64,000 nt of DNA. Source: Microbacterium sp. Au-Mic1. Its GTDB lineage: Bacteria; Actinomycetota; Actinomycetes; Actinomycetales; Microbacteriaceae. How positions within the stretch are numbered: the stretch's first letter is position 1; every line of letters begins with the position of its first letter. The notes beneath the pieces are model-generated. The model saw only the letters and a program-made list of their open reading frames with translations, did no database searches and had not been told where the DNA came from. Of the stretch, positions 1-64,000 are shown one piece after another. The position numbers were made by a program, and so were the translations under genes. The DNA is taken from positions 310,001-374,000 of the forward strand of contig NZ_JAJTTF010000002.1 of NCBI RefSeq assembly GCF_021341785.1, given 5' to 3'.

Positions 1-805
1 ACAGGCGCCCGTCCGGTGCACCGAGGCTCGTGATCGCGGCGATCTCGGCGGCGCTCAGCCGCACCTGAGCGGCGGCGAGGTTCAGGGCCTGGTGCACGAC
101 GGTCGCGGCCTTGGGGATCGCGACGACCCCGCGTGCCGCGTGCCAAGCCAGCACGGCCTGCGCCGGCGTGATGCCGTGCGCGGTCGCGACGGTGCTGATC
201 GCCGGATCCTCGAGCGCCTCGCCGGCGCGGCCGAGCGGGCTCCACGCCTCCGTGATGATGCCGTGGGCGCGGTGATAGGCGAGCGCCTCCTCCTGCGGGA
301 AGCGCGGGTGCAGCTCGATCTGGTTGACGACGGGACGCACCCCCGTCGCGTCCTCGATGCGCTCCAGATGCTCGGGCAGGAAGTTCGAGACGCCGATCTG
401 GCGCACCAGGCCCCGTTCGCGCGCCTCGATGAGCGCCTGCCAGGCCTCGACATACGCGTCCACCCGCGGCAGCGGCCAGTGGATGAGGAACAGATCGATC
501 GCGTCGACGCCGAGGCGGAACCGGCTCTCCTCGATGGCGTCGAGAGCCTTGGCACGCGCGTGGTGGCGTCCGGCCAGCTTCGAGGTGACGATGAGCTCTG
601 CGCGATCGACGGCAGCCCCCGAGATGCCCCAGCCGACGGCACCCTCGTTCTCGTAGTTGAAGGCCGAGTCGATCAGCCGGTAGCCGTTCTCGATGCCGCT
701 GCGGACCGCGTCCGCGCCGGCCTCTCCACGGAAGCCGTAGGTGCCGAGGCCCTGGGCGGGCAGGGCGAATCCGTTGTGGGCGATGAAGGGGGACGCATCG
801 GACAT
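1..805 (-). CDS. aldo/keto reductase, C-terminus cut by window edge
   Basis: NADPH-dependent aldo/keto reductase of the 2,5-diketo-gluconate reductase-like group, a cytosolic TIM barrel that reduces small carbonyl compounds. The ATG at 805 follows a GGAG-type ribosome site and gives MSDASPFIAHNGF. The catalytic tetrad is visible: Asp and Tyr in the IDSAFNYENE segment, Lys in TSKLAG, and His in FLIHWPLP. A GVSNF motif and an EAWSPLGR segment, both typical of the family, follow. About 268 residues are present and only the last few are missing, since the visible end (ITSLGAPDGRL) matches the usual family tail. It stands alone and diverges from the polymerase gene at 951. The substrate cannot be told from sequence. 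Confidence 0.9.
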   Translation of the reverse strand, partial: MSDASPFIAHNGFALPAQGLGTYGFRGEAGADAVRSGIENGYRLIDSAFNYENEGAVGWGISGAAVDRAELIVTSKLAGRHHARAKALDAIEESRFRLGVDAIDLFLIHWPLPRVDAYVEAWQALIEARERGLVRQIGVSNFLPEHLERIEDATGVRPVVNQIELHPRFPQEEALAYHRAHGIITEAWSPLGRAGEALEDPAISTVATAHGITPAQAVLAWHAARGVVAIPKAATVVHQALNLAAAQVRLSAAEIAAITSLGAPDGRL

Positions 806-937
806 GGGGGACTCCTCTCCGGTGACTCCACGCTAACCGCCGTCGGGGTCCGGGTGCGCGGGTGCTGATACACGCCGACACACCCGGGGATCCGGCCTGT
901 CGCGTCGACGATGCCGTGCACGGTCGTTCCGAAGGCG

Positions 938-943
938 TAGATT
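938..943 (+). promoter_or_regulatory. -10 box for leaderless transcript of the family A polymerase
   Basis: TAGATT lies 7 nt upstream of the ATG at 951, and no Shine-Dalgarno sequence precedes that start. This spacing places the transcription start at or next to the A of the ATG, so the mRNA is probably leaderless. Confidence 0.55.
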
Positions 944-950
944 CGAAGAC

Positions 951-2681
951 ATGATCGAATCGGCGGTTCCGCACACGGTCGTGCTGGGACGGTCCGCGCG
1001 ACGCGACAGCTGGACGATGGTGCGGCTCGACGAGCGAGGCTCGGAGCTGGGCCGGAACGACGTCGCCGCAGCCGCGCTGAACGCCGAGGTCGCTGACCTC
1101 GAGGGAAGGGCCCATCCGCGCTGGGTGGTGCGGCATCTGCGCGAGGTGTATCCGCCGCTGCTCGCCGCCGGAGTCAGGATCCGCCGCGCGCACGATCTCC
1201 TGCTCTGTCACGCGATCCTTCGCGACACGGCGAGTCTCGCGGATCCGGTCCCACCCTCGTCGCGCTGGATCCGATCCGATCCGCTGGCGACGACGATCGC
1301 GATGCCCGCCCTGTTCGACCTGCACGAGGTCGCTCCACCGGAATCCGGCGACCCGTTCGCGGAGGTCGACGAGCTCCTCGCCGAGTACGCACGCCAGCGC
1401 GCCGCTCTGGGGCGCGCACCGGACGGCCGCCTGGCCCTGCTGTGCGCCGCCGAGTCGACCGGTGCCCTGGTCGCGGAGGAGATGACGGCCGCCGGCCTGC
1501 CGTGGAGCACCGCGGTGCACGAAGGGCTGCTCGCCGACTCGCTCGGTCCGCGACCGGTGCTCGGCGCGCGGCCTGCGCGGATGGCCGAGCTCGCGGCCCT
1601 GATCGGCGAGACCCTGGAGGACGCCGCGGTCAACCCCGACAGTCCGCCCCGCCTGCTGAAGGCGCTGCGGCGGTCCGGGATCCTGGTCGAATCGACCTCG
1701 CGCTGGGAGCTCGGCGAGATCGAGCACCCCGTCGTCGAACCGCTCCTGGCCTACAAGAAGCTCGCGCGGCTGTACACGGCCAACGGCTGGGCCTGGCTTG
1801 CCGAGTGGGTGCACGAGGGACGCTTCCGACCCGTCTACCTCACCGGCGGCGTGGTCACGGGCCGCTGGGCGTCGAGCGGCGGGGGAGCCCTGCAGATCCC
1901 GCGGAGCCTGCGCCCCGCGGTGCGCGCCGACGAGGGCTGGACGCTGATCTGCGCGGACGTGGCGCAGCTGGAGCCGCGGGTCCTGGCGGCGATGTCGAAG
2001 GACCGGGCGATGGCCGCGGCCGCGCGCGGCGCCGACCTGTACGAGGGCGTCGTGCGTTCGGGGGCGGTGCAGACGCGGCAGGAGGCGAAGTACGCCGTCC
2101 TCGGGGCCATGTACGGCGCCACCACAGGGCCCAGCGGTCAGCTCGGCCCGCGGCTGCGCACCGTCTTCCCCCGGGCGATGGCGCTCGTGGACGGCGCGGC
2201 GAAGACGGGGGAGGACGGGGGCGTCGTCTCGACGCTCCTCGGTCGCAGCTCACCCCGACCGGATGCGCACTGGACCGCGGCGCAGTCGCGCGCGAGCGAT
2301 CCCGACGCGGACGGGGCCGACGAGCGTCTGGCGCGCAGCAGAGCCAGGGACCGGGGCCGGTTCACGCGCAACTTCGTGGTGCAGGGCACCGCGGCGGAGT
2401 GGTCCCTGCTCTGGCTCGCCGAGATCCGGCACCGCCTGACCGCGCTGCCCGATGCCCCGGAGCCCGCGCCGGGGTCGGGGCCGGTGTTCTCGCGGCGCGC
2501 GCACCTGGCGTTCTTCCTGCATGACGAGGTGATCGTCCACGCGCCGCAGACGCAGGCCGACGAGGCCGCGCGCGTGGTGCAGGATGCGGCGGACGCGGCG
2601 ACCCGCCGGCTGTTCCCCGGATTCGAGATCGACATCCCTCTCGACCTGCGGATCGCCGTGGATGCGGGCAAGGACTCCTAG
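951..2681 (+). CDS. stand-alone family A (PolA-like) DNA polymerase
   Basis: A 576-residue polymerase of the actinobacterial group usually annotated as bifunctional 3'-5' exonuclease/DNA polymerase, separate from PolI proper. Polymerase motifs are in order: a GRWASS element replacing the usual GRLSS, motif A DVAQLEPR with Asp336, motif B RQEAKYAVLGAMYG with Lys380, and motif C HDE at 524-526. There is no 5' nuclease domain. The first ~220 residues correspond in position to the 3'-5' exonuclease domain but show no clear DxE acidic signature, so proofreading is doubtful. Template-dependent DNA synthesis in repair is a family-level inference. The gene appears to be leaderless and is followed directly by rnpB. 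Confidence 0.85.
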   Translation: MIESAVPHTVVLGRSARRDSWTMVRLDERGSELGRNDVAAAALNAEVADLEGRAHPRWVVRHLREVYPPLLAAGVRIRRAHDLLLCHAILRDTASLADPVPPSSRWIRSDPLATTIAMPALFDLHEVAPPESGDPFAEVDELLAEYARQRAALGRAPDGRLALLCAAESTGALVAEEMTAAGLPWSTAVHEGLLADSLGPRPVLGARPARMAELAALIGETLEDAAVNPDSPPRLLKALRRSGILVESTSRWELGEIEHPVVEPLLAYKKLARLYTANGWAWLAEWVHEGRFRPVYLTGGVVTGRWASSGGGALQIPRSLRPAVRADEGWTLICADVAQLEPRVLAAMSKDRAMAAAARGADLYEGVVRSGAVQTRQEAKYAVLGAMYGATTGPSGQLGPRLRTVFPRAMALVDGAAKTGEDGGVVSTLLGRSSPRPDAHWTAAQSRASDPDADGADERLARSRARDRGRFTRNFVVQGTAAEWSLLWLAEIRHRLTALPDAPEPAPGSGPVFSRRAHLAFFLHDEVIVHAPQTQADEAARVVQDAADAATRRLFPGFEIDIPLDLRIAVDAGKDS

Positions 2682-2690
2682 ACTGGATCC

Positions 2691-3066
2691 GAACGGGTCG
2701 GCTGGACGGTCGCGTGGCGGGAGACCGCACCGAGGAACGTCCGGGCTCCACAGGGCAGGGCGGTGGGTAACACCCACCCGGAGCAATCCGCGAGACAGTG
2801 CCACAGAGAGAAGACCGCCGCGGTCCGCAGGGCCGAGGTAAGGGTGAAAGGGTGGTGTAAGAGACCACCGGGGGCCGTGGTGACACGGCTCGCCAGGTAA
2901 ACCTCGCCCGGAGCAAGGCCAGACAGGGGATGATGACGCGGCTCGCCGAGTCCCCGGGTAGGCCGCTGGAGCGGCGCGGCAACGCGTCGCCGAGAGAGAT
3001 GACCGTCGAAGGGAACCCCGAGAGGGGCCCCGGCACAGAACCCGGCGTACAGGCCGGCCCGTTCCT
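2691..3066 (+). ncRNA. rnpB: RNase P RNA (class A)
   Basis: The catalytic RNA of RNase P, which removes 5' leaders from precursor tRNAs. Conserved core elements are in the expected order: the GAGGAACGTCCGGGCTCCAC segment near the 5' end, the ACAGTGCCACAGAGA stretch, GGGTGAAAGGGTGGTGTAAG, CCAGGTAAACC, and the 3' ACAGAACCCGGCGTACAGGC element. The 5' GGGTCGGC and 3' GCCGGCCC ends can pair as helix P1. Length is about 370 nt, normal for a high-GC actinobacterium. Exact ends are estimated from the P1 pairing. A strong hairpin follows at 3076. Confidence 0.96.
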
Positions 3067-3075
3067 CTCACGAAG

Positions 3076-3111
3076 AAGGCCCGGATCCGCAGCTCAGCGG
3101 ATCCGGGCCTT
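3076..3111. terminator. bidirectional terminator between rnpB and ppgK
   Basis: Perfect 15-bp stem (3076-3090 with 3097-3111) around a 6-nt loop, with A-rich sequence before it and T residues after it. It lies between rnpB and the convergent ppgK and can stop transcripts from both sides. Confidence 0.85.
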
Positions 3112-3126
3112 TCGGCGTAGGGGAGG

Positions 3127-3870
3127 TCAGTCGCCGGCGAGCGAGGCCGCGCCGATGATGCCGGACGAGTTGCGATGGATCGCCGCGACGATCGGGGTCT
3201 TCAGCTCCAGCAGCGGGATGAACTTGTCCGGGTGCTTGGAGACACCGCCGCCCACGACGAACAGGTCGGGGCTGAACAGGAACTCGACGTGCGAGAAGAA
3301 GTCCTGCAGGCGAGCAGACCACGCCTCCCAGCCCAGCTCGTCGCGCTCCATGGCCGAGTAGGCGGCCCACTTCTCGATCGACTCGCCGCGGAAGTTCAGG
3401 TGGCCGAGCTCGGTGTTCGGCACCAGCACTCCGTCGTACAGGAACGCGGATCCGATGCCGGTTCCCAGCGTCGCGAGGATCGTGAGCCCCCTGGCATCGC
3501 GCGCCGCGCCATGGCGGCTCTCGGCGACACCGGCGGCGTCCGCGTCGTTCACGAAGTGGATCTCGCGGCCCAGCCCGTCCTCGAAGAAGCGCTCGGCCTC
3601 GAAGCCGATCCATTCCTTGGAGATGTTCGCGGCGGAGAGGGTCTTGCCGTACTTGACGATCGCCGGGAAGGCCACGCCGAGGGGCAGGGTGGAATCCTGC
3701 ACGCCCAGCGTCGTGAGCACCTCCTTGACGGCGACGAGGACGTCGGCCGGCGCCGCGCCCTTCGGGGTGGGGACCCGGATGCGGTCCGAGTCGAGGGTCC
3801 CGTGCTCGAGGTCGACGATCCCGGCCTTGATGCCGGTTCCGCCGATGTCCACGCCGATCGCTTTTGCCAT
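3127..3870 (-). CDS. ppgK: polyphosphate glucokinase (ROK family)
   Basis: Phosphorylates glucose to glucose-6-phosphate using inorganic polyphosphate, or ATP in many homologues (EC 2.7.1.63); cytosolic. The protein has 247 residues, the usual PPGK length. The N-terminal phosphate loop is GVDIGGTGIKAG and the second is ATLGTGIGSAFL. The ELGHLNFRGESIEKW segment, where other ROK kinases have a zinc site, is of the polyphosphate glucokinase type. The C-terminus carries VVGGGVSKHPDKF. I chose the ATG at 3870 rather than the TTG two codons upstream because a -10 box sits 7 nt before it. It diverges from the small gene at 3936 and converges on rnpB. Confidence 0.93.
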   Translation of the reverse strand: MAKAIGVDIGGTGIKAGIVDLEHGTLDSDRIRVPTPKGAAPADVLVAVKEVLTTLGVQDSTLPLGVAFPAIVKYGKTLSAANISKEWIGFEAERFFEDGLGREIHFVNDADAAGVAESRHGAARDARGLTILATLGTGIGSAFLYDGVLVPNTELGHLNFRGESIEKWAAYSAMERDELGWEAWSARLQDFFSHVEFLFSPDLFVVGGGVSKHPDKFIPLLELKTPIVAAIHRNSSGIIGAASLAGD

Positions 3871-3877
3871 GCGCAAC

Positions 3878-3883
3878 AGCCTA
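3878..3883 (-). promoter_or_regulatory. -10 box for leaderless ppgK
   Basis: Read on the minus strand this is TAGGCT, 7 nt before the ATG at 3870. There is no ribosome binding site between box and start. Confidence 0.5.
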
Positions 3884-3903
3884 GCGAGAGGCGGGCGCGC
3901 CAG

Positions 3904-3909
3904 TAGGAT
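3904..3909 (+). promoter_or_regulatory. -10 box of the glnA2 operon
   Basis: TAGGAT lies about 27 nt upstream of the ATG at 3936. The transcript would have a short leader containing the AGGAGG ribosome site at 3923-3928. It is back to back with the ppgK promoter. Confidence 0.45.
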
Positions 3910-3935
3910 CGTGACAAAGCCCAGGAGGAGCAGCG

Positions 3936-4139
3936 ATGTCCGGCGAGAGCAAGTACTGGTTCAACAGCAGCACCGGCGAGGTCGAATACGGTCTGGAATC
4001 GCCGTCGATCGACCGGATCGGCCCGTTCGACACCGCCGAGGAGGCCGCCCGCGCCCCTGAGGTGCTCCAGGAGCGTGCCAAGGCCTGGGCCGACGAGGAC
4101 GCGGCCGAGGACAACTGGGGCGCGGACGGCGCTCGATGA
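3936..4139 (+). CDS. small conserved actinobacterial protein, SPOR-like
   Basis: A 67-residue acidic cytosolic protein with a strong AGGAGG site 7 nt before its ATG. Its core (KYWFNSSTGEVEYG, then DRIGPFDTAEEA) matches the small proteins found ahead of glnA2 in many actinobacteria, sometimes annotated as SPOR-domain proteins. The stop overlaps the glnA2 start by ATGA, so the two are translationally coupled. Its role is unknown. The link to glutamine synthetase is from position only. Confidence 0.75.
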   Translation: MSGESKYWFNSSTGEVEYGLESPSIDRIGPFDTAEEAARAPEVLQERAKAWADEDAAEDNWGADGAR

Positions 4140-5482
4140 GCGGGATGGACAAGCAGCGGGACTTCGTGCTGCGCACCATCGAGGAGCGCGGCGTCAAGTT
4201 CATCCGGCTCTGGTTCACCGACGTGATCGGCACCCTGAAGTCGGTGGCGATCGCGCCCGCCGAGGTCGAGGGCGCGTTCGCCGAAGGCATCGGATTCGAC
4301 GGCTCCGCGATCGAGGGACTCACGCGCACGTTCGAGTCGGATCTGCTCGCGCAGCCGGATCCGACGACCTTCCAGATCCTGCCCTGGCGCGGAGAGATCG
4401 ATCCCACAGCGAGGATGTTCTGCGATCTGACGACGCCCGACGGGCGTCCGGCCGTCGCCGACCCGCGGCACGTGCTCAAGCGCACCCTGGCCAAGGCGGC
4501 GGATGCGGGGTTCACGTTCTACACGCACCCCGAGATCGAGTTCTACCTGCTGAAGTCTTCGCAGTACGGGCCGGAGGGTCCGGTGCCGGTCGACTCGGCG
4601 GGCTACTTCGACAACGTGCCCGGAGGCACCGCACACGACTTCCGTCGGCGCTCGGTGCGGATGCTCGAGGACCTCGGCATCTCGGTCGAGTACAGCCACC
4701 ACGAGGGCGGGCCCGGCCAGAACGAGATCGATCTCCGCTACGCGGACGCGCTCACCACGGCGGACAACATCATGACCTTCCGCACCGTGGTGAAGGAGGT
4801 CGCGATCGAGCAGGGCGTGTACGCCACGTTCATGCCGAAGCCGCTCAGCAATCACCCCGGCAGCGGCATGCACACGCACATGTCGCTGTTCGAGGGCGAC
4901 ATGAACGCCTTCTACGAGGAGGGCGCCAAGTATCAGCTCTCCCGCACGGGGCGTCAGTTCATCGCCGGACTCCTGCGGCACGCGAACGAGATCGCGGCGG
5001 TGACGAACCAGTTCGTGAACTCGTACAAGCGACTCTGGGGCGGGGACGAGGCGCCCAGCTTCGTGACGTGGGGTCACGCCAACCGCTCCGCCCTCATCCG
5101 CGTGCCGATGTACAAGCCGAACAAGGGGCAGTCCACGCGCATCGAGTACCGCGCCCTGGACTCCGCAGCGAACCCCTACCTCGCGTACGCGCTCATGCTC
5201 GCGGCCGGGCTCAAGGGCATCGAGGAGGGCTACGAGCTCCCGCCTGAGGCCGAGGACAACGTCTGGTCGCTGAGCGACACCGAGCGCCGCGCGCTGGGGT
5301 ATGCGTCGCTGCCGGCGAGCCTCGACCACGCGCTCGAGCTGATGGAGGAGTCGGAGCTCGTCGCCGAGACCCTCGGCGAGCAGGTGTTCACGTACGTGCT
5401 GCTGAACAAGCGCAAGGAGTGGGAGGCGTACCGCGGTCAGGTCACGCCGTTCGAGCTCAAGAGCAACCTCGAACTGCTCTGA
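4136..5482 (+). CDS. glnA2: glutamine synthetase type I, GlnA2-like
   Basis: ATP-dependent ligation of ammonia to glutamate, or to a glutamate-like acceptor, in the cytosol. It has 448 residues. The N-terminal beta-grasp domain contains GVKFIRLWFTDVIG. The catalytic domain shows EIEFYL, the NEIDLRYADAL segment, the SNHPGSGMHTHMS loop and the RIEYRALDSAANPYLAYA stretch. The short C-terminus follows the GSI-alpha pattern rather than the adenylylated GSI-beta pattern of glnA1. Order (small protein, glnA2, glnE) equals that in M. tuberculosis, which supports the glnA2 name. Many actinobacterial GlnA2-type paralogues have weak or no GS activity, so true activity is uncertain. Confidence 0.88.
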   Translation: MSGMDKQRDFVLRTIEERGVKFIRLWFTDVIGTLKSVAIAPAEVEGAFAEGIGFDGSAIEGLTRTFESDLLAQPDPTTFQILPWRGEIDPTARMFCDLTTPDGRPAVADPRHVLKRTLAKAADAGFTFYTHPEIEFYLLKSSQYGPEGPVPVDSAGYFDNVPGGTAHDFRRRSVRMLEDLGISVEYSHHEGGPGQNEIDLRYADALTTADNIMTFRTVVKEVAIEQGVYATFMPKPLSNHPGSGMHTHMSLFEGDMNAFYEEGAKYQLSRTGRQFIAGLLRHANEIAAVTNQFVNSYKRLWGGDEAPSFVTWGHANRSALIRVPMYKPNKGQSTRIEYRALDSAANPYLAYALMLAAGLKGIEEGYELPPEAEDNVWSLSDTERRALGYASLPASLDHALELMEESELVAETLGEQVFTYVLLNKRKEWEAYRGQVTPFELKSNLELL

Positions 5483-5494
5483 TCGGGGGTCGCG

Positions 5495-8476
5495 GTGCCC
5501 CGTTTCGACGATTCGCTCTCGCTGTCCGCGCTCGCCCGGCTGGGGTTCGTCGGGCTTTCCGCCGCGTCCGCCGGGCTGCGTGAACTGGGTGAGATCACCG
5601 GGCTCGCGCCGTCGTCGCTGATCGAACCGCTGCGCAGCGCCGACCCCGACGAGGCGCTGGCCGGGCTCATCCGCGTCGCGCGCCGGGATCCGTCCGCGGT
5701 GGACGCCGTGCTGTCGGACGCGGCGTCGCGCGCTCGCGCCTGGGCGGTGTTCGGCGCCTCGCCCGGTCTCAGCCGGTTCTTCGAGCGCCGTCCCGAGGAG
5801 CTCGCGCTGCTGCGTGAGGATCGGTCGGTACTGCCGACTGCCGATCAGCTGCGAGACGTGCTCCTGTCGGCCGTGGACGCGGCGGACGGATTCGCCGCGA
5901 CCGGAGACGCCACGGCCAGGATCCGGCTGCGTATCGCGTACCGGCGGGCGGTCGCGGGTATCGCCGCGTGGGATCTGACCGCGTCGGATCCTGTGACGGC
6001 GGTGGCGGCCGTCTCCGCGGCGCTCGCGGATGCGGCGTCCGCGGCGCTGGAGGCCGCGCTCGCGATCGCCCGCACCGCGGTCGCCGCCGACTCGGATGAC
6101 GTGCGCCGGGAGGTCGCCCTGACGCGCCTGGCGATCATCGGAATGGGCAAGACCGGCGCGCGCGAGCTGAACTACGTCAGTGACGTGGACGTGATCTACG
6201 TCGCCGGCACCGCGGACGAGGAGCGACTGAGCGAGCCCAGGGCGATCGACATCGCCACGCGCCTGGCGCGCGAGACGATGCAGGTCATCGTCGGGATCGA
6301 GGCGGAGCCGCCGCTCTGGGAGGTCGATGCGGCATTGCGCCCTGAGGGCAAGCAGGGTGCGCTCGTGCGCTCTCTGAGCTCCCACGTCGCCTACTACGAC
6401 CGCTGGGCCAAGAGCTGGGAGTTCCAGGCTCTGCTCAAAGCGCGGGCGATCGCCGGCGACCCCGCGCTGGGCGCCGCGTACATCGAAGCCGTGCAGCCGA
6501 AGGTGTGGTCGAGCGCCGCCCGCGAGGACTTCGTCGGCAGCGTGCAGCGCATGCGCGAGCGCGTCACCGAGCACATCGCTGCGGAGGACGTGCCGTATCA
6601 GCTCAAGCTCGGGCCGGGCGGCCTGCGCGACATCGAGTTCACCGTGCAGCTGCTGCAGCTCGTACACGGCCTCACGGATCCGCAGATCCGCACCAGGGGC
6701 ACCCTGGAGTCGCTCGACGCGCTCGTCGCCGGTGGCTACATCGGCCGGGCCGAGGCCGGACTGTTCGCGCACGACTACCGGGTGCTGCGACTGATCGAGC
6801 ACCGGCTGCAGCTGCGTGAGATGCAGCGCACCCACCTGGTGCCGCGCGAGGAGGAGGCGCTGCGCGTGCTGGGGCGTGCCACGGGCCTCGCCGAGACCGC
6901 CGACGGCATCAGGAAGGTGTGGGAGGACGTGCGCCGCGAGGTGCGGGACCTGCACACCCGGCTCTTCTATCGTCCGCTGCTGAGCGCGGTCGCCTCGCTG
7001 CCGGAGGAGGAGCGCACGCTCTCCACGGACCAGGCGCACGACCGTCTCGCGGCGATCGGCTTCCGCGATCCTGCAGGGGCGCTCCGCCACATCGGCGCGC
7101 TCACGACCGGGCTCAGCCGCAAGGCGACGATCCAGAAGCACCTCATGCCGGTCATGGTGCGCTGGTTCGCCGACGGCACGGATCCCGACTACGGCCTCAT
7201 CGCGTTCCGGCGGATCAGCGAGCGACTCGGTGACACCCCGTGGTTCCTGCGGATGCTGCGCGACTCGTCGGGGGCCGCGGAACGGCTCACCCGGCTGCTG
7301 TCGTCGTCGCGGTACGTCGGCGAGCTGATGGAGTGGATTCCGGAGTCGGTCGCCTGGCTGGAGAGCACCGAGCAGCTGCGGCCGCGCGCGCGGCAGGCGC
7401 TCGACGAGGAGGCCAGGGCGATCCAGACCCGGCACGACACGATCCTCGACGCGATGCGCTCGGTGCGCGCACTGCGCCGCCGCGAGCTGCTGCGCACCGC
7501 CATGGGCGCCGTGCTGGACGTGCTGACGATCGACGACGTCGCCATGGCGCTCACAGCGATCACCGACGCCACGATCCAGGCCGCGCTGCGGGCCGTGCGC
7601 CGGGATGTCGTGCCCGACGAGGACGACGTCCTGGACTTCTCCGTCATCGGGATGGGACGCTTCGGCGGTGCGGAGCTCGGGTTCGGATCCGACGCGGATG
7701 TGCTGTTCGTGTACGACGCGAACGGCGTCGATCCGCAACGCGCTCAGCAGCTCGCGGCGCGCATCGTCGCCGGGCTCAGGGAGCATCTGACGGATCACCG
7801 GCTGCCCCTCGAGCTCGACGCCGATCTGCGCCCCGAGGGCCGCAACGGCCCGCTCGTGCGCACGCTCGACGCGTATGCGGCGTACTACCGCCGCTGGTCG
7901 CTGTCCTGGGAGGCGCAGGCGCTGCTGCGCGCCCGCGGCGTCGCGGGCAGCCACAAGCTCATCGAGCGCTTCCTCGAGCTCGCCGACAGCGTGCGCTACC
8001 CGGAAGCGCTGGATCTCACGTCGCTGCGGGAGATCAAGCGGATCAAGGCGCGCGTCGAGGGCGAACGCCTGCCGCAGGGTGTCGATCCCCGTCGTCACCT
8101 CAAGCTCGGTCCCGGCACGCTCAGCGACGTGGAGTGGCTGATCCAGATCGTGCAGCTGCAGCACGCGCACGCCGTGCCGGCACTGCGGACGACCTCCACG
8201 CTCGCGGCGCTCGACGTCGCGATCGAGTCCGGTTTCGTGCCTGCCGCGGCGGGGGAGCGGCTGCGGGAGGCGTGGCGACTGTCCAGCAGGCTGCGGTCCG
8301 CGATGACGCTGCTCACCGGGCAGACGAAGGACGTGCTGCCGGCCGATCCCCGCGAGCTCGACGGCGTGGGCCGGATCCTCGGCTACCCCGACCGCTCGGC
8401 GGGCGCCGTCGAGGAGGAGTACCTGCGCGTCACGCGGCGGGCCAGAAAGGACTTCGAGACGCTGTTCTACGGCTGA
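5495..8476 (+). CDS. glnE: bifunctional glutamine synthetase adenylyltransferase/adenylyl-removing enzyme
   Basis: Attaches and removes AMP on the regulatory tyrosine of GSI-beta glutamine synthetase in response to nitrogen status. It has 993 residues, the usual full length. There are two nucleotidyltransferase domains: the N-terminal one has GMGKTGARELNYVSDVDV near residue 230 (adenylyl removal) and the C-terminal one has GMGRFGGAELGFGSDADV near residue 730 (adenylylation). Each is followed by a helical domain containing a KLGPG(G/T)L segment. The GTG start at 5495 follows GGGGG and lies 12 nt after the glnA2 stop, so the two form one operon. Its likely target is glnA1 at 15295-16719, which keeps the tyrosine site. 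Confidence 0.96.
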   Translation: MPRFDDSLSLSALARLGFVGLSAASAGLRELGEITGLAPSSLIEPLRSADPDEALAGLIRVARRDPSAVDAVLSDAASRARAWAVFGASPGLSRFFERRPEELALLREDRSVLPTADQLRDVLLSAVDAADGFAATGDATARIRLRIAYRRAVAGIAAWDLTASDPVTAVAAVSAALADAASAALEAALAIARTAVAADSDDVRREVALTRLAIIGMGKTGARELNYVSDVDVIYVAGTADEERLSEPRAIDIATRLARETMQVIVGIEAEPPLWEVDAALRPEGKQGALVRSLSSHVAYYDRWAKSWEFQALLKARAIAGDPALGAAYIEAVQPKVWSSAAREDFVGSVQRMRERVTEHIAAEDVPYQLKLGPGGLRDIEFTVQLLQLVHGLTDPQIRTRGTLESLDALVAGGYIGRAEAGLFAHDYRVLRLIEHRLQLREMQRTHLVPREEEALRVLGRATGLAETADGIRKVWEDVRREVRDLHTRLFYRPLLSAVASLPEEERTLSTDQAHDRLAAIGFRDPAGALRHIGALTTGLSRKATIQKHLMPVMVRWFADGTDPDYGLIAFRRISERLGDTPWFLRMLRDSSGAAERLTRLLSSSRYVGELMEWIPESVAWLESTEQLRPRARQALDEEARAIQTRHDTILDAMRSVRALRRRELLRTAMGAVLDVLTIDDVAMALTAITDATIQAALRAVRRDVVPDEDDVLDFSVIGMGRFGGAELGFGSDADVLFVYDANGVDPQRAQQLAARIVAGLREHLTDHRLPLELDADLRPEGRNGPLVRTLDAYAAYYRRWSLSWEAQALLRARGVAGSHKLIERFLELADSVRYPEALDLTSLREIKRIKARVEGERLPQGVDPRRHLKLGPGTLSDVEWLIQIVQLQHAHAVPALRTTSTLAALDVAIESGFVPAAAGERLREAWRLSSRLRSAMTLLTGQTKDVLPADPRELDGVGRILGYPDRSAGAVEEEYLRVTRRARKDFETLFYG

Positions 8477-8523
8477 CGGGTGCCGCGCGCCGTGTTCGGA
8501 CGCGGTGCGGCGAGGATGGTCTC

Positions 8524-9447
8524 ATGACGATGATCGGCGTGGTCCGCAATCCGGTGAAGCTCGAATCGGAGGACGAGGTGCGCACGGCGGTCGCCGAGTG
8601 CATCCCAGATGCGGACATCCGGTTCTTCGAGACGACCGAGGACGATCCGGGACGGACGATGGCGCAGGAGGCGGTCGACGCCGGTTGCGAGCTCGTCTTC
8701 GCGGCGGGCGGGGACGGCACGGTCCGTGCGGTGGCCGAGGTGCTCGCCGGCACCGGCGCCGCGCTCGGGATCCTGCCGCAGGGCACCGGCAATCTGCTCG
8801 CGCGGAATCTGGGCGTGCCGTTGGACGGAGTGCAGGTCGCGGTCGCTCACGCGCTCGGCGCGGAGGCGCGCCGCATCGACGTCGGCACGATCGAGGTGAC
8901 CGAGGGCGATGCCGCAGGGGAGCACGTGTTCGTCGTGATGGCGGGCCTCGGCCTCGACGCGCGCATGCTCGAGGAGACCGACGACGAGCTCAAGGCGAAG
9001 GCCGGATGGCTGGCGTACGTGAAGGCGCTGGCCGCCGCAGCCGCCGTGACGGAGCTCGTGTCCGTCGAGCTCGCCCTCGACGACGAGAGCGCCGACCGGG
9101 CGCGGATCCACACCCTCATGATCGGCAACTGCGGCACGATCCAGGGCGGGATCACTCTGCTCCCGGACGCCGTGCCGGACGACGGGCAACTGGATCTCCT
9201 TCTCGTCAGCGCGGAGGGCGTGGCGGACTGGTTCGAGACGGTGCGCACGGTGGTCTGGGACAACGGCCTGCGGCGGCTCCTGGGCGGCGAGACGACGAGC
9301 ACGGACGTGGTGCGGCACGCCTCTGCGCAGCGCATCAGCGTCGAGCTGAGCCGACCGCAGCCGTTTCAGATCGACGGGGAAGAGCGTGGCCAGGTGCGCT
9401 CGTTCACGGCAGGCATCCGTCCCGGCGCCCTGCTGGTCCGCGCCTGA
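8524..9447 (+). CDS. diacylglycerol kinase-family lipid kinase
   Basis: Soluble lipid kinase of the DgkB/YegS family, 307 residues, probably acting on diacylglycerol or a related lipid at the inner face of the membrane. The nucleotide-binding motif GGDGTVRAVAEVL and the following LPQGTGNLLARNLGVP motif are both intact. The C-terminal beta-sandwich half includes MIGNCGTIQGGITLLPDA and ends near FQIDGE, as in the family. The ATG at 8524 follows a GAGGAT box by 6 nt, possibly a leaderless start. It comes 47 nt after glnE and points the same way, but it begins the accessory stretch that separates glnE from glnA1. Confidence 0.88.
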   Translation: MTMIGVVRNPVKLESEDEVRTAVAECIPDADIRFFETTEDDPGRTMAQEAVDAGCELVFAAGGDGTVRAVAEVLAGTGAALGILPQGTGNLLARNLGVPLDGVQVAVAHALGAEARRIDVGTIEVTEGDAAGEHVFVVMAGLGLDARMLEETDDELKAKAGWLAYVKALAAAAAVTELVSVELALDDESADRARIHTLMIGNCGTIQGGITLLPDAVPDDGQLDLLLVSAEGVADWFETVRTVVWDNGLRRLLGGETTSTDVVRHASAQRISVELSRPQPFQIDGEERGQVRSFTAGIRPGALLVRA

Positions 9448-9503
9448 GCCTGATCGCCGCTGGCGGACCTCGGGCCGCTCGGGGCAGGCGCAGCGGTCGT
9501 GCC

Positions 9504-10109
9504 TCAGATCTCGACCGTCAGGAAGCGCTGGATCTCCTCGCGCACGAGCGCGACCATGTCCACGCCGTCCCGGTTCAGCAGCCACTGGGTCTGGACGCCG
9601 TCCGTCAGGGCGATGAGCGTGCGCGCGGCGGATTCCGGATCCACACCCGCCACCACGTCGCCACGTGCCTGCAGCGCGGTGAAGGTGTCGCGGAGGAAGG
9701 CGACGGCGAACTCGTAGCGCTCCCGCAGGTACTCGTGCAGCGGATGGTCGGGAGAAGTGGCCTCGGCTGCGAGCGTCACCTGGAGCTCGACCATCCGCTG
9801 TGCGCCCTGGTTGTAACGGGCCGCCTCGATCCAGTGCCGCAGCACTTCGAGGGGATCCTCCGATGACGACATCTGCCGGATCGCCTGCTCGTCCCGCCAG
9901 CCCAGCACCGCATGCAGGAGGTCGAGCTTGGTCGGGAAGTAGTGCCGCACGCCGGCGTGGGTGAGCCCCGCCTTCGCGGCGACCTCGCGCAGGCCGCCGG
10001 TGCGGTAGCCCGCGGTCGCGAACACCTCGAGGGCGGCCTCCAGGATGGCCACACGACGCGCCTCGCCCTTCGGATAGCGCCGTGGAGCGGGGGAGGGATC
10101 GGTGGTCAC
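9504..10109 (-). CDS. TetR-family repressor of the rhamnoside locus (predicted)
   Basis: A 201-residue one-component regulator. The N-terminal helix-turn-helix is intact (AILEAALEVFATAGY, then LREVAAKAGLTHAGVRHYFPTK). The C-terminal ligand-binding half resembles the BetI-type group. Translation begins with GTG at 10109. It diverges from the MFS-esterase-rhamnosidase operon, and the shared 120-nt gap holds a 24-bp near-palindrome at 10149-10172. The simplest reading is a repressor of both directions that is released by a rhamnoside-derived inducer. Ligand identity is unknown. Confidence 0.88.
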   Translation of the reverse strand: MTTDPSPAPRRYPKGEARRVAILEAALEVFATAGYRTGGLREVAAKAGLTHAGVRHYFPTKLDLLHAVLGWRDEQAIRQMSSSEDPLEVLRHWIEAARYNQGAQRMVELQVTLAAEATSPDHPLHEYLRERYEFAVAFLRDTFTALQARGDVVAGVDPESAARTLIALTDGVQTQWLLNRDGVDMVALVREEIQRFLTVEI

Positions 10110-10148
10110 GGATTCGAGGCTACCTCAGCGGATCCGGGTCATGGAAGA

Positions 10149-10172
10149 AAAACCACCCAACTGGATGGTTTT
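10149..10172. promoter_or_regulatory. operator-like palindrome between TetR and MFS genes
   Basis: A 24-bp inverted repeat centred between 10160 and 10161. The arms read AAAACCA(C/T)CCA and pair except at one inner position and the centre. It lies about 40 nt upstream of the TetR start and 58 nt upstream of the MFS start, the expected location of a TetR operator controlling both genes. Confidence 0.7.
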
Positions 10173-10229
10173 CTGTTAGTGTCGTCGCCAGCCGAGCCGA
10201 TCGAGCTCGCACGATCCCCTGGAGCCACC

Positions 10230-11699
10230 ATGGTCAACGCCGACCCGACGCTCGTCCCCGGCAACCCCGACCCGACGCTCGTCCCCGGCAACCCCGACAC
10301 GCCGGATCCCGCTCCCGCGCCGGGGACTTCGGCGCTGTACCGGCGCGGGGCGCACTTCCGCCGCTATCGCGTGAGCTATCTGATGGCCGGGCTGTCGATC
10401 GCGGCGATCTGGGGTGCGGTGGGCGGCATCCTGCTTCCGCTGCATGTGCAGCAGATCGAGTTCGGACAGTTCTTCACCGGCGCGGACGCGGGCGTGGATC
10501 TGCAGTCCCTCACCGCCCTCAAGTACGCGGTGGATGCAGGGAGCACGGTTCCTACCGCGGACCAGGGCCGCCTGCTCGGTCTGCTCGCCGAGTTCGAATC
10601 GGCACGGGCGCTCGGCCTGTCATCGATCGCTGTCGTGTCGTCGATCCTGACCATGCTCATCCAGCCCATTGCAGGCATCCTCTCGGATCGCACGCGCTCG
10701 CGCTGGGGACGGCGTGCTCCCTGGATCATCGCGGGCGCGGTGATCGGAGCCGCGCTGCTCGTGGCGATGCGGTTCTCACCGACGATCGGGCTGCTGCTGG
10801 TGACCTATTCCGTCGCCCAGCTGGGATTGAACCTCGCATCGGGGCCGCTGAATGCGACGGTGGCCGACAGGGTGCCGTCCGGACAGCGCGGGTCGATGTC
10901 GGCGTTGTCCGGGTTCTCCTCGCTCATCGGTGGGGCGATCGGCTCGATCGTGGCAGGAGCCCTGTTCGCGATCATCGGTCTCGATGCGTACTTCCCCTTC
11001 GTCGTGGCCGTGATCGTGTTCACCGTGCTCTTCGTCCTGCTCGCTCGGGATCGATCCTCACGGGACCTCGTCGTACCCCCGATGACTCTCAGACAGGTGC
11101 TGGCCTCGTTCACGGTCGCGCTCAGGGACCGGGACTTCCGTTGGCTGTGGATCGCGAAGGTCGCGCTGCTGTTCGGCGGCGGAGTGTCCGGCGCGTTCGG
11201 CATCTACATGCTGCAGAGCTACATCCGGCCGGGGCTCTCTGCCGCCGAGGCCGCGCAGATCTCGCCCTTGCTCGCAATGGCGGGGATCCCCGGCACCGTG
11301 GTCGCGCTGCTCGTCGCCGGGTGGTGGTCGGACCGGGTCGGGCGCCGCAAGCCGTTCGTCATCGGCGCGACGTTCCTGATCGCCGGGTCGATGCTCATAC
11401 CGCTGCTCAGTCCGACCCTGCCCGCCCTGTTCATCCAGGGGGTCGTTGCGGGGGTGGGGGTCGGCACGTTCCTGACGGTGGACCAGGCCATGTTCATCGA
11501 CCTGCTGCCGGACCGCGATGCCGCCGCCCGCGATCTCGGGGTCAGCACGCTGGGCGGCAACCTCGGACAGGCGCTCGGCCCGCTGCTCGCGGGTGTGGTC
11601 GTCGCGGTGACGGGCGGCTACACGGCGCTCTGGATCGTAGCGATCATCATCGTGGTGGTGGCCGCGCTGCTCGTCTTCCCGATCCGGCGGGTGCGATGA
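10230..11699 (+). CDS. MFS transporter, probably glycoside uptake
   Basis: A 12-helix major facilitator protein of 489 residues, inner membrane. The ATG at 10230 follows GGAGCCACC. A polar N-terminal tail of about 45 residues carries a 9-residue tandem repeat (DPTLVPGNP twice). Helix 1 begins near YRVSYLMAGLSIAAIWG. The loop between helices 2 and 3 has the MFS signature-like SDRTRSRWGRRAPW, repeated weakly in the second half as SDRVGRRKPF. It resembles sugar/glycoside carriers of the GPH/SLC45 type. The stop overlaps the next gene by ATGA. Import of rhamnosides is inferred from the neighbouring GH78 enzyme, which lacks a signal peptide. Confidence 0.85.
   Translation: MVNADPTLVPGNPDPTLVPGNPDTPDPAPAPGTSALYRRGAHFRRYRVSYLMAGLSIAAIWGAVGGILLPLHVQQIEFGQFFTGADAGVDLQSLTALKYAVDAGSTVPTADQGRLLGLLAEFESARALGLSSIAVVSSILTMLIQPIAGILSDRTRSRWGRRAPWIIAGAVIGAALLVAMRFSPTIGLLLVTYSVAQLGLNLASGPLNATVADRVPSGQRGSMSALSGFSSLIGGAIGSIVAGALFAIIGLDAYFPFVVAVIVFTVLFVLLARDRSSRDLVVPPMTLRQVLASFTVALRDRDFRWLWIAKVALLFGGGVSGAFGIYMLQSYIRPGLSAAEAAQISPLLAMAGIPGTVVALLVAGWWSDRVGRRKPFVIGATFLIAGSMLIPLLSPTLPALFIQGVVAGVGVGTFLTVDQAMFIDLLPDRDAAARDLGVSTLGGNLGQALGPLLAGVVVAVTGGYTALWIVAIIIVVVAALLVFPIRRVR
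10241..10294 (+). repeat. 27-bp tandem duplication inside the MFS gene
   Basis: Two adjacent identical 27-bp units (10241-10267 and 10268-10294), encoding DPTLVPGNP twice in the cytoplasmic N-terminal tail. The unit is a multiple of three, so copy-number change would keep the frame. A third diverged unit may follow (DTPDPAPAPG). Confidence 0.9.
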
Positions 11700-12637
11700 G
11701 CGGGCTCCGGCCTCCGCTGCGTCCCACCGTGGCGAACCAGCTGCTCGCACGGATGCTGCTGCGCACCGCAGCCCGGTTCATGCCGGAGGAGAGCACGACC
11801 AGCGAAGAACTCATCGCCCTGGATCCGGAACTCGGGGCGGTGATCACGGAGGACGTCGCGGTGCCGGGTCCGCGCGGGCCGATCCCGGTGCGCCTCTACC
11901 GTCGGGACGACGCGGAGCCGGGAGCGGGCTTCGTCTGGGTGCACGGCGGCGCCTGGATGTTCGGCACGCTCGACTCCCCGGAGGCGCACGCCGTCGCGAT
12001 GTCGATCGCGGCGCGCGGGATCGCGGTCGCATCGGTCGACTACCGCAAGGCGCGCGGGCGCACGCGCTTCCCTGTCCTCTCCGACGACGTGCTCGCCGCC
12101 TGGCAGTGGGTGCATGCCCATGTCGATCGATGGGGAACGATGCAGGAGAGGCTGCACCTGGGAGGTGCGAGCGCGGGCGCGAATCTCGCCACGGGCGTGG
12201 TGCGGCGACTCGTCGCCGCGGGGGAGCAGCCGCCGACGACCCTGGTCGCTGCGTACCCCCTGCTGCACTTCGTCCTGCCCCCGCTTCCGGACGATCTCGT
12301 GGCGGCCCTCGAGAGCACGCCTCCGCCGTTCCGTTTCACCCCGCGCATGGTCAGCCTTCTGAACCTCAACTGGGCGGGCGTCCGATATCACGACGATCCG
12401 GTCGCCTTCCCGGCGCTCGGCCCCGTGGACCGCATGCCGCCCACGTTCGTGATGGACGCGGAGTCCGACGAACTGCGGGCATCGTCGGCGGCGTTCGCGG
12501 TGACGCTGCGCGCGGCCGGCGTCGAGACCAGTTACGAGACCGTGCCGGAGACCTTTCATGGCTATCTGGCCCAACCGGGGACGCCAGGCGCCCAGGACGG
12601 CCTTCGCCGGATCGTCCAGTGGATCGACCAGCACTGA
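11696..12637 (+). CDS. alpha/beta-hydrolase (HSL-type esterase)
   Basis: A 313-residue carboxylesterase of the hormone-sensitive lipase group, cytosolic because no signal peptide is present. The oxyanion motif is VHGGAWMFG, the nucleophile elbow is GGASAGANLA, the acid is in MDAESDELR and the catalytic His is in ETFHGYL, so the triad is complete. Start ATG 11696 overlaps the MFS stop. The gene ends in TGATG against the next possible start. In this operon it could deacylate imported acylated glycosides, an inference from context. Confidence 0.9.
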   Translation: MSGLRPPLRPTVANQLLARMLLRTAARFMPEESTTSEELIALDPELGAVITEDVAVPGPRGPIPVRLYRRDDAEPGAGFVWVHGGAWMFGTLDSPEAHAVAMSIAARGIAVASVDYRKARGRTRFPVLSDDVLAAWQWVHAHVDRWGTMQERLHLGGASAGANLATGVVRRLVAAGEQPPTTLVAAYPLLHFVLPPLPDDLVAALESTPPPFRFTPRMVSLLNLNWAGVRYHDDPVAFPALGPVDRMPPTFVMDAESDELRASSAAFAVTLRAAGVETSYETVPETFHGYLAQPGTPGAQDGLRRIVQWIDQH

Positions 12638-12696
12638 TGACCCGCCCTGCACCGACCTCCGTCGGACGCGTCGAACGACCCACAGAAGGACAGCAC

Positions 12697-15042
12697 ATGA
12701 CCACCCCACCCACCGCCCTCATGATCACGCCTGACCGGCCGATCGGTGGCGCCCCCTCCGTCCGCCGGGTGTTCGAGCTCGACAGGGAACACGGAGCGGT
12801 GCTGCGTGCCGAGGTGCTCGCGACCGCGCTCGGCGTGTGCGAGGTGCGGGTGAACGGCATGCTCGTCTCGACCGACCTGCTGACGCCGGGCTGGAGCAGC
12901 TACGAGTGGCGGCTGCGGTACGCGCAGTGGGATGCGACACCCCTGATCGCCGAGCTGACGGAGGACCGGGCGGTGATCGAGGCGGTCATCGGATCGGGCT
13001 GGTACTCCGGGCATCTCGGATGGGACGGCAGCAGCGAGGTGTACGGCGCGGAGCGCGCTGCGCTCGTCGAACTGCGGATCCTGTTCGCGGACGGTCACGT
13101 CCAGACGGTCGGGACCGATGAGACCTGGACCTCGCTGCCCACCGAGACGACCGCCGATGACCTCTACGACGGGCAGCGGATCGATCGCCGCGTCGAGATG
13201 GGGGACCGCTTCACCGCGGCTCCGGTGCACGAAGAGGGCGGAGTGAGGGTCGTGCCCTTCGATGCCGCCCGCCTCACCGCGTACACCTCTGCGCCGGTAC
13301 GCCGCCAGGAGGAGATCGTGCCGATCCGGGTCTGGCGGTCGCCGGCAGGCGCTCTGCTCGCGGACTTCGGGCAGAATCTCGTCGGATGGACCCGGCTGTC
13401 TGTGCGCGGGATCGCGGGCCAGGAGATCACCGTACGCCACGCCGAGGTGCTCGACGAGGAGGAGCTGGGCACCCGGCCGCTGCGTCGGGCGCGCGCGACC
13501 GACGTCTTCGTGCTATCCGGCGCCGACGACGTCTTCGAACCCACGCTCACGTTCCACGGATTCCGGTACGCGGAGGTCTCCGGATGGTCCGGGGCCGATG
13601 ACGACCTCTTCGTGGCGCTCCGGGCGGTCGTGATCGGATCCGATCTGATCCGAACCGGAACCTTCTCCAGCTCGCATCCGCTCCTGAACCGCCTGCACGA
13701 GAACGTCGTCTGGGGCATGCGCGGCAACTTCGTGGACGTGCCCACCGACTGCCCGCAGCGGGATGAGCGGCTGGGGTGGACGGGCGACCTCGCCGCCTTC
13801 GCGGAGACCGCGGTCTATCTCTACGACACGGAGGCGTTCCTCGCCGACTGGCTGCGCGATCTCGCCGTCGAGCAGGAGCACGCCGACGGCCGCATCCCCA
13901 TCGTCGTGCCGGACAACCTGAAGTACGAGGAGATCGGCGCGATGGCCGCGGCCGTGGGGTCGAGCCTCGTCATCGCACTCTGGAACGATGCGGCGTGTTG
14001 GGTGCCCTGGGCGATGTATGAGGCCTACGGAGATGCGAGCGTGCTCGCGGACCAGTACGTCTCGATGGCAGGCCACGTCCGCCGTGTGGGTGCAGCGCTG
14101 TCTCCGCGGGGCCTGCTGGAAGGCGGCTTCCAGCTCGGCGACTGGCTGGATCCGACGGCGCCGCCGGACGCGCCGTACATGGCGAAGGCGGATCCCGCCG
14201 TCGTCGCGACCGCGTGCGTGCACCGTTCCGTCGTGATCGCGCGCGATGCCGCGCGCGTCCTCGGCCGGAACGATGACGCGGCGGAGTTCGACGCCTTGGC
14301 GACGCGCATCGGGGAGTCCTTCGTCGACCACTGGGTGAGCGATGGCCGGATCCACAGCGATGCGCCGACCGTGTACGCGCTTGCGATCGTCTTCGGGCTG
14401 GTGGACGGGGCCGACCGCGCCGCCGCGGGCGACCGGCTGGCGGAACTCGTGGCGGAGGCCGGGCATGTGATTACGACGGGTTTCGCCGGAACGCCGTTCA
14501 TCCTCACGGCGCTGTCGGAGGCGGGCCACCTGGAGACCGCGTATCGACTGCTGCTGCAGGAGAAGTGCCCCTCATGGCTGTACCCGGTGACGATGGGTGC
14601 GACGACGGTATGGGAGCGATGGGACTCGATGCTGCCGGACGGATCCATCAATCCGGGTGAGATGACGAGCTTCAACCACTACGCGTTCGGTGCGGTCGCG
14701 ACCTGGCTGCATCGTGTCGTCGCGGGTCTTGCGCCCGCTGCGCCGGGCCACTCCCGCGTGCGCATCGCGCCGCGGCCTCCCGCGACCGGGCTGACCTTCG
14801 CCGAGACCGCGCTCGACTCGCGCCACGGAAGGATCGCGACCGGGTGGAGCCTGGATGACGGCGTGCTGCGGGTGGTGGCGGCGATTCCCGAGGGTGTGAC
14901 CGCGGAGGTCTCTCTCCCGTCGGGCTTCGCGGCCGAGGTCGGTGCGGGCGTTCATGAGTGGAGCGAGCCGTTCCCCGGACTCGCGGCTCGGAACTCTGCG
15001 CAAGTGCTGTCGGGGGCTTCGGCGGGAGAGCCGGACGCCTAG
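12697..15042 (+). CDS. alpha-L-rhamnosidase (GH78)
   Basis: Releases terminal alpha-L-rhamnose from glycosides. It has 781 residues, shorter than many GH78 enzymes (900-1000). An N-terminal beta domain (VRVNGMLVSTDLLTPGWSSY) and a concanavalin-like domain (LADFGQNLVGW) precede the (alpha/alpha)6 barrel. The family motif DCPQRDERLGWTGD is present, and WERWDSMLPDGS followed by MTSFNHYAFG completes the active-site region. The ATG at 12697 has AGAAGGA 6 nt upstream. An in-frame ATG at 12637 overlaps the esterase stop but lacks a ribosome site. With no signal peptide the enzyme works inside the cell, so substrates must be imported, presumably by the adjacent MFS carrier. Confidence 0.95.
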   Translation: MTTPPTALMITPDRPIGGAPSVRRVFELDREHGAVLRAEVLATALGVCEVRVNGMLVSTDLLTPGWSSYEWRLRYAQWDATPLIAELTEDRAVIEAVIGSGWYSGHLGWDGSSEVYGAERAALVELRILFADGHVQTVGTDETWTSLPTETTADDLYDGQRIDRRVEMGDRFTAAPVHEEGGVRVVPFDAARLTAYTSAPVRRQEEIVPIRVWRSPAGALLADFGQNLVGWTRLSVRGIAGQEITVRHAEVLDEEELGTRPLRRARATDVFVLSGADDVFEPTLTFHGFRYAEVSGWSGADDDLFVALRAVVIGSDLIRTGTFSSSHPLLNRLHENVVWGMRGNFVDVPTDCPQRDERLGWTGDLAAFAETAVYLYDTEAFLADWLRDLAVEQEHADGRIPIVVPDNLKYEEIGAMAAAVGSSLVIALWNDAACWVPWAMYEAYGDASVLADQYVSMAGHVRRVGAALSPRGLLEGGFQLGDWLDPTAPPDAPYMAKADPAVVATACVHRSVVIARDAARVLGRNDDAAEFDALATRIGESFVDHWVSDGRIHSDAPTVYALAIVFGLVDGADRAAAGDRLAELVAEAGHVITTGFAGTPFILTALSEAGHLETAYRLLLQEKCPSWLYPVTMGATTVWERWDSMLPDGSINPGEMTSFNHYAFGAVATWLHRVVAGLAPAAPGHSRVRIAPRPPATGLTFAETALDSRHGRIATGWSLDDGVLRVVAAIPEGVTAEVSLPSGFAAEVGAGVHEWSEPFPGLAARNSAQVLSGASAGEPDA

Positions 15043-15239
15043 GCCCGCTCGTCGGCCGTTCTCGCATCCGCGGCGGGGAATCCCGAGAGGACGTGCAGGC
15101 CCACGATCGTGGCCGCTTCGATGACGACCAGGATCGTCAGCAGGATCCGCTTCAGGGTTCGGGCGACGGAGACGGCCTCCGGGCGCCCGAAGATGAGTTC
15201 GCGCGTCGAGGCCGTCGAGCGGCGCGTCCGTCCGTGCAC
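15039..15239 (-). CDS. possible small one-TM membrane protein
   Basis: A 66-codon reading frame starting with GTG at 15239. It has a basic N-terminus (HGRTRRS, then RPEAVSVARTLKR), one hydrophobic segment (ILLTILVVIEAATIVGLHVL) and a polar tail. The positive-inside pattern suits a real membrane peptide, but the start is weak, it begins at the edge of the glnA1 terminator hairpin, and its stop overlaps the rhamnosidase stop on the other strand. I recognise no family. It may be a chance frame. Confidence 0.33.
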   Translation of the reverse strand: MHGRTRRSTASTRELIFGRPEAVSVARTLKRILLTILVVIEAATIVGLHVLSGFPAADARTADERA

Positions 15240-15240
15240 G

Positions 15241-15278
15241 GAGGAAGCCCGTCACGGCATGCCGTGACGGGCTTCCTC
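15241..15278. terminator. 38-bp perfect palindrome, glnA1 terminator
   Basis: Perfect inverted repeat centred between 15259 and 15260. Each arm begins GAGGAAGCCCGTCACGG, so an RNA of either strand folds to a long GC-rich hairpin ending in TTCCTC. It lies 17 nt past the glnA1 stop. Confidence 0.8.
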
Positions 15279-15294
15279 CCAAGACTCTGCGGGC

Positions 15295-16719
<1,425 letters not shown>

Positions 16720-16780
16720 GCATCAACTCCTGGAGGAACGGGTGCGGTCGAGCGACCTGCAAGCAGGTTACGAGCAGGGG

Positions 16781-16818
16781 ATGACGCGGTCGTGTCTGGA
16801 ATGTTTCCGGCGTGTTAC
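16781..16818 (-). promoter_or_regulatory. GlnR box upstream of glnA1
   Basis: On the minus strand the order is GTAAC, 6 nt, GAAAC, 6 nt, GACAC, 6 nt, GTCAT. This matches the actinobacterial GlnR pattern gTnAC-n6-GaAAC repeated twice, with the first pair perfect and the second degenerate. It predicts nitrogen-dependent control of glnA1. Confidence 0.7.
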
Positions 16819-16873
16819 GGGTCGGCGCTGCCTCGCCGGCGTCCTGAGGACGGATCCGGGATCGCGTCTCGCC

Positions 16874-16879
16874 TAGGCT
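16874..16879 (+). promoter_or_regulatory. -10 box for the RDD gene
   Basis: TAGGCT, 6 nt before the ATG at 16886. The spacer GGAGGG resembles a ribosome site but abuts the start codon, so leaderless initiation is the better explanation. Confidence 0.5.
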
Positions 16880-16885
16880 GGAGGG

Positions 16886-17314
16886 ATGTCCGACACCGCC
16901 CAGACCTACCCCGGCGAACGCCTCGGCCTCCCCAAGACCGGCACCGGCAGCGTCGGACGGATCGGCCGGCGCATCGCGGCTCTCGCGATCGACTACGCGG
17001 CGGCGTCGATCATCGCCAGTGCGTTCCTCGGGTTCCAGCAGTTCGCGTTCCCCAAGGAGGCGGGCATCACGCAGTTCGCGCCGATGATCGTGTTCGCGGT
17101 GCTCCAGATCGTGTTCATCCCCACCATCGGCGGCAGCCCGGGGCACCGCATCGTGGGTCTGCGCCTGGTCATGGCGAACGGCGCCTGGGTGGGTCTCTGG
17201 CGCCCGATCGTGCGCACGCTGCTGCTCGTCTTCGTCATCCCGGCGGTGATCTTCGACGCCGACCAGCGCGGGCTGCACGACAAGGCCGTCGGCACGGTGC
17301 TCATCCGGGCCTGA
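16886..17314 (+). CDS. RDD-family membrane protein
   Basis: A 142-residue integral membrane protein with an RDD domain. The signature RRIAALAIDYAAASI stands at the first helix, a second helix covers PMIVFAVLQIVFIP, then GGSPGHRIVGLRLV and a third helix LLLVFVIPAVIF, ending in RGLHDKAVGTVLI. This is the usual RDD layout with a cytoplasmic N-terminus. Gene order matches M. tuberculosis, where Rv2219A stands beside glnA1. It diverges from glnA1, and the GlnR box lies between the two. RDD protein functions are mostly unknown; transport roles have been reported for some. Confidence 0.88.
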   Translation: MSDTAQTYPGERLGLPKTGTGSVGRIGRRIAALAIDYAAASIIASAFLGFQQFAFPKEAGITQFAPMIVFAVLQIVFIPTIGGSPGHRIVGLRLVMANGAWVGLWRPIVRTLLLVFVIPAVIFDADQRGLHDKAVGTVLIRA

Positions 17315-17351
17315 TCCTCCGCGGGACCCGAGGACATGCGAGGATGCGGGC

Positions 17352-17828
17352 ATGCCTGCCGTGACCGTGCGCCGCATGACCGCCGCCGAGTGCGAGCTCT
17401 GGCTCGACGAACTCGCGAACGAGTACGCGCAGGAACAGGTGCATTCCGGGCGCTGGGCATCCGCCGGCGCGGTCGAGCGTGCCAGGACGGAGAACGCCGA
17501 GCTGCTGCCCGACGGCGCTGACACGGAGCGCATGCTGGTGCTGCGCGGCGTCGATGAAGCGGGCGCGCCGATCGGGCGGGCCTGGATCGCGCTGGATCAC
17601 CCGAGGGGCGCCCCCGGCGTGGCCTTCCTCTACGACATCGAGGTGCTCGAGGAACGCCGCGGTGAGGGCCTCGGGCGTGCCCTGCTGAACGCGGTCGAGG
17701 CCGAGGCGCTGGCGCACGGCGCGCAGGCGCTCGAGCTGAACGTCTTCGGTGGCAACCGCACAGCGATCGCGCTCTACGGATCCGCGGGCTACGAGGTGAT
17801 CACGCAGCAGATGCGCAAGGCCCTGTAG
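17352..17828 (+). CDS. GNAT-family N-acetyltransferase
   Basis: Acetyl-CoA-dependent acetyltransferase of 158 residues, cytosolic. The acetyl-CoA-binding motif A is at VLEERRGEGLGRALLNAVE (fits RxxGxG), preceded by the strand VAFLYDIEV, and motif B includes NRTAIALYGSAGYE. The first ~45 residues (ECELWLDELANEYAQEQ) resemble the GNATs with a helical N-terminal extension. The ATG at 17352 lies 37 nt after the RDD stop, so both may be cotranscribed. Acceptor unknown. It converges on the retropepsin-like gene with only 5 nt between stops. Confidence 0.88.
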   Translation: MPAVTVRRMTAAECELWLDELANEYAQEQVHSGRWASAGAVERARTENAELLPDGADTERMLVLRGVDEAGAPIGRAWIALDHPRGAPGVAFLYDIEVLEERRGEGLGRALLNAVEAEALAHGAQALELNVFGGNRTAIALYGSAGYEVITQQMRKAL

Positions 17829-17833
17829 GAGGC

Positions 17834-18325
17834 TCAGGCGGCGGTGTGGCCGCGGTTGAGGCGGCGGAACGTCTTCGGGGCCTTGCCCCCGAGGAAGGAG
17901 CGCGCAGGCTCGATCGTGAAGCCCTGGCGAAGCGCCTCTCGGCCGATCAGCATCCGGAACCCCATCTCGCTGCGGTTGCTCAGGGTGACCTCGGCGGTCA
18001 CGCGCCGCCCCACCAGCACCATGTCCAGCAGCACGACCAGACGGCTCTGGGCATGCCCGGAGGACGACCGCACATCGCGGCGGTCGAACACCGGCAGCTC
18101 CACGGGGACGAGTTCGTGCGCTCCCTGCCACGGGCGCACGTCGAAGCGCACCCACGGGACGCCGTCGCGCTCGAACTCGCGGATGTGCTGCGCGTGCAGC
18201 GAGGAGCTGCGCGCTCCGGTGTCCACCTTCGCCTTGATCCAGGGGATCCCGACGTCGGGGAGGGACACCCACTCCCGCCACCCGATAAGGGTGCTTGAAT
18301 GAGTAGGTCGGTCCACAACACACAT
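17834..18325 (-). CDS. RimK-associated retropepsin-like protein (putative ATP-dependent zinc protease family)
   Basis: A 163-residue protein of the family often annotated as ATP-dependent zinc protease. Its fold is predicted to be retropepsin-like. The active-site-like motif is KVDTGARSSSLHA near residue 35 and a second block reads MGFRMLIGREALRQGF, both typical. There is no signal peptide. It diverges from rimK with 17 nt between the starts. This family recurrently accompanies RimK-type ligases and is thought to process or remove the peptide tags they add; that role is inference. The ATG at 18325 gives about 12 residues before the conserved IGWREWV. Confidence 0.82.
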   Translation of the reverse strand: MCVVDRPTHSSTLIGWREWVSLPDVGIPWIKAKVDTGARSSSLHAQHIREFERDGVPWVRFDVRPWQGAHELVPVELPVFDRRDVRSSSGHAQSRLVVLLDMVLVGRRVTAEVTLSNRSEMGFRMLIGREALRQGFTIEPARSFLGGKAPKTFRRLNRGHTAA

Positions 18326-18342
18326 CCTGGCAGGAAATCACC

Positions 18343-19539
18343 GTGAAGCTCGCCGTGCTCTCGCGCGCCCCGCAGTCTTACTCCACCCAGCGCCTCCGCG
18401 CCGCCGCAACGCAGCGCGGACATCAGATCAAGGTTCTGAACACCCTGCGCTTCGCGATCGACCTCACCGCCGATGAACCGGATCTGCATTTCCGCGGACG
18501 ACGGCTGAGCGACTACGACGCGATCCTGCCGCGCATCGGCAACTCGATCACCTATTTCGGCACGGCCGTGGTCCGTCAGTTCGAGCAGATGGACGTCTAC
18601 ACGCCGAACACCGCGAACGGCATCTCGAGCGCACGCGACAAGCTCCGCGCGAACCAGATCCTGTCCCGGCACAACATCGCCATGCCGCCCACGGCATTCG
18701 TGCGCAACCGTGCCGACGTGCGTCCGGCGATCGAGCGGGTCGGCGGGGCTCCCGTTGTCATCAAGCTGCTCGAGGGCACGCAGGGGATCGGCGTCATCCT
18801 CGCGCCTCAGGTCAAGGTCGCCGAGGCGATCATCGAGACGCTGCACTCCACCAAGCAGAACGTCCTGATCCAGAAGTTCATCTCGGAGAGCCGTGGCAGG
18901 GACATCCGCGCGCTCGTGGTCGGCGATCGCGTGGTCGCGGCGATGCGGCGCGTCGCGAACGGCGACGAGTTCCGCTCCAACGTGCATCGTGGTGGCACCG
19001 TGGAGGCGGTGCAGCTCGACCCCGTCTACGAGCAGACCGCCGTGCGCGCCGCGCAGATCATGGGCCTCCGGGTTGCGGGGGTCGACATGCTCGAAGGCGA
19101 GGACGGGCCTCTGGTCATGGAGGTGAACTCCTCACCGGGGCTGCAGGGCATCGAGGCGGCCACGGGCCTGGACGTGGCCGGCGCGATCATCGACTTCATC
19201 GCGAACCAGGTGAACTTCCCCGAGATCGACGTGCGTCAGCGTCTGAGCGTCTCCACCGGATACGGTGTGGCCGAGCTCGTCATCCACGCCGGCGCGGAGC
19301 AGGTCGGCAAGCAGCTCGGCGAGCTGGGCCTGTGGGACCGCGACATCACCGTCCTCACCCTGCACCGCGGCGTCACGGTGATCCCGAACCCGCGCAAGCA
19401 CGTCGTGCTCGAGGACGAGGACCGGCTGCTGTGCTTCGGCAAGCTCGACGAGATGCGCTCGATGATCCCGGAGCGCCGTCGCCGTCGCGCCAAGGTCCGC
19501 AAGCTCCCGAAGGAGCACATGCCGGATACCTCCGCCTGA
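18343..19539 (+). CDS. rimK: RimK-type alpha-L-glutamate ligase fused to an RCK_C domain
   Basis: ATP-grasp ligase that adds glutamate residues to a peptide or protein C-terminus; in E. coli RimK the target is ribosomal protein S6. It has 398 residues against ~300 for E. coli RimK. Residues 1-95 form the N-terminal domain (MKLAVLSRAPQSYST, DAILPRIGNSITYFG). The ATP-grasp core shows VIKLLEGTQGIGV, RDIRALVVGDRVVAAM and VMEVNSSPGLQGIE. After residue ~305 a second domain (GAEQVGKQLGELGLWDR, then VLEDEDRLLCFGKLDEM) matches the TrkA-C/RCK_C fold of potassium channel regulators. Start is GTG 18343 with CAGGAAA upstream. The extra domain suggests a small-molecule ligand controls the ligase; this is inference. 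Confidence 0.9.
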   Translation: MKLAVLSRAPQSYSTQRLRAAATQRGHQIKVLNTLRFAIDLTADEPDLHFRGRRLSDYDAILPRIGNSITYFGTAVVRQFEQMDVYTPNTANGISSARDKLRANQILSRHNIAMPPTAFVRNRADVRPAIERVGGAPVVIKLLEGTQGIGVILAPQVKVAEAIIETLHSTKQNVLIQKFISESRGRDIRALVVGDRVVAAMRRVANGDEFRSNVHRGGTVEAVQLDPVYEQTAVRAAQIMGLRVAGVDMLEGEDGPLVMEVNSSPGLQGIEAATGLDVAGAIIDFIANQVNFPEIDVRQRLSVSTGYGVAELVIHAGAEQVGKQLGELGLWDRDITVLTLHRGVTVIPNPRKHVVLEDEDRLLCFGKLDEMRSMIPERRRRRAKVRKLPKEHMPDTSA

Positions 19540-19559
19540 GCGGATCCGCGCCACGGACG

Positions 19560-19595
19560 ACGAGCGCCCGGCCCCGTGGGGGACCGGGCGCTCGT
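19560..19595. terminator. terminator between rimK and the DUF4191 gene
   Basis: A 12-bp perfect stem (19560-19571 with 19584-19595) with a C-rich/G-rich loop. It lies between two convergent genes and can serve both. Confidence 0.75.
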
Positions 19596-19608
19596 GGCGT
19601 TCGGGGGA

Positions 19609-20319
19609 TCAGCGCGGACGCGGTGCGCGCGACTTGAGCGGATCGATGCCCTTGGGGATCGGCAGCGAGGCCACGGACTGGGAGACCGACTCCATGCGCT
19701 TGATGACGGCGGCCATGGTCGCGTTGTCGATGGCCTTCGGGAGCTTCTTGATGGTCTTCGAGAGCTTGTCGATCGAGACCTCGTCCTCGCCGTGACCGAC
19801 GTAGAACACGTTCACGGGCACGCCCTGCGCCACCCGCATGGCCTTGGTCTTCTCATCCTTGACGAGCTTGGTGAGGCGCCCGCGAGAGCCTTCGGCGACC
19901 ACCACGATGCCACCGCGGCCGATCGCGCGGTACACGGCGTCCTGCGACTTCGGGTTCACGCCGACCGGGATCTCGGATCCCTGCCAGCTGCGACCCAGCG
20001 ACGTGCTGATGACATGTCCGGCGGCGCCGGGCATGCCGTCGATCTTGCGGTACATCGCGGTCGTGGAGAGGCGCGTCATCAGGAACATCGCACCCAGCAC
20101 GCCCAGCAGCAGGCCGGTGATGCCCCACAGGATGAGGCTCCAGATCTGGAACGGCGGGATGACGTAGCCGACGATCAGGCCGATGAGGACGCCGGCGACC
20201 AGGAGCGCGATCTGCGCCCAGGGCAGCCACGGGTAGATCTCCCGGGTGAAGCGGAAGAGCGAGCGCAGCTGCGAGAAGAAGCCGGGCTGCTTCTCCGTCG
20301 CGGAGGGACTTTTTGCCAT
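19609..20319 (-). CDS. DUF4191 membrane protein
   Basis: A 236-residue protein of the actinobacterial DUF4191 family (M. tuberculosis Rv2219 type). A basic N-terminus is followed by two close transmembrane helices (IALLVAGVLIGLIVGYVI and LILWGITGLLLGVLGAMFL) and a cytosolic alpha/beta domain (SLGRSWQGSEIPVGVNP, then GIVVVAEGSRGRLTKLVKDE). The ATG at 20319 begins MAKSPSATEKQPGFFSQL. Its neighbours in M. tuberculosis are also the RDD gene and glnA1. The function is not known. Confidence 0.88.
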   Translation of the reverse strand: MAKSPSATEKQPGFFSQLRSLFRFTREIYPWLPWAQIALLVAGVLIGLIVGYVIPPFQIWSLILWGITGLLLGVLGAMFLMTRLSTTAMYRKIDGMPGAAGHVISTSLGRSWQGSEIPVGVNPKSQDAVYRAIGRGGIVVVAEGSRGRLTKLVKDEKTKAMRVAQGVPVNVFYVGHGEDEVSIDKLSKTIKKLPKAIDNATMAAVIKRMESVSQSVASLPIPKGIDPLKSRAPRPR

Positions 20320-20475
20320 ACCCTCCAGCCTACCGATTCCGCGGACCCGTGACGGCCCTGATGGACACGCGCTGGGCGAACAGATTCGTCCTGCACAGGA
20401 CGATCGCGACCCCGATAGTGCACCGATTGCGCGAAGGACCCCGCACGGCCGATGCGGGAGCGCTGGGATGGCCGG

Positions 20476-22104
20476 ATGACGGAACGAAGCAGGAGCATCG
20501 CCGTGACGGGCGCGCATCGTGCCGTCCGCGCACTCGCAGACGGCGAGGGTCCGTTCGACGGCGAACTCGTCACGCGCGGGAACGGCATGGCCGTGCGGGT
20601 CGATGCGGCGCAGTTGCGCGGCTGGGCCGGATGGGCGTTCGCCGGCGCCGAGCACGTCGCCGCGCCGCTCGACCTCGCGCTGAGCACGGACGGGCAGGAT
20701 GTGCTGCTGCCATGGTGCGTGCGTACCGTGCGTGCCCATCTCGCGCAGGCGACGGACGCGGGCGGGCTCGCGCACGGCGAAGCGGTGACCCTCGCGGTCA
20801 GCGTGCTGCGCGGCGTGCTCGAGCTGGAGGGCGAACAGGACGACCCCGCCGACGTGGCGCGGGCCGATGCCGGCGCGGACCGCGACGCCGACGTGGCGCT
20901 GTACGGCGGCTGGTGGCTCACCGATGAGGCGCGCCCGCTGTTCGCGATCGGATCGACGGACGCGCTGGACGCCGGCGGAACGCCGCGCGAGACCGGGGAA
21001 CGACTGCTGCGCGATCTGGAGGCGCGGGTCGAGGACCGAGCGCTGCGCCGCGTCCTGACGCGCCTCGGCGACGCCTTGGATGAGCCGCGCCGCCTGCGCG
21101 CCGAGGCCGCGCGTTGGGAGCGCGAACTGCTCGAGATCGCCGCGCCGCGCCCGCTGCGCCTGGATGTCGACGGCGCCGCCGATCCGAGCGTCGAGGCCCC
21201 GGGCGAAGGCATCCCGGGGAGGGCCCTGTCGCGGGCAGATCTGCGCGAGGGCGAGCATCGGCCGCTGCGGAGAGAGCTGCGCGGCGCCGCTCGGTCGGGC
21301 GGGCGCCGGGCGCCTGCAGCACGGGAACGTCGGGGCGCCGCGCTGACCCGACGGCTCGGAGGCGAGCGAGGACCTGGTGCGTCCGCGCCCGTCTCCGTGT
21401 CGACGGTGATTCGACGTCTGCGCGATGCGCGGGCACATATGGGGGAGCGGGTCGGACGCCGGGCGTCCATCCGGGGCCGGGCGCATGAGCGCTCGCGCGG
21501 CGTTGCAGCACCGTCGGAGCGGTCGATCGGGCGCAAGCGATGGAAGGGCCCTGTCCTCGTCGCGGTGTCCGCGGCTGCCGTCATCGCGGTGGTCGGCGCA
21601 CTGTGGCCGTCCGGCACCGGCAGCGCCGACGCGGCCGACGGCACGCCCGGCTCGACGTCGACGTGGGTCTCGGCGAGCGCATCGCCGTACCCACCCGTCC
21701 CGACTCCTGCGGAGAGCGTCGACACTCCTGCGGAGACCGGCGACGGGGGAGCGACACCGGGCGCCTCCGGGCGCACGCCGGCCCCGCCGGCCCCGGGTGC
21801 ATCGTCGCGGTCCGATCCACGGGCTGCTGCTGAAGAGCTGATCGCCGCGGCCAGGAGCTGCCAGGAACGGCCGCAGCCGGAATGCGCGGAGGTGTGGGAC
21901 GGCGGCGCGGCCGGGGCCCGACCACTGCGCGCGGTGGACGGGTCGCCGGTGCTGATCGAGGACTACGGTGACATCGCCGCCATCCGGAACTCCTCCGACG
22001 ACGGTGCGCAGATGGTGGTGATCATCCGTCGGAACGCCGAATGGCGGATCCGCGATGTGTACGACATCGCGAATCCGCCATCCGAGGGGACCGGAGCCCC
22101 GTGA
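20476..22104 (+). CDS. uncharacterised single-pass membrane protein
   Basis: A 542-residue protein I do not recognise. Residues 1-240 form an acidic, Ala/Leu-rich cytosolic region with no known motif. Residues ~245-355 are very rich in Arg and Ala. One membrane segment follows (about 358-379, GPVLVAVSAAAVIAVVGALW), then a Pro/Ser/Thr/Ala-rich linker of ~60 residues and a C-terminal ~80-residue outer domain with two cysteines (SCQERPQPEC) and the strand-like runs VLIEDYGDIAAIRNSS and MVVIIRRNAEWRI. An in-frame ATG at 20452 is an alternative start without a ribosome site. It occupies the position between E2 and DUF4191 where M. tuberculosis carries lipB and lipA. Confidence 0.75.
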   Translation: MTERSRSIAVTGAHRAVRALADGEGPFDGELVTRGNGMAVRVDAAQLRGWAGWAFAGAEHVAAPLDLALSTDGQDVLLPWCVRTVRAHLAQATDAGGLAHGEAVTLAVSVLRGVLELEGEQDDPADVARADAGADRDADVALYGGWWLTDEARPLFAIGSTDALDAGGTPRETGERLLRDLEARVEDRALRRVLTRLGDALDEPRRLRAEAARWERELLEIAAPRPLRLDVDGAADPSVEAPGEGIPGRALSRADLREGEHRPLRRELRGAARSGGRRAPAARERRGAALTRRLGGERGPGASAPVSVSTVIRRLRDARAHMGERVGRRASIRGRAHERSRGVAAPSERSIGRKRWKGPVLVAVSAAAVIAVVGALWPSGTGSADAADGTPGSTSTWVSASASPYPPVPTPAESVDTPAETGDGGATPGASGRTPAPPAPGASSRSDPRAAAEELIAAARSCQERPQPECAEVWDGGAAGARPLRAVDGSPVLIEDYGDIAAIRNSSDDGAQMVVIIRRNAEWRIRDVYDIANPPSEGTGAP

Positions 22105-22110
22105 CCGTGG

Positions 22111-23421
22111 TCAGGCGCCGAGCTGAGCGGCGAAGTCCGCTGCCTCCAGGCGGGCCTTCATCGACGACAGGAACCGTGCGGCGTCCGCGCCGTCGACCGT
22201 GCGGTGGTCGTACGACAGAGCGAGGTAGACGTAGGACCGCACGGCGATGGCCTGCTGGCCGTCGACGGTGATCACGCCGGGGCGCTTCGCGACGATGCCC
22301 GTGCCGAGGATCGCGGACTGCGGCAGGAACACCACAGGGGTGTCGAACAGCGCGCCGCGCGAGCCCGTGTTGGTCAGCGTGAAGGTGCCGCCGGCCAGCT
22401 CGTCGGGCTTCAGCTTGTTGTCGCGGGTGCGCGCCGCGAGATCGGCGATCTCGTGAGCGATCTGGGCGATGTTCTTCGATCCGGCATCGCGCAGCACCGG
22501 CGTGAGGAGGCCGCGCTCGGTGTCCACCGCGATGGAGATGTTCTCCGCCGCCGGGTACACGATGTCGGTGCCGTCGACGGTGGCGTTCACGATCGGGAAC
22601 TCCTGCAGCGCCTCAGCGGCGGCCAGGGCGAAGAAGGGGAGGAACGACAGCTTGTCGCCGGTCTTCTGCTGGAACGAGCCCTTGACCTCGTCGCGGTAAG
22701 CGGCGAGCTTCGTGACGTCGACCTCGACCACGGTGGTCAGCTGAGCGGTCTGCTGCATCGACGCGACGGCACGCTCCGCGAGCACCTTGCGCAGGCGCGA
22801 CATCGGCTGCGTGGTCCCGCGCAGCGGCGAGATCTCGCGAGCCTTCGCCGGTGCGGCGGCCGCGGCGGGGGCGGCCGGGGCCGCAGAGGCGTTCAGCACG
22901 TCCTCCTTGCGGATGCGTCCGCCGACGCCGGTGCCGGCGATCGATGCCAGGTCGACGCCCTTCTCGGCCGCAAGACGACGCACGAGCGGCGTCACGTACA
23001 CCGAGTCGGAGCCGGCCTCTGCGGCCGCAGGGGCGGCCGGTGCCGCGACAGGAGCCGCAGCAGGTGCCGGAGCCGCAGCGGGTGCAGGCGCCGCAACGGG
23101 AGCGGGTGCCGGGGCAGCGGCGGGAGCCGGTGCTGCTGCGGCAGCCGGTGCCGGGGCGGCAGCGGGCGCCGGGGCGGCCGGAGCGCCGCTGCCGATACGG
23201 GCGAGCACGGCGCCGACGGCGATGGTGTCGTCCTCGCCGACGAGGATCTCCTCGATCACGCCGCTGATCGGCGAGGGGATCTCGGTGTCGACCTTGTCGG
23301 TCGAGATCTCGAGCAGGCCCTCGTCGGCCTGGACGGTGTCGCCCACCTGCTTGAGCCAACGGGTCACAGTGCCCTCGGTGACGCTTTCGCCGAGGGCGGG
23401 AAGGACCACGGGTGTGCTCAT
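22111..23421 (-). CDS. sucB: dihydrolipoamide acyltransferase (2-oxo acid dehydrogenase E2)
   Basis: E2 core subunit that carries acyl groups on a lipoyl-lysine and passes them to CoA. It has 436 residues: one lipoyl domain with Lys43 in STDKVDTE, an Ala/Pro-rich flexible linker of ~60 residues, an E3-binding domain (VYVTPLVRRLAAEKGVDL), a second linker, and the catalytic domain ending with the active-site SYDHRTVDGADA. Only one lipoyl domain is present, whereas many actinobacterial homologues have two or three. The ATG at 23421 follows AAGGAGA. The lpdA gene lies 97 nt upstream on the same strand. Whether the partner E1 uses pyruvate or 2-oxoglutarate cannot be decided here; in M. tuberculosis the homologue DlaT serves pyruvate dehydrogenase. 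Confidence 0.93.
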   Translation of the reverse strand: MSTPVVLPALGESVTEGTVTRWLKQVGDTVQADEGLLEISTDKVDTEIPSPISGVIEEILVGEDDTIAVGAVLARIGSGAPAAPAPAAAPAPAAAAAPAPAAAPAPAPVAAPAPAAAPAPAAAPVAAPAAPAAAEAGSDSVYVTPLVRRLAAEKGVDLASIAGTGVGGRIRKEDVLNASAAPAAPAAAAAPAKAREISPLRGTTQPMSRLRKVLAERAVASMQQTAQLTTVVEVDVTKLAAYRDEVKGSFQQKTGDKLSFLPFFALAAAEALQEFPIVNATVDGTDIVYPAAENISIAVDTERGLLTPVLRDAGSKNIAQIAHEIADLAARTRDNKLKPDELAGGTFTLTNTGSRGALFDTPVVFLPQSAILGTGIVAKRPGVITVDGQQAIAVRSYVYLALSYDHRTVDGADAARFLSSMKARLEAADFAAQLGA

Positions 23422-23518
23422 GACGGAGTCTCCTTAGGGAAGTTCGTGATGGTGTTCAGCTTAGTGGGCATGAGGGGGTTCAGCCCAGCATTGATTTCCA
23501 CGATGCGCAATAAAAGTT

Positions 23519-24892
23519 TCACATCGCGTGAAGTGGCTTGCCTGCAAGGGCGAGGAACGCCTCGCCGAGAGCCTCGCTCTGCGTCGGATGGGCGTGGATC
23601 AGCGGGGCGATGTCCTCGGGGTGCGCCTCCCAGCTCACCGCGAGCTGACCCTCCGTGATGAGCTCTCCGACGCGGTCGCCCAGCAGGTGCACGCCCAGGA
23701 CGGGGCCGTCCTTCTGCCGCACGACCTTGACGAGTCCGCCCGTGCCGATGATCTCGCTCTTGCCGTTGCCGGCGAGGTTGTACTCGTAGGAGACGACCGC
23801 ATCGGCGCCGAGCGCGTCGATCGCGGCCGCCTCGGTGACGCCGACCGAGGCGACCTCCGGGCTGCAGTACGTGACGCGGGGGATCTGCGCCTCGGGGATG
23901 ACCGCAGGATTCAGTCCCGCGATCCGCTCGGCGGCGGCGATGCCCTGAAGGAAGCCGCGGTGCGCGAGCTGCAGCCCTGGCACGATGTCACCGACCGCCC
24001 ACACGTGGTCCACGTTCGTGCGCAGCTCTGCGTCTGCGAGCACGAAGTCGCGCTCCATCGCGATGCCGGCCTCCTCGAAGCCGAGTCCGGCCGTCGCGGG
24101 GCCGCGTCCGACGGCGACGAGCAGATAATCGGCCTCGTAGGAGGTGCCGTTCTCCAGGGTGACCGTGACGGCCTCGTCGGTCTGCGTCGCGTTCGCGAAC
24201 CGCACGCCCAGCGAGTAGGCGATCCCGCGTCGGCGGAACGCGCGCTCGAGTCCCTTGCTCAGGGCGATGTCCTCGTTCGGGGCGAGGTGCTCGAGCGCCT
24301 CGACGATCGTCACCTCGGCACCGAACGAGCGCCAGACGCTCGCGAATTCGACGCCGATCACCCCGCCGCCGAGGATCACGACGCGCTGCGGCACCTCTTC
24401 GAGCGCGAGTGCCTGCTCACTGGTGAGGATGCGGCCGCCGATCTCGAGGCCCGGCAGGGACCGGCTGTAGGAGCCGGTTGCGAGGATCACATCGGACCCG
24501 GTGTACACATCGTCCCCGACCGCGATCGAGCGGTCCGGACGCAGAGAGCCCTCGCCGCTGACGACGGTGATGCCGCGCGCCTTGACCAGACCCTCGAGCC
24601 CCTTGTACTTCTTGGCGACGATGCCCTCGCGATAGGCGCGGACCCCGGCCGGATCGATCCCCTCGAAGGAGGCGCCGACACCGTACTTCGCCGCGTCGCG
24701 GACGTTCTCGGCGACCTCGGCGGAGTGCAGCAGCGCCTTCGTGGGGATGCACCCGCGATGCAGGCACGTGCCGCCGACCTTGTCCTTCTCGATCAGGGCG
24801 ACGGACTTGCCGAGCTCCGCGGCGCGGAGGGCCGCGGCGTATCCGCCGCTGCCGCCACCGAGGATCACGAGGTCGAAGGTGTGGGTGGTCAT
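23519..24892 (-). CDS. lpdA: dihydrolipoyl dehydrogenase (E3)
   Basis: FAD enzyme that reoxidises dihydrolipoamide with NAD. It has 457 residues, standard length. The FAD-binding loop is LVILGGGSGGYAAALRA. The redox-active disulfide is Cys43-Cys48 (GGTCLHRGCIPTK), and the NAD-binding Rossmann motif is VVILGGGVIGVEFAS. The dimer-interface catalytic pair is in IHAHPTQSEALGEA. Start ATG 24892 overlaps the pepA stop by ATGA and the stop lies 97 nt before the E2 gene, so pepA-lpdA-sucB form one transcription group read leftwards. Confidence 0.96.
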   Translation of the reverse strand: MTTHTFDLVILGGGSGGYAAALRAAELGKSVALIEKDKVGGTCLHRGCIPTKALLHSAEVAENVRDAAKYGVGASFEGIDPAGVRAYREGIVAKKYKGLEGLVKARGITVVSGEGSLRPDRSIAVGDDVYTGSDVILATGSYSRSLPGLEIGGRILTSEQALALEEVPQRVVILGGGVIGVEFASVWRSFGAEVTIVEALEHLAPNEDIALSKGLERAFRRRGIAYSLGVRFANATQTDEAVTVTLENGTSYEADYLLVAVGRGPATAGLGFEEAGIAMERDFVLADAELRTNVDHVWAVGDIVPGLQLAHRGFLQGIAAAERIAGLNPAVIPEAQIPRVTYCSPEVASVGVTEAAAIDALGADAVVSYEYNLAGNGKSEIIGTGGLVKVVRQKDGPVLGVHLLGDRVGELITEGQLAVSWEAHPEDIAPLIHAHPTQSEALGEAFLALAGKPLHAM

Positions 24893-26367
24893 GCGCGTGC
24901 TCCGTTCGCGCGCGCCTCGGCGAAGGCGATCAGCGTGCGCACGATCGCGCCCGTGGCGCCCTTGTCGGTGAAGCCGTACGGGGCTCCCTTGTGCTCGGAG
25001 GAGCCGGCGATGTCGAGGTGGGCCCACGGGATGCGCGGGGCATCTGCCTCGTCGGAGGTGCGTCCGACCATGCGGCGCAGGAACAGGCCGGCGAAGAGCG
25101 AGCCGCCTGCCGGGTCGCCGATCTTCGCGTTCACCAGGTCGGCGATCGGCGATTTCAGCTCGTCCTCCATGTGCTCGGGAAGCGGCATCGGCCATGCGGC
25201 TTCACCCGAGGCGGACGCCGCAGCGAGGACCTCCTGCACGGTCTCGTCGTCGCCGAAGACGCCGGTGTGGCGCATGCCGAGGGCCACGATGATCGCGCCG
25301 GTCAGCGTCGCGACATCGAGGATGACGTCGGGCTTCTCCCGGCTCGCGGCGACCAGGCCGTCGGCGAGGACCAGGCGCCCTTCCGCATCCGTGTTCAGCA
25401 CTTCGACGGTCTGCCCATCGGCGAAGCGCAGCACGTCGCCCGGGCGGATGGCCGAGCCGGAGGGCATGTTGTCTGCGATGCACAGCCAGGCGGTCATGCG
25501 CATCGGCAGGCCCAGGGCGGCGACGGCCTTGGTCGCGGCGAGGATGCTGGCTGCCCCTGCCATGTCCGTCTTCATGCCGACCATGCTGGCCGGCGGCTTG
25601 AGCGACAGTCCTCCGGTGTCGAAGGTGATGCCCTTGCCGACGAGGGCGATGTGCCCGGTCGCGTCGGCAGGGGAGTAGTCGAGCCGCACGAGGCGCGGCG
25701 GGCGATCGGATCCTTGGCCGACGCCGAGGATGCCGCCGAAGCCGCCGGCGGCGAGGGCGGTCTCGTCGAGCACTTCGACGGTCACATCGAGCCCGGCGAC
25801 CTCCGCAACGGCGCGCTCCGCCAGATCCGCCGGCCCCAGCCACTCGGCCGGGGTGGTGACCAGATCCCTGGTCAGTGCGACGGCCTCCGCGAGGGCCGTC
25901 GCGTGGGCGGCGTCCTCGGGCGAGAGCTCCGCGTGCAGCACGATCGTCCCCGCGCGCTTCGGCTGCTCGCCGGAGCGGTAGTCGTCGAAGCGGTACCCGC
26001 CGAGCAGCGCGCCCTCGGCCGCGGCCGTCGCGAACCCGCCGACGGCGTCGCCGAGTCGCACCGAGACGCGGTCGAACCCGGTGAGCGTGCGCAGTGCGGC
26101 GCCGACGGCCTCGCGCACGGCGTCCGCATCCGGGGCGGACCCTGCACTCACGACAGCGACCGGCACGTCCGCGACCTCGGGAGCGGGAATGCGCGTATAG
26201 GCGCCCGCCTTCCCGGTGAAGCCGACCGCGGTCAGCGCGGCATGGGTGGAGGAGAACGGGGAAAGGTCTTCCGGGGTGTCCGTGAGACCGGCGACGACGA
26301 GCACGACCGCATCAGCGTTCGCGTCCGCCGGAGCGCCTGTGTGCAGCTCGAGCGCAGGTGACGTCAT
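24889..26367 (-). CDS. pepA: leucyl aminopeptidase (M17)
   Basis: Two-metal cytosolic exopeptidase removing N-terminal residues. It has 492 residues. The C-terminal catalytic domain holds the metal and active-site residues in GKGITFDTGGLSLKP, MKTDMAGAAS and the M17 signature NTDAEGRLVLADGL. The N-terminal third is the less conserved macro-like domain. I chose the ATG at 26367 because a -10 box ends 7 nt before it; the ATG three codons upstream lies inside that box. It diverges from the PAC2 gene and is the first gene of the group continuing to lpdA and sucB. Confidence 0.95.
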   Translation of the reverse strand: MTSPALELHTGAPADANADAVVLVVAGLTDTPEDLSPFSSTHAALTAVGFTGKAGAYTRIPAPEVADVPVAVVSAGSAPDADAVREAVGAALRTLTGFDRVSVRLGDAVGGFATAAAEGALLGGYRFDDYRSGEQPKRAGTIVLHAELSPEDAAHATALAEAVALTRDLVTTPAEWLGPADLAERAVAEVAGLDVTVEVLDETALAAGGFGGILGVGQGSDRPPRLVRLDYSPADATGHIALVGKGITFDTGGLSLKPPASMVGMKTDMAGAASILAATKAVAALGLPMRMTAWLCIADNMPSGSAIRPGDVLRFADGQTVEVLNTDAEGRLVLADGLVAASREKPDVILDVATLTGAIIVALGMRHTGVFGDDETVQEVLAAASASGEAAWPMPLPEHMEDELKSPIADLVNAKIGDPAGGSLFAGLFLRRMVGRTSDEADAPRIPWAHLDIAGSSEHKGAPYGFTDKGATGAIVRTLIAFAEARANGARA

Positions 26368-26374
26368 GGGTTCC

Positions 26375-26380
26375 ATCCTA
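26375..26380 (-). promoter_or_regulatory. -10 box for leaderless pepA
   Basis: Minus-strand TAGGAT, 7 nt before the ATG at 26367. Confidence 0.5.
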
Positions 26381-26465
26381 GGTTCGGCGCGGTGCGCGAC
26401 GAGAGGATGCGCCCTCCGCGTGTTCGCTGTCAGCGCTCAGCGGATCCGGGCGGCGGGGTGACTCG

Positions 26466-26471
26466 TAGCAT
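26466..26471 (+). promoter_or_regulatory. -10 box for leaderless PAC2 gene
   Basis: TAGCAT, 6 nt before the ATG at 26478. Confidence 0.5.
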
Positions 26472-26477
26472 GGAGGC

Positions 26478-27413
26478 ATGCCCATCTCCGGAGAGATCCA
26501 CGAACGCGTCGCCTACCCCGGCGGCGTGCCGTCCGGCCTGCCGCTCGTCATCCTGCTGACCGGCTTCACGGACGCGGGATCCGCGGTGTCCGGGCTCATC
26601 GACCACCTCGTCGAGACGACGGATCCGCAGCCGGTGCTGGTCTTCGACAACGACCTGCTGCTGGACTACCGCGCGCGCCGCCCGGTGCTCACCTTCGACC
26701 AGGACCACATCGCGGAGCTGAAGCCCGCCCGCCTCGAGCTGTCCCTGGCGCACGACGCACTGGGACGGCCGTTCCTGCTGCTGGCGGGCTACGAACCCGA
26801 CTTCGCATGGAACGCGTTCGCCGACGTGGTCCTCGACTTCGCCGCCGAGTACGACGTCTCCACTGTCACCTGGGTCCATTCCATCGCGATGCCCGTGCCG
26901 CACACCCGACCGATCGGGGTCACCGCGAGCGGCAACAGGGCCGAGCTCACGGCGGCGCATTCGGTGTGGCGCCCGCGCACCCAGGTGCCCGGCACAGCGG
27001 GGCATCTGCTGGAGTACCGCTTCGTTCAGGCGGAGCGCAGCGTCGCGAGCTTCGTTCTGCTCGTGCCGCACTATCTCGCCGACACCGAGTATCCGGATGC
27101 GGTCCTCACCGCCGCCGAGAAGGTCATGGCGGCGACGGGGCTGGTGCTGCTCACCGATGCGCTGCGGGAGAAGCGCGCGGAGTATCTGGAGCGGGTCGAC
27201 GAGCAGGTGCGCGACAACGAAGAGCTCGGCCAGATGGTGCAGACCCTGGAGCACAGGTACGACGCCTACATGTCCGGTCTCGAGCTGGAGGACGAGGCGC
27301 CCGCCCGTTTCGACGAGGGATCGCTCCCCAGCGCCGATGAGCTCGCTGCAGAACTGGAGCGCTTCCTGGCCACGCGGCCCGGCGGGGACGAGGACAAGAA
27401 CGGCCGGATCTGA
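26478..27413 (+). CDS. PAC2-family protein
   Basis: A 311-residue cytosolic protein with a PAC2 domain, the fold of proteasome-assembly chaperone 2. Visible landmarks are LVILLTGFTDAGSAVSGLI near the N-terminus, the acidic VLVFDNDLLLDYRARRP segment, LLLAGYEPDFAW, WVHSIAMPVPHTRP and the C-terminal acidic tail LEDEAPARFDEGSLPSADEL. Actinobacteria carry several such proteins whose role is not settled. It begins a rightward run with sigA, separated by a 226-nt leader region. Confidence 0.85.
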   Translation: MPISGEIHERVAYPGGVPSGLPLVILLTGFTDAGSAVSGLIDHLVETTDPQPVLVFDNDLLLDYRARRPVLTFDQDHIAELKPARLELSLAHDALGRPFLLLAGYEPDFAWNAFADVVLDFAAEYDVSTVTWVHSIAMPVPHTRPIGVTASGNRAELTAAHSVWRPRTQVPGTAGHLLEYRFVQAERSVASFVLLVPHYLADTEYPDAVLTAAEKVMAATGLVLLTDALREKRAEYLERVDEQVRDNEELGQMVQTLEHRYDAYMSGLELEDEAPARFDEGSLPSADELAAELERFLATRPGGDEDKNGRI

Positions 27414-27639
27414 GCCGATTCCGGGAGTGTCCCGAGAGGTTCGACGCGGAATGCGGGATCCGGTGTCGGCGACCGCAGAGTGTGCGATACTTATCTGACG
27501 ACCCGTTGTCAATACCCACTCCGCAAGGTCTGGGGACTTGACAAGGGTCTTACTAGTGCCCGCAAGGGCACGGGCCGATCAAGCCGACAGGCTGAACGAA
27601 CACAGGGCGCCCGCGCAGCGCTCCGTTGAGAGGCGAGAC
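27414..27639 (+). promoter_or_regulatory. upstream region of the principal sigma gene
   Basis: A 226-nt gap without a gene. A TTGACA hexamer is at 27538-27543 but no good -10 follows at 16-18 nt. A GATACT box near 27486 is a weak alternative -10. At 27556-27571 a 6-bp stem (GTGCCC/GGGCAC) closes a GCAA tetraloop. The start site cannot be fixed from sequence. Confidence 0.35.
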
Positions 27640-28878
27640 GTGACGACTGCCACGAAGAAGAACACCCGCACGAAGACCGAGGCCGCTGAGCCCGAGGAGG
27701 TCGCGGCGGCAGCCGCCGACGCCGCGGAGCAGGCCGCTCCGACGAAGGCGGCGGCGAAGAAGCCGGCCGCGAAGAAGCCCGCCAGGGCGAAGAAGGATGC
27801 CGTCGACGAGGCCGCCTCCGAGGAGGCCCCCGCGGATGCGGATGACGGCGACGAGGAGGAGGGCGCCAAGCCCGCCTTCAGCGAGCCGCTGCCCACCGGC
27901 GCGATCCGGATCAGTTCGACCGATGAGGACGACGTCCCCGTCTACTCGACGCAGATCACCGGCGCCACCGCCGACCCGGTCAAGGACTACCTGAAGCAGA
28001 TCGGAAAGGTCGCGCTGCTGAACGCGGCCGAAGAGGTCGAGCTCGCGATGCGGATCGAGGCGGGTCTGTTCGCCGAGGAGAAGCTCTCCGTGATGTCGGC
28101 GGCCGAGAAGACCGGTCAGCTCGGACTCGACCTGCAGTGGGTCGCCCGCGACGGTCAGCGCGCCAAGAGCCACCTGCTCGGCGCTAACCTGCGCCTCGTG
28201 GTGTCGCTCGCCAAGCGCTACACGGGCCGCGGCATGCAGTTCCTGGATCTCATCCAGGAGGGCAACCTGGGCCTCATCCGCGCCGTCGAGAAGTTCGATT
28301 ACACCAAGGGCTTCAAGTTCTCGACCTACGCGACCTGGTGGATCCGTCAGGCCATCACCCGCGCCATGGCCGACCAGGCCCGCACGATCCGCATCCCGGT
28401 GCACATGGTCGAGGTCATCAACAAGCTCGCCCGCGTGCAGCGTCAGATGCTGCAGGACCTCGGTCGCGAACCCACGCCCGAAGAGCTGAGCCGCGAGCTC
28501 GACATGACCCCCGAGAAGGTCATCGAGGTGCAGAAGTACGGCCGTGAGCCCATCTCGCTGCACACCCCGCTCGGCGAGGACGGCGACAGCGAGTTCGGCG
28601 ACCTCATCGAGGACACCGAGGCCGTGGTCCCCGCGGACGCGGTCGGCTTCACGATGCTGCAGCGCCAGCTGGAGCAGCTGCTCGACTCCCTGTCCGAGCG
28701 CGAGGCGGGTGTGATCCGCATGCGCTTCGGCCTCGGCGACGGCCAGCCGAAGACGCTCGACCAGATCGGCGACACGTTCGGCGTGACCCGCGAGCGGATC
28801 CGCCAGATCGAGTCGAAGACGATGGCCAAGCTGCGTCACCCGAGCCGTTCGCAGTCGCTGCGGGACTACCTCGAGTGA
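27640..28878 (+). CDS. sigA: principal RNA polymerase sigma factor (group 1 sigma70)
   Basis: Directs RNA polymerase to housekeeping promoters. It has 412 residues from the GTG at 27640, which has GAGAGG upstream; a longer in-frame reading to 27538 lacks a ribosome site. The first ~90 residues are Lys/Ala/Glu-rich and low in complexity. Region 1.2 has [16 protein letters not shown]. Region 2 shows [18 protein letters not shown] and the -10-recognising [17 protein letters not shown]. Region 3 includes [20 protein letters not shown] and region 4 ends with the -35-binding [20 protein letters not shown]. The stop overlaps the next gene by GTGA. Confidence 0.96.
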
Positions 28879-29579
28879 GTGCGGCGGCGAAGCCCAACGA
28901 CGGTAAGAACCTCGACATCTCGGTCGAGGGGACTCGCTGGCTGCGTATCCCGATCCGCACGAAGGTGGTCATGCCCGGCGACGTGCTCGCCGACATCGTC
29001 ACCGAGTACGCCGCGGGTGAGGTGCAGAAGGGCGACCTGCTCTTCATCACAGAGAAGATCGTCGGCATCACCCAGGGGCGCTCGTTCCTGCTCGAGGAGA
29101 TCCAGCCGCGCAAGCTCGCGTTCTTCCTGTCGAAGTACGTGACGCGCACGCCCTACGGCATCGGACTCGGCATGCCCGAGACCATGGAGATGGCTCTGCG
29201 CGAGTGCGGCACGCCGCGGATCCTGTTCGCGGCCGCGGTCTCCGCCGTCACCAAGGCGTTCGGACGCCGCGGCGACTTCTACCGGATCGCCGGGGAGAAG
29301 GCGCGGGCGATCGACGGGCCGACCGAGGGCACGATGCCGCCCTACGACCGCTCGGTCGTGCTGGGGCCGGCGCGCCCCCGCGAGGTGGCGCACGAGATGC
29401 AGCGGCTGATCGGCGGGGTGTGCGACGTGGCCGTCGTCGACATCAACGACCTCGGCGGCAACATCCTCGGTTCCACGCTCGAGAAGACTGCGGAGAAGCG
29501 CCTCGTCGCGATCCTCAAGGACAACCCGCTCGGCCAGGGCACGGAGTCGACCCCGATGGGCATCATCCGCGCAGCCTGA
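28875..29579 (+). CDS. CofE-type (F420-0:gamma-glutamyl ligase-like) ligase
   Basis: A 234-residue protein of the coenzyme F420-0:L-glutamate ligase family, GTP-dependent in characterised CofE. Landmarks are [49 protein letters not shown] and [15 protein letters not shown]. The form closely resembles the short Firmicutes-type homologues found in bacteria without F420, rather than FbiB. Its GTG start overlaps the sigA stop (GTGA), so expression is coupled to sigA. No F420 biosynthesis gene is in the window. A role in adding glutamate or another amino acid to some carboxylate is inferred from family only. Confidence 0.82.
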
Positions 29580-29589
29580 CCGTGTGAAC

Positions 29590-29636
29590 CACGAAGAAGC
29601 CCGCCTCGTCGTCGTGACAGGGCGGGCTTCTTCGTG
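29590..29636. terminator. terminator after the CofE-like gene
   Basis: A 16-bp perfect stem (29590-29605 with 29621-29636) and 15-nt loop. It lies between the convergent CofE-like and ATP-grasp genes. Confidence 0.85.
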
Positions 29637-29646
29637 CGAAAGGCGC

Positions 29647-30669
29647 TCAGAACCTGATGGCCGCCTGGTAGCGCGGCTTGTGCCCGGTGCGGATGCCCGA
29701 GACGCTCGGCTTGTTCTCGTAGACGCCGGCGCCCCAGTTGCCCTCGACGAGCACGGGGCCGTCCGGGCCGACGACGATGTCCCAGCCGACGTACTGCACC
29801 TGGGGCACGACGCGCGCGACCTGGTCGACGAACGCCTTGACCTCGTCGATCAGCGGCAGCTGGAAGTCGGCGATGCGGAAGCCCGAGTCGGGATGCAGCT
29901 CGTGCACGTGCCCGTGGGAGTCGTAGCCGGCGCTCACCGCGTGGCCGTCGTCGTCCAGCATCGTGTAGAAGCCGCCGAACGACATCTGGTCGCTGACCTC
30001 GCCGCGCCCGAACTTCTGCGCCATCGCGAGGATGTGCGTCTTCTCGCCGTCGAAGAAGGCGGTGACGCGGGTCGTGTTGACCGTGCCGGGGCAGACCGCG
30101 GCGAGGTCGGGGTGCTGCCGGATGACCTCCTCGACGAGCAGACGGCCCTGGCCCAGCAGGTCGGCGTGGAAGGCATCCCAGTCGGAGACGTCGGCGGCGT
30201 GGTAGCGGAACACGCCGGAACCGGCCTGTCCCATCGGCGTCTTCACGATGACGGTGCCCAGACGCTGCACGAAGTCGCGCAGCTCGTCGGCGTTGCCGGG
30301 CTTCACGACCATCCACTCGCGACGGAGGAAGTCCGAGAACTTCTCGTCGAACTCGATCTTGTCGTGGAAGAGGTGCCGGTAATCGGGGTGCGCGTAGCGC
30401 TCCGAGATCTGGTTCGACACGGGGTGCGTCATGTAGGTCGCGCGCTCTGCGCGGTTCAGGATCGCGAAGTCGTAGTCGATGTAGTCCTGGAAGCCCACGT
30501 TGTGGCGGCCGGCCGACCACAGCATGTCCACCACCACGGCGGGGACGGCCTTGCCGTGCTGCGCGGACGCCTCCTTGGCGCGCTCGATCACCGAGCCGAC
30601 GTTGATGCGACGGGCGCGCTCGGCGAGATAGCCGAGACGGGACTTGAGGCCGAGGCCGTTCGAGGGCAT
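29647..30669 (-). CDS. sugar-transfer-associated ATP-grasp protein
   Basis: A 340-residue cytosolic protein matching the ATPgrasp_ST family. Signature stretches are DYIDYDFAILNRAERATY, a glycine-rich nucleotide loop VIVKTPMGQAGSGVFRY, LVEEVIRQHPDL, the VNTTRVTAF strand, and the metal-binding end VQYVGWDIVVGPDGPVLVEGN. Members ligate a carboxylate to an amine via acyl phosphate by family inference, but substrates are unknown and they often sit in surface-polymer loci. The ATG at 30669 has a GGAG site; a minus-strand TAGACT at 30709-30714 is a likely -10. It diverges from the racemase-like pair. Confidence 0.83.
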   Translation of the reverse strand: MPSNGLGLKSRLGYLAERARRINVGSVIERAKEASAQHGKAVPAVVVDMLWSAGRHNVGFQDYIDYDFAILNRAERATYMTHPVSNQISERYAHPDYRHLFHDKIEFDEKFSDFLRREWMVVKPGNADELRDFVQRLGTVIVKTPMGQAGSGVFRYHAADVSDWDAFHADLLGQGRLLVEEVIRQHPDLAAVCPGTVNTTRVTAFFDGEKTHILAMAQKFGRGEVSDQMSFGGFYTMLDDDGHAVSAGYDSHGHVHELHPDSGFRIADFQLPLIDEVKAFVDQVARVVPQVQYVGWDIVVGPDGPVLVEGNWGAGVYENKPSVSGIRTGHKPRYQAAIRF

Positions 30670-30774
30670 GCGTACTCCGGGGAGATCGGACGGGGAACCG
30701 GTCCAGTCTAGGCGGCCCGCCTCCGAGAACCCCGGGGCGAGGGCGCTGGACGGGGCCGGCAGGATCCGCCCGGG

Positions 30775-30780
30775 TAGGCT
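30775..30780 (+). promoter_or_regulatory. -10 box for leaderless racemase-like operon
   Basis: TAGGCT, 6 nt before the GTG at 30787. It is back to back with a minus-strand TAGACT at 30709-30714 serving the ATP-grasp gene. Confidence 0.5.
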
Positions 30781-30786
30781 GGGAGG

Positions 30787-31509
30787 GTGAACGAGCCGCT
30801 CCCCGACACTCTTCCGCAGAGTGCGATGCTGCGTTCGCTGATCTCGCGGTCGGCGCTCGAGGACGGGGCCGCCGCCGCGGTCGCCGCCGGGGGAGCGGGC
30901 ATCGCGGATCTTCGCCACGATGCGTGGGGGCACGGCCTCCTCGACGTCGCTCGGGTTGTGACGGCGGCAGGCGCGCGCGGCGTGCGCGTGGACGGGCCGC
31001 ACGACGTCGCGCTGCTGCGAGCGGAAGGCATCGAGGCGACCTGCACCGAGACGCCGGAGCTGGATCCGCGTGTGCTGTACGGTCTGCCGGATGCGAGCGG
31101 AGCGCTGCCGGGCCGACCGGTGATGCGCGTGGCAGGGCGCGTGCTCTCGACCAAGGACATCGCGGCGGGCGGCGGTGTGTCCTACGGCTACATCCATCGC
31201 GCCTCCGAGGATTCGCGCCTCGCGCTCGTCACCGGCGGCTATGCACAGGGCGTTGTTCGTGCCCTCGGCAGCCGCGCGTCGATCGAGATCGACGGTGTGG
31301 TGCACCCGATCGTCGGCCGGATCGCCATGGACGTCTGCGTGGCGGACATCGGAGGGACGGACGTCGCCGTGGGGGCCGAGGCGACGTACTTCGGCGGAGA
31401 AGGCCCCTTGTCGGCGGGGGTCGCCGACTGGGCTCGGATCACCGGGATGCGCATCGACGAGCTGGTGGCCGTGGCCGGGCAGAGGACGGAGCGGGCATGG
31501 GAGGCATGA
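30787..31509 (+). CDS. alanine racemase-like protein A: keeps catalytic Tyr, lacks PLP Lys and most of the barrel
   Basis: A 240-residue shortened relative of PLP-dependent alanine racemase (normally ~370). Residues 15-85 align with the first strands of the barrel, but the PLP lysine motif K-A-N-A-Y-G-H-G reads R-H-D-A-W-G-H-G, so Arg43 replaces the PLP lysine and Trp47 replaces a tyrosine. The middle of the barrel, about 150 residues, is absent. The C-terminal beta domain is well kept: GGGVSYGYIHRA with Tyr133 at the catalytic-tyrosine position, GGYAQGVVRALGS, and PIVGRIAMDV with the conserved Met-Asp. It overlaps protein B (31506) by ATGA. Alone it cannot bind PLP in the usual way. It probably pairs with protein B. 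Confidence 0.8.
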   Translation: MNEPLPDTLPQSAMLRSLISRSALEDGAAAAVAAGGAGIADLRHDAWGHGLLDVARVVTAAGARGVRVDGPHDVALLRAEGIEATCTETPELDPRVLYGLPDASGALPGRPVMRVAGRVLSTKDIAAGGGVSYGYIHRASEDSRLALVTGGYAQGVVRALGSRASIEIDGVVHPIVGRIAMDVCVADIGGTDVAVGAEATYFGGEGPLSAGVADWARITGMRIDELVAVAGQRTERAWEA

Positions 31510-32546
31510 CCGGTCCCGTGCTGCGGGTGGACCAGGCCGTGCTGCAGGCGAACATCGCGGCCGTGACCGCGCGGGTCGCGCCGTCCACGCTGATGATGGT
31601 GCTCAAGGACGACGGCTACGGCCTCGGCGCCGCCTGGGCGGCGCGTGTCGCGGCGAACGCGGGGGTCGGGTGGTTCGGCACCTACGACATCCCCACCGCG
31701 CTCCGGCTGCGCGACGAGGTCGGTCCGGTGCCACGGCTGTTCGCCTGGGCCACCTCGGTCGATGCGGAGATCGACGCGGCGCTGCGGGCCGACGTGGACC
31801 TCGGCGTGGGGACGCTCGACTATCTGCGCCGAGTGATCGCGCGGGCGGCGGAGCTCGGCGCCGTCGCGCGCATCCATCTCAAGGTCGACACGGGACTGCA
31901 CCGCAACGGGCTTTCGGCCGAGGAGTGGGACGAGGGAGTCGGGTCGGCGCTGCGGGCGCAGAACGACGGGCGACTGCTGCTGGTGGGCGCGTGGAGCCAC
32001 CTCGCGGAGGCGAGCGACGACGAGGACGACGCTGCGCAGGCACGATTCCTCGCGGCTGTGCGCCGCGCCGGCGAACTCGGTGCGGACCTGCCCCACCGGC
32101 ACCTCACGGCCTCGGCCGCCACCTGGGCCCGCCCGGAGCTGCGCGGCACGCTGGTCCGCGTGGGCGCCTTCTGCTTCGGCGTGCGCTCCGCCGACGGGCC
32201 GGACCTGCCGGGGATCGCGCCCGCGGCCGAGCTCGTCGCGCCGGTGCTGCGCATCGACGGGGATGAGGTCGTCGTGGGTGTCGGATCCTTCGACGGGCTG
32301 CCGAGCATCCTCGCCGGACGCGTGCAGGTGGGCACACCGGCCGGCGCCCGGACGCTCCTGGCTGTCGGCCCTGACACGGTGCGCGTCGCGGGCTGGGATG
32401 CCGCCGCGGTCGGCGACGAGGTGGTCCTGTTCGGCCGGGGTGCGCACGGCGAAGCGACCCCGACCACCCTCGCCGAGGCGATCGGCACCGTGGGCGAGGA
32501 GATCCTGTGCCGGCTCACCGCTCACGTGCGGCGCGAAGAGCACTGA
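31506..32546 (+). CDS. alanine racemase-like protein B: keeps PLP-binding barrel, lacks catalytic Tyr segment
   Basis: A 346-residue relative of alanine racemase with a complete N-terminal barrel. The PLP lysine is Lys34 (MMVLKDDGYGLG). Lys126 and Arg133 (HLKVDTGLHRNG), His165, Ser203 and Arg218 match Lys129, Arg136, His166, Ser204 and Arg219 of the Geobacillus enzyme. In the C-terminal domain the ~25-residue stretch that holds the catalytic Tyr265 is missing: AELVAPVLRIDG runs straight into VVVGVGSFDG. The GRICMD motif is also lost and the tyrosine near the C-terminus is Glu. Start ATG 31506 overlaps the stop of protein A; ATG 31497 is an in-frame alternative. The lost pieces are those kept by protein A, so a heterodimer would have one complete active site. 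Confidence 0.82.
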   Translation: MTGPVLRVDQAVLQANIAAVTARVAPSTLMMVLKDDGYGLGAAWAARVAANAGVGWFGTYDIPTALRLRDEVGPVPRLFAWATSVDAEIDAALRADVDLGVGTLDYLRRVIARAAELGAVARIHLKVDTGLHRNGLSAEEWDEGVGSALRAQNDGRLLLVGAWSHLAEASDDEDDAAQARFLAAVRRAGELGADLPHRHLTASAATWARPELRGTLVRVGAFCFGVRSADGPDLPGIAPAAELVAPVLRIDGDEVVVGVGSFDGLPSILAGRVQVGTPAGARTLLAVGPDTVRVAGWDAAAVGDEVVLFGRGAHGEATPTTLAEAIGTVGEEILCRLTAHVRREEH

Positions 32547-32585
32547 GCCTTCCGTCTCGGATCGGCGCGTCCACCGACATGAAAA

Positions 32586-32611
32586 CGCCCGATGTCCGAG
32601 GACACCGGGCG
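32586..32611. terminator. terminator between racemase-like operon and DUF7455 gene
   Basis: Stem CGCCCG-a-TGTCC with GGACA-c-CGGGCG around a 2-nt loop. It is A-rich before and pyrimidine-rich after, and lies between convergent genes. Confidence 0.7.
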
Positions 32612-32629
32612 CTTCTGTCTGTGAGCGGG

Positions 32630-32842
32630 TCAGCTGTCGAGCAGACGCGACGTCTCGTCGTGCCAGCTCGTCGCCACCGCGCGGAGCTTTTCCTCGTATT
32701 TGCGCCCGTGGTGAGCGCAGAACAGCAGCTCGCTGCCGTTGACCTCGGCGGCGATGTATGCCTGGGCTCCGCAGGAGTCGCATCGGTCCATCGCCGTGAG
32801 GCGGGGGATGACGGTGCTATCCCGTTCGGTCGTCGCGTTCAT
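32630..32842 (-). CDS. small Cys/His zinc-binding-like protein (DUF7455-type)
   Basis: A 70-residue cytosolic protein. CDSCGAQAY gives a CxxC pair and LLFCAHHGRKYEE a C-x-H-H group, the likely zinc ligands. It resembles the short conserved actinobacterial proteins near sigma factor and topoisomerase genes (M. tuberculosis Rv2708c type). The ATG at 32842 is preceded by GAGGAGG. It diverges from parE. The 182 nt between the two genes hold its ribosome site and the parE -10 box and nothing else I can name. Confidence 0.8.
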   Translation of the reverse strand: MNATTERDSTVIPRLTAMDRCDSCGAQAYIAAEVNGSELLFCAHHGRKYEEKLRAVATSWHDETSRLLDS

Positions 32843-33010
32843 CTCGATGCCTCCTCGTTGTTCGGGTCCGCTGTTGGAGTGTGCTCAATACAACCACGCA
32901 GAGCTGGGAGTCATGCCCGCGAGACGGCGTGTTTCGCTCACCGCGTACGCGCTCGATGACGAGCGGGTGACGGTGAGGAGTGTCGTCGGGGCGACGTCCG
33001 CTCTCCTCGA

Positions 33011-33016
33011 TACGAT
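33011..33016 (+). promoter_or_regulatory. -10 box upstream of parE
   Basis: TACGAT, 8 nt before the GTG at 33025. There is no clear ribosome site, so initiation is probably leaderless or near-leaderless. Confidence 0.4.
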
Positions 33017-33024
33017 GGGGGATT

Positions 33025-35160
33025 GTGACAGCCGAGTATTCCGCCCATCATCTCCAGGTCCTCGAGGGTCTCGAGGCCGTCCGCAAGCGGCCTGGAATGT
33101 ACATCGGCTCGAACGGCTCCCCGGGGCTCATGCACTGCCTCTGGGAGATCATCGACAACTCGGTGGACGAGGCTGTCGCGGGCAACGGCACGAAGATCGA
33201 CATCCTCCTGCACCCCGACGGCAGCGTCGAGGTGCACGACCGCGGGCGAGGCATCCCGGTCGACGTCGAGCCGCGCACAGGTCTCACGGGCGTCGAGGTC
33301 GTCTTCACGAAGCTTCACGCGGGCGGCAAGTTCGGCGGCGGCTCGTACGCCGCCTCGGGCGGTCTGCACGGCGTCGGCGCCTCGGTCGTGAACGCCCTGT
33401 CCGAGCGACTCGACGTCGAGGTCGACCGCGGCGGGAAGGTCTACGCGATGTCGTTCCGGCGCGGCGAGCCGGGCATCTTCAAGGATTCGGGCGAGAAGCG
33501 GCCGGACGCCCCGTTCACGCCGTTCCAGGACAACAGCGAGCTGCGCGTGATCGGCAAGGCGCCGAGGGGCGTGACCGGCACCCGCATCCGCTACTGGGCG
33601 GACCGGCAGATCTTCACCAAGGACGCCGCGTTCCAGCTCGCCGAGCTGGAGACCCGCGCGCGGCAGACCGCCTTCCTCGTGCCGGGTCTCGAGCTCGTGG
33701 TCCGGGACGAGCGCGCGGTGACCGGCGCCGTCGCCACGGACGGTACGGAGGCCGAATCCGGACCCGGCTCGGCAGCGGCGGTGAACGAGACCTCGTACCA
33801 CTACGAGGGGGGCATCGCCGAGTTCGTCGAGTACCTCGCCACCGACGCGCCGGTGACGGACACCTGGCGCGTGCAGGGCGAGGGCACGTTCAAGGAGACC
33901 GTGCCGGTGCTGCAGGCGGACGGCCACATGATCGCGACCGAGGTGGAACGCGTCTGCGCGGTCGACATCGCGCTGCGCTGGGGAACGGGCTACGAAACCA
34001 GCACCCGCTCGTTCGTGAACATCATCGCGACGCCCAAGGGCGGAACGCACCAGCAGGGCTTCGAACAGGAGCTGCTCAAGGTCCTGCGTGCGCAGGTCGA
34101 GCAGAACGCCCGCCGCCTGAAGGCCGGCAGCGACAAGATCGAGAAGGACGACGTGCTCGCGGGCCTCACCGCCGTGCTGACCGTGAACGTACCCGAGCCG
34201 CAGTTCGAAGGCCAGACGAAGGAAGTGCTGGGCACGCCCGCCGTGCGCACGATCGTCGCCCAGGTGGTCCGCAAGGCGCTCGGCGAGCGCTTCGCATCGA
34301 CCAAGCGCGACGACAAGAACCAGGCCTCGATGCTGCTGGACAAGATCGTGGCCGAGATGAAGGCGCGCGTCTCGGCTCGGGCGCACAAGGAGACCCAGCG
34401 CCGCAAGAACGCACTGGAGTCCTCCTCGCTGCCGGCCAAGCTCGTGGACTGCCGATCCACCGACGTCGCACAGACCGAGCTGTTCATCGTGGAGGGCGAC
34501 TCCGCGCTCGGCACGGCCAAGCACGCCCGCACGAGCGAGTACCAGGCGCTCCTGCCGATCCGCGGCAAGATCCTGAACGTGCAGAAGGCGTCGGTCAGCG
34601 ACATGCTGTCGAACCTGGAGTGCGCCTCGATCATCCAGGTGATCGGCGCCGGATCCGGCCGCTCCTTCGACCTCTCGACCGCGCGCTACGGCAAGGTCAT
34701 CCTGATGAGCGACGCCGACGTCGACGGCGCGCACATCCGGACGCTGCTGCTCACGCTCTTCTACCGCTACATGCGACCACTGATCGAGGACGGGCGGGTC
34801 TTCGCGGCCGTGCCGCCGCTGCACCGCGTCATCGTGATGAACCCCGGATCCAAGCCGAACGAGACGATCTACACCTACAGCGAGGGCGAGCTGCATTCCC
34901 TGCTCGCGAAGCTGCGCAAGCAGAACAAGCGCTGGCATGAGCCGATCCAGCGGTACAAGGGGCTCGGCGAGATGGATGCCGAGCAGCTCGCCTCCACCAC
35001 GATGGATCGCTCCGGGCGTCTGCTGCGACGTGTGCGCATGGAGGATGCGGAGGCGGCGGGTCGCGTGTTCGAACTGCTGATGGGAAACGAGGTGGCTCCG
35101 CGACGCGAGTTCATCATCGACTCCTCCGATCGCCTCGCCCGCGAGGCCATCGACGCCTGA
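33025..35160 (+). CDS. parE: DNA topoisomerase IV subunit B (type IIA, ATPase subunit)
   Basis: ATPase/Toprim subunit of a type IIA topoisomerase that decatenates or relaxes DNA. It has 711 residues from GTG 33025. The GHKL ATPase domain has LWEIIDNSVDEA, DRGRGIP and HAGGKFGGGSYAASGGLHG. The Toprim domain has ELFIVEGDSALGTAKHA and MSDADVDGAHIRTLLL. The C-terminus has RYKGLGEMDAEQL. An acidic insertion around ATDGTEAESGPGSAAA is unusual. I name it parE rather than gyrB because the matching A subunit gene (41940) is nearby in a non-origin neighbourhood; gyrase versus topoisomerase IV cannot be proven here. Confidence 0.9.
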   Translation: MTAEYSAHHLQVLEGLEAVRKRPGMYIGSNGSPGLMHCLWEIIDNSVDEAVAGNGTKIDILLHPDGSVEVHDRGRGIPVDVEPRTGLTGVEVVFTKLHAGGKFGGGSYAASGGLHGVGASVVNALSERLDVEVDRGGKVYAMSFRRGEPGIFKDSGEKRPDAPFTPFQDNSELRVIGKAPRGVTGTRIRYWADRQIFTKDAAFQLAELETRARQTAFLVPGLELVVRDERAVTGAVATDGTEAESGPGSAAAVNETSYHYEGGIAEFVEYLATDAPVTDTWRVQGEGTFKETVPVLQADGHMIATEVERVCAVDIALRWGTGYETSTRSFVNIIATPKGGTHQQGFEQELLKVLRAQVEQNARRLKAGSDKIEKDDVLAGLTAVLTVNVPEPQFEGQTKEVLGTPAVRTIVAQVVRKALGERFASTKRDDKNQASMLLDKIVAEMKARVSARAHKETQRRKNALESSSLPAKLVDCRSTDVAQTELFIVEGDSALGTAKHARTSEYQALLPIRGKILNVQKASVSDMLSNLECASIIQVIGAGSGRSFDLSTARYGKVILMSDADVDGAHIRTLLLTLFYRYMRPLIEDGRVFAAVPPLHRVIVMNPGSKPNETIYTYSEGELHSLLAKLRKQNKRWHEPIQRYKGLGEMDAEQLASTTMDRSGRLLRRVRMEDAEAAGRVFELLMGNEVAPRREFIIDSSDRLAREAIDA

Positions 35161-35636
35161 TGTCCGCGCTCGCACCGGGCGTGTCGCTGCGCCCCGCGAA
35201 TCCCGGCGACATCGACGCGATCGCGGCGCTCAAGGAGCGGGTGCTGCGTCAGGATCTCGAACCGCTGGTCGGCTGGGACCCGGAACGCTCCCGCGACCGC
35301 GTCGTAGAGCACTTCTCTCCGGCGCACACCTGGACGATCGCCGTCGACGGCGAGGACGCGGGCACGATCACACTGCGCCCCGATCAGGAGGCGCTGTGGC
35401 TGGAGATGTTCTATCTCGACGCGCGGCACCAGGGTCGCGGCATCGGATCCTCGGTCCTCCGCTCCGTGCTGACGGACGCCCCCGCCGACCGGCCGCTGCG
35501 GCTTCAGGTGCTGGTCGGATCCGCCGCGCTGCGTCTGTACGAGCGGCACGGCTTCGTCGTCGAGCAGAACGACGGCATCGACATCTGGATGCGCCGCGAT
35601 CCGCGCGCGGCTGCCGAGACCGCGGCGGCTCCTTGA
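35160..35636 (+). CDS. GNAT-family N-acetyltransferase
   Basis: A 158-residue acetyltransferase. Motif A reads YLDARHQGRGIGSSVLRSVL and is preceded by the strand LWLEMF; motif B is SAALRLYERHGFVVEQND. The start overlaps the parE stop by one base (TGATG), so translation is coupled. The acceptor is unknown. The ureohydrolase follows 12 nt later, which suggests a shared transcript. Confidence 0.9.
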   Translation: MSALAPGVSLRPANPGDIDAIAALKERVLRQDLEPLVGWDPERSRDRVVEHFSPAHTWTIAVDGEDAGTITLRPDQEALWLEMFYLDARHQGRGIGSSVLRSVLTDAPADRPLRLQVLVGSAALRLYERHGFVVEQNDGIDIWMRRDPRAAAETAAAP

Positions 35637-35648
35637 CAGACTGAGACG

Positions 35649-36560
35649 ATGGTCGCCGTCGTCTCCGCCCCCACGAACCTCGGACTGCGTCCGCCCGTAC
35701 GCGGCGGCGTGCCCGGCACCGCGAAGGCCCCGGACGCCCTGCGAGAGGCCGGTCTGCACCGGCGGCTGCACGCCGCCGGAGCGGTCGATGCCGGTGTCGT
35801 GCTGCCCGGACGCTATGTGGACGATGACGGACGGCGCCCGGCGGGCACGGTGCGCAACCAGGCGGCGATCATCGATCACGCCCGGAGGCTCGCCCATCGG
35901 CTGTTCGAGATCCGGGAAGCGGGCCAGACACCACTCGTGCTCGGCGGCGACTGCAGCCTCGCGATCGCCGCCGGTCTGGCGTCGCGGGTGACCGGCGGCG
36001 GGGGCCTGGTCCACATCGACGGCCACACCGACTTCCGGCATCCGGGCAACAGCACGGGCGTGGGCAGCGTCGCGGGGGAGGACCTGGCGATCGCGATCGG
36101 CCGTCATTCGCCGGAGCTCGCCGAGATCGACGGACTCGGACCGTACTACGACGCCGATCGCGTCGCGCACATCGGGCACCGCTATGAGGACGCGTTCGTC
36201 GAGGAGGTGCGCGAGGCGATCGCCCTCGTCATCCCCGCCGATGAGGTGATCCTGCACGGTGCGGCGCGGGCGGCGTCCCGCGTGCGGGCGGTCGAGGGGC
36301 TCGAGCGCCGGTACTGGATCCAGGTCGACGTCGACGTGCTGGACCCCGTGCACATGCCCGCCGTGGACAGCCCCGACCCCGGCGGCCTCGCCCCGGATGA
36401 GCTGATCGGCCTGCTGCGTGCCCTCGCGCCGCACGCCTGGGGCGCTTCCGTGACGGTGTTCGATCCGGATCTGGACCCGGACGGCGTCCACGCGGCGACG
36501 CTCGCGGACGTGATCGCCGAGGGCTTCGCCGAACTCGGGACGGCGCCCGGCGAGGAGTGA
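35649..36560 (+). CDS. arginase/agmatinase-family ureohydrolase
   Basis: A 303-residue metallohydrolase of the ureohydrolase superfamily. Metal motifs are GGDCSLAIA, HIDGHTDF and VDVDVLDPVHMPAVDSPDPGG. In the first motif the usual metal-ligand His of GGDHS is Cys, a change also seen in a subset of arginase-family proteins; the other aspartates and the His are kept. True arginase activity is therefore uncertain, and formimidoglutamase- or guanidine-type substrates are possible. Its stop lies 3 nt from the stop of the convergent glycosyltransferase. Confidence 0.85.
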   Translation: MVAVVSAPTNLGLRPPVRGGVPGTAKAPDALREAGLHRRLHAAGAVDAGVVLPGRYVDDDGRRPAGTVRNQAAIIDHARRLAHRLFEIREAGQTPLVLGGDCSLAIAAGLASRVTGGGGLVHIDGHTDFRHPGNSTGVGSVAGEDLAIAIGRHSPELAEIDGLGPYYDADRVAHIGHRYEDAFVEEVREAIALVIPADEVILHGAARAASRVRAVEGLERRYWIQVDVDVLDPVHMPAVDSPDPGGLAPDELIGLLRALAPHAWGASVTVFDPDLDPDGVHAATLADVIAEGFAELGTAPGEE

Positions 36561-36563
36561 CGG

Positions 36564-37793
36564 TCAGCGCGAAGCCCGGGCGGTCACCGCGGCGCGATAG
36601 GCGCGGAGCAGTCCCTCGCGGTGGGCGCTCTGGGCCACGCGCGGGCGGTGGGCGATCGCGGCCGCGCTCATGTCCGCGACCTGGGCGGGGTCGTCCCGCA
36701 ACGCGGCGAGCGCCTCGGCGAGCCCCGCGGCATCGGGCCGGGGCGCGACGAGATGACCGTCTCGCGGCAGGGCCTCGGACAGATCCGGATCCGCCACGAT
36801 CACCGGCAGACCGGCGGCCACGGCCTCGAGCAGCACCATCGGCTGGTTGTCGAAGTCGAAGGAGCTGGACACGAGCACATGCGCCGTGCGCATCGCGGCG
36901 AGCACCTCGGTCTGCGGCACGGATCCGCGCACGTCCACCCGCCCGGATCCGATCCGGGACGCGGCGCGCGCGACCGCCCGGCGTGAGATGCCGTCACCCA
37001 GCATCACGGCCTCGATCCCCGGCGTGCGGGACACGGCGTCGAGGAACACCTGGGGACGCTTCTCCGGTGACAGCCGTCCGCACCACAGCACCCGCAGGTC
37101 CTCGCCCGGTTCCGGCCGCCGTTCGGCGGGCGTCCCGATCGTGTCGAGCACGGTCGCCTCGAGCCCGTTCGAGAGCACGTCCAGCGGCGTCTGCACGCCC
37201 TGCCTCACGAGCTTGGCGGCGAAGTGCGCGGAGGGAACGATCACACGATCGGCGCGCTGAGCCTGGCTCACCATGAGCCGCCACATGCGCCGAGCCGTGC
37301 GGGTGCGGGCGTAGGGAGCGCTCGCGTCGAGGTCGAGCGGTCGCGTCCCGGGCGCCGGGCCGAGGCCGCGGCGATGCAGACCGGCGAGCAGCGCTGTCGT
37401 GATCCCCGGCAGCGGGAGCACCGATCGCGTGTACACGTCGATGCGCCCGTGCATGGTCTGGACGAGCGGGATGCGAAGCGACCCAGCGGCGCGGTACGCG
37501 GCGAGAGCGGCGAACATCTCGGTGTGCACGTGCACGACGTCGAAGCCGGAGAGGTCGTGTTCGAGCTGGGCGGTCGCATCGCGCAGGGGCCAGGTGAACG
37601 GGTAGCCATCGGGGGCGAAGCCGCGCGCCGTCGGCAGCCGCACGACGCCTGGGCCGGGGGAGGGCTCCGCGAGCGGGGCGAACACGACGACATCGTGTCC
37701 CGCGCCCAGGAGCTCCTCGCGATGGGCCTTGATCGCGGTCTGCACGCCGCCGAGCGTCGGCAGGTAATAGTCCGTGACCATCGCGATGCGCAC
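36564..37793 (-). CDS. GT4-family glycosyltransferase
   Basis: A 409-residue GT-B retaining glycosyltransferase. The N-terminal domain starts RIAMVTDYYLPTLGGVQTAI and includes VVHVHTEMFAALAAY. The C-terminal domain shows VLWCGRLSPEKRPQVF, a VMLGDG turn, and the donor-binding block DNQPMVLLEAVAAGLPVIV. It resembles mannosyl- or glucosyltransferases of lipoglycan synthesis (PimB/MgtA type), but donor and acceptor cannot be assigned. Start is GTG 37793 with a -10 box 6 nt upstream. It diverges from the four-gene operon at 37878. Confidence 0.9.
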   Translation of the reverse strand: MRIAMVTDYYLPTLGGVQTAIKAHREELLGAGHDVVVFAPLAEPSPGPGVVRLPTARGFAPDGYPFTWPLRDATAQLEHDLSGFDVVHVHTEMFAALAAYRAAGSLRIPLVQTMHGRIDVYTRSVLPLPGITTALLAGLHRRGLGPAPGTRPLDLDASAPYARTRTARRMWRLMVSQAQRADRVIVPSAHFAAKLVRQGVQTPLDVLSNGLEATVLDTIGTPAERRPEPGEDLRVLWCGRLSPEKRPQVFLDAVSRTPGIEAVMLGDGISRRAVARAASRIGSGRVDVRGSVPQTEVLAAMRTAHVLVSSSFDFDNQPMVLLEAVAAGLPVIVADPDLSEALPRDGHLVAPRPDAAGLAEALAALRDDPAQVADMSAAAIAHRPRVAQSAHREGLLRAYRAAVTARASR

Positions 37794-37799
37794 CGTCTC

Positions 37800-37805
37800 A
37801 CTCTA
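37800..37805 (-). promoter_or_regulatory. -10 box for leaderless glycosyltransferase
   Basis: Minus-strand TAGAGT, 6 nt before the GTG at 37793. Confidence 0.45.
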
Positions 37806-37865
37806 GGGCGGACCCGGAGCCGCATCGCATGCGCGGACCTCCCCGTCGGCGCCGCCGTCGTGCCA

Positions 37866-37871
37866 TAGCAT
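37866..37871 (+). promoter_or_regulatory. -10 box for the four-gene KAS III operon
   Basis: TAGCAT, 6 nt before the ATG at 37878. It is back to back with the glycosyltransferase promoter. Confidence 0.5.
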
Positions 37872-37877
37872 CGGGGC

Positions 37878-38885
37878 ATGTCAGCGTCCGCCCGACCCGT
37901 CCTCGTCACCGGCGCCGGCGGGTTCCTCGGCGGATACGTCGTGCGCGAGCTCAGGGCGCACCACATCCCGGTCCTGGCCTCGGGGCGCAATGCGGATGCG
38001 CTCGCTCGGGTGGCGGCGCCGGAGGAGACCCTGGTCTCGTCCCTGGCAGAGCTCCCGGATGCGGCGAGCGAGGTCGACGCGGTCGTGCACTGCGCCGCGC
38101 TGTCGTCACCCTGGGGGCGCCCGCGAGACTTCATCACCGCCAACGTCGAGGGGACGGCGGCGGCCCTGAGGTTCGCCGAGAAAAGCGGGGCACGCCGGTT
38201 CGTCTTCGTGTCGTCGCCGAGCGTCTACGCCGCCGCGCGCGACCGGATCGGCATCCGCGAGGAGGAGGTCGACCCCGGCAACCGCCTGAACGACTACATC
38301 CGCTCGAAGCTCGCCGCTGAGGCGCTGCTGCGCGAGGCCCAGCGGACGGGCCGGATCCGGGAACTCGTGATCCTGCGTCCGCGCGGGTTGATCGGCGCCG
38401 GGGATCCGAGTCTCGTGCCGCGGCTGCTCGCCGTGCACCGTCGCATCGGTGTGCCGCTCTTCGACGACGGGCGCAACCTCGTCGATGTGACGGCCGTGGA
38501 GAACGTGGCGAGCGCGCTCCGGCTCGCGCTGAGCGAAGGCGATCCGGCCGGAGGCGTCTACAACATCAGCAACGGCGAGCCGCGGCCGTTCCGTGAGCTG
38601 CTGGAGGGGCTGCTGTACCGGCTCGGTGAGACCGCCCGGTTCCGTCGGCTCTCCCGCCGCGGCGCCTGGACGCTCGCGGCAGCTCTCGAGGGGATCTGTC
38701 GTGTGCTGCCCGCCCGCCCCGAGCCTCCACTGACCCGCTACACGCTGTCGACCATCGCGTACGCGCAGACCCTCGATATCTCCCGGGCTCGCGCGGAGCT
38801 CGGCTATGCGCCGGAGGTGTCGCTCGACGATGCGCTCGACCGCGCCGTGGCCGACCTGCTCGCGCGGACGGACACGGTCGCATGA
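37878..38885 (+). CDS. NAD(P)-dependent epimerase/dehydratase-type reductase
   Basis: A 335-residue extended short-chain dehydrogenase. The Rossmann motif is VLVTGAGGFLGGYVV, followed by VHCAALSSPWG, the serine strand FVFVSSPSVYA and the catalytic YIRSK. The overall pattern is close to the 3-beta-HSD/OleD-like group, which reduces beta-keto intermediates, rather than to sugar epimerases. It is the first gene of a tight operon (ATGA overlap with the next) that contains an adenylating enzyme and a KAS III, so a beta-keto acyl product is the likely substrate. That is inference. Confidence 0.85.
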   Translation: MSASARPVLVTGAGGFLGGYVVRELRAHHIPVLASGRNADALARVAAPEETLVSSLAELPDAASEVDAVVHCAALSSPWGRPRDFITANVEGTAAALRFAEKSGARRFVFVSSPSVYAAARDRIGIREEEVDPGNRLNDYIRSKLAAEALLREAQRTGRIRELVILRPRGLIGAGDPSLVPRLLAVHRRIGVPLFDDGRNLVDVTAVENVASALRLALSEGDPAGGVYNISNGEPRPFRELLEGLLYRLGETARFRRLSRRGAWTLAAALEGICRVLPARPEPPLTRYTLSTIAYAQTLDISRARAELGYAPEVSLDDALDRAVADLLARTDTVA

Positions 38886-39682
38886 CGCACCGACTGCGAC
38901 ACTACGTCTGCGGGAGTACCGTGCACGACATCGGCATCCTGTTCCGCGACGCCGGACGCGACGTGCGAAGCTTCCCGTCCGGCGCGTTCCTGTACGAGCC
39001 CGGGGACGGGCGTCGGATACTCGTCGACACGGGCTACGCCCCGCAGCCGTGGCACACGGGCTGGCGCGGCGCCGTGTACCGCCGCGTCCTGCCCCCGACG
39101 ATGACTGCCCAGGATGACATCGCGCAACAGCTCGCGGATGACGGCGTCGCTCCGGAGAGCGTCACACACGTCGTGCTCACCCACCTCCACCCGGACCACA
39201 TCGGCGGGGTCGTGCGGTTCCCCTCGGCGCGCATCGTGACCACCGCCGGACAGCTCGAGACGCTGCGGCGGGCGCGGCTGCGGGACGCGATCCTTCCCGG
39301 CCTGCTGCCGGCCTGGTTCCCCGGTCCGGATCCGCTCGTCCTCGACCGGAGCGACTTCGTTTCGACGGAGGTAGCGGGCGTGCCATTGGACGTCGCGGAT
39401 CCGTTCCCCGGTGCGGGGCTGAGGCTCGTGGACCTGCCCGGGCATGCGCAGGGGCATCTCGGCGTGCTGGTCGACGATCGGGTGCTGCTCGCCGGAGACG
39501 CCGCGTGGGGTTCGGATCTGCTCGCAGAGGAGCCGCGCATGCGCGCGGTGCCGCGTGCGCTGCAGCACGACGGCGACGCCTATCGGGACACGGCACGCCG
39601 GCTGGTCGCGCTCTCTCGCGCCGGCATCAGGGTGGTCTGCAGCCACGATCCGGTCGGCGACCGAGAGCTGCTCCCGCGATGA
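38882..39682 (+). CDS. metallo-beta-lactamase-fold hydrolase
   Basis: A 266-residue metallohydrolase. The metal motif HxHxDH appears as LTHLHPDHIGG, with further ligands in LPGHAQGHLG, LLAGDAAWG and VVCSHDP, so the two-metal site looks complete. It resembles the quorum-quenching lactonase/glyoxalase branch more than antibiotic beta-lactamases and has no signal peptide. It is coupled by ATGA on both sides to the reductase and the adenylating enzyme. In this operon it may open a lactone or hydrolyse a thioester. Confidence 0.9.
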   Translation: MTHRLRHYVCGSTVHDIGILFRDAGRDVRSFPSGAFLYEPGDGRRILVDTGYAPQPWHTGWRGAVYRRVLPPTMTAQDDIAQQLADDGVAPESVTHVVLTHLHPDHIGGVVRFPSARIVTTAGQLETLRRARLRDAILPGLLPAWFPGPDPLVLDRSDFVSTEVAGVPLDVADPFPGAGLRLVDLPGHAQGHLGVLVDDRVLLAGDAAWGSDLLAEEPRMRAVPRALQHDGDAYRDTARRLVALSRAGIRVVCSHDPVGDRELLPR

Positions 39683-41001
39683 GCCGGTTGCGGATCCTCG
39701 CCGAGTTCGCCGCCACGCGCTGGTTGCGACCGCTGCGCACGCGCGCCTCGGTCGAGCGCCGGCAGCGTCGCCTGCTGCGGCGTCATCTGCGGTTCCTCCG
39801 CCGCCGCTCCGCATACTTCGGTCCACTCCTCGCGGGTGGCTCCGCTGGTTTTCCGGAGCTGCCGCTGATGGACAAGAGCATCATGATGGATCGCTTCGAC
39901 GAGCTGAACACGGTCGGCGTCCATCGTGAGGAGGCGATGCGGATCGCCCTGGCGAGCGAGCGCTCCCGCGACTTCGCCGCTGATGTCCAGGGCTGCTCGG
40001 TCGGGCTGTCCAGCGGAACGAGTGGACACCGCGGGCTATTCCTCGTGAGCCGCGCGGAGCGGGAGGCCTGGGCGGGGACGATGCTCGCGCGCACGCTGCC
40101 GCGCGGGCGCATCCTCGGACATCGCATCGCACTGTTCCTGCGGGCCGACAACACGCTGTACGAGGCGGTCGGATCCCGTGCCGTCTCGTTCTCCTACTTC
40201 GACGTGTTCGCAGAGATGGGGGAGAACCTCGAGCGTCTCGGCCGTTACGCGCCCACGATCCTGGTCGCGCCTCCGTCGGTGCTGCTGGCGATCGCCCGGG
40301 CGGCCGAGAGCGGCGCGATCGCCGTGCGCCCGGAGAAGGTCTACGCGGTCGCCGAGGTGCTCGAGATCGCCGATGAGCGCAGGATCGCGGTCGGTCTCGG
40401 ACAGAAGCGGATCCACCAGCTCTACCAGTGCACGGAGGGCTTCCTCGCACACACCTGCGAAGAAGGCGTGCTGCATCTCAACGAGGACGGCGTGCTCATC
40501 GAGCGGGAACAGCTGGGCGACGGCCGGTTCGCGCCCATCGTGACGGACCTGCGCCGCCGGGCGCAGCCCATCGTGCGCTACCGCCTCGGCGACGTGCTCC
40601 GGGAGCGCGACGCGCCCTGCCCGTGCGGGAGCGCCCTGACTGCGCTGGCCCGGATCGAGGGCCGCGAGGGCGACACCCTGCGGCTGCCAGGTCGGGACGG
40701 GGGCGTCGTCGAGGTGTTCGCCGATCTGGTGTCGCGTGCCCTGGTGTACGCGGACGGCGTGGCGGAGTACCGCATCGTGCAGACCGGCCGTCGAGTGCTC
40801 GAGGTCGGCATCGAGGTTGCGGCGGACACACCGCTCGCGCTCGTGCGGGCGAACGTCGCGGCTGAGCTGGGATCATTGGCGGACCGTCTCGGTGCGGAGC
40901 GCGCCGAACTGCGTTTCGTGTCGTACGCGCCGGAGCCGGGACGGAAGCTGCGCCGCGTCGAGCGGCGCTGGAGGGGGGATCTGAACGATGCGGAGCTGTG
41001 A
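39679..41001 (+). CDS. PaaK/F390-synthetase-like adenylate-forming enzyme
   Basis: A 440-residue protein of the probable adenylate-forming family related to phenylacetate-CoA ligase and coenzyme F390 synthetase. The nucleotide loop is GLSSGTSGHRGLFLVS, with YQCTEGFLAHTCEEG and QPIVRYRLGDVL as later core motifs, and a CPCGSALT pair of cysteines near the hinge. A basic N-terminus (RTRASVERRQRRLLRRHLRF) precedes the core. It is expected to activate a carboxylic acid as acyl-AMP, with or without transfer to CoA or a carrier. The stop lies inside the next gene (14-nt overlap). Confidence 0.82.
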   Translation: MSRLRILAEFAATRWLRPLRTRASVERRQRRLLRRHLRFLRRRSAYFGPLLAGGSAGFPELPLMDKSIMMDRFDELNTVGVHREEAMRIALASERSRDFAADVQGCSVGLSSGTSGHRGLFLVSRAEREAWAGTMLARTLPRGRILGHRIALFLRADNTLYEAVGSRAVSFSYFDVFAEMGENLERLGRYAPTILVAPPSVLLAIARAAESGAIAVRPEKVYAVAEVLEIADERRIAVGLGQKRIHQLYQCTEGFLAHTCEEGVLHLNEDGVLIEREQLGDGRFAPIVTDLRRRAQPIVRYRLGDVLRERDAPCPCGSALTALARIEGREGDTLRLPGRDGGVVEVFADLVSRALVYADGVAEYRIVQTGRRVLEVGIEVAADTPLALVRANVAAELGSLADRLGAERAELRFVSYAPEPGRKLRRVERRWRGDLNDAEL

Positions 41002-41920
41002 GATCGCGGGGTGGGGCAGCGTGCTGCCGAGCCGGACGGTGCGGTTCGGCGAGAGCGTGCGCTACCGGATCGAAGACGACGTGTCGCACCTCGACATGCT
41101 CGCGAGCGCGGCGTTGCGCGCCGTCGACCACGCCGGTCTGACGACCGATGACATCGACCTCGTGCTCGGAGCGTCGGCCGCCGGTGTGCAGCCGATCCCG
41201 TGCACGGCGGCGCTCGTGTGGGAGCGCCTCACCTCGGCTGGTCATGCGGCCGCCTTCGACGTGAACTCGACGTGCACGAGTTTCGTCACCGCCCTGGACA
41301 TCGCGTCCCGCTATCTGGAGGGCGGCGACCACCAGACCGTGCTCGTCGTAGCAGGCGACGTCGCCTCGCGGTTCCTCAACCCGCGCCAGCAGGAGAGCTT
41401 CGAGCTGTTCAGCGATGCCGCGGTGGCCGTCGTGCTGCGTCGCGCCACCGTGCCGGACCGAGGCGTGGTCGCCAGCCAGCAGCAGACCTGGCCCGCGCAC
41501 GCACACGACACCGAGCTGCGCGGCGGGCTGTCGCATTCTCCTGCACAGCAGTACGCGGGGGCGGATCCGGCCGACTACCTGTTCGACATGGACGGCCGGC
41601 GGGCGCTGCTCGGCATGATGCGCGTTCTGCCCGACTTCTTCGAGCGGTTCCTGCGCAGGGCGGGTCTCGACCACGGCGACATCGCCCTGTGGATCCCGCA
41701 TCAGGCCTCGGCGGCGCTCGGTCCGATGCTCGACCGGATCGGCGTACCCGAGGACCGTCGCGTCGACGAGGTCGAGGCGTTCGGCAACATGGTCTCCGCG
41801 TCGGTGCCGTTCATGCTGACCCGGGCGCTGGAATCCGGTCGCGTGGGTGCCGGTGACACCGTCGTGCTGTGCGGCACGGCCGCCGGCCTCACGGCCAACG
41901 CGCTCGCGCTGCGGCTCTAG
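40988..41920 (+). CDS. 3-oxoacyl-ACP synthase III-like condensing enzyme
   Basis: A 310-residue thiolase-fold condensing enzyme. The triad is intact: Cys96 in DVNSTCTSFVTAL, His238 in WIPHQAS, Asn267 in AFGNMVSASVP. It lacks FabH neighbours, and the partner genes suggest a dedicated pathway rather than fatty acid initiation. It is the last gene of the operon, overlapping the adenylating enzyme by 14 nt, and converges on parC 20 nt away. Claisen condensation of an activated acyl unit is expected. Chain length and partner are unknown. Confidence 0.88.
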   Translation: MRSCEIAGWGSVLPSRTVRFGESVRYRIEDDVSHLDMLASAALRAVDHAGLTTDDIDLVLGASAAGVQPIPCTAALVWERLTSAGHAAAFDVNSTCTSFVTALDIASRYLEGGDHQTVLVVAGDVASRFLNPRQQESFELFSDAAVAVVLRRATVPDRGVVASQQQTWPAHAHDTELRGGLSHSPAQQYAGADPADYLFDMDGRRALLGMMRVLPDFFERFLRRAGLDHGDIALWIPHQASAALGPMLDRIGVPEDRRVDEVEAFGNMVSASVPFMLTRALESGRVGAGDTVVLCGTAAGLTANALALRL

Positions 41921-41939
41921 ACGACGCTGGGCCCGGCGC

Positions 41940-44387
41940 TCATGCGCCGAGCATGCCGCCGATCGACCCGATCACGCCATCGATGCTCTGTCCCGAACCG
42001 TCGCGCTTGGCACCGGCCTCGGGCAGAGCACGCGCCGATCCGTCCGGTCCGACCGCGAGCGCGGGCTCGGCGCCCACCCAGGCGAGGGTCAGTCGGTCCT
42101 CGCCCTTCAGGAACGCGTGCGCGCGCACGCCGCCGGTGGCGCGTCCCTTGCCAGGGAACTCGGCGAACCGGGACGACTTCGCGCGGCCCGCATCGGTGCC
42201 CGCGATCATGCCGGTCGCGCCGGACACGGTCACGACGATGGCCTCCGCTTCGGAGGCCAGCACGGAGAAGGCGATCACCTCGGCCTTGGCGCCGAGCTTG
42301 ATCCCGGCCATGCCGCCTGCGGGTGCGCCCTGGGGGCGCACGCCCGCCGCGGCGAAGTGCAGCAGCTGGGCATCGCTGGTGACGAACACGAGCTCGGCGT
42401 CGTCGGGGGCCGGGCCCGCACCCACGACCGCGTCGCCGGGCTTCAAACCGATGATCTCCAGTTCGGGTTTCACCGCGAGCGACGACGGCACGACTCGCTT
42501 CACGACTCCCGTGCGCGTACCGAGCGCGATCGGTGTGTCGTCGTCGAAGCGCACGAGCGAGAGGATCCGCTCGCTCTTGTCGAGCAGCCCGATGTAGTCG
42601 CGCAGCGGCACGCCCGCTGCCAGATGCACCGAGGCGGACGGCATGGAGGGCAGATCCATCGCGGTGAAGCGCAGCACGCGTCCCGCCGTGGTGACCGCGC
42701 CGATCTCGGTGCGGGTCGTCGTGCTCAGCGTCGCGAGGATCGCGTCGTGCTTGCTGCGGCGGGAGGCGGGGGAGAGCTCCTGACCGGGCTCGAGATCCAC
42801 CCGCACGGCTCGGCCGGTGGTCGACAGCACCACCATGGTCGGCGCATCGGCGATCTGCGTGTCCACCGGACCCTTGGCCGCACGGGCTTTGGGCGGTGCG
42901 GCGTTCAGCAGCATGGTGCGCCGCGGGGTGCCGTACGCCTCGGCCGCCGCATCGAGCTCGGTCGAGACCTGGGCGCGCAGCAGAGCCTCGCTGCCGAGCA
43001 GTTCCTGCAGCGCCGCGATCTCGGCGAGGAGGGCGTCGCGCTCGGTCTCCAGCTCCAGGCGGGAGAACTTGGTGAGGCGCCGCAGCCGCAGTTCGAGGAT
43101 GTACTCGGCCTGTCGCTCGCTGAGGTCGAACACGCTCTGAAGGCGGGTGCGAGCCTGCTCCGAGTCGTCGGAGGAGCGGATGACCTGGATGACCTCGTCG
43201 ATGTCGAGGATCGCGATGAGGAGACCCTCGACCAGGTGCAGGCGCTCTTCCCGGCGGGCCAGACGGTACCGGCTGCGTCGCGTGACGACCTCGAGGCGGT
43301 GCCGCACGTAGACGCTGAGGAGCTCCTTGAGCCCGAGTGTGCGCGGCTGCCCGTCGACGAGGGCGACGTTGTTGATGCTGAACGAATCCTCGATCGGCGT
43401 CAGGCGGTACAGCTGCTCGAGCACGGCGTTCGGGTCGAATCCCGTCTTGATGCCGATCTGGATCCGCATGCCGTGATTGCGGTCCGTCAGATCGTTGACG
43501 TCGCTGATGCCCTGGAGCTTCTTCGCCTGCACCGCGTCGCGGATCTTCTCGATCACGCGTTCGGGGCCGACCATGTAGGGCAGCTCCGTGACGACGATGC
43601 CGGTGCGGCGCGGCCCGAGAGGTTCGATGGAGACCTTGCCTCGGACCTTGAACGCACCGCGGCCGTTCGCATAGGCGTCGCGGACGCCGTCGAGGCCCAT
43701 CACGATGCCACCCGAGGGGAAATCGGGCCCCGGGACGAACTCCATGAGCTCCTCGGTCGTGGCGTCCGGGTGCTCGAGCAGATGGATGGCCGCAGCCACG
43801 ACCTCGATGAGGTTGTGCGGCGCCATGTTGGTGGCCATGCCGACCGCGATGCCGCTCGCACCGTTGACGAGCAGGTTCGGGAACGCGGCAGGCAGCACGG
43901 AGGGCTGCTGGAACTGGCCGTCGTAGTTCGGGACGAAGTCGACGACGTCCTCGTCCAGGCTCTCGGTGAGGGCGAGGGAGGAAGGCGCGAGGCGAGCCTC
44001 GGTGTAACGGGAGGCGGCGGGGCCGTCGTCCAGGGAGCCGAAGTTGCCGTGACCGTCCACGAGAGGCAGGCGCAGCGCGAAGGGCTGGGCGAGACGGACC
44101 AGCGCGTCGTAGATCGCCGAGTCGCCGTGCGGGTGCAGCTTGCCCATGACGTCGCCGACGACGCGGGCGCTCTTGACGTGTCCGCGCTCGGGCCGCAGAC
44201 CCATCTCGGCCATCTGGAACAGGATCCGGCGCTGCACCGGCTTCAGCCCGTCGCGGGCGTCCGGCAGGGCGCGGGAGTAGATGACCGAATAGGCGTACTC
44301 CAGGAAGGATCCCTGCATCTCGCTCGAGAGATCGATGTCCTGGATGCGCTCTTCGATCGGCTCGGGCGGCGTGGTCGTGCGGGGCAT
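41940..44387 (-). CDS. parC: DNA topoisomerase IV subunit A (type IIA, cleavage subunit)
   Basis: DNA-cleaving subunit, 815 residues, partner of the B subunit at 33025. The cleavage domain shows [15 protein letters not shown], the quinolone-determining [14 protein letters not shown] with the usual Ser, and the catalytic Tyr in [17 protein letters not shown]. The coiled-coil tower and a C-terminal beta-propeller follow, with [12 protein letters not shown] and [11 protein letters not shown] blades. No GyrA box with its full QRRGG(K/R)G consensus is evident, which fits ParC. The 5' end faces the phosphodiesterase gene at 44469. Confidence 0.9.
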
Positions 44388-44468
44388 GGGCTTCCTGCGG
44401 GTGTCGGGCGGCGGCGGAGCGGTTCTCGACGCCGGGGCCGTGCCGGGCTCTGTGCGAGACTGACACGG

Positions 44469-45596
44469 ATGACCCTCATGCTACCGGCGATCCCGCCCTC
44501 CACCCGGAGCATCACCGGGGTGGCGCACGACCTGTTCGGCGCTCTCGACGGCCGTGACGGCGCCCTGCCGGCGGCACGGTCGGTGGTGCTCGTCGTCATG
44601 GACGGGCTGGGCGCGATCCCGCTGCGAGGGCACGCCGGCCACGCCCGACGCCTGTCGGGAGCGATGACGAAGAAGGACGTGCTCTCCAGCGTCTTCCCGT
44701 CCACGACAGCGGCGGCCCTCACCAGTCTGCTCACCGGGGTGGATCCCGGCCGGCACGGTCTCGTCGGGTACGAGGTCAGGGATCCGCGCACGGGCGTGCT
44801 CGTGAACCAGCTCGCAGGCTGGGAGAAGGCGCGCGTGGATCCGACCGAATGGCAGAGCGCGCCCACCGTCTTCGAGACCGCGACCGGATCCGGTCGTCCG
44901 GCGTTCGCCGTGGGCCTGGCCGAGTATGCGGGCAGCGGCTTCTCCGCCGCGACTCTGCGCGGCGCCGAGTTCCGCTCCGCGCGCACCGCGGCCGAGCGCG
45001 TCGCACTGGCGTTGAGCCTCGCCGAGGATCACGAGGGGGCACTCGTGTACTGCTACCTCCCGGAGGTGGACAAGGCCGGGCACAAGCACGGCGTGGCATC
45101 GGCGGAGTGGGTCCGCGCGCTCGAGGAGCTGGACGCGGCGATCCCGGCCGCGGTGCCCGACGGCGTGGGCGTGCTCGTCACCGCCGACCACGGCATGGTC
45201 GACGTGCCCCGGACCAGGCACCTCGTCCTCGACGAGCGCAGTCGTCTGCACGACGGGGTGGCGGCGATCGCGGGGGAGCCGCGCATGCTGCATGTCTACG
45301 TCGAGGATCCGGCGCGACTCGAGGCGATCGCGACGGAATGGGCGGCGGGGGTCGAAGGCGCCGCAGATGTGCTCACGCGCGCGCAGGCGATCGACAGCGG
45401 CCTGTTCGGATCCGCTCCGACCGCTGACGCGCAGGCGCGGATCGGCGATCTCGTGGTGCCCGCGCGGGGCCTCTGGGCGCTCTACGACGGCACCGCCGAG
45501 GACCAGCGTTCGCAGGGCATGATCGGCCAGCACGGCTCGCTCAGCCCGGAGGAGCTGCGCGTGCCGCTGCTCCGGTTCGGCGCGTTCGCACGCTGA
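44469..45596 (+). CDS. alkaline phosphatase-superfamily phosphodiesterase/nucleotide pyrophosphatase
   Basis: A 375-residue metallohydrolase of the type I phosphodiesterase branch. The first metal Asp is in [11 protein letters not shown], the nucleophile Thr in [17 protein letters not shown], then GLVGYEV, a VDKAGHKHG metal His, [10 protein letters not shown], and a final His in [10 protein letters not shown]. There is no signal peptide. It stands between parC and sepH, the position this gene holds in many actinobacteria. The substrate is unknown. Confidence 0.88.
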
Positions 45597-45631
45597 CCGA
45601 CTCGAGTCCGATCCGTGGATCGGGTCGGTGA

Positions 45632-46696
45632 TCAGTCCTCGCTGCGGGCCCCGAACACGATCTCGTCCCACGACGGCATCTCGCGGCGGCGCCGGCGCGG
45701 CGCGGAATCGCCGTCGATCGAGACAGGGGCGGTCGACTGCTCGGGCTCGGATTCCGGCTCGTATCCCGGCTCGAGCGCTTCGAAAAGAGCCAGCGGCCGC
45801 GACTCCTCCGGCTCCTCCTCGACCGTCGGCCGGGCCTCGCGCTGACCGCGCCGGCGACGCAGGGCCTCCAGCAGGTCGGCCGTGTCGGACGGCGTCGCGG
45901 GGGCGAACGAAGCGCTGCGCGTCGCCGCCTCCTGCGCGTTGGACGAGGTCTGCGGGTGGCGCGCCGACCGCGGCTCCGGAGCGTCGGCCGCGCCGTCCTC
46001 CTCCGTCACGGTGGACTCGACGGGCGCCGGCACGAGGCGGGGACCGAACGCGCCCGAATCGAATCGGGTCTCGTCCTTGTACGGCGACGGGCGCTCCTTG
46101 TCCAAGGCGCGCAGGCGGGGGATCAGGCCCTCCGGCAGGGCGCCCTGCCGGGACAGCTGCGTGGCGTCGGCATTCAACGGGGCCAGCGCGCTGCGGCGCG
46201 GATCGAAGCTCCATCGCGCATCGTGCTCGACGTCGTTGGCGGTGAACTCGAGCTTGATCACCCAGCCCGTGTCGTCCTTCCAGCTCGCCCAGCGCTCGTC
46301 ACCGGCAGCCAGTTCCGCGAGCTTGGCGCGGATCGCGACGCCGAAGGTGGGCTGCGCATCGGGCTCGACCTCGCTGCCGATCAGCACGGGTACCGCGAGA
46401 GCCTGGCCGACGACGTGCTCGCGTTCGGCGAGCACGGGGCTCTCGAAGCGCTGCACGACCTCGAGGTCGACTCCCAGGAGTTCGGCGACCTCCGTGGCCG
46501 ACATGCCGGCGCGGATGTGCGACTGGATCTCGCGGGGACTCGCCGCCAGCGGCGGCGCTTTCTCCTCGCGGCCCGCCTTGGCCCGGCGCAGTTCGGCGCG
46601 CAGCACCTCGTCGATCGGGAGGGCGAATCGCTCTCCCGACTCGGTGGCGAGGACGAGGACGTCGTCTTCCGCGCCGACGATCGTGACGTGTTCCAT
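45632..46696 (-). CDS. sepH: septation protein SepH (DUF3071)
   Basis: A 354-residue cell division protein; Streptomyces SepH binds FtsZ and promotes its assembly. The N-terminal DUF3071 domain (about 1-170) contains a helix-turn-helix-like stretch SATEVAELLGVDLEVVQRF, followed by SPVLAEREHVVGQAL and WSFDPRRSALAPLN. The rest is an acidic, Pro/Ala-rich disordered region ending in the conserved C-terminal box RRRRREMPSWDEIVFG. The ATG at 46696 has GAGGGG upstream. It diverges from the DUF4193 gene. Confidence 0.95.
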   Translation of the reverse strand: MEHVTIVGAEDDVLVLATESGERFALPIDEVLRAELRRAKAGREEKAPPLAASPREIQSHIRAGMSATEVAELLGVDLEVVQRFESPVLAEREHVVGQALAVPVLIGSEVEPDAQPTFGVAIRAKLAELAAGDERWASWKDDTGWVIKLEFTANDVEHDARWSFDPRRSALAPLNADATQLSRQGALPEGLIPRLRALDKERPSPYKDETRFDSGAFGPRLVPAPVESTVTEEDGAADAPEPRSARHPQTSSNAQEAATRSASFAPATPSDTADLLEALRRRRGQREARPTVEEEPEESRPLALFEALEPGYEPESEPEQSTAPVSIDGDSAPRRRRREMPSWDEIVFGARSED

Positions 46697-46893
46697 GGCT
46701 TCAGCCCCTCAGAATGAGTGTCGGTTCATGGTGTCATGCGGTGTGCGCGCCGCCGGGAATATCGCGGGCGCGCCGCCAGTTCTGATGCCCTGAGAGAGTG
46801 GCATTTGCGATTTGGACGCGCGTCATGCAAACTATGGGCCGCCGAACACCCCCGGCGCCCGCCACTCGCAGGATGAAAGTGGAGATCCACCCC

Positions 46894-47187
46894 ATGGCAA
46901 CCGATTACGACGCCCCGCGCAAGAGCGAAGACGAGAGCGAGTCGATCGAGGCTCTCAAGGAGCGCGTCCCCGACAAGCTGTCGGGGTCGATCGACGTCGA
47001 GGATTCGGACAACCCGGGCGGATTCGACCTTCCGGGAGCCGACCTCTCCGACGTCGAGCTCGACGTCGTGGTGCTGCCCCCGCAGGAGGACGAGTTCACC
47101 TGTGTCAGCTGCTTCCTCGTGAAGCACCGTTCGCAGCTCGACCACGAGGACAAGGCAGGCCCGATCTGCAAGGAATGCGCGGCCTGA
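46894..47187 (+). CDS. DUF4193 small zinc-ribbon-like protein
   Basis: A 97-residue acidic actinobacterial protein. It starts MATDYDAPRKSEDE at the ATG at 46894, with GGAGA upstream; longer in-frame starts lack a site. The C-terminus carries TCVSCFLVKHRSQL and ICKECAA, two CxxC pairs that probably bind zinc. The middle is acidic (LPGADLSDVELDV). It sits between sepH and DUF3093 as in other actinobacteria. A possible promoter is TTGCGA near 46806 with AAACTAT near 46829. The function is unknown. Confidence 0.88.
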   Translation: MATDYDAPRKSEDESESIEALKERVPDKLSGSIDVEDSDNPGGFDLPGADLSDVELDVVVLPPQEDEFTCVSCFLVKHRSQLDHEDKAGPICKECAA

Positions 47188-47202
47188 TTCCTCTTCGCTG
47201 CT

Positions 47203-47232
47203 CGCGCCCGGACCCTCTCGGTTCCGGGCGCG
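47203..47232. terminator. terminator between DUF4193 and DUF3093 genes
   Basis: A 10-bp stem CGCGCCCGGA with TCCGGGCGCG around a 10-nt loop, then TTCTGCGTTCT. It lies between convergent genes. Confidence 0.75.
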
Positions 47233-47247
47233 TTCTGCGTTCTGGGA

Positions 47248-47745
47248 TCAGGCCTGCGGGTTCGCGGATGCGCGAGCCGCGTCGATCGCGGCGGCCAGGC
47301 GGTCCGGCGTCCGGGACGAGATCGTCCAGCTCGGAGCGGGATCCGCGGGATCGGTGTTGGGCACGATCACCACGCCGTCGATGCCGCCGCGGATCAGATG
47401 CCAGCCGCGGGCGGGAAGGCCGGGGCCGCGCGCCTGACGTGCGTCCTCACCGGTGCGGACCTCGGGCTCGCCCAGCCAGGAGGCGTCGATCCACGCGCGA
47501 CCCGCGCGCAGGACGTTCCGCTCCACGGCGACGCTCGGCGATCCTGCGATCATCAGGGCGATGATCGCGAGTGTCGCGATGGCTCCGATGACGAGCGCGA
47601 TACCCGATCCGGCGGGGACGAAGACGAGTGCCAGCATCGGGCCGCCGAGGGCCGCGGCGAGGAACAGCCACAGACTCGGTGCGAGACGTTCGCGGTAGCG
47701 GATGGCCCTCGAGGAGGGCCCGGCATCGCGTGCTGCGTTCTGCAT
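47248..47745 (-). CDS. DUF3093 membrane protein
   Basis: A 165-residue protein with two adjacent hydrophobic helices (SLWLFLAAALGGPMLALVFV and ALVIGAIATLAIIALMIAG) after a short basic N-terminus, then a cytosolic or surface beta-rich domain (VERNVLRAGRAWIDASWLGE, GVVIVPNTDPADPAPSWTIS). This is the DUF3093 layout. It diverges from dut with 12 nt between starts. A minus-strand GATAAT near 47786 inside the dut gene is a likely -10. The function is unknown. Confidence 0.85.
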   Translation of the reverse strand: MQNAARDAGPSSRAIRYRERLAPSLWLFLAAALGGPMLALVFVPAGSGIALVIGAIATLAIIALMIAGSPSVAVERNVLRAGRAWIDASWLGEPEVRTGEDARQARGPGLPARGWHLIRGGIDGVVIVPNTDPADPAPSWTISSRTPDRLAAAIDAARASANPQA

Positions 47746-47751
47746 TAGCCT
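47746..47751 (+). promoter_or_regulatory. -10 box for leaderless dut
   Basis: TAGCCT, 6 nt before the GTG at 47758. It overlaps the first codon of the divergent DUF3093 gene. Confidence 0.45.
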
Positions 47752-47757
47752 CTTTCC

Positions 47758-48213
47758 GTGACCGAATCCGTGGACGTTCCCATTATCGCGCCCCAGCTCC
47801 CTGTCTACGCCCACCCCGGCGACGCCGGAGCGGACCTCGTCTCGACCGAGGCGCTACGACTCGAGCCCGGTCAGCGCGCGCTGGTCGGCACCGGCGTGCG
47901 GATCGCGCTGCCCGAGGGCTTCGCCGCGTTCGTCGTGCCCCGCAGCGGTCTCGCGGCCAAGCACGGCATCACCGTCGTCAACGCCCCGGGCACGGTGGAC
48001 GCCGGCTATCGCGGCGAGATCAAGGTGAGCCTGCTGAACACCGACAGCAATGCGGCGTACGATGTCGCGGTCGGTGATCGGATCGCTCAGCTGATCGTCA
48101 TGCCCGTCACCCGAGCCCGGTTCATCCCGGTCGACGCGCTGGACGATTCGGTGCGCGGAGCAGGCGGATTCGGATCCACCGGCTATCAGACCCAGAGCCA
48201 GGAGAACGCATGA
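47758..48213 (+). CDS. dut: dUTP diphosphatase
   Basis: Hydrolyses dUTP to dUMP and pyrophosphate, keeping uracil out of DNA and supplying thymidylate synthesis; cytosolic trimer. It has 151 residues. All five motifs are visible: HPGDAGADLVS, PRSGLAAKHG, NAPGTVDAGYRGEIKV, GDRIAQLIV and GAGGFGSTG. Start is GTG 47758. Its stop overlaps the DUF3710 start by ATGA, giving a dut-DUF3710-DUF3159 operon. Confidence 0.97.
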   Translation: MTESVDVPIIAPQLPVYAHPGDAGADLVSTEALRLEPGQRALVGTGVRIALPEGFAAFVVPRSGLAAKHGITVVNAPGTVDAGYRGEIKVSLLNTDSNAAYDVAVGDRIAQLIVMPVTRARFIPVDALDDSVRGAGGFGSTGYQTQSQENA

Positions 48214-48818
48214 GCGACGACAGCACGTCCGGGATCGAGCCCGTGGAGGACGCCTCGCAGGCTCCCGTCCGCGATCGCGCGGTCGACGGCCCGTTCGACG
48301 AGAGCGAGGCCAACCCGGTCCGTCCCTACATCGACCTCGGCGCCATCAAGATCCTTCCGCGTGAGGGGCTGAACCTCCGCCTCGAGGTGGAGGAGCAGAC
48401 CCAGCGCATCGTGGCCGTGGGGCTCGACTACGCCGATTCGACCCTGCAGGTGCAGCCGTTCGCCGCGCCCCGCTCGAGCGGCCTCTGGGACGAGACGCGC
48501 GCGCAGATCCAGGAGCAGATCTCCCAGCAGGGCGGCACCGTCACCGAGCGCGAGGGCGCCCTGGGCTCCGAGCTGCTGGCAGAGATCCCCGCGGTCGCCG
48601 GCGACACCGCCGTCACGCGGCTCGCCCGGTTCGTGGGCGTCGACGGCCCGCGCTGGTTCCTGCGCGGCGTGATCGGCGGAGCCGCGGCATCCGACGAGTC
48701 CGCAGCGGCCGCCGTCGAGGACCTGTTCCGTTCGATCGTGGTGGTGCGCGGTGGAGCGCCGATGCCCCCGCGCGACCTCATCCCGCTGCGCATGCCCGCG
48801 GCCCCCGGCACGGCGTGA
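48210..48818 (+). CDS. DUF3710 protein
   Basis: A 202-residue soluble actinobacterial protein. Landmarks are the acidic N-terminus, VRPYIDLGAIKILPREGLNLRLEV shortened by no gap, LQVQPFAAPRSSGLWDE, ELLAEIPAV and GVDGPRWFLRGVIGG. The family accompanies dut and DUF3159 across actinobacteria. No catalytic motif is evident and the function is unknown. It overlaps both neighbours (ATGA at the start, GTGA at the end). Confidence 0.9.
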   Translation: MSDDSTSGIEPVEDASQAPVRDRAVDGPFDESEANPVRPYIDLGAIKILPREGLNLRLEVEEQTQRIVAVGLDYADSTLQVQPFAAPRSSGLWDETRAQIQEQISQQGGTVTEREGALGSELLAEIPAVAGDTAVTRLARFVGVDGPRWFLRGVIGGAAASDESAAAAVEDLFRSIVVVRGGAPMPPRDLIPLRMPAAPGTA

Positions 48819-49591
48819 CCACGTCGCGGCCGGAGGAGCCGGAGCGCGCCTCCGAGGGCGCTCCGGGGGAGCGGTACGCACCGCCCCCGGCGCCCGACGC
48901 CGCGCAGAGCCTCGGGGCTGCCCTCGGCGGAGCGGCGCAGCGTCTGGGCATCGACCCGAACTCCGGTGCCAGCACCGGGCACGTCGTGTGGAGCGCGATG
49001 GGCGGGTGGCGCGGGGTGTTCGAGTCCGTCCTGCCCAGCGCGGCGTTCCTCGTCATCTACACCCTGAGGCCGGATCCGCTCTGGCTGTCGCTGGTCGTGT
49101 CGGTCGGTCTCGCCGCAGTCTTCTCGGTGATCCGCCTGCTGCAGCGCTCGCCCGCCGCCTCGGCCCTCGGCGGCCTCGTCGCCGTCGCCGTCGCCGCGGG
49201 ACTCGCCCTGTGGACAGGCCGCGGCCAGGACAACTTCGTCCCCGGCTTTTTCACGAACGCCGCGTACGGCGTTGTGCTGCTCGTCTCGGCCCTCGTCGGA
49301 TGGGCGCTCATCGGGCTCGCTGCGGGATTCCTCATGGGCGACGTGCGCGGCTGGAGAGCCGACAAGCGCAAGCGCCGGGCGTTCTTCTGGATCACGATCG
49401 CCTGGGCCGCGCTGTTCTTCGCCCGCCTGGGCGTGCAGCTGCCGCTGTACTTCTCCGGCAACGTGCAGGCGCTCGGCACGCTCAAGCTGATCATGGGGCT
49501 CCCGCTGTTCGCTCCGATGGTCGCGGTGACGTGGTTGCTGGTACGTGCGCTGTACCCGCCGAAGCACGAGGACGACACGCCTCAGGAGTGA
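48815..49591 (+). CDS. DUF3159 membrane protein
   Basis: A 258-residue membrane protein. A ~55-residue polar N-terminus is followed by GGWRGVFESVLPSAAFLVIY, the conserved entry to the first helix, and about six transmembrane helices, among them LWLSLVVSVGLAAVFSVI, YGVVLLVSALVGWALIGLA and FFWITIAWAALFFARLG. The loop WRADKRKRRAF is strongly basic. This is the DUF3159 pattern. Start GTG 48815 overlaps DUF3710. The function is unknown. Confidence 0.9.
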   Translation: MTTSRPEEPERASEGAPGERYAPPPAPDAAQSLGAALGGAAQRLGIDPNSGASTGHVVWSAMGGWRGVFESVLPSAAFLVIYTLRPDPLWLSLVVSVGLAAVFSVIRLLQRSPAASALGGLVAVAVAAGLALWTGRGQDNFVPGFFTNAAYGVVLLVSALVGWALIGLAAGFLMGDVRGWRADKRKRRAFFWITIAWAALFFARLGVQLPLYFSGNVQALGTLKLIMGLPLFAPMVAVTWLLVRALYPPKHEDDTPQE

Positions 49592-49616
49592 CTCGGCGCC
49601 ACGCTCGCCGTGCTAG

Positions 49617-49640
49617 ATTTATCTTGACGTCAAGATAAAT
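49617..49640. promoter_or_regulatory. perfect 24-bp palindrome, operator-like, upstream of aconitase
   Basis: Perfect inverted repeat centred between 49628 and 49629, with arms ATTTATCTTGAC. It begins 127-150 nt before the acn start and overlaps a TAGATT -10-like box (49614-49619). AT-rich symmetric sites of this type are typical of MarR or TetR dimers. A TamR-like (MarR/UrtR family) regulator is one candidate, since that family controls aconitase in Streptomyces; I cannot confirm the site match. Confidence 0.7.
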
Positions 49641-49766
49641 CAGCACCTTTCGCTCACCTGTCCGCGAGAGCAGACTGGTAAGGCCCGCCTTGCTAGCCGC
49701 GCGGGGGAGCGGGCGAGCAAGATGGTGTCGACTGTCGCTTCCATCCGAACAGAAGGAGACGGATCC

Positions 49767-52586
<2,820 letters not shown>

Positions 52587-52594
52587 TCTACGAC

Positions 52595-52636
52595 GAGAGG
52601 CGGGGCCGGTTCCTTCGGGAGCCGGCCCCGCCTCTC
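52595..52636 (+). terminator. acn terminator
   Basis: A 15-bp perfect stem GAGAGGCGGGGCCGG (52595-52609) with 52622-52636, starting 8 nt after the acn stop. Confidence 0.85.
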
Positions 52637-52678
52637 ATGTCAGGCGCGTGGCGCGCGTCCGCCGCTGGCATCCGTGCT

Positions 52679-52771
52679 GCGACGTCTGCAGGACGCCGTG
52701 ACGGATGCAGGCGCTGATCGCGGATTCCGTCCTGCAGACGTCGCCTGGTCCTGCAGGCGTCGCAGGACGTC
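52679..52771. repeat. cluster of inverted and direct repeats in acn-serine hydrolase gap
   Basis: A 17-bp arm at 52679-52695 has a perfect inverted copy at 52728-52744, 32 nt apart. A 16-bp direct copy of the second arm with one change follows at 52748-52763, and GCAGGACGTC at 52762-52771 repeats part of the first arm. The core unit is built on CTGCAG plus GACGTC. This fills most of the 188-nt gap after the acn terminator. It is not explained by a simple terminator. Confidence 0.75.
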
Positions 52772-52774
52772 TCC

Positions 52775-54070
52775 TCAGTTCTTCTTCGCGGGAAGTGTCG
52801 GCGGTGGGTCGTCCGGCGCGAGTTCCGTGGCGATCTGCCGGAACAGCCGGTCACTCGCGTTGTCGTAGACGCCGTTCGCGTCGAACGCGCCGGGCAGGAA
52901 CGTCGTCGCCACCGCGATCGCGATCTTCTTCGAGGGCAGATACGCCTCGGTGGCGCTGTAGCCGCTGAGCAGCGGGTTCTGCAGCTGCCAGGATCCGGAT
53001 CTCACCACTCCGAGTCCGTAGTTGTAGCCGTTCACCTGGGTGAAGCAGGATCCGGCGCAGACGGGGAGCGGTGTGCCGAAACCGATCAACGTCGAATCGG
53101 TCATCTCGTGGAAGCTCTTCGGTGAGAGCAGCTTGCCGGTGCCGACGGCGACCGCGGTCGTCGCCATGTCGGTGATCGTGGTCGTCTCGGCCGCTCCGAT
53201 CGGCGTGCCCCAGGCGGGGTTCCAGAACGTCGACTCCTCCGTGAACGGCATCGACGGGGGAATACCGAGGGCTACGCGGCGCTCGGAGCTGTAGGCATGC
53301 AGCACCGGTTCCGGCACGGTCGCGGTACTGTACGCCGCCGTCTGCGTCAGACCCATCGGGCCGAGGACCTTCTTCTGCAGCAGCTGGTCGAGGGGAGCTC
53401 CTCCGATCATGGAGAGGATGTGGCCGAGGATCATGAAGTTGGTGTGCGCGTAGCTCCAGTTGGTGCCGGGCTCGAATTGCAGAGGGCGATTGAACGCGTC
53501 CTTCAATCGCTCGTCGAACGTGAACTCGTGGAACGGGTCGGCGTTGTAGGCCGCGGTCCACTCCGGATCCGTCTCGAAGTCGGGATATCCGGTGGTCTGG
53601 TTCGTCAGCATCCTGAGCGTGACCTTGTTCGCCTCGGGCAGGCCGGGCATCCACTTGTCGACCGTGTCGTCGAGGGTGATCTTCCCCTCGTCGACGTACT
53701 CCAGCAACAATGTGGAGACGTACTCGAACGCCACCGCGCCGTTGCGGAAATGCATGTCGGTGGTGGCGGGGACGCCGGTCATCGAGTCCCCGTACGCCTG
53801 CATGGCCACGACCTTGCCGTCGACCGTGACCCGCACGATCACCGCCTTGAGACTGTCGGCCTTCATGGCCTCTCGGACGATCGCGTCGACCCGTGCGTTC
53901 TGGACGTCCGGATGTGCGGACGACGCGATCGCGGCGGGAGCGGCCCCGCCCGCCGGCCGCCATACGATCCAGGCGATGACCACGAGCAATGCGATGACAG
54001 CAGCGGCTGCAATGACGACGATCGTCCTTCGCCGCGCGGTGCCGCGGGATGCCGGTGTCTGCGCGTTCAC
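52775..54070 (-). CDS. serine-hydrolase (class C beta-lactamase fold) protein lacking catalytic residues
   Basis: A 431-residue membrane-anchored protein: basic N-terminus, one transmembrane helix (TIVVIAAAAVIALLVVIAWIV shortened here to residues ~16-37) and an extracytoplasmic S12-family domain. The domain is clearly related (KITLDDTVDKWMPGLP, MLTNQTTGYPDF, LGHILSMIGGAPLDQLL), but the catalytic S-x-x-K motif reads A112-V-A-F115, the Y-x-N motif reads Y207-A-H209, and no H-x-G or K-T-G motif is found near the C-terminus. It therefore looks like a pseudoenzyme, perhaps binding peptidoglycan or a peptide. Start is GTG 54070 with GAGGAG upstream. An earlier call as active carboxypeptidase would be wrong. 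Confidence 0.85.
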   Translation of the reverse strand: MNAQTPASRGTARRRTIVVIAAAAVIALLVVIAWIVWRPAGGAAPAAIASSAHPDVQNARVDAIVREAMKADSLKAVIVRVTVDGKVVAMQAYGDSMTGVPATTDMHFRNGAVAFEYVSTLLLEYVDEGKITLDDTVDKWMPGLPEANKVTLRMLTNQTTGYPDFETDPEWTAAYNADPFHEFTFDERLKDAFNRPLQFEPGTNWSYAHTNFMILGHILSMIGGAPLDQLLQKKVLGPMGLTQTAAYSTATVPEPVLHAYSSERRVALGIPPSMPFTEESTFWNPAWGTPIGAAETTTITDMATTAVAVGTGKLLSPKSFHEMTDSTLIGFGTPLPVCAGSCFTQVNGYNYGLGVVRSGSWQLQNPLLSGYSATEAYLPSKKIAIAVATTFLPGAFDANGVYDNASDRLFRQIATELAPDDPPPTLPAKKN

Positions 54071-54211
54071 GTTCGTCTCCTCGGATCCACGATCGCGGAA
54101 TGTCCAAGCGCACCGGGGGCCGTTCGGGTCCGGTCCTTCGGGCGCACGGGGACGATCACTCGCGTCCCCGTGCTCGCCTGCCGCTGAGCATAGACCCGGG
54201 GTCGGTGGCGA

Positions 54212-55381
54212 TCAACGAGAGTGTGACGGCGCTCCGATGTAGCGGGAGGAGGGGCGGAGGATCTTGCCGTCCTGCACCTGCTCGCAGGCGTGCGCGCCCC
54301 AGCCGATCAGGCGTGCCGATGCGAACGTCGGAGTGAACAGCTCGCGCGGAATCCCGCACGCCTCCATGACGACCGCGGCGTAGAGCTCGACGTTCGTGCG
54401 CAGGGCGCGGCCCGGCTTGAGCTCGTCCAGCACCTGCAGCACGGTCTGCTCCACCGTCACCGCGAGGTCGACGCGGTCCGACGCGAGTCCGTCGACGCGC
54501 AGCCGCTGAGCGACCCCGCGCAGCAGGCGCGAGCGGGGATCCTCCGTGCGGTACACCGCGTGCCCGAACCCCATGATCCGCCCGCCGTTCTGCACGCGCT
54601 CGCGCACCCAGGCGTCCGCACGATCGGGTGTCCCGATCTCGTCCAGCATGTCGAGCGTGCGCGCGGGTGCGCCTCCGTGCAGTGGTCCCGACAGCGCGCC
54701 GAGTGCACCGCCGACGCACGAGGCGAGGTCGGCGCCGGTGGACGCGATGACCCGCGCCGTGAACGTCGACGCGTTGAACCCGTGGTCGATCGCCGCGGTC
54801 AGATACGTGGCGAGGGCAATGGAGAGGCGGGCGTCGGGTGCGGCGCCCGTGAGCATGCGCAAGTAGTCGGAGACGGGGTCGAGCTCCGCGTCCGGCGCGA
54901 TCGGATCCTGTTCCTGGCCCCACCGGTGCAATGCCGCGATCAGGGACGGCGCGACGGCGGCGAGACGGATCGTGTCGTCGACGCGCTCCTCGTCGGTCTC
55001 GTCGTAGAGGGCGCGCCGTCCGTCCGCGGCGGAGACGAGAGCGAGCCCGGTGCGCAATTGGGCCATGGGATCCAGACCCGAGGCCGCGATCGCCGTCAGC
55101 GGTCCGTGCAGGTGTTCGGGGATCGTTCGCGCCGCGGTCGTACGGGCGCGGAAAGCTGCGGCGTCGGCGTCGTCCTGAGGCAAAGCGCCGAGTGCGACCA
55201 GCCTCCAGGCGTCCTCGAATCGGGCTTCGGCGGCCAGCTCCACACCCGAGACGCCCCGGTACTGGAAGAAGCCCTCCTCGCCGCGGACGTCGCCGATCGT
55301 GGTCTCGGCGACGACGACGTTGGTGAGTCCTCGCGGGACATCGATGAGATGCGTGTCGTTGCGATCGATGGTGATGGCCAT
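54212..55381 (-). CDS. citrate synthase
   Basis: Condenses oxaloacetate and acetyl-CoA, or a related acyl-CoA. It has 389 residues, the small bacterial type. Active-site residues are His235 (SGPLHGGAP) and His274 (GFGHAVYRTEDPR). The third position, normally Asp, is Glu332 in TNVELYAAVV, which needs checking against the actinobacterial CitA group. The N-terminus has EEGFFQYRGVSGVELA. The ATG at 55381 follows AGAGAGGAG. It diverges from an HTH-citrate synthase fusion at 55484, an arrangement that recalls the paired citrate synthase-like genes of Streptomyces. Confidence 0.88.
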   Translation of the reverse strand: MAITIDRNDTHLIDVPRGLTNVVVAETTIGDVRGEEGFFQYRGVSGVELAAEARFEDAWRLVALGALPQDDADAAAFRARTTAARTIPEHLHGPLTAIAASGLDPMAQLRTGLALVSAADGRRALYDETDEERVDDTIRLAAVAPSLIAALHRWGQEQDPIAPDAELDPVSDYLRMLTGAAPDARLSIALATYLTAAIDHGFNASTFTARVIASTGADLASCVGGALGALSGPLHGGAPARTLDMLDEIGTPDRADAWVRERVQNGGRIMGFGHAVYRTEDPRSRLLRGVAQRLRVDGLASDRVDLAVTVEQTVLQVLDELKPGRALRTNVELYAAVVMEACGIPRELFTPTFASARLIGWGAHACEQVQDGKILRPSSRYIGAPSHSR

Positions 55382-55456
55382 GTCGGCTCCTCTCTGGCGA
55401 GTCGCGGATGGCGGCTCTTCGCTCACGATCTCTAATGGATCCGGATATCGTCAATG

Positions 55457-55469
55457 TTGATCGGATCAA
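55457..55469. promoter_or_regulatory. short palindrome between the divergent citrate synthase genes
   Basis: TTGATC-G-GATCAA, a perfect 6-bp inverted repeat with one central base, 15 nt before the ATG at 55484. It could be the binding site of the HTH-citrate synthase protein. It is short, so chance is possible. Confidence 0.4.
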
Positions 55470-55483
55470 TGAAGGAGCTCGCG

Positions 55484-56794
55484 ATGGACGTACTCACGGC
55501 GGCGCAGACGGCGGCGCGTCTCGGTGTGCGGACGGAGACGCTCTACGCGTATGTCTCTCGGGGCCTGATCGCGCGCGAGCGCGGGGCGCACGGCTCGTTG
55601 TTCGACCCGCTCGAGGTCGAGCGCTTCGCCCGTACCCGCCGCCGTGCGACCTCGCCCTCGCACGGCGCGGCTCGCGCGGCCGGCGCGGACGGGAGCCCGC
55701 TGGCTGTCATCGATACGGACATCGCGCTGATCGAGGACGGAGAGCTCTGGATCCGCGGCGTGCCGATCGACGAGCTGGTCGCGGGGGAGGGCCAGCCGCC
55801 GAGATTCGACGCGATCGTGCGGTGGCTCTTCGCGCGCACGGACCTGCCGCAGTGGGACGCGTTGCGGCTGGAAGGGTCCGGGAGCGCAGCTCCGAGCCGC
55901 GTGGTTGCCGCCCTTCCGCCCGCTGCCGGGGCATTCAGCCGACTGCTCGCGGCGGTCGCGACTCTCGCGGCGGAGGATCCGGAGCGATACGACCTCCGTG
56001 CGGAGACCGTGGCACGCGTCGCGACGCGTCTCGTCGCCGGGCTCGTGGATGCGCTCCCGCTGCTCGGCGTCGGTCAGGAGAACGACAGCGCGGCGTCGAC
56101 CAGTGGGACGATGGGCGGATCGGTGGCAGCGCGGCTCTGGCCTCGCCTCACGAGGCTTCCCCCGACGCCTGATCGCGTACGAGTGCTGGACGCTGCGCTC
56201 GTGCTCCTGGTCGATCACGACATGGCGGCCTCGACTCTCGCCGCGCGGGCCGCGGCGTCGGCGCGAGCCCATCCCTACGCCGTCGTGGCGGCCGGGTTCG
56301 GCGCCCTCGACTCCGCTCTGCACGGAGCGGTGAGCGCGGCGGTCCACGCACTGCTCCGACAAGTGCGGGACGGGGTGGATCCGGCAGCCGCGCTGGCGAC
56401 CGCGACGCGCTTGGGCGGAGCGGGGATCCCCGGCTTCGGACAGCTGCTGTACCCGGACGGAGATCCCCGGGCGCGGCTGTTGCTTCGGCTCATGCGCGAG
56501 ACGGCGGATCCGCAGGCTGAGACGGCACTGGGGCTGGCCGAGCAGCTGATCTCCGTCGTGCAGGCCAGGACGGGCCTCCACCCCACGGTCGATCTCGCGC
56601 TGGCCGTGATGGCACTGGCCTGGGACATGCCCGCCGACTCCGGAGAGACGGTCTTCGCAGTCGCGCGCTCAGCAGGCTGGTGTGCGCACGCGCAGGACGA
56701 GTACGGGCGGTCCCCGCTGCGGTTGCGGCCGATCGGACACTACGTCGGTCCGGATGCGGCGGATCTCCAGCGGCCCGGGAGCAATGCTCGGTAG
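55484..56794 (+). CDS. HTH domain-citrate synthase fusion with altered active site
   Basis: A 436-residue protein. Residues 1-55 form an excisionase/MerR-like helix-turn-helix (LTAAQTAARLGVRTETLYAYVSRG with the wing FDPLEVERFARTRRR; read as two adjoining motifs). The rest is a citrate synthase domain: IEDGELWIRGVPIDEL, His280 in SALHGAV, and an Asp in TVDLALAVMAL. The second catalytic His of the GHxxY motif is replaced by Gln320 (GFGQLLYPDGDPR). A regulatory, metabolite-sensing role is plausible. The ATG at 55484 has GAAGGAG 6 nt upstream. It is divergent from the citrate synthase at 55381. Confidence 0.85.
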   Translation: MDVLTAAQTAARLGVRTETLYAYVSRGLIARERGAHGSLFDPLEVERFARTRRRATSPSHGAARAAGADGSPLAVIDTDIALIEDGELWIRGVPIDELVAGEGQPPRFDAIVRWLFARTDLPQWDALRLEGSGSAAPSRVVAALPPAAGAFSRLLAAVATLAAEDPERYDLRAETVARVATRLVAGLVDALPLLGVGQENDSAASTSGTMGGSVAARLWPRLTRLPPTPDRVRVLDAALVLLVDHDMAASTLAARAAASARAHPYAVVAAGFGALDSALHGAVSAAVHALLRQVRDGVDPAAALATATRLGGAGIPGFGQLLYPDGDPRARLLLRLMRETADPQAETALGLAEQLISVVQARTGLHPTVDLALAVMALAWDMPADSGETVFAVARSAGWCAHAQDEYGRSPLRLRPIGHYVGPDAADLQRPGSNAR

Positions 56795-56855
56795 TCTTGG
56801 TCGGTGCTGCGGGCCTCGGCTCGCTGTTCCCGTTTCGTTTCAGGAGGCAGACACG

Positions 56856-58838
56856 GTGGCGATCCTTCCCGGCATCTCCGGTCCCCGCGACCTCGACCGG
56901 CTCACCCCCGAACAGCTCGCGGAGCTGGCAGCGGAGGTCCGTTCGTTCCTGATCGAAAACGTCGCCCGCACGGGTGGCCACCTCGGGCCGAACCTCGGCG
57001 TCGTCGAGCTCACCATCGCGCTGCACCGGGTGTTCTCCTCACCAGATGACCCGATCATCTTCGACACCGGGCATCAGTCGTACGTGCACAAGCTCCTCAC
57101 GGGGCGTCAGGACTTCTCGGCGCTGCGCTCGCGCGGCGGGCTGGCCGGCTACCCACAGCGGTCCGAGAGCCCGCACGACGTCGTGGAGTCCTCGCACGCC
57201 TCGAGCTCGCTGAGCTGGGCAGACGGGATCTCCCGCGCCTTCACCGCGACGGGTCGCGGGGACCGTCACGTCGTCGCGGTCGTCGGCGACGGCGCGCTCA
57301 CCGGCGGCATGACGTGGGAGGCGCTCAACAACATCTCCGATGACAACGAGCGCAACCTGGTCATCGTCGTGAACGACAACGGGCGCTCCTACGCGCCGAC
57401 GATCGGCGGTATGGCCCGCTACATGAACCGGGTGCGCACGGCGGGCGTGTACCGCGACCTGCATCGCAAGTCGGACCGATTCTTCCGGGCGTTCGGTCCG
57501 GTCGGGCGCGCGTTCTACCGCGGCGTGCGCGGAGGAACGCACGGCTTCCTCTCGCGCTTCTCGAACAACGAGGAGTTGTACTCCAACCTCGACATCAAAT
57601 ACCTCGGTCCCATCGACGGGCATGACATCCCCTCTCTCCTTGAGACGCTGCAGCTCGCGAAGGACTACGGCGCCCCGGTCATCGTGCACGTCATCACCGA
57701 GAAGGGCCGGGGGTACCAGCCCGCGCTCGACGACGAGGCGGATCAGTTCCACGCGGTCAACAAGATCGACCCGAAGACCGGCGCCCCCCTCGCGGCGAGC
57801 GGCATCGGATGGACCGACGTGTTCGCCGACGCACTGGTCGACGTCGGTTCGCGCGCCCCGAAGGTCATCGCGATGACGGCGGCGATGCTGCGGCCCACGG
57901 GTCTCGCTCCGTTCGCAGAGCGGTTCCCCGACCGCGTCTACGATGTCGGCATCGCCGAGCAGCACGCCGTGACGTCCGCGGCGGGCCTCGCGTACGGCGG
58001 TCTGCATCCGGTGGTCGCGCTCTACGCCACGTTCATGGGCCGCGCGTTCGACCAGGTGCTGATGGACGTCGGGCTGCACCGTGCCGGGGTGACGTTCGTG
58101 CTGGACCGGGCGGGCGTCACCGGGCCCGATGGCCCGAGCCACCACGGTCTGTGGGACCTGTCCATGCTGCAGATCGTGCCGGGGATCCGCATCGCGGCGC
58201 CCCGTGACGCCGAGCGCCTGCGCGAGGAGCTGGAGGAGGCGGTGGCCGTCGACGACGCGCCGACCGTGATCCGCTTCCCCAAGGGTGCGGTGACCCCCGA
58301 GATCCCGGCGCTCGAGCGCCTGCACGACGGCGTGGACGTGCTCTCCCGCGATGAGGACGAGGATGTGCTGCTCATCGGGATCGGCCCGTTCGCGACTCTC
58401 GCTCTCGACGTGGCGGACCGGCTCAAGGCGCAGGGGATCGGGGCGACCGTGATCGACCCGCGCTGGGCGATCCCGGTGCAGCCCTCGGTCGTCGAGCTCG
58501 CGGCCCGGCACCGCCTCGTCATCACCCTCGAGGACGGCATCCGTGTCGGCGGGGTCGGCACACGCGTGCGTCAGGTTCTCCGCGAGGCGGGCATCGACAC
58601 AGCCGTCGACGAGCTGGGCCTGCCCGACGAGTACATCGACCACGCCAGCCGCGACCAGATCCTCGAGGATGCCGGGCTGACCGCGGGCAAGATCGCGCAG
58701 GACGTCGTCGCCCAGGTGCTCGGCACGCGCGTGCCGATCGCCCGCCCCACGGGCGAGGTTCCGCTGCACACGGGCACGGTCGAGATCGTGGCCGGGCGCA
58801 CGGTCGACGCGGACGCCGAGGAGCGTCGTCGACGCTAG
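56856..58838 (+). CDS. dxs: 1-deoxy-D-xylulose-5-phosphate synthase
   Basis: First enzyme of the MEP isoprenoid pathway: TPP-dependent condensation of pyruvate with glyceraldehyde 3-phosphate. It has 660 residues. The TPP-binding region is GDGALTGGMTWEALNNI; the N-terminus has GHLGPNLGVVELTIALH and GHQSYVHKLLTG; the transketolase-like middle has DVGIAEQHAVTSAAGLA with the catalytic Glu, and DRAGVTGPDGPSHHG. The GTG at 56856 follows AGGAGG. Its stop overlaps the stop of the convergent membrane protein gene (58835). It probably forms its own transcription unit 61 nt after the HTH-citrate synthase. Confidence 0.96.
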   Translation: MAILPGISGPRDLDRLTPEQLAELAAEVRSFLIENVARTGGHLGPNLGVVELTIALHRVFSSPDDPIIFDTGHQSYVHKLLTGRQDFSALRSRGGLAGYPQRSESPHDVVESSHASSSLSWADGISRAFTATGRGDRHVVAVVGDGALTGGMTWEALNNISDDNERNLVIVVNDNGRSYAPTIGGMARYMNRVRTAGVYRDLHRKSDRFFRAFGPVGRAFYRGVRGGTHGFLSRFSNNEELYSNLDIKYLGPIDGHDIPSLLETLQLAKDYGAPVIVHVITEKGRGYQPALDDEADQFHAVNKIDPKTGAPLAASGIGWTDVFADALVDVGSRAPKVIAMTAAMLRPTGLAPFAERFPDRVYDVGIAEQHAVTSAAGLAYGGLHPVVALYATFMGRAFDQVLMDVGLHRAGVTFVLDRAGVTGPDGPSHHGLWDLSMLQIVPGIRIAAPRDAERLREELEEAVAVDDAPTVIRFPKGAVTPEIPALERLHDGVDVLSRDEDEDVLLIGIGPFATLALDVADRLKAQGIGATVIDPRWAIPVQPSVVELAARHRLVITLEDGIRVGGVGTRVRQVLREAGIDTAVDELGLPDEYIDHASRDQILEDAGLTAGKIAQDVVAQVLGTRVPIARPTGEVPLHTGTVEIVAGRTVDADAEERRRR

Positions 58839-59404
58839 GACGGATCCGAGCGCGCCGCGGTGGTTCGGACGTCATCGCGCAGCGCCTTGTGCGACGTGAG
58901 CCACCAGCCGCTTGCGGCGGCGACGGCGGTCGCGCTCGAGGCGATCACTACGAGGGGCGGGTACCACCAGCCGCTCAGGGCTCCGATCCCGAGGGCGACG
59001 CCGGCGCCCACGACCGCGCCGAGTGCGAGTTGGGCGCACAGATGCACCGCACGGTGCCGAACACGCGCGAGACCGCGTCCGACCAGACCGGCGAGCGGTG
59101 TGACGACGAGCGCCACGAGCCCGGAGAGCATGCCGCAGACGACGAGCGCAATCAGCAGGACGGGGAGCCCCGCGAAGAGACCGACGATGCGGGCGGACCA
59201 GATCGATCCGGCGTCGTCCCCCGACCAGAGAGCGACCCAGCCGTCCGTGAGCGTCGACGCGAGCTCCGGGACGATGACGATCAGCGCCACCAGTGCGAGG
59301 AAGACGAGCCAGGTCCAGACTCCGCCGCGTGCCAATTCCTCCCCGGTGAACGCCATGGGCCGTTGCGGGGTGCGGGGCGAGCGCGGGACCTGGGAGTCCG
59401 TCAT
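58835..59404 (-). CDS. PMAFT-motif membrane protein, copy 3 of a tandem triplet
   Basis: A 189-residue membrane protein I cannot assign to a named family. The N-terminus RTPQRPMAFTGEEL is followed by four hydrophobic helices (around residues 28-48, 70-100, 118-145 and 150-172) and a short charged tail. The same RP-PMAFT-EE box opens the next two genes upstream, so the three are paralogues. Its ATG overlaps the stop of copy 2. It is the last gene of the TetR operon and converges on dxs with overlapping stops. Confidence 0.78.
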   Translation of the reverse strand: MTDSQVPRSPRTPQRPMAFTGEELARGGVWTWLVFLALVALIVIVPELASTLTDGWVALWSGDDAGSIWSARIVGLFAGLPVLLIALVVCGMLSGLVALVVTPLAGLVGRGLARVRHRAVHLCAQLALGAVVGAGVALGIGALSGWWYPPLVVIASSATAVAAASGWWLTSHKALRDDVRTTAARSDPS

Positions 59405-59973
59405 GATGCGGACCTCGGGAACCGCCACGCGCAGGGCGCCGCCATGCCGCGATCGGCGTTCAGCGCCCGCGCCGCGGTGAATCTCCAGGCGAGGGGGAAC
59501 GCGATCGTCGCCGCAACCGCGCTGCTAAGAACCACCGGAACGGCGAGCGCGGACAAGCCGACGATCCCGAGGGCGAACAGCGCGCCGAAGGAACCTGTGG
59601 CGCCGACAGCCAGACCGAGCACCGCATTGACGGTGATGTGCACCGCAGGATGTGCTGACCGTTCCCACGTCCGATTGAGCGCATGTGCAGGCAGCACGAA
59701 GAGGAAGAACGCGGGGACGCTGGCGACTGCGCCCGCGAGTGAGAGGGCGATTGCTCCGATGAGCCGGGACGAGACGTCCGAGATCGAGCAAGGCACGGAG
59801 GAAACTTCGGTAGGACAGCCAATGCCCAGCACCGCGAACAGCAGAACCGGCAGCAGTAGTAGCGTCAATCCCCAGGCGAGTAGCGCACCGTTGATGAACT
59901 CCTCCATGGTGAACGCCATGGGCCTCGCGGGCGTCCGCGGAGAAGGCGCGTCGGTACCGATGCTCATCATCAT
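59401..59973 (-). CDS. PMAFT-motif membrane protein, copy 2 of a tandem triplet
   Basis: A 190-residue paralogue of its neighbours. The box is RTPARPMAFTMEEF, then four hydrophobic helices including LLAWGLTLLLLPVLLFAVLG and LIGAIALSLAGAVASVPAFF. A loop with two cysteines (GIGCPTEVSSVPCS) could form an outer disulfide and is not shared with the other copies. Three consecutive ATG codons (59973, 59970, 59967) are possible starts; the first overlaps the stop of copy 1. Confidence 0.75.
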   Translation of the reverse strand: MMMSIGTDAPSPRTPARPMAFTMEEFINGALLAWGLTLLLLPVLLFAVLGIGCPTEVSSVPCSISDVSSRLIGAIALSLAGAVASVPAFFLFVLPAHALNRTWERSAHPAVHITVNAVLGLAVGATGSFGALFALGIVGLSALAVPVVLSSAVAATIAFPLAWRFTAARALNADRGMAAPCAWRFPRSAS

Positions 59974-60551
59974 CGGGGAGCCGCCTGAGGATGGGGATGC
60001 CGGCGACGGAACCAGGGCTGCGGAGTCAGCCCGCGGTCCTTCCGCAGCGCGAGCGACGCCGTCCTCGCCCAGGCGAGCGTGATCGCGACCGACCCCGAGG
60101 CCCAGCCGGCGACGGCGATCACGGTCAGAACGCCTGCGAAGCTCAGATGCAGCGTGGTGATCACGGCTGCCGTCACCGCACCCGAGAAGACGATGCCGAA
60201 CCCGGCCCATGCGATGACATGCGTTCGGAAGTCCGCCACCCGGACGATCGCACGTCCGAGGAGCAGCGCCGGCATCACTCCGATCAGGAGCGCGAGGAGC
60301 GAGATCGGCACGGCGTAGAACTGGACCAGGATGGTGAGGCCCACGCCTCTCCCGAGGGCGGAAAACAACGAATCCGCTTGGTCGAGTCTGTCGACGAACG
60401 CGGCGACGGTGCCCGCCAGCACGCACGCGATGAGGAACAGCACGAGGTGCAGCCCGAGAGCACGGAAGGCGCCCGCGATGAACTCCTCCGGGGTGAACGC
60501 CATCGGCTTCTTCGGTCTCCGCGGCCACGCCGGAAGCTCTTCGGCGTTCAT
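59970..60551 (-). CDS. PMAFT-motif membrane protein, copy 1 of a tandem triplet
   Basis: A 193-residue paralogue. The box is RRPKKPMAFTPEEF, then four hydrophobic helices (for example LHLVLFLIACVLAGTVAAFV and VQFYAVPISLLALLIGVMPA), with an Arg/His-rich tail FRRRRHPHP-like in composition. Its start overlaps the TetR stop by ATGA. I recognise no characterised homologue. Coupling to a TetR regulator suggests an envelope stress, lipid or efflux-related role, which is inference. Confidence 0.75.
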   Translation of the reverse strand: MNAEELPAWPRRPKKPMAFTPEEFIAGAFRALGLHLVLFLIACVLAGTVAAFVDRLDQADSLFSALGRGVGLTILVQFYAVPISLLALLIGVMPALLLGRAIVRVADFRTHVIAWAGFGIVFSGAVTAAVITTLHLSFAGVLTVIAVAGWASGSVAITLAWARTASLALRKDRGLTPQPWFRRRHPHPQAAPR

Positions 60552-61240
60552 GGCCGCACGTCCGCGATCTGGTCGAGGAGGTCGCGGGTCACACCGCGGA
60601 CACCGGGGACGCGCAGGAACGGGAGTGCGACGGCAAACAGTCTGAGTCCGGTATCGAGGAGGCGGGTGGTCTTCGCCTGGTCGGGAGACTCGTCATAGGT
60701 CCACCGGAGGATGAGCGCGAGATACATCGGGAAGATCGCCTCGGGCAGACGCTCGGCGATATCGTCCGGCACACGATGCGACGCGCCTTCGACGACTTCG
60801 CGGAGCAGGCCGATCGTCATCTCGCGCGCGGGAGAGGACTCCACGGACAGGGGGTTGATCGGGGAGTCGGGGGAGACCATCGCGCTGAGGAAGCCCGGTG
60901 CGACGGCGCGGTAGGCGCCGACCGTTTCCAGGCCGGTCTCGAGGAAGATGCGCAGACGATCGACGAGGCCGGTCACACCCTCGAGCCTTGGGCGCGCTAC
61001 TGCTCCGTGATCCCGCTGCTGCTGGTCGTAGAGCTCCTGGACCAGGTGCTCCTTGGAAGGGAAGTAGTAGTAGGCGTTCCCGACCGATACGCCTGCCTCC
61101 TTGGCGATCAGTCGGATGGTGGTGTCCGGGTAGCCGCGCTCGACGAATGAGGCCATGGCAGCCGCGCGGATCCGCGCTCTTGTCGCTTCGGCCTTCGGGG
61201 TGAGCGGCTTCGACGTCGCGTCCGACTCTGAACTGAACAT
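60548..61240 (-). CDS. TetR-family regulator of the membrane triplet
   Basis: A 230-residue regulator, first gene of the operon. The HTH is intact: ARIRAAAMASFVERGYPD, then IRLIAKEAGVSVGNAYYYFP. The C-terminal domain is all-helical (LVDRLRIFLETGLETVGAY, ERLPEAIFPMYLALILRW), of the kind that binds hydrophobic ligands such as fatty acyl groups. The ATG at 61240 lies inside a 12-bp perfect palindrome, so autorepression is likely. Its stop overlaps the next gene by ATGA. Confidence 0.88.
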   Translation of the reverse strand: MFSSESDATSKPLTPKAEATRARIRAAAMASFVERGYPDTTIRLIAKEAGVSVGNAYYYFPSKEHLVQELYDQQQRDHGAVARPRLEGVTGLVDRLRIFLETGLETVGAYRAVAPGFLSAMVSPDSPINPLSVESSPAREMTIGLLREVVEGASHRVPDDIAERLPEAIFPMYLALILRWTYDESPDQAKTTRLLDTGLRLFAVALPFLRVPGVRGVTRDLLDQIADVRP

Positions 61241-61245
61241 GTTCA
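61234..61245. promoter_or_regulatory. perfect palindrome over the TetR start codon
   Basis: TGAACATGTTCA, a perfect 12-bp palindrome containing the ATG at 61240. On the minus strand it follows an AT-rich CTATTCTTTG. It is a candidate operator for autoregulation of the four-gene operon. Confidence 0.55.
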
Positions 61246-61302
61246 AAGAATAGCGCGGACCCCGTGGAACGTCTACCCGGGCCGGGCGTGGCCGGCGCTC
61301 GG

Positions 61303-62565
61303 TCAGTACACTCGGCCCTCCGTGCACGTCGCGGTGTCGGCCGTATTGCCCATCACCTGCGAAGGCAATGTGACGGCGTCGGTCGTCGTAGGGACTGCGG
61401 AAGCGGCAGGAGCCAGAGGATCAGCGGCATCGGCCTCCGCGGGAGCCGCGGTGCCGGCTTCCTCGGTCGACTGACCTTGGGTGGCCGCTGTGAATGTGAA
61501 GGTCTTGTTCTGCTCGAGAGCGGTCAGCACCTGCTGTGCGGCGGCCTCGTCCGGAACCAGCCGGTTCGGATTCGACGGCGCGGGATAGACGGGGTACTGG
61601 ATGAACGCGTACTCCTGGGTGGGTACGCTCTTGATCGCGAGGCCCAATTGCACGAGCGTGAGCGGGTTCTCCAACGTGGTGCTGGGGTCGATCGCGCTGA
61701 TGCCGGCGTGCGCCAGCCGAAGCAGCTTCGCGGGATCGGTGAGCGTCTGCTCGTCGCTGATCCGCCGCACCAGGCTCGAGAGGTACTGCTGCTGGTTGCC
61801 GATTCGCGCGAGGTCACTACCGTCCGCCGTCGAGTAGCGCGCGCGAAGAAAGGCGAGAGCCTGCGCGCCCTGAAGCGTATGCCGTCCCGCGGTCAGATCG
61901 ATGCCGGAGTCCGCGTCCCGCATGTCGCTGGCGACGCAGATCTCCACGCCGCCGATCGCATTGGTGACGTCGATCACGCCACCCCAGTTGATCGATGCGG
62001 CGTAGCCGACCTTCAGCCCTGTCAGCGCGGTGATCGCCTTCGCGGAGCAGTTCACTCCGCCCCGTTCGAACGCGGCATTGATCATCTCGCCCGAGACCGC
62101 TGGTGACACCGTGCCGTCATCCTTCCGACACTCGGGGATTTCGACGAGGAGGTCGCGCGGGAAGCTGATCACCGTGATGTGCCGTGGCTCCGCGGAGATG
62201 TGCACGAGCATGAGGACGTCGCTGCGCGTGCCCTCGACGTCCGGATCCGAGCATCGATTCTGGAACATCGCGGCGTATTGCGGCTCGCAGTTGTCGGTTC
62301 CGGCGAGCAGGATGTTCGCGGCGACGTTCGGGAACCCGCCCAGTCCGGGTGCGGCTGCTTCTGCCGGTGCGTCCTCGAGCGCGAAGCTGCCCGACGCGAA
62401 GTTGCCGGCGAGGTCCTGGACGATCCAGACGCCGGTCGCGACCGCAGCGATGGCGACGGTGGTCGCGCAAACGGCGAGAAGGCGCAGGAACTGTCCCCAG
62501 GCGCCCGGACGCGGAAGCTGGCCGTGCTGGGCGACGGTCCGCCGACCGGATCTGGTTCCTCCCAC
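61303..62565 (-). CDS. LytR-CpsA-Psr (LCP) family cell-wall ligase
   Basis: Transfers polyprenyl-linked glycopolymers onto peptidoglycan at the outer face of the membrane. It has 420 residues. The cytosolic N-terminus is short and basic, one transmembrane helix (LLAVCATTVAIAAVATGVWI) follows, then the LCP domain. Conserved residues are in GTRSDVLMLVHI, VISFPRDLLVEIP, the Asp/Arg pair in RYSTADGSDLARIGNQQ and a LAFLRARY segment. A Thr/Ala/Pro-rich C-terminal tail ends with CTEGRVY. Start is GTG 62565 after GGGGGA. It sits between the TetR operon and glpD, transcribed leftwards. Confidence 0.93.
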   Translation of the reverse strand: MGGTRSGRRTVAQHGQLPRPGAWGQFLRLLAVCATTVAIAAVATGVWIVQDLAGNFASGSFALEDAPAEAAAPGLGGFPNVAANILLAGTDNCEPQYAAMFQNRCSDPDVEGTRSDVLMLVHISAEPRHITVISFPRDLLVEIPECRKDDGTVSPAVSGEMINAAFERGGVNCSAKAITALTGLKVGYAASINWGGVIDVTNAIGGVEICVASDMRDADSGIDLTAGRHTLQGAQALAFLRARYSTADGSDLARIGNQQQYLSSLVRRISDEQTLTDPAKLLRLAHAGISAIDPSTTLENPLTLVQLGLAIKSVPTQEYAFIQYPVYPAPSNPNRLVPDEAAAQQVLTALEQNKTFTFTAATQGQSTEEAGTAAPAEADAADPLAPAASAVPTTTDAVTLPSQVMGNTADTATCTEGRVY

Positions 62566-62647
62566 ACGATCCCCCTGATCTGCGCCTCGGACGATGCAGA
62601 CGACCCGTCATGCACCACCTGTTGCTGCCCGAGCCTAGCGGGCGATG

Positions 62648-64000
62648 TCAGGCGGAGTCGGCGAGCGTCTCGGCCACGAGGCGCGACACCTGGTCGTGGG
62701 CGAGGGAGCGGTCATCGTCCACGAGGCCGATGCGGGTTCGCCTGTCCAGCACGTCGTCGGTGGTCAGCGCGCCTTCGGCCCGCACCGCGAACTCGACCTC
62801 GGCGCGTGTCACGTCGATACCCGCGGCGATGCGCTCCCGCGGGGCCGTGCAGCGCGCGCGGGCCAGCACCAGCCCGGCCTCCGCTCCGTAACGCCAGTGC
62901 AGATCGTCCGAGGGGCGCGAAGGAGCCGCAATCGCGCCGACGAGAGGCAGCGTGGCGGTGCGGCACGGCCCCGCGGGGAGACCTGCGATCGCGACTGCTC
63001 GATCGACCGCATCCTCTGCCATGCGGCGATAGGTGGTGAGCTTTCCGCCGAGGACGTTCACGAAACCGCCCTCGGAGACGGCGACGAGATGGCGTCGAGA
63101 GATGTCCGCAGTGGAGGTTCCACCGGTGTCGACGAGCGGACGCAGCCCCGCGTATGCACCGCGGACCTGGTCGCGCCGGATCGGCGTGGCGAGGGCGCGG
63201 TTGAGGACCTCGAGCAGGAACGCGATCTCCGGCTCCGTGGGGACGGCGACCGAGGGCACCGGCCCCGGCGCGTCTTCATCGGTGAGACCGACCACGACGC
63301 GGCCGAGCTGCTGCGGCAGAGCGAACACGAAGCGGCTGATGGATCCGGGATGCGGCACGGTGAGGGCTGCCGCGGGGTCCCCCAACGCTGCGGCGTCGAG
63401 CACGAGATGCGTGCCCCGGCTCGGCCGCATGCGGATGGCGTCATCGAGATCTCCGGCCCAGACGCCCGTGGCGTTCACCACGGCACGGGCGCGGATCTCG
63501 AACCTCTCGCCGCTGAGGGCGTCCTCGACGTGGGCACCGTTCTGGCGGAGCGTGAGTGCGCGCACCCGCGTGAGGATCCGGGCGCCGAGGCATGCGGCTG
63601 TCCGCGCGACGGCGACGACGAGCCGGGCGTCATCGACGAGCTGACCGTCGGCGGCGAGCACGGCGCCCTGCAGCCGCTCCGCCTGCAGGGTCGGCACCAA
63701 CCGAGCCGCGGTGCGCGCTGTGATGAGGTGAGGCGCGGGCAGGACGGCCTGCGGCGTGCCCGCCCGCAGCCGCAGCAGATCCCCGAGTGCGAACCCCACG
63801 GCGCCTGTCAAGCGCTGCTTCGGGCTGGCGGCGGGGGAGAACGGCAGCAGCTGAGCCATCGGGCGGATGAGATGAGGGGCGATCCGCGTCATCAGCAGGT
63901 GGCGCTCGACCGCGCTCTCCCGCGCCGTGGCGATGTCGCCGGTCGCGAGGTAGCGCAGCCCGCCGTGCACGAGCTTCGAACTGAACCGGCTGGTGCCGAA
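62648..64000 (-). CDS. glpD: FAD-dependent glycerol-3-phosphate dehydrogenase, N-terminus beyond window
   Basis: Oxidises sn-glycerol 3-phosphate to dihydroxyacetone phosphate and passes electrons to quinones; membrane-associated. 450 residues are visible. The reading begins FGTSRFSSKLVHGGLRYLA, the conserved stretch after the FAD Rossmann motif, which lies past the right edge. Further landmarks are VVNATGVWAGDLDDAI, SRGTHLVLD, the VVVGLTDEDAPG strand and NVLGGKLTTYRRMAEDA. The C-terminal helical domain follows. Continues beyond base 64000; about 50-60 residues are expected to be missing. Confidence 0.93.
   Translation of the reverse strand, partial: FGTSRFSSKLVHGGLRYLATGDIATARESAVERHLLMTRIAPHLIRPMAQLLPFSPAASPKQRLTGAVGFALGDLLRLRAGTPQAVLPAPHLITARTAARLVPTLQAERLQGAVLAADGQLVDDARLVVAVARTAACLGARILTRVRALTLRQNGAHVEDALSGERFEIRARAVVNATGVWAGDLDDAIRMRPSRGTHLVLDAAALGDPAAALTVPHPGSISRFVFALPQQLGRVVVGLTDEDAPGPVPSVAVPTEPEIAFLLEVLNRALATPIRRDQVRGAYAGLRPLVDTGGTSTADISRRHLVAVSEGGFVNVLGGKLTTYRRMAEDAVDRAVAIAGLPAGPCRTATLPLVGAIAAPSRPSDDLHWRYGAEAGLVLARARCTAPRERIAAGIDVTRAEVEFAVRAEGALTTDDVLDRRTRIGLVDDDRSLAHDQVSRLVAETLADSA

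Follow-up and report, generated by a model that had tools for sequence, protein, structure and literature searches.

Two overlapping alanine-racemase-like genes of Microbacterium have lost complementary parts of the active site and are predicted to form a one-site heterodimer

Introduction

Alanine racemases of the Alr/DadX type (fold type III; e.g., 1SFT, 1XFC, and 1VFH) are homodimers with two equal active sites, each of which lies at the subunit interface and combines the PLP lysine of one subunit with the catalytic tyrosine of the other. The gene pair described here, A and B, shares with Alr/DadX the fold, the residues of the PLP barrel, and a predicted interface site that combines Lys and Tyr, but its Lys and Tyr reside on separate products, with only one complete site possible.

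In serine palmitoyltransferase, a eukaryotic PLP enzyme of fold type I that belongs to a different enzyme family from Alr, the PLP lysine is found in only one of the two paralogues LCB1 and LCB2. A second precedent is the deoxyhypusine synthase of trypanosomatids, likewise an enzyme with an interface site, which according to excerpts of PMC3663545 has become a pair of an impaired paralogue (DHSc) and a dead one (DHSp), the dead paralogue making its impaired partner 3000-fold more active; unlike A/B, this system is eukaryotic and has an unrelated fold and reaction. The preliminary description of the present locus had taken the division of an interface active site between duplicated genes to be undescribed. 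For the alanine-racemase family this holds in the literature searched, which left most subscription papers outside its coverage and in which neither a split nor a heterodimeric alanine racemase was reported; for interface enzymes generally it does not, given deoxyhypusine synthase. The novelty thus lies in the enzyme family concerned and in the recurrence of such pairs within it, since interface enzymes made of complementary paralogues were already known.

Excerpts of PMC3485190 and PMC4517790 attribute strict alanine specificity to Tyr354 acting together with Tyr265' and describe Tyr354 as replaced in lysine-preferring racemases. In Lyr (Thr391) and Bar (Ala393), represented by 4DZA/4DYJ, the replacement leaves more room by the PLP (PMC3485190, in part). 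The same position is replaced in B; however, Lyr and Bar are homodimers that keep the catalytic Tyr and carry a non-acidic replacement, whereas that in B is acidic. The available part of PMC3485190 also gives Lys129 of BsAlr as KCX129. With respect to the cell wall, excerpts of PMC10757982 report D-Orn, L-Lys, or diaminobutyrate in Microbacterium strains, with M. gubbeenense and M. enclense among those having L-lysine, and those of PMC10011130 report both D- and L-diaminobutyrate in Herbiconiux. Our literature searches found no racemase assigned to the D-ornithine or D-diaminobutyrate of group B walls.

Results

The A/B gene pair in the window

The window, i.e., the whole stretch of DNA analysed, comprises 64,000 nucleotides from Microbacterium sp. 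Au-Mic1 (contig NZ_JAJTTF010000002.1, positions 310,001 to 374,000). The two ORFs and their ATGA overlap were recovered exactly as given in the preliminary description, the overlap occupying 31506-31509 (Table 1). Residues of A and B were assigned by alignment to the intact, Tyr354-type Alr (L001) that the same genome also encodes. This alignment bore out the earlier reading of A as a protein which keeps Tyr133 and the Met-Asp motif and carries Arg43 where the PLP Lys would be; about half of the barrel is missing, and what remains of it is predicted, with a pLDDT of 93.9, to form an ordered half-barrel. For B, alignment and Pfam agree with the earlier claim that Lys34, Lys126, Arg133, His165, Ser203, and Arg218 are kept and the Tyr segment is lost. 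B additionally has Tyr38, shows a gap at the Tyr segment, and has no Met312 equivalent.

Table 1. Features of the A/B gene pair, numbered from the first nucleotide of the window.
Feature	Position	Strand	Description or basis
Gene A	30787..31509	+	Alr with internal barrel deletion; catalytic Tyr and Met-Asp motif present; PLP lysine absent
Gene B	31506..32546	+	PLP barrel including Lys34; C-domain without Tyr segment
A-B stop-start overlap (ATGA)	31506..31509	+	sequence; translational coupling likely
A Arg43, PLP-lysine position	30913..30915	+	alignment
A Tyr133 in VSYG, equivalent of catalytic Tyr265'	31183..31185	+	alignment
A Met181-Asp182, equivalents of Met312'-Asp313'	31327..31332	+	alignment
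B Lys34, PLP Schiff-base lysine position	31605..31607	+	alignment
B Lys126, equivalent of Lys129	31881..31883	+	alignment
B Arg133, equivalent of Arg136	31902..31904	+	alignment
B His165, equivalent of His166	31998..32000	+	alignment
B Ser203, equivalent of Ser204, PLP phosphate	32112..32114	+	alignment
B Arg218, equivalent of Arg219	32157..32159	+	alignment
B Glu331 at the Tyr354 (alanine-specificity) position	32496..32498	+	alignment; role of Tyr354 from excerpts of PMC3485190 and PMC4517790

In A (240 aa), the only racemase Pfam domain is PF00842 (Ala_racemase_C) at residues 112-237 with 89 bits. B (346 aa) matches PF01168 over profile positions 1-219 with 140 bits, together with a truncated PF00842 match (profile 36-125, 33 bits) that begins only at profile position 36, indicating that the Tyr-bearing stretch is absent. 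Neither chain singly contains a complete PF01168 plus PF00842, which A and B reach when combined, and the catalytic Lys and Tyr are never on one polypeptide of the window, Lys being in B and Tyr in A. The expected Alr-type fold (barrel plus beta domain) was found, and the closest families and best PDB relatives of the pair are alanine racemases. Against TIGR00492 (alr), A scored 76.1 bits and B 108.3 bits, both below the curated cut-off of 168 bits.

Conservation of the complementary loss

Across 56 two-gene pairs from Microbacteriaceae (37 + 17 + 2), the PLP Lys is present in 56/56 B and 0/56 A, and the Tyr265 equivalent in 0/56 B and 56/56 A; as in the deoxyhypusine synthase pair, each paralogue lacks a residue that the other keeps. 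This set includes two pairs in reversed order (L037 and L064), excludes L003 as a duplicate of L016, and does not count L072, for which only A is present at a contig end. All 56 A proteins also have the Met312 equivalent, a retention of Tyr and Met in a Lys-less protein for which a pure regulator would have no need, and 53 of them retain the Asp313 equivalent. The barrel stretch including the Lys position is wholly absent from A in L073 and L074, and B of L058 has a Gly at the Tyr position instead of a gap. Among the 120 relatives of A listed out of 1100, the SYG and Met motifs were found in every one and the Lys in none (118 Arg, 2 Ala); correspondingly, SYG was absent from all 120 relatives of B listed out of 957.

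The catalytic residues are invariant in the A and B alignments, and nine comparisons gave dN/dS values of 0.15-0.28 (A) and 0.10-0.28 (B). Both genes are under purifying selection. The possibility of a pseudogene or frameshift artefact was considered and rejected on the basis of the conservation and dN/dS values. In many genomes of the genus (G305, G364, and others), the A frame is shorter, about 214-237 residues, and matches mainly the C-domain, suggesting from its sequence a further erosion of the half-barrel.

Pairing and genomic neighbourhood

A and B were either both present or both absent in all 37 genomes of the same genus on which the B profile was run, out of 149. In 24 of the 149 (one of which, G384, is 68% complete), the A profile retrieved a single match at the level of an intact Alr; none of these 24 yielded a B-level match, the best B-profile score being 349 bits. 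All 13 A-carrying genomes have B, at 417 bits or more. The presence of A in these 13 is based on a listed match in ten, on sequence retrieval in G352 and G339, where A was judged by the presence of the Tyr segment, and in G382 on an in-frame fusion to B. A further genome, G341 (81% complete), gave no match.

Of 52 loci with the order A-then-B, 45 (33/36 + 12/16) have a start codon of B that overlaps the stop of A by 4 nt. A gyrB-type topoisomerase gene is located near the pair with Asp or Glu at position 354 (see below) in 24/24 loci compared, with sigA also near in 22, while tandem pairs and the reversed pair with Tyr354 are found elsewhere, adjoining tsaE. In the window, a divergent ATP-grasp gene (PF14397) at 29647-30669 on the minus strand adjoins A and is possibly a Microbacterium cell-wall ligase. 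As a constant partner of the pair it was rejected, as a relative lies near the racemase genes in just 5/27 loci compared.

Natural fusions

Five A-B fusions were found among the 120 proteins listed out of 4096, in addition to L210 and L215, and 16 frames have the order B-A. All 17 fused frames that were aligned (the 16 B-A frames and L210) carry the Lys in their B half and the Tyr in their A half, and never the opposite; for L197, L205, and L210 (B half), the Lys was established by alignment. These fusions, together with the shared presence and absence described above, mark A and B as one another's partner. The predicted fold of fusion P0246 (601 residues) has a pLDDT of 91.8 and a pTM of 0.90, so that the relative placement of the halves is confident; this model, which used a smaller mixed alignment since the A rows had landed on the B half in the larger alignment of A, B, and fusions, supports a fixed arrangement of the halves, not specifically that of Alr.

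Two kinds of fusion have further peculiarities. L215 (G382, same genus) is a 569-residue frame in which a short A comprising only the C-domain is fused in-frame to B. In five g50 genomes (L158, L202-L205), a single frame comprises B, A, and a TsaE-like stretch with an LGAGKTT motif, i.e., an alanine-racemase-like chain is joined to a tRNA-modification ATPase domain.

Genomes without an intact Alr

Split or fused forms were the sole PF00842 racemases found in 18 genomes of four genera. In the genus g78, each of the five genomes has exactly four PF00842 matches, which constitute two split pairs with no intact Alr (ten pairs in all, each with its residues read). Fusions are the sole PF00842 frames in g21 (6/6), g50 (5/5), and g74 (2/5); in the other three g74 genomes, an additional intact distant racemase (L211-L213) occurs beside the split forms. 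One of these, L213, has the Lys, a VGYE Tyr, Asn313, and Ala at position 354. The reversed-order g78 pairs L037 and L064 (B, then A) keep Tyr354 and lie beside tsaE, and their genomes also carry a Glu-type A-B pair. The 0.9 Mb genome G015 has one Asp-type split pair and no intact Alr, the A of this pair being its sole PF00842 protein; this does not agree with residue 354 strictly deciding which task an enzyme performs.

A D-Ala-D-Ala ligase scored over the cut-off in all five g78 genomes and a D-amino-acid transaminase in none of the five, with weaker matches present. Such matches below the cut-off occurred in all seven genomes checked (none from g21, g50, or g74), reaching at most 64.7 bits versus 277; since the transaminase model exceeded its cut-off in only 1/14 controls, a distant D-Ala source in these genomes may exist. 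If such cells do make their own D-Ala, the split or fused enzyme would have to be its maker.

Residue 354 and cell-wall diamino acids

The residue equivalent to Tyr354 is acidic in 54/56 B proteins, the exceptions being L037 and L064; it is Glu in Microbacterium and Asp in Leifsonia and relatives. It is also acidic in 10/10 full-length g2 paralogues of tandem pairs, while Tyr354 is found in 10/10 tandem g1 paralogues and in 11/11 single intact Alr proteins (L075-L085). Carriers of the Glu type include M. oxydans and M. paraoxydans, which are close to the D-ornithine strains in the excerpts of PMC10757982. The Asp type is found split in Leifsonia and Diaminobutyricibacter and intact in Herbiconiux. 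The link of Glu and Asp to ornithine and diaminobutyrate is based on a few named genera, and it fits, as a correlation only, a supply of D-diamino acids for group B peptidoglycan. The 24 genomes of the genus that have no pair may belong to L-lysine species. The genus whose diaminobutyrate is best documented here, Herbiconiux, has the unsplit Asp form; given that intact Asp- and Glu-type enzymes exist, splitting is not required for the presumed specificity. Many of the 85 sampled genera showed no protein with Asp or Glu at 354, so such proteins are not the sole route to group B walls.

Intermediate forms and origins

In a sample of 85 genera with one genome each, two-gene split pairs were found in 26, with residues read in each, and two more sampled genomes (G020 and G049) have the fused form only. 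Nine genera instead have tandem full-length genes, a g1 with Tyr354 and a g2 with Asp or Glu354 (ten tandem pairs were read, two of them from one genus). In the tandem pairs L050, L051, L055, and L056, the position of Lys129 is occupied by Cys in g1 and by Gly, Thr, or Asn in g2, which, judging from the sequences, may be another reciprocal change. Four g58 genomes (L028, L030, L036, and L042) have a full-length A in which Asp replaces the Lys, and L159 and L160 have a full-length A with Thr and Ser, respectively, at that position.

Two barrel trees set the Asp/Glu354 rows apart from the Tyr354 rows (100/88 for Asp/Glu in the first tree, 100/100 for Tyr in the second), and the Tyr354 side holds the fusions of g21, g50, and g74 (91/95) as well as the B proteins of g78 (98/84). 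In the second tree, the bootstrap was not fully settled and the root is uncertain, the distant row L211 pulling it to the Glu side and placing the Tyr clade beside the Asp types. The tree of the A C-domain is weakly resolved. Because split forms occur on both the Asp/Glu and the Tyr354 sides, the sequences point to at least two origins of the complementary loss, provided that the Tyr segment was never regained. Both the Asp and the Glu branch also include intact full-length members, placed next to the split ones or interspersed with them, which makes more losses, or regains, likely.

Discussion

We consider it probable that A and B are diverged relatives of alanine racemase with complementary losses, that they form a predicted obligate heterodimer with one site, and that this heterodimer racemises a diamino acid, ornithine in the case of Microbacterium, for group B peptidoglycan. 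The pair is well supported as a heterodimer and moderately supported as a diamino-acid racemase. A catalytic A-B heterodimer with one complete site, as predicted in the preliminary description, is very likely because of the complementarity of residues, the strict pairing, the gene overlap, the purifying selection, the fusions with the predicted fold of one of them, and the lineages that have split or fused forms only. The racemase role proposed earlier is retained as a prediction, with its substrate amended to a probable diamino acid on account of Glu331 and the intact alr in the genome.

In an Alr-type head-to-tail dimer, B Lys34 with its PLP and A Tyr133 would meet to supply the two acid/base groups of a single site, and the reciprocal site, made of A Arg43 and the Tyr-less C-domain of B, would be dead. 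The ATGA overlap would balance the synthesis of A and B. There is perhaps an even chance that the acidic Glu331 in place of Tyr354 widens the pocket and draws the side-chain amino group of ornithine; relatives of the Asp type (Leifsonia and others) would then use 2,4-diaminobutyrate.

The substrate could instead be alanine (or serine), with a catalytic A-B heterodimer serving as a second D-Ala source besides the intact alr, a reading that we consider rather unlikely but not negligible. The families closest to the pair, and its best relatives in the PDB, are indeed alanine racemases. Tyr354-type split or fused forms constitute the sole PF00842 racemases of g21, g50, and G136, and every g78 genome has them, so that a split enzyme could plausibly act on alanine; G015, whose sole PF00842 protein is the A of an Asp-type pair, points the same way. 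The versions in g21, g50, G136, and g78 nevertheless keep Tyr354, whereas B of the window has Glu331, and the two B proteins that are not acidic at this position both belong to the reversed-order g78 pairs. Moreover, the window genome holds the intact Tyr354 Alr L001, and 24 genomes of the genus are without the pair.

Other readings deny a shared A-B site altogether. One may imagine that a B homodimer is active with another residue in the place of Tyr, A being a mere activator, chaperone, or regulatory pseudo-subunit, as dead paralogues which activate their partners are known (PMC3663545, in part) and an Asp or Glu at position 354 could conceivably act as an acid/base. This is improbable, as A keeps Tyr and Met in 56/56 cases without the PLP lysine, which a pure regulator need not do, B never occurs without A in the 37 genomes tested, and the fusions bind A and B one to one. 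It is very improbable that A and B each form mixed dimers with an intact Alr of the cell: the fold and interface family are shared and the window genome has L001 and L002, but g78 and G015 keep A and B with no intact Alr, and both the fusions and the joint presence or absence identify A and B as partners. The idea that the genes are decaying duplicates, whether pseudogenes or non-catalytic PLP-binding proteins, draws on the big barrel deletion in A and the loss of Tyr from B and is hardly credible in view of dN/dS values of 0.10-0.28, invariant catalytic residues, and the retention of the pair beside the gyrB-type gene in 24/24 Asp/Glu-type loci compared.

Beyond the catalytic A-B heterodimer itself, we tentatively propose, at somewhat less than even confidence, that in Microbacteriaceae duplicated genes of the alanine-racemase fold repeatedly lost opposite halves of the interface site and gave rise to one-site heterodimers or single chains (A-B, B-A, and B-A-TsaE), which would be the sole alanine racemase in some genera, and that the Glu/Asp354 branch would provide the D-diamino-acid racemase so far missing for group B peptidoglycan, its Glu form suited to ornithine (or lysine) and its Asp form to 2,4-diaminobutyrate. 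If this is true, a textbook family of symmetric homodimers and drug targets has evolved asymmetric one-site heterodimers and single-chain forms, and the series from intact tandem genes through a full-length Lys-less A and a truncated A to the fusion would illustrate how interface enzymes become obligate complexes. Candidate genes for the supply of D-ornithine and D-diaminobutyrate to group B walls would likewise be at hand, and many proteins of this family annotated as "alanine racemase" would be predicted to be unable to work alone.

We would also like to note the second racemase-like gene of the window genome, L002 (G000:C19:137570-138637), which has VGYG and a His at position 354. It adjoins a second D-Ala-D-Ala-ligase-like gene (G000:C19:136560-137495; 238 bits, below the cut-off), and the two perhaps constitute a small D-Ala/D-X cassette.
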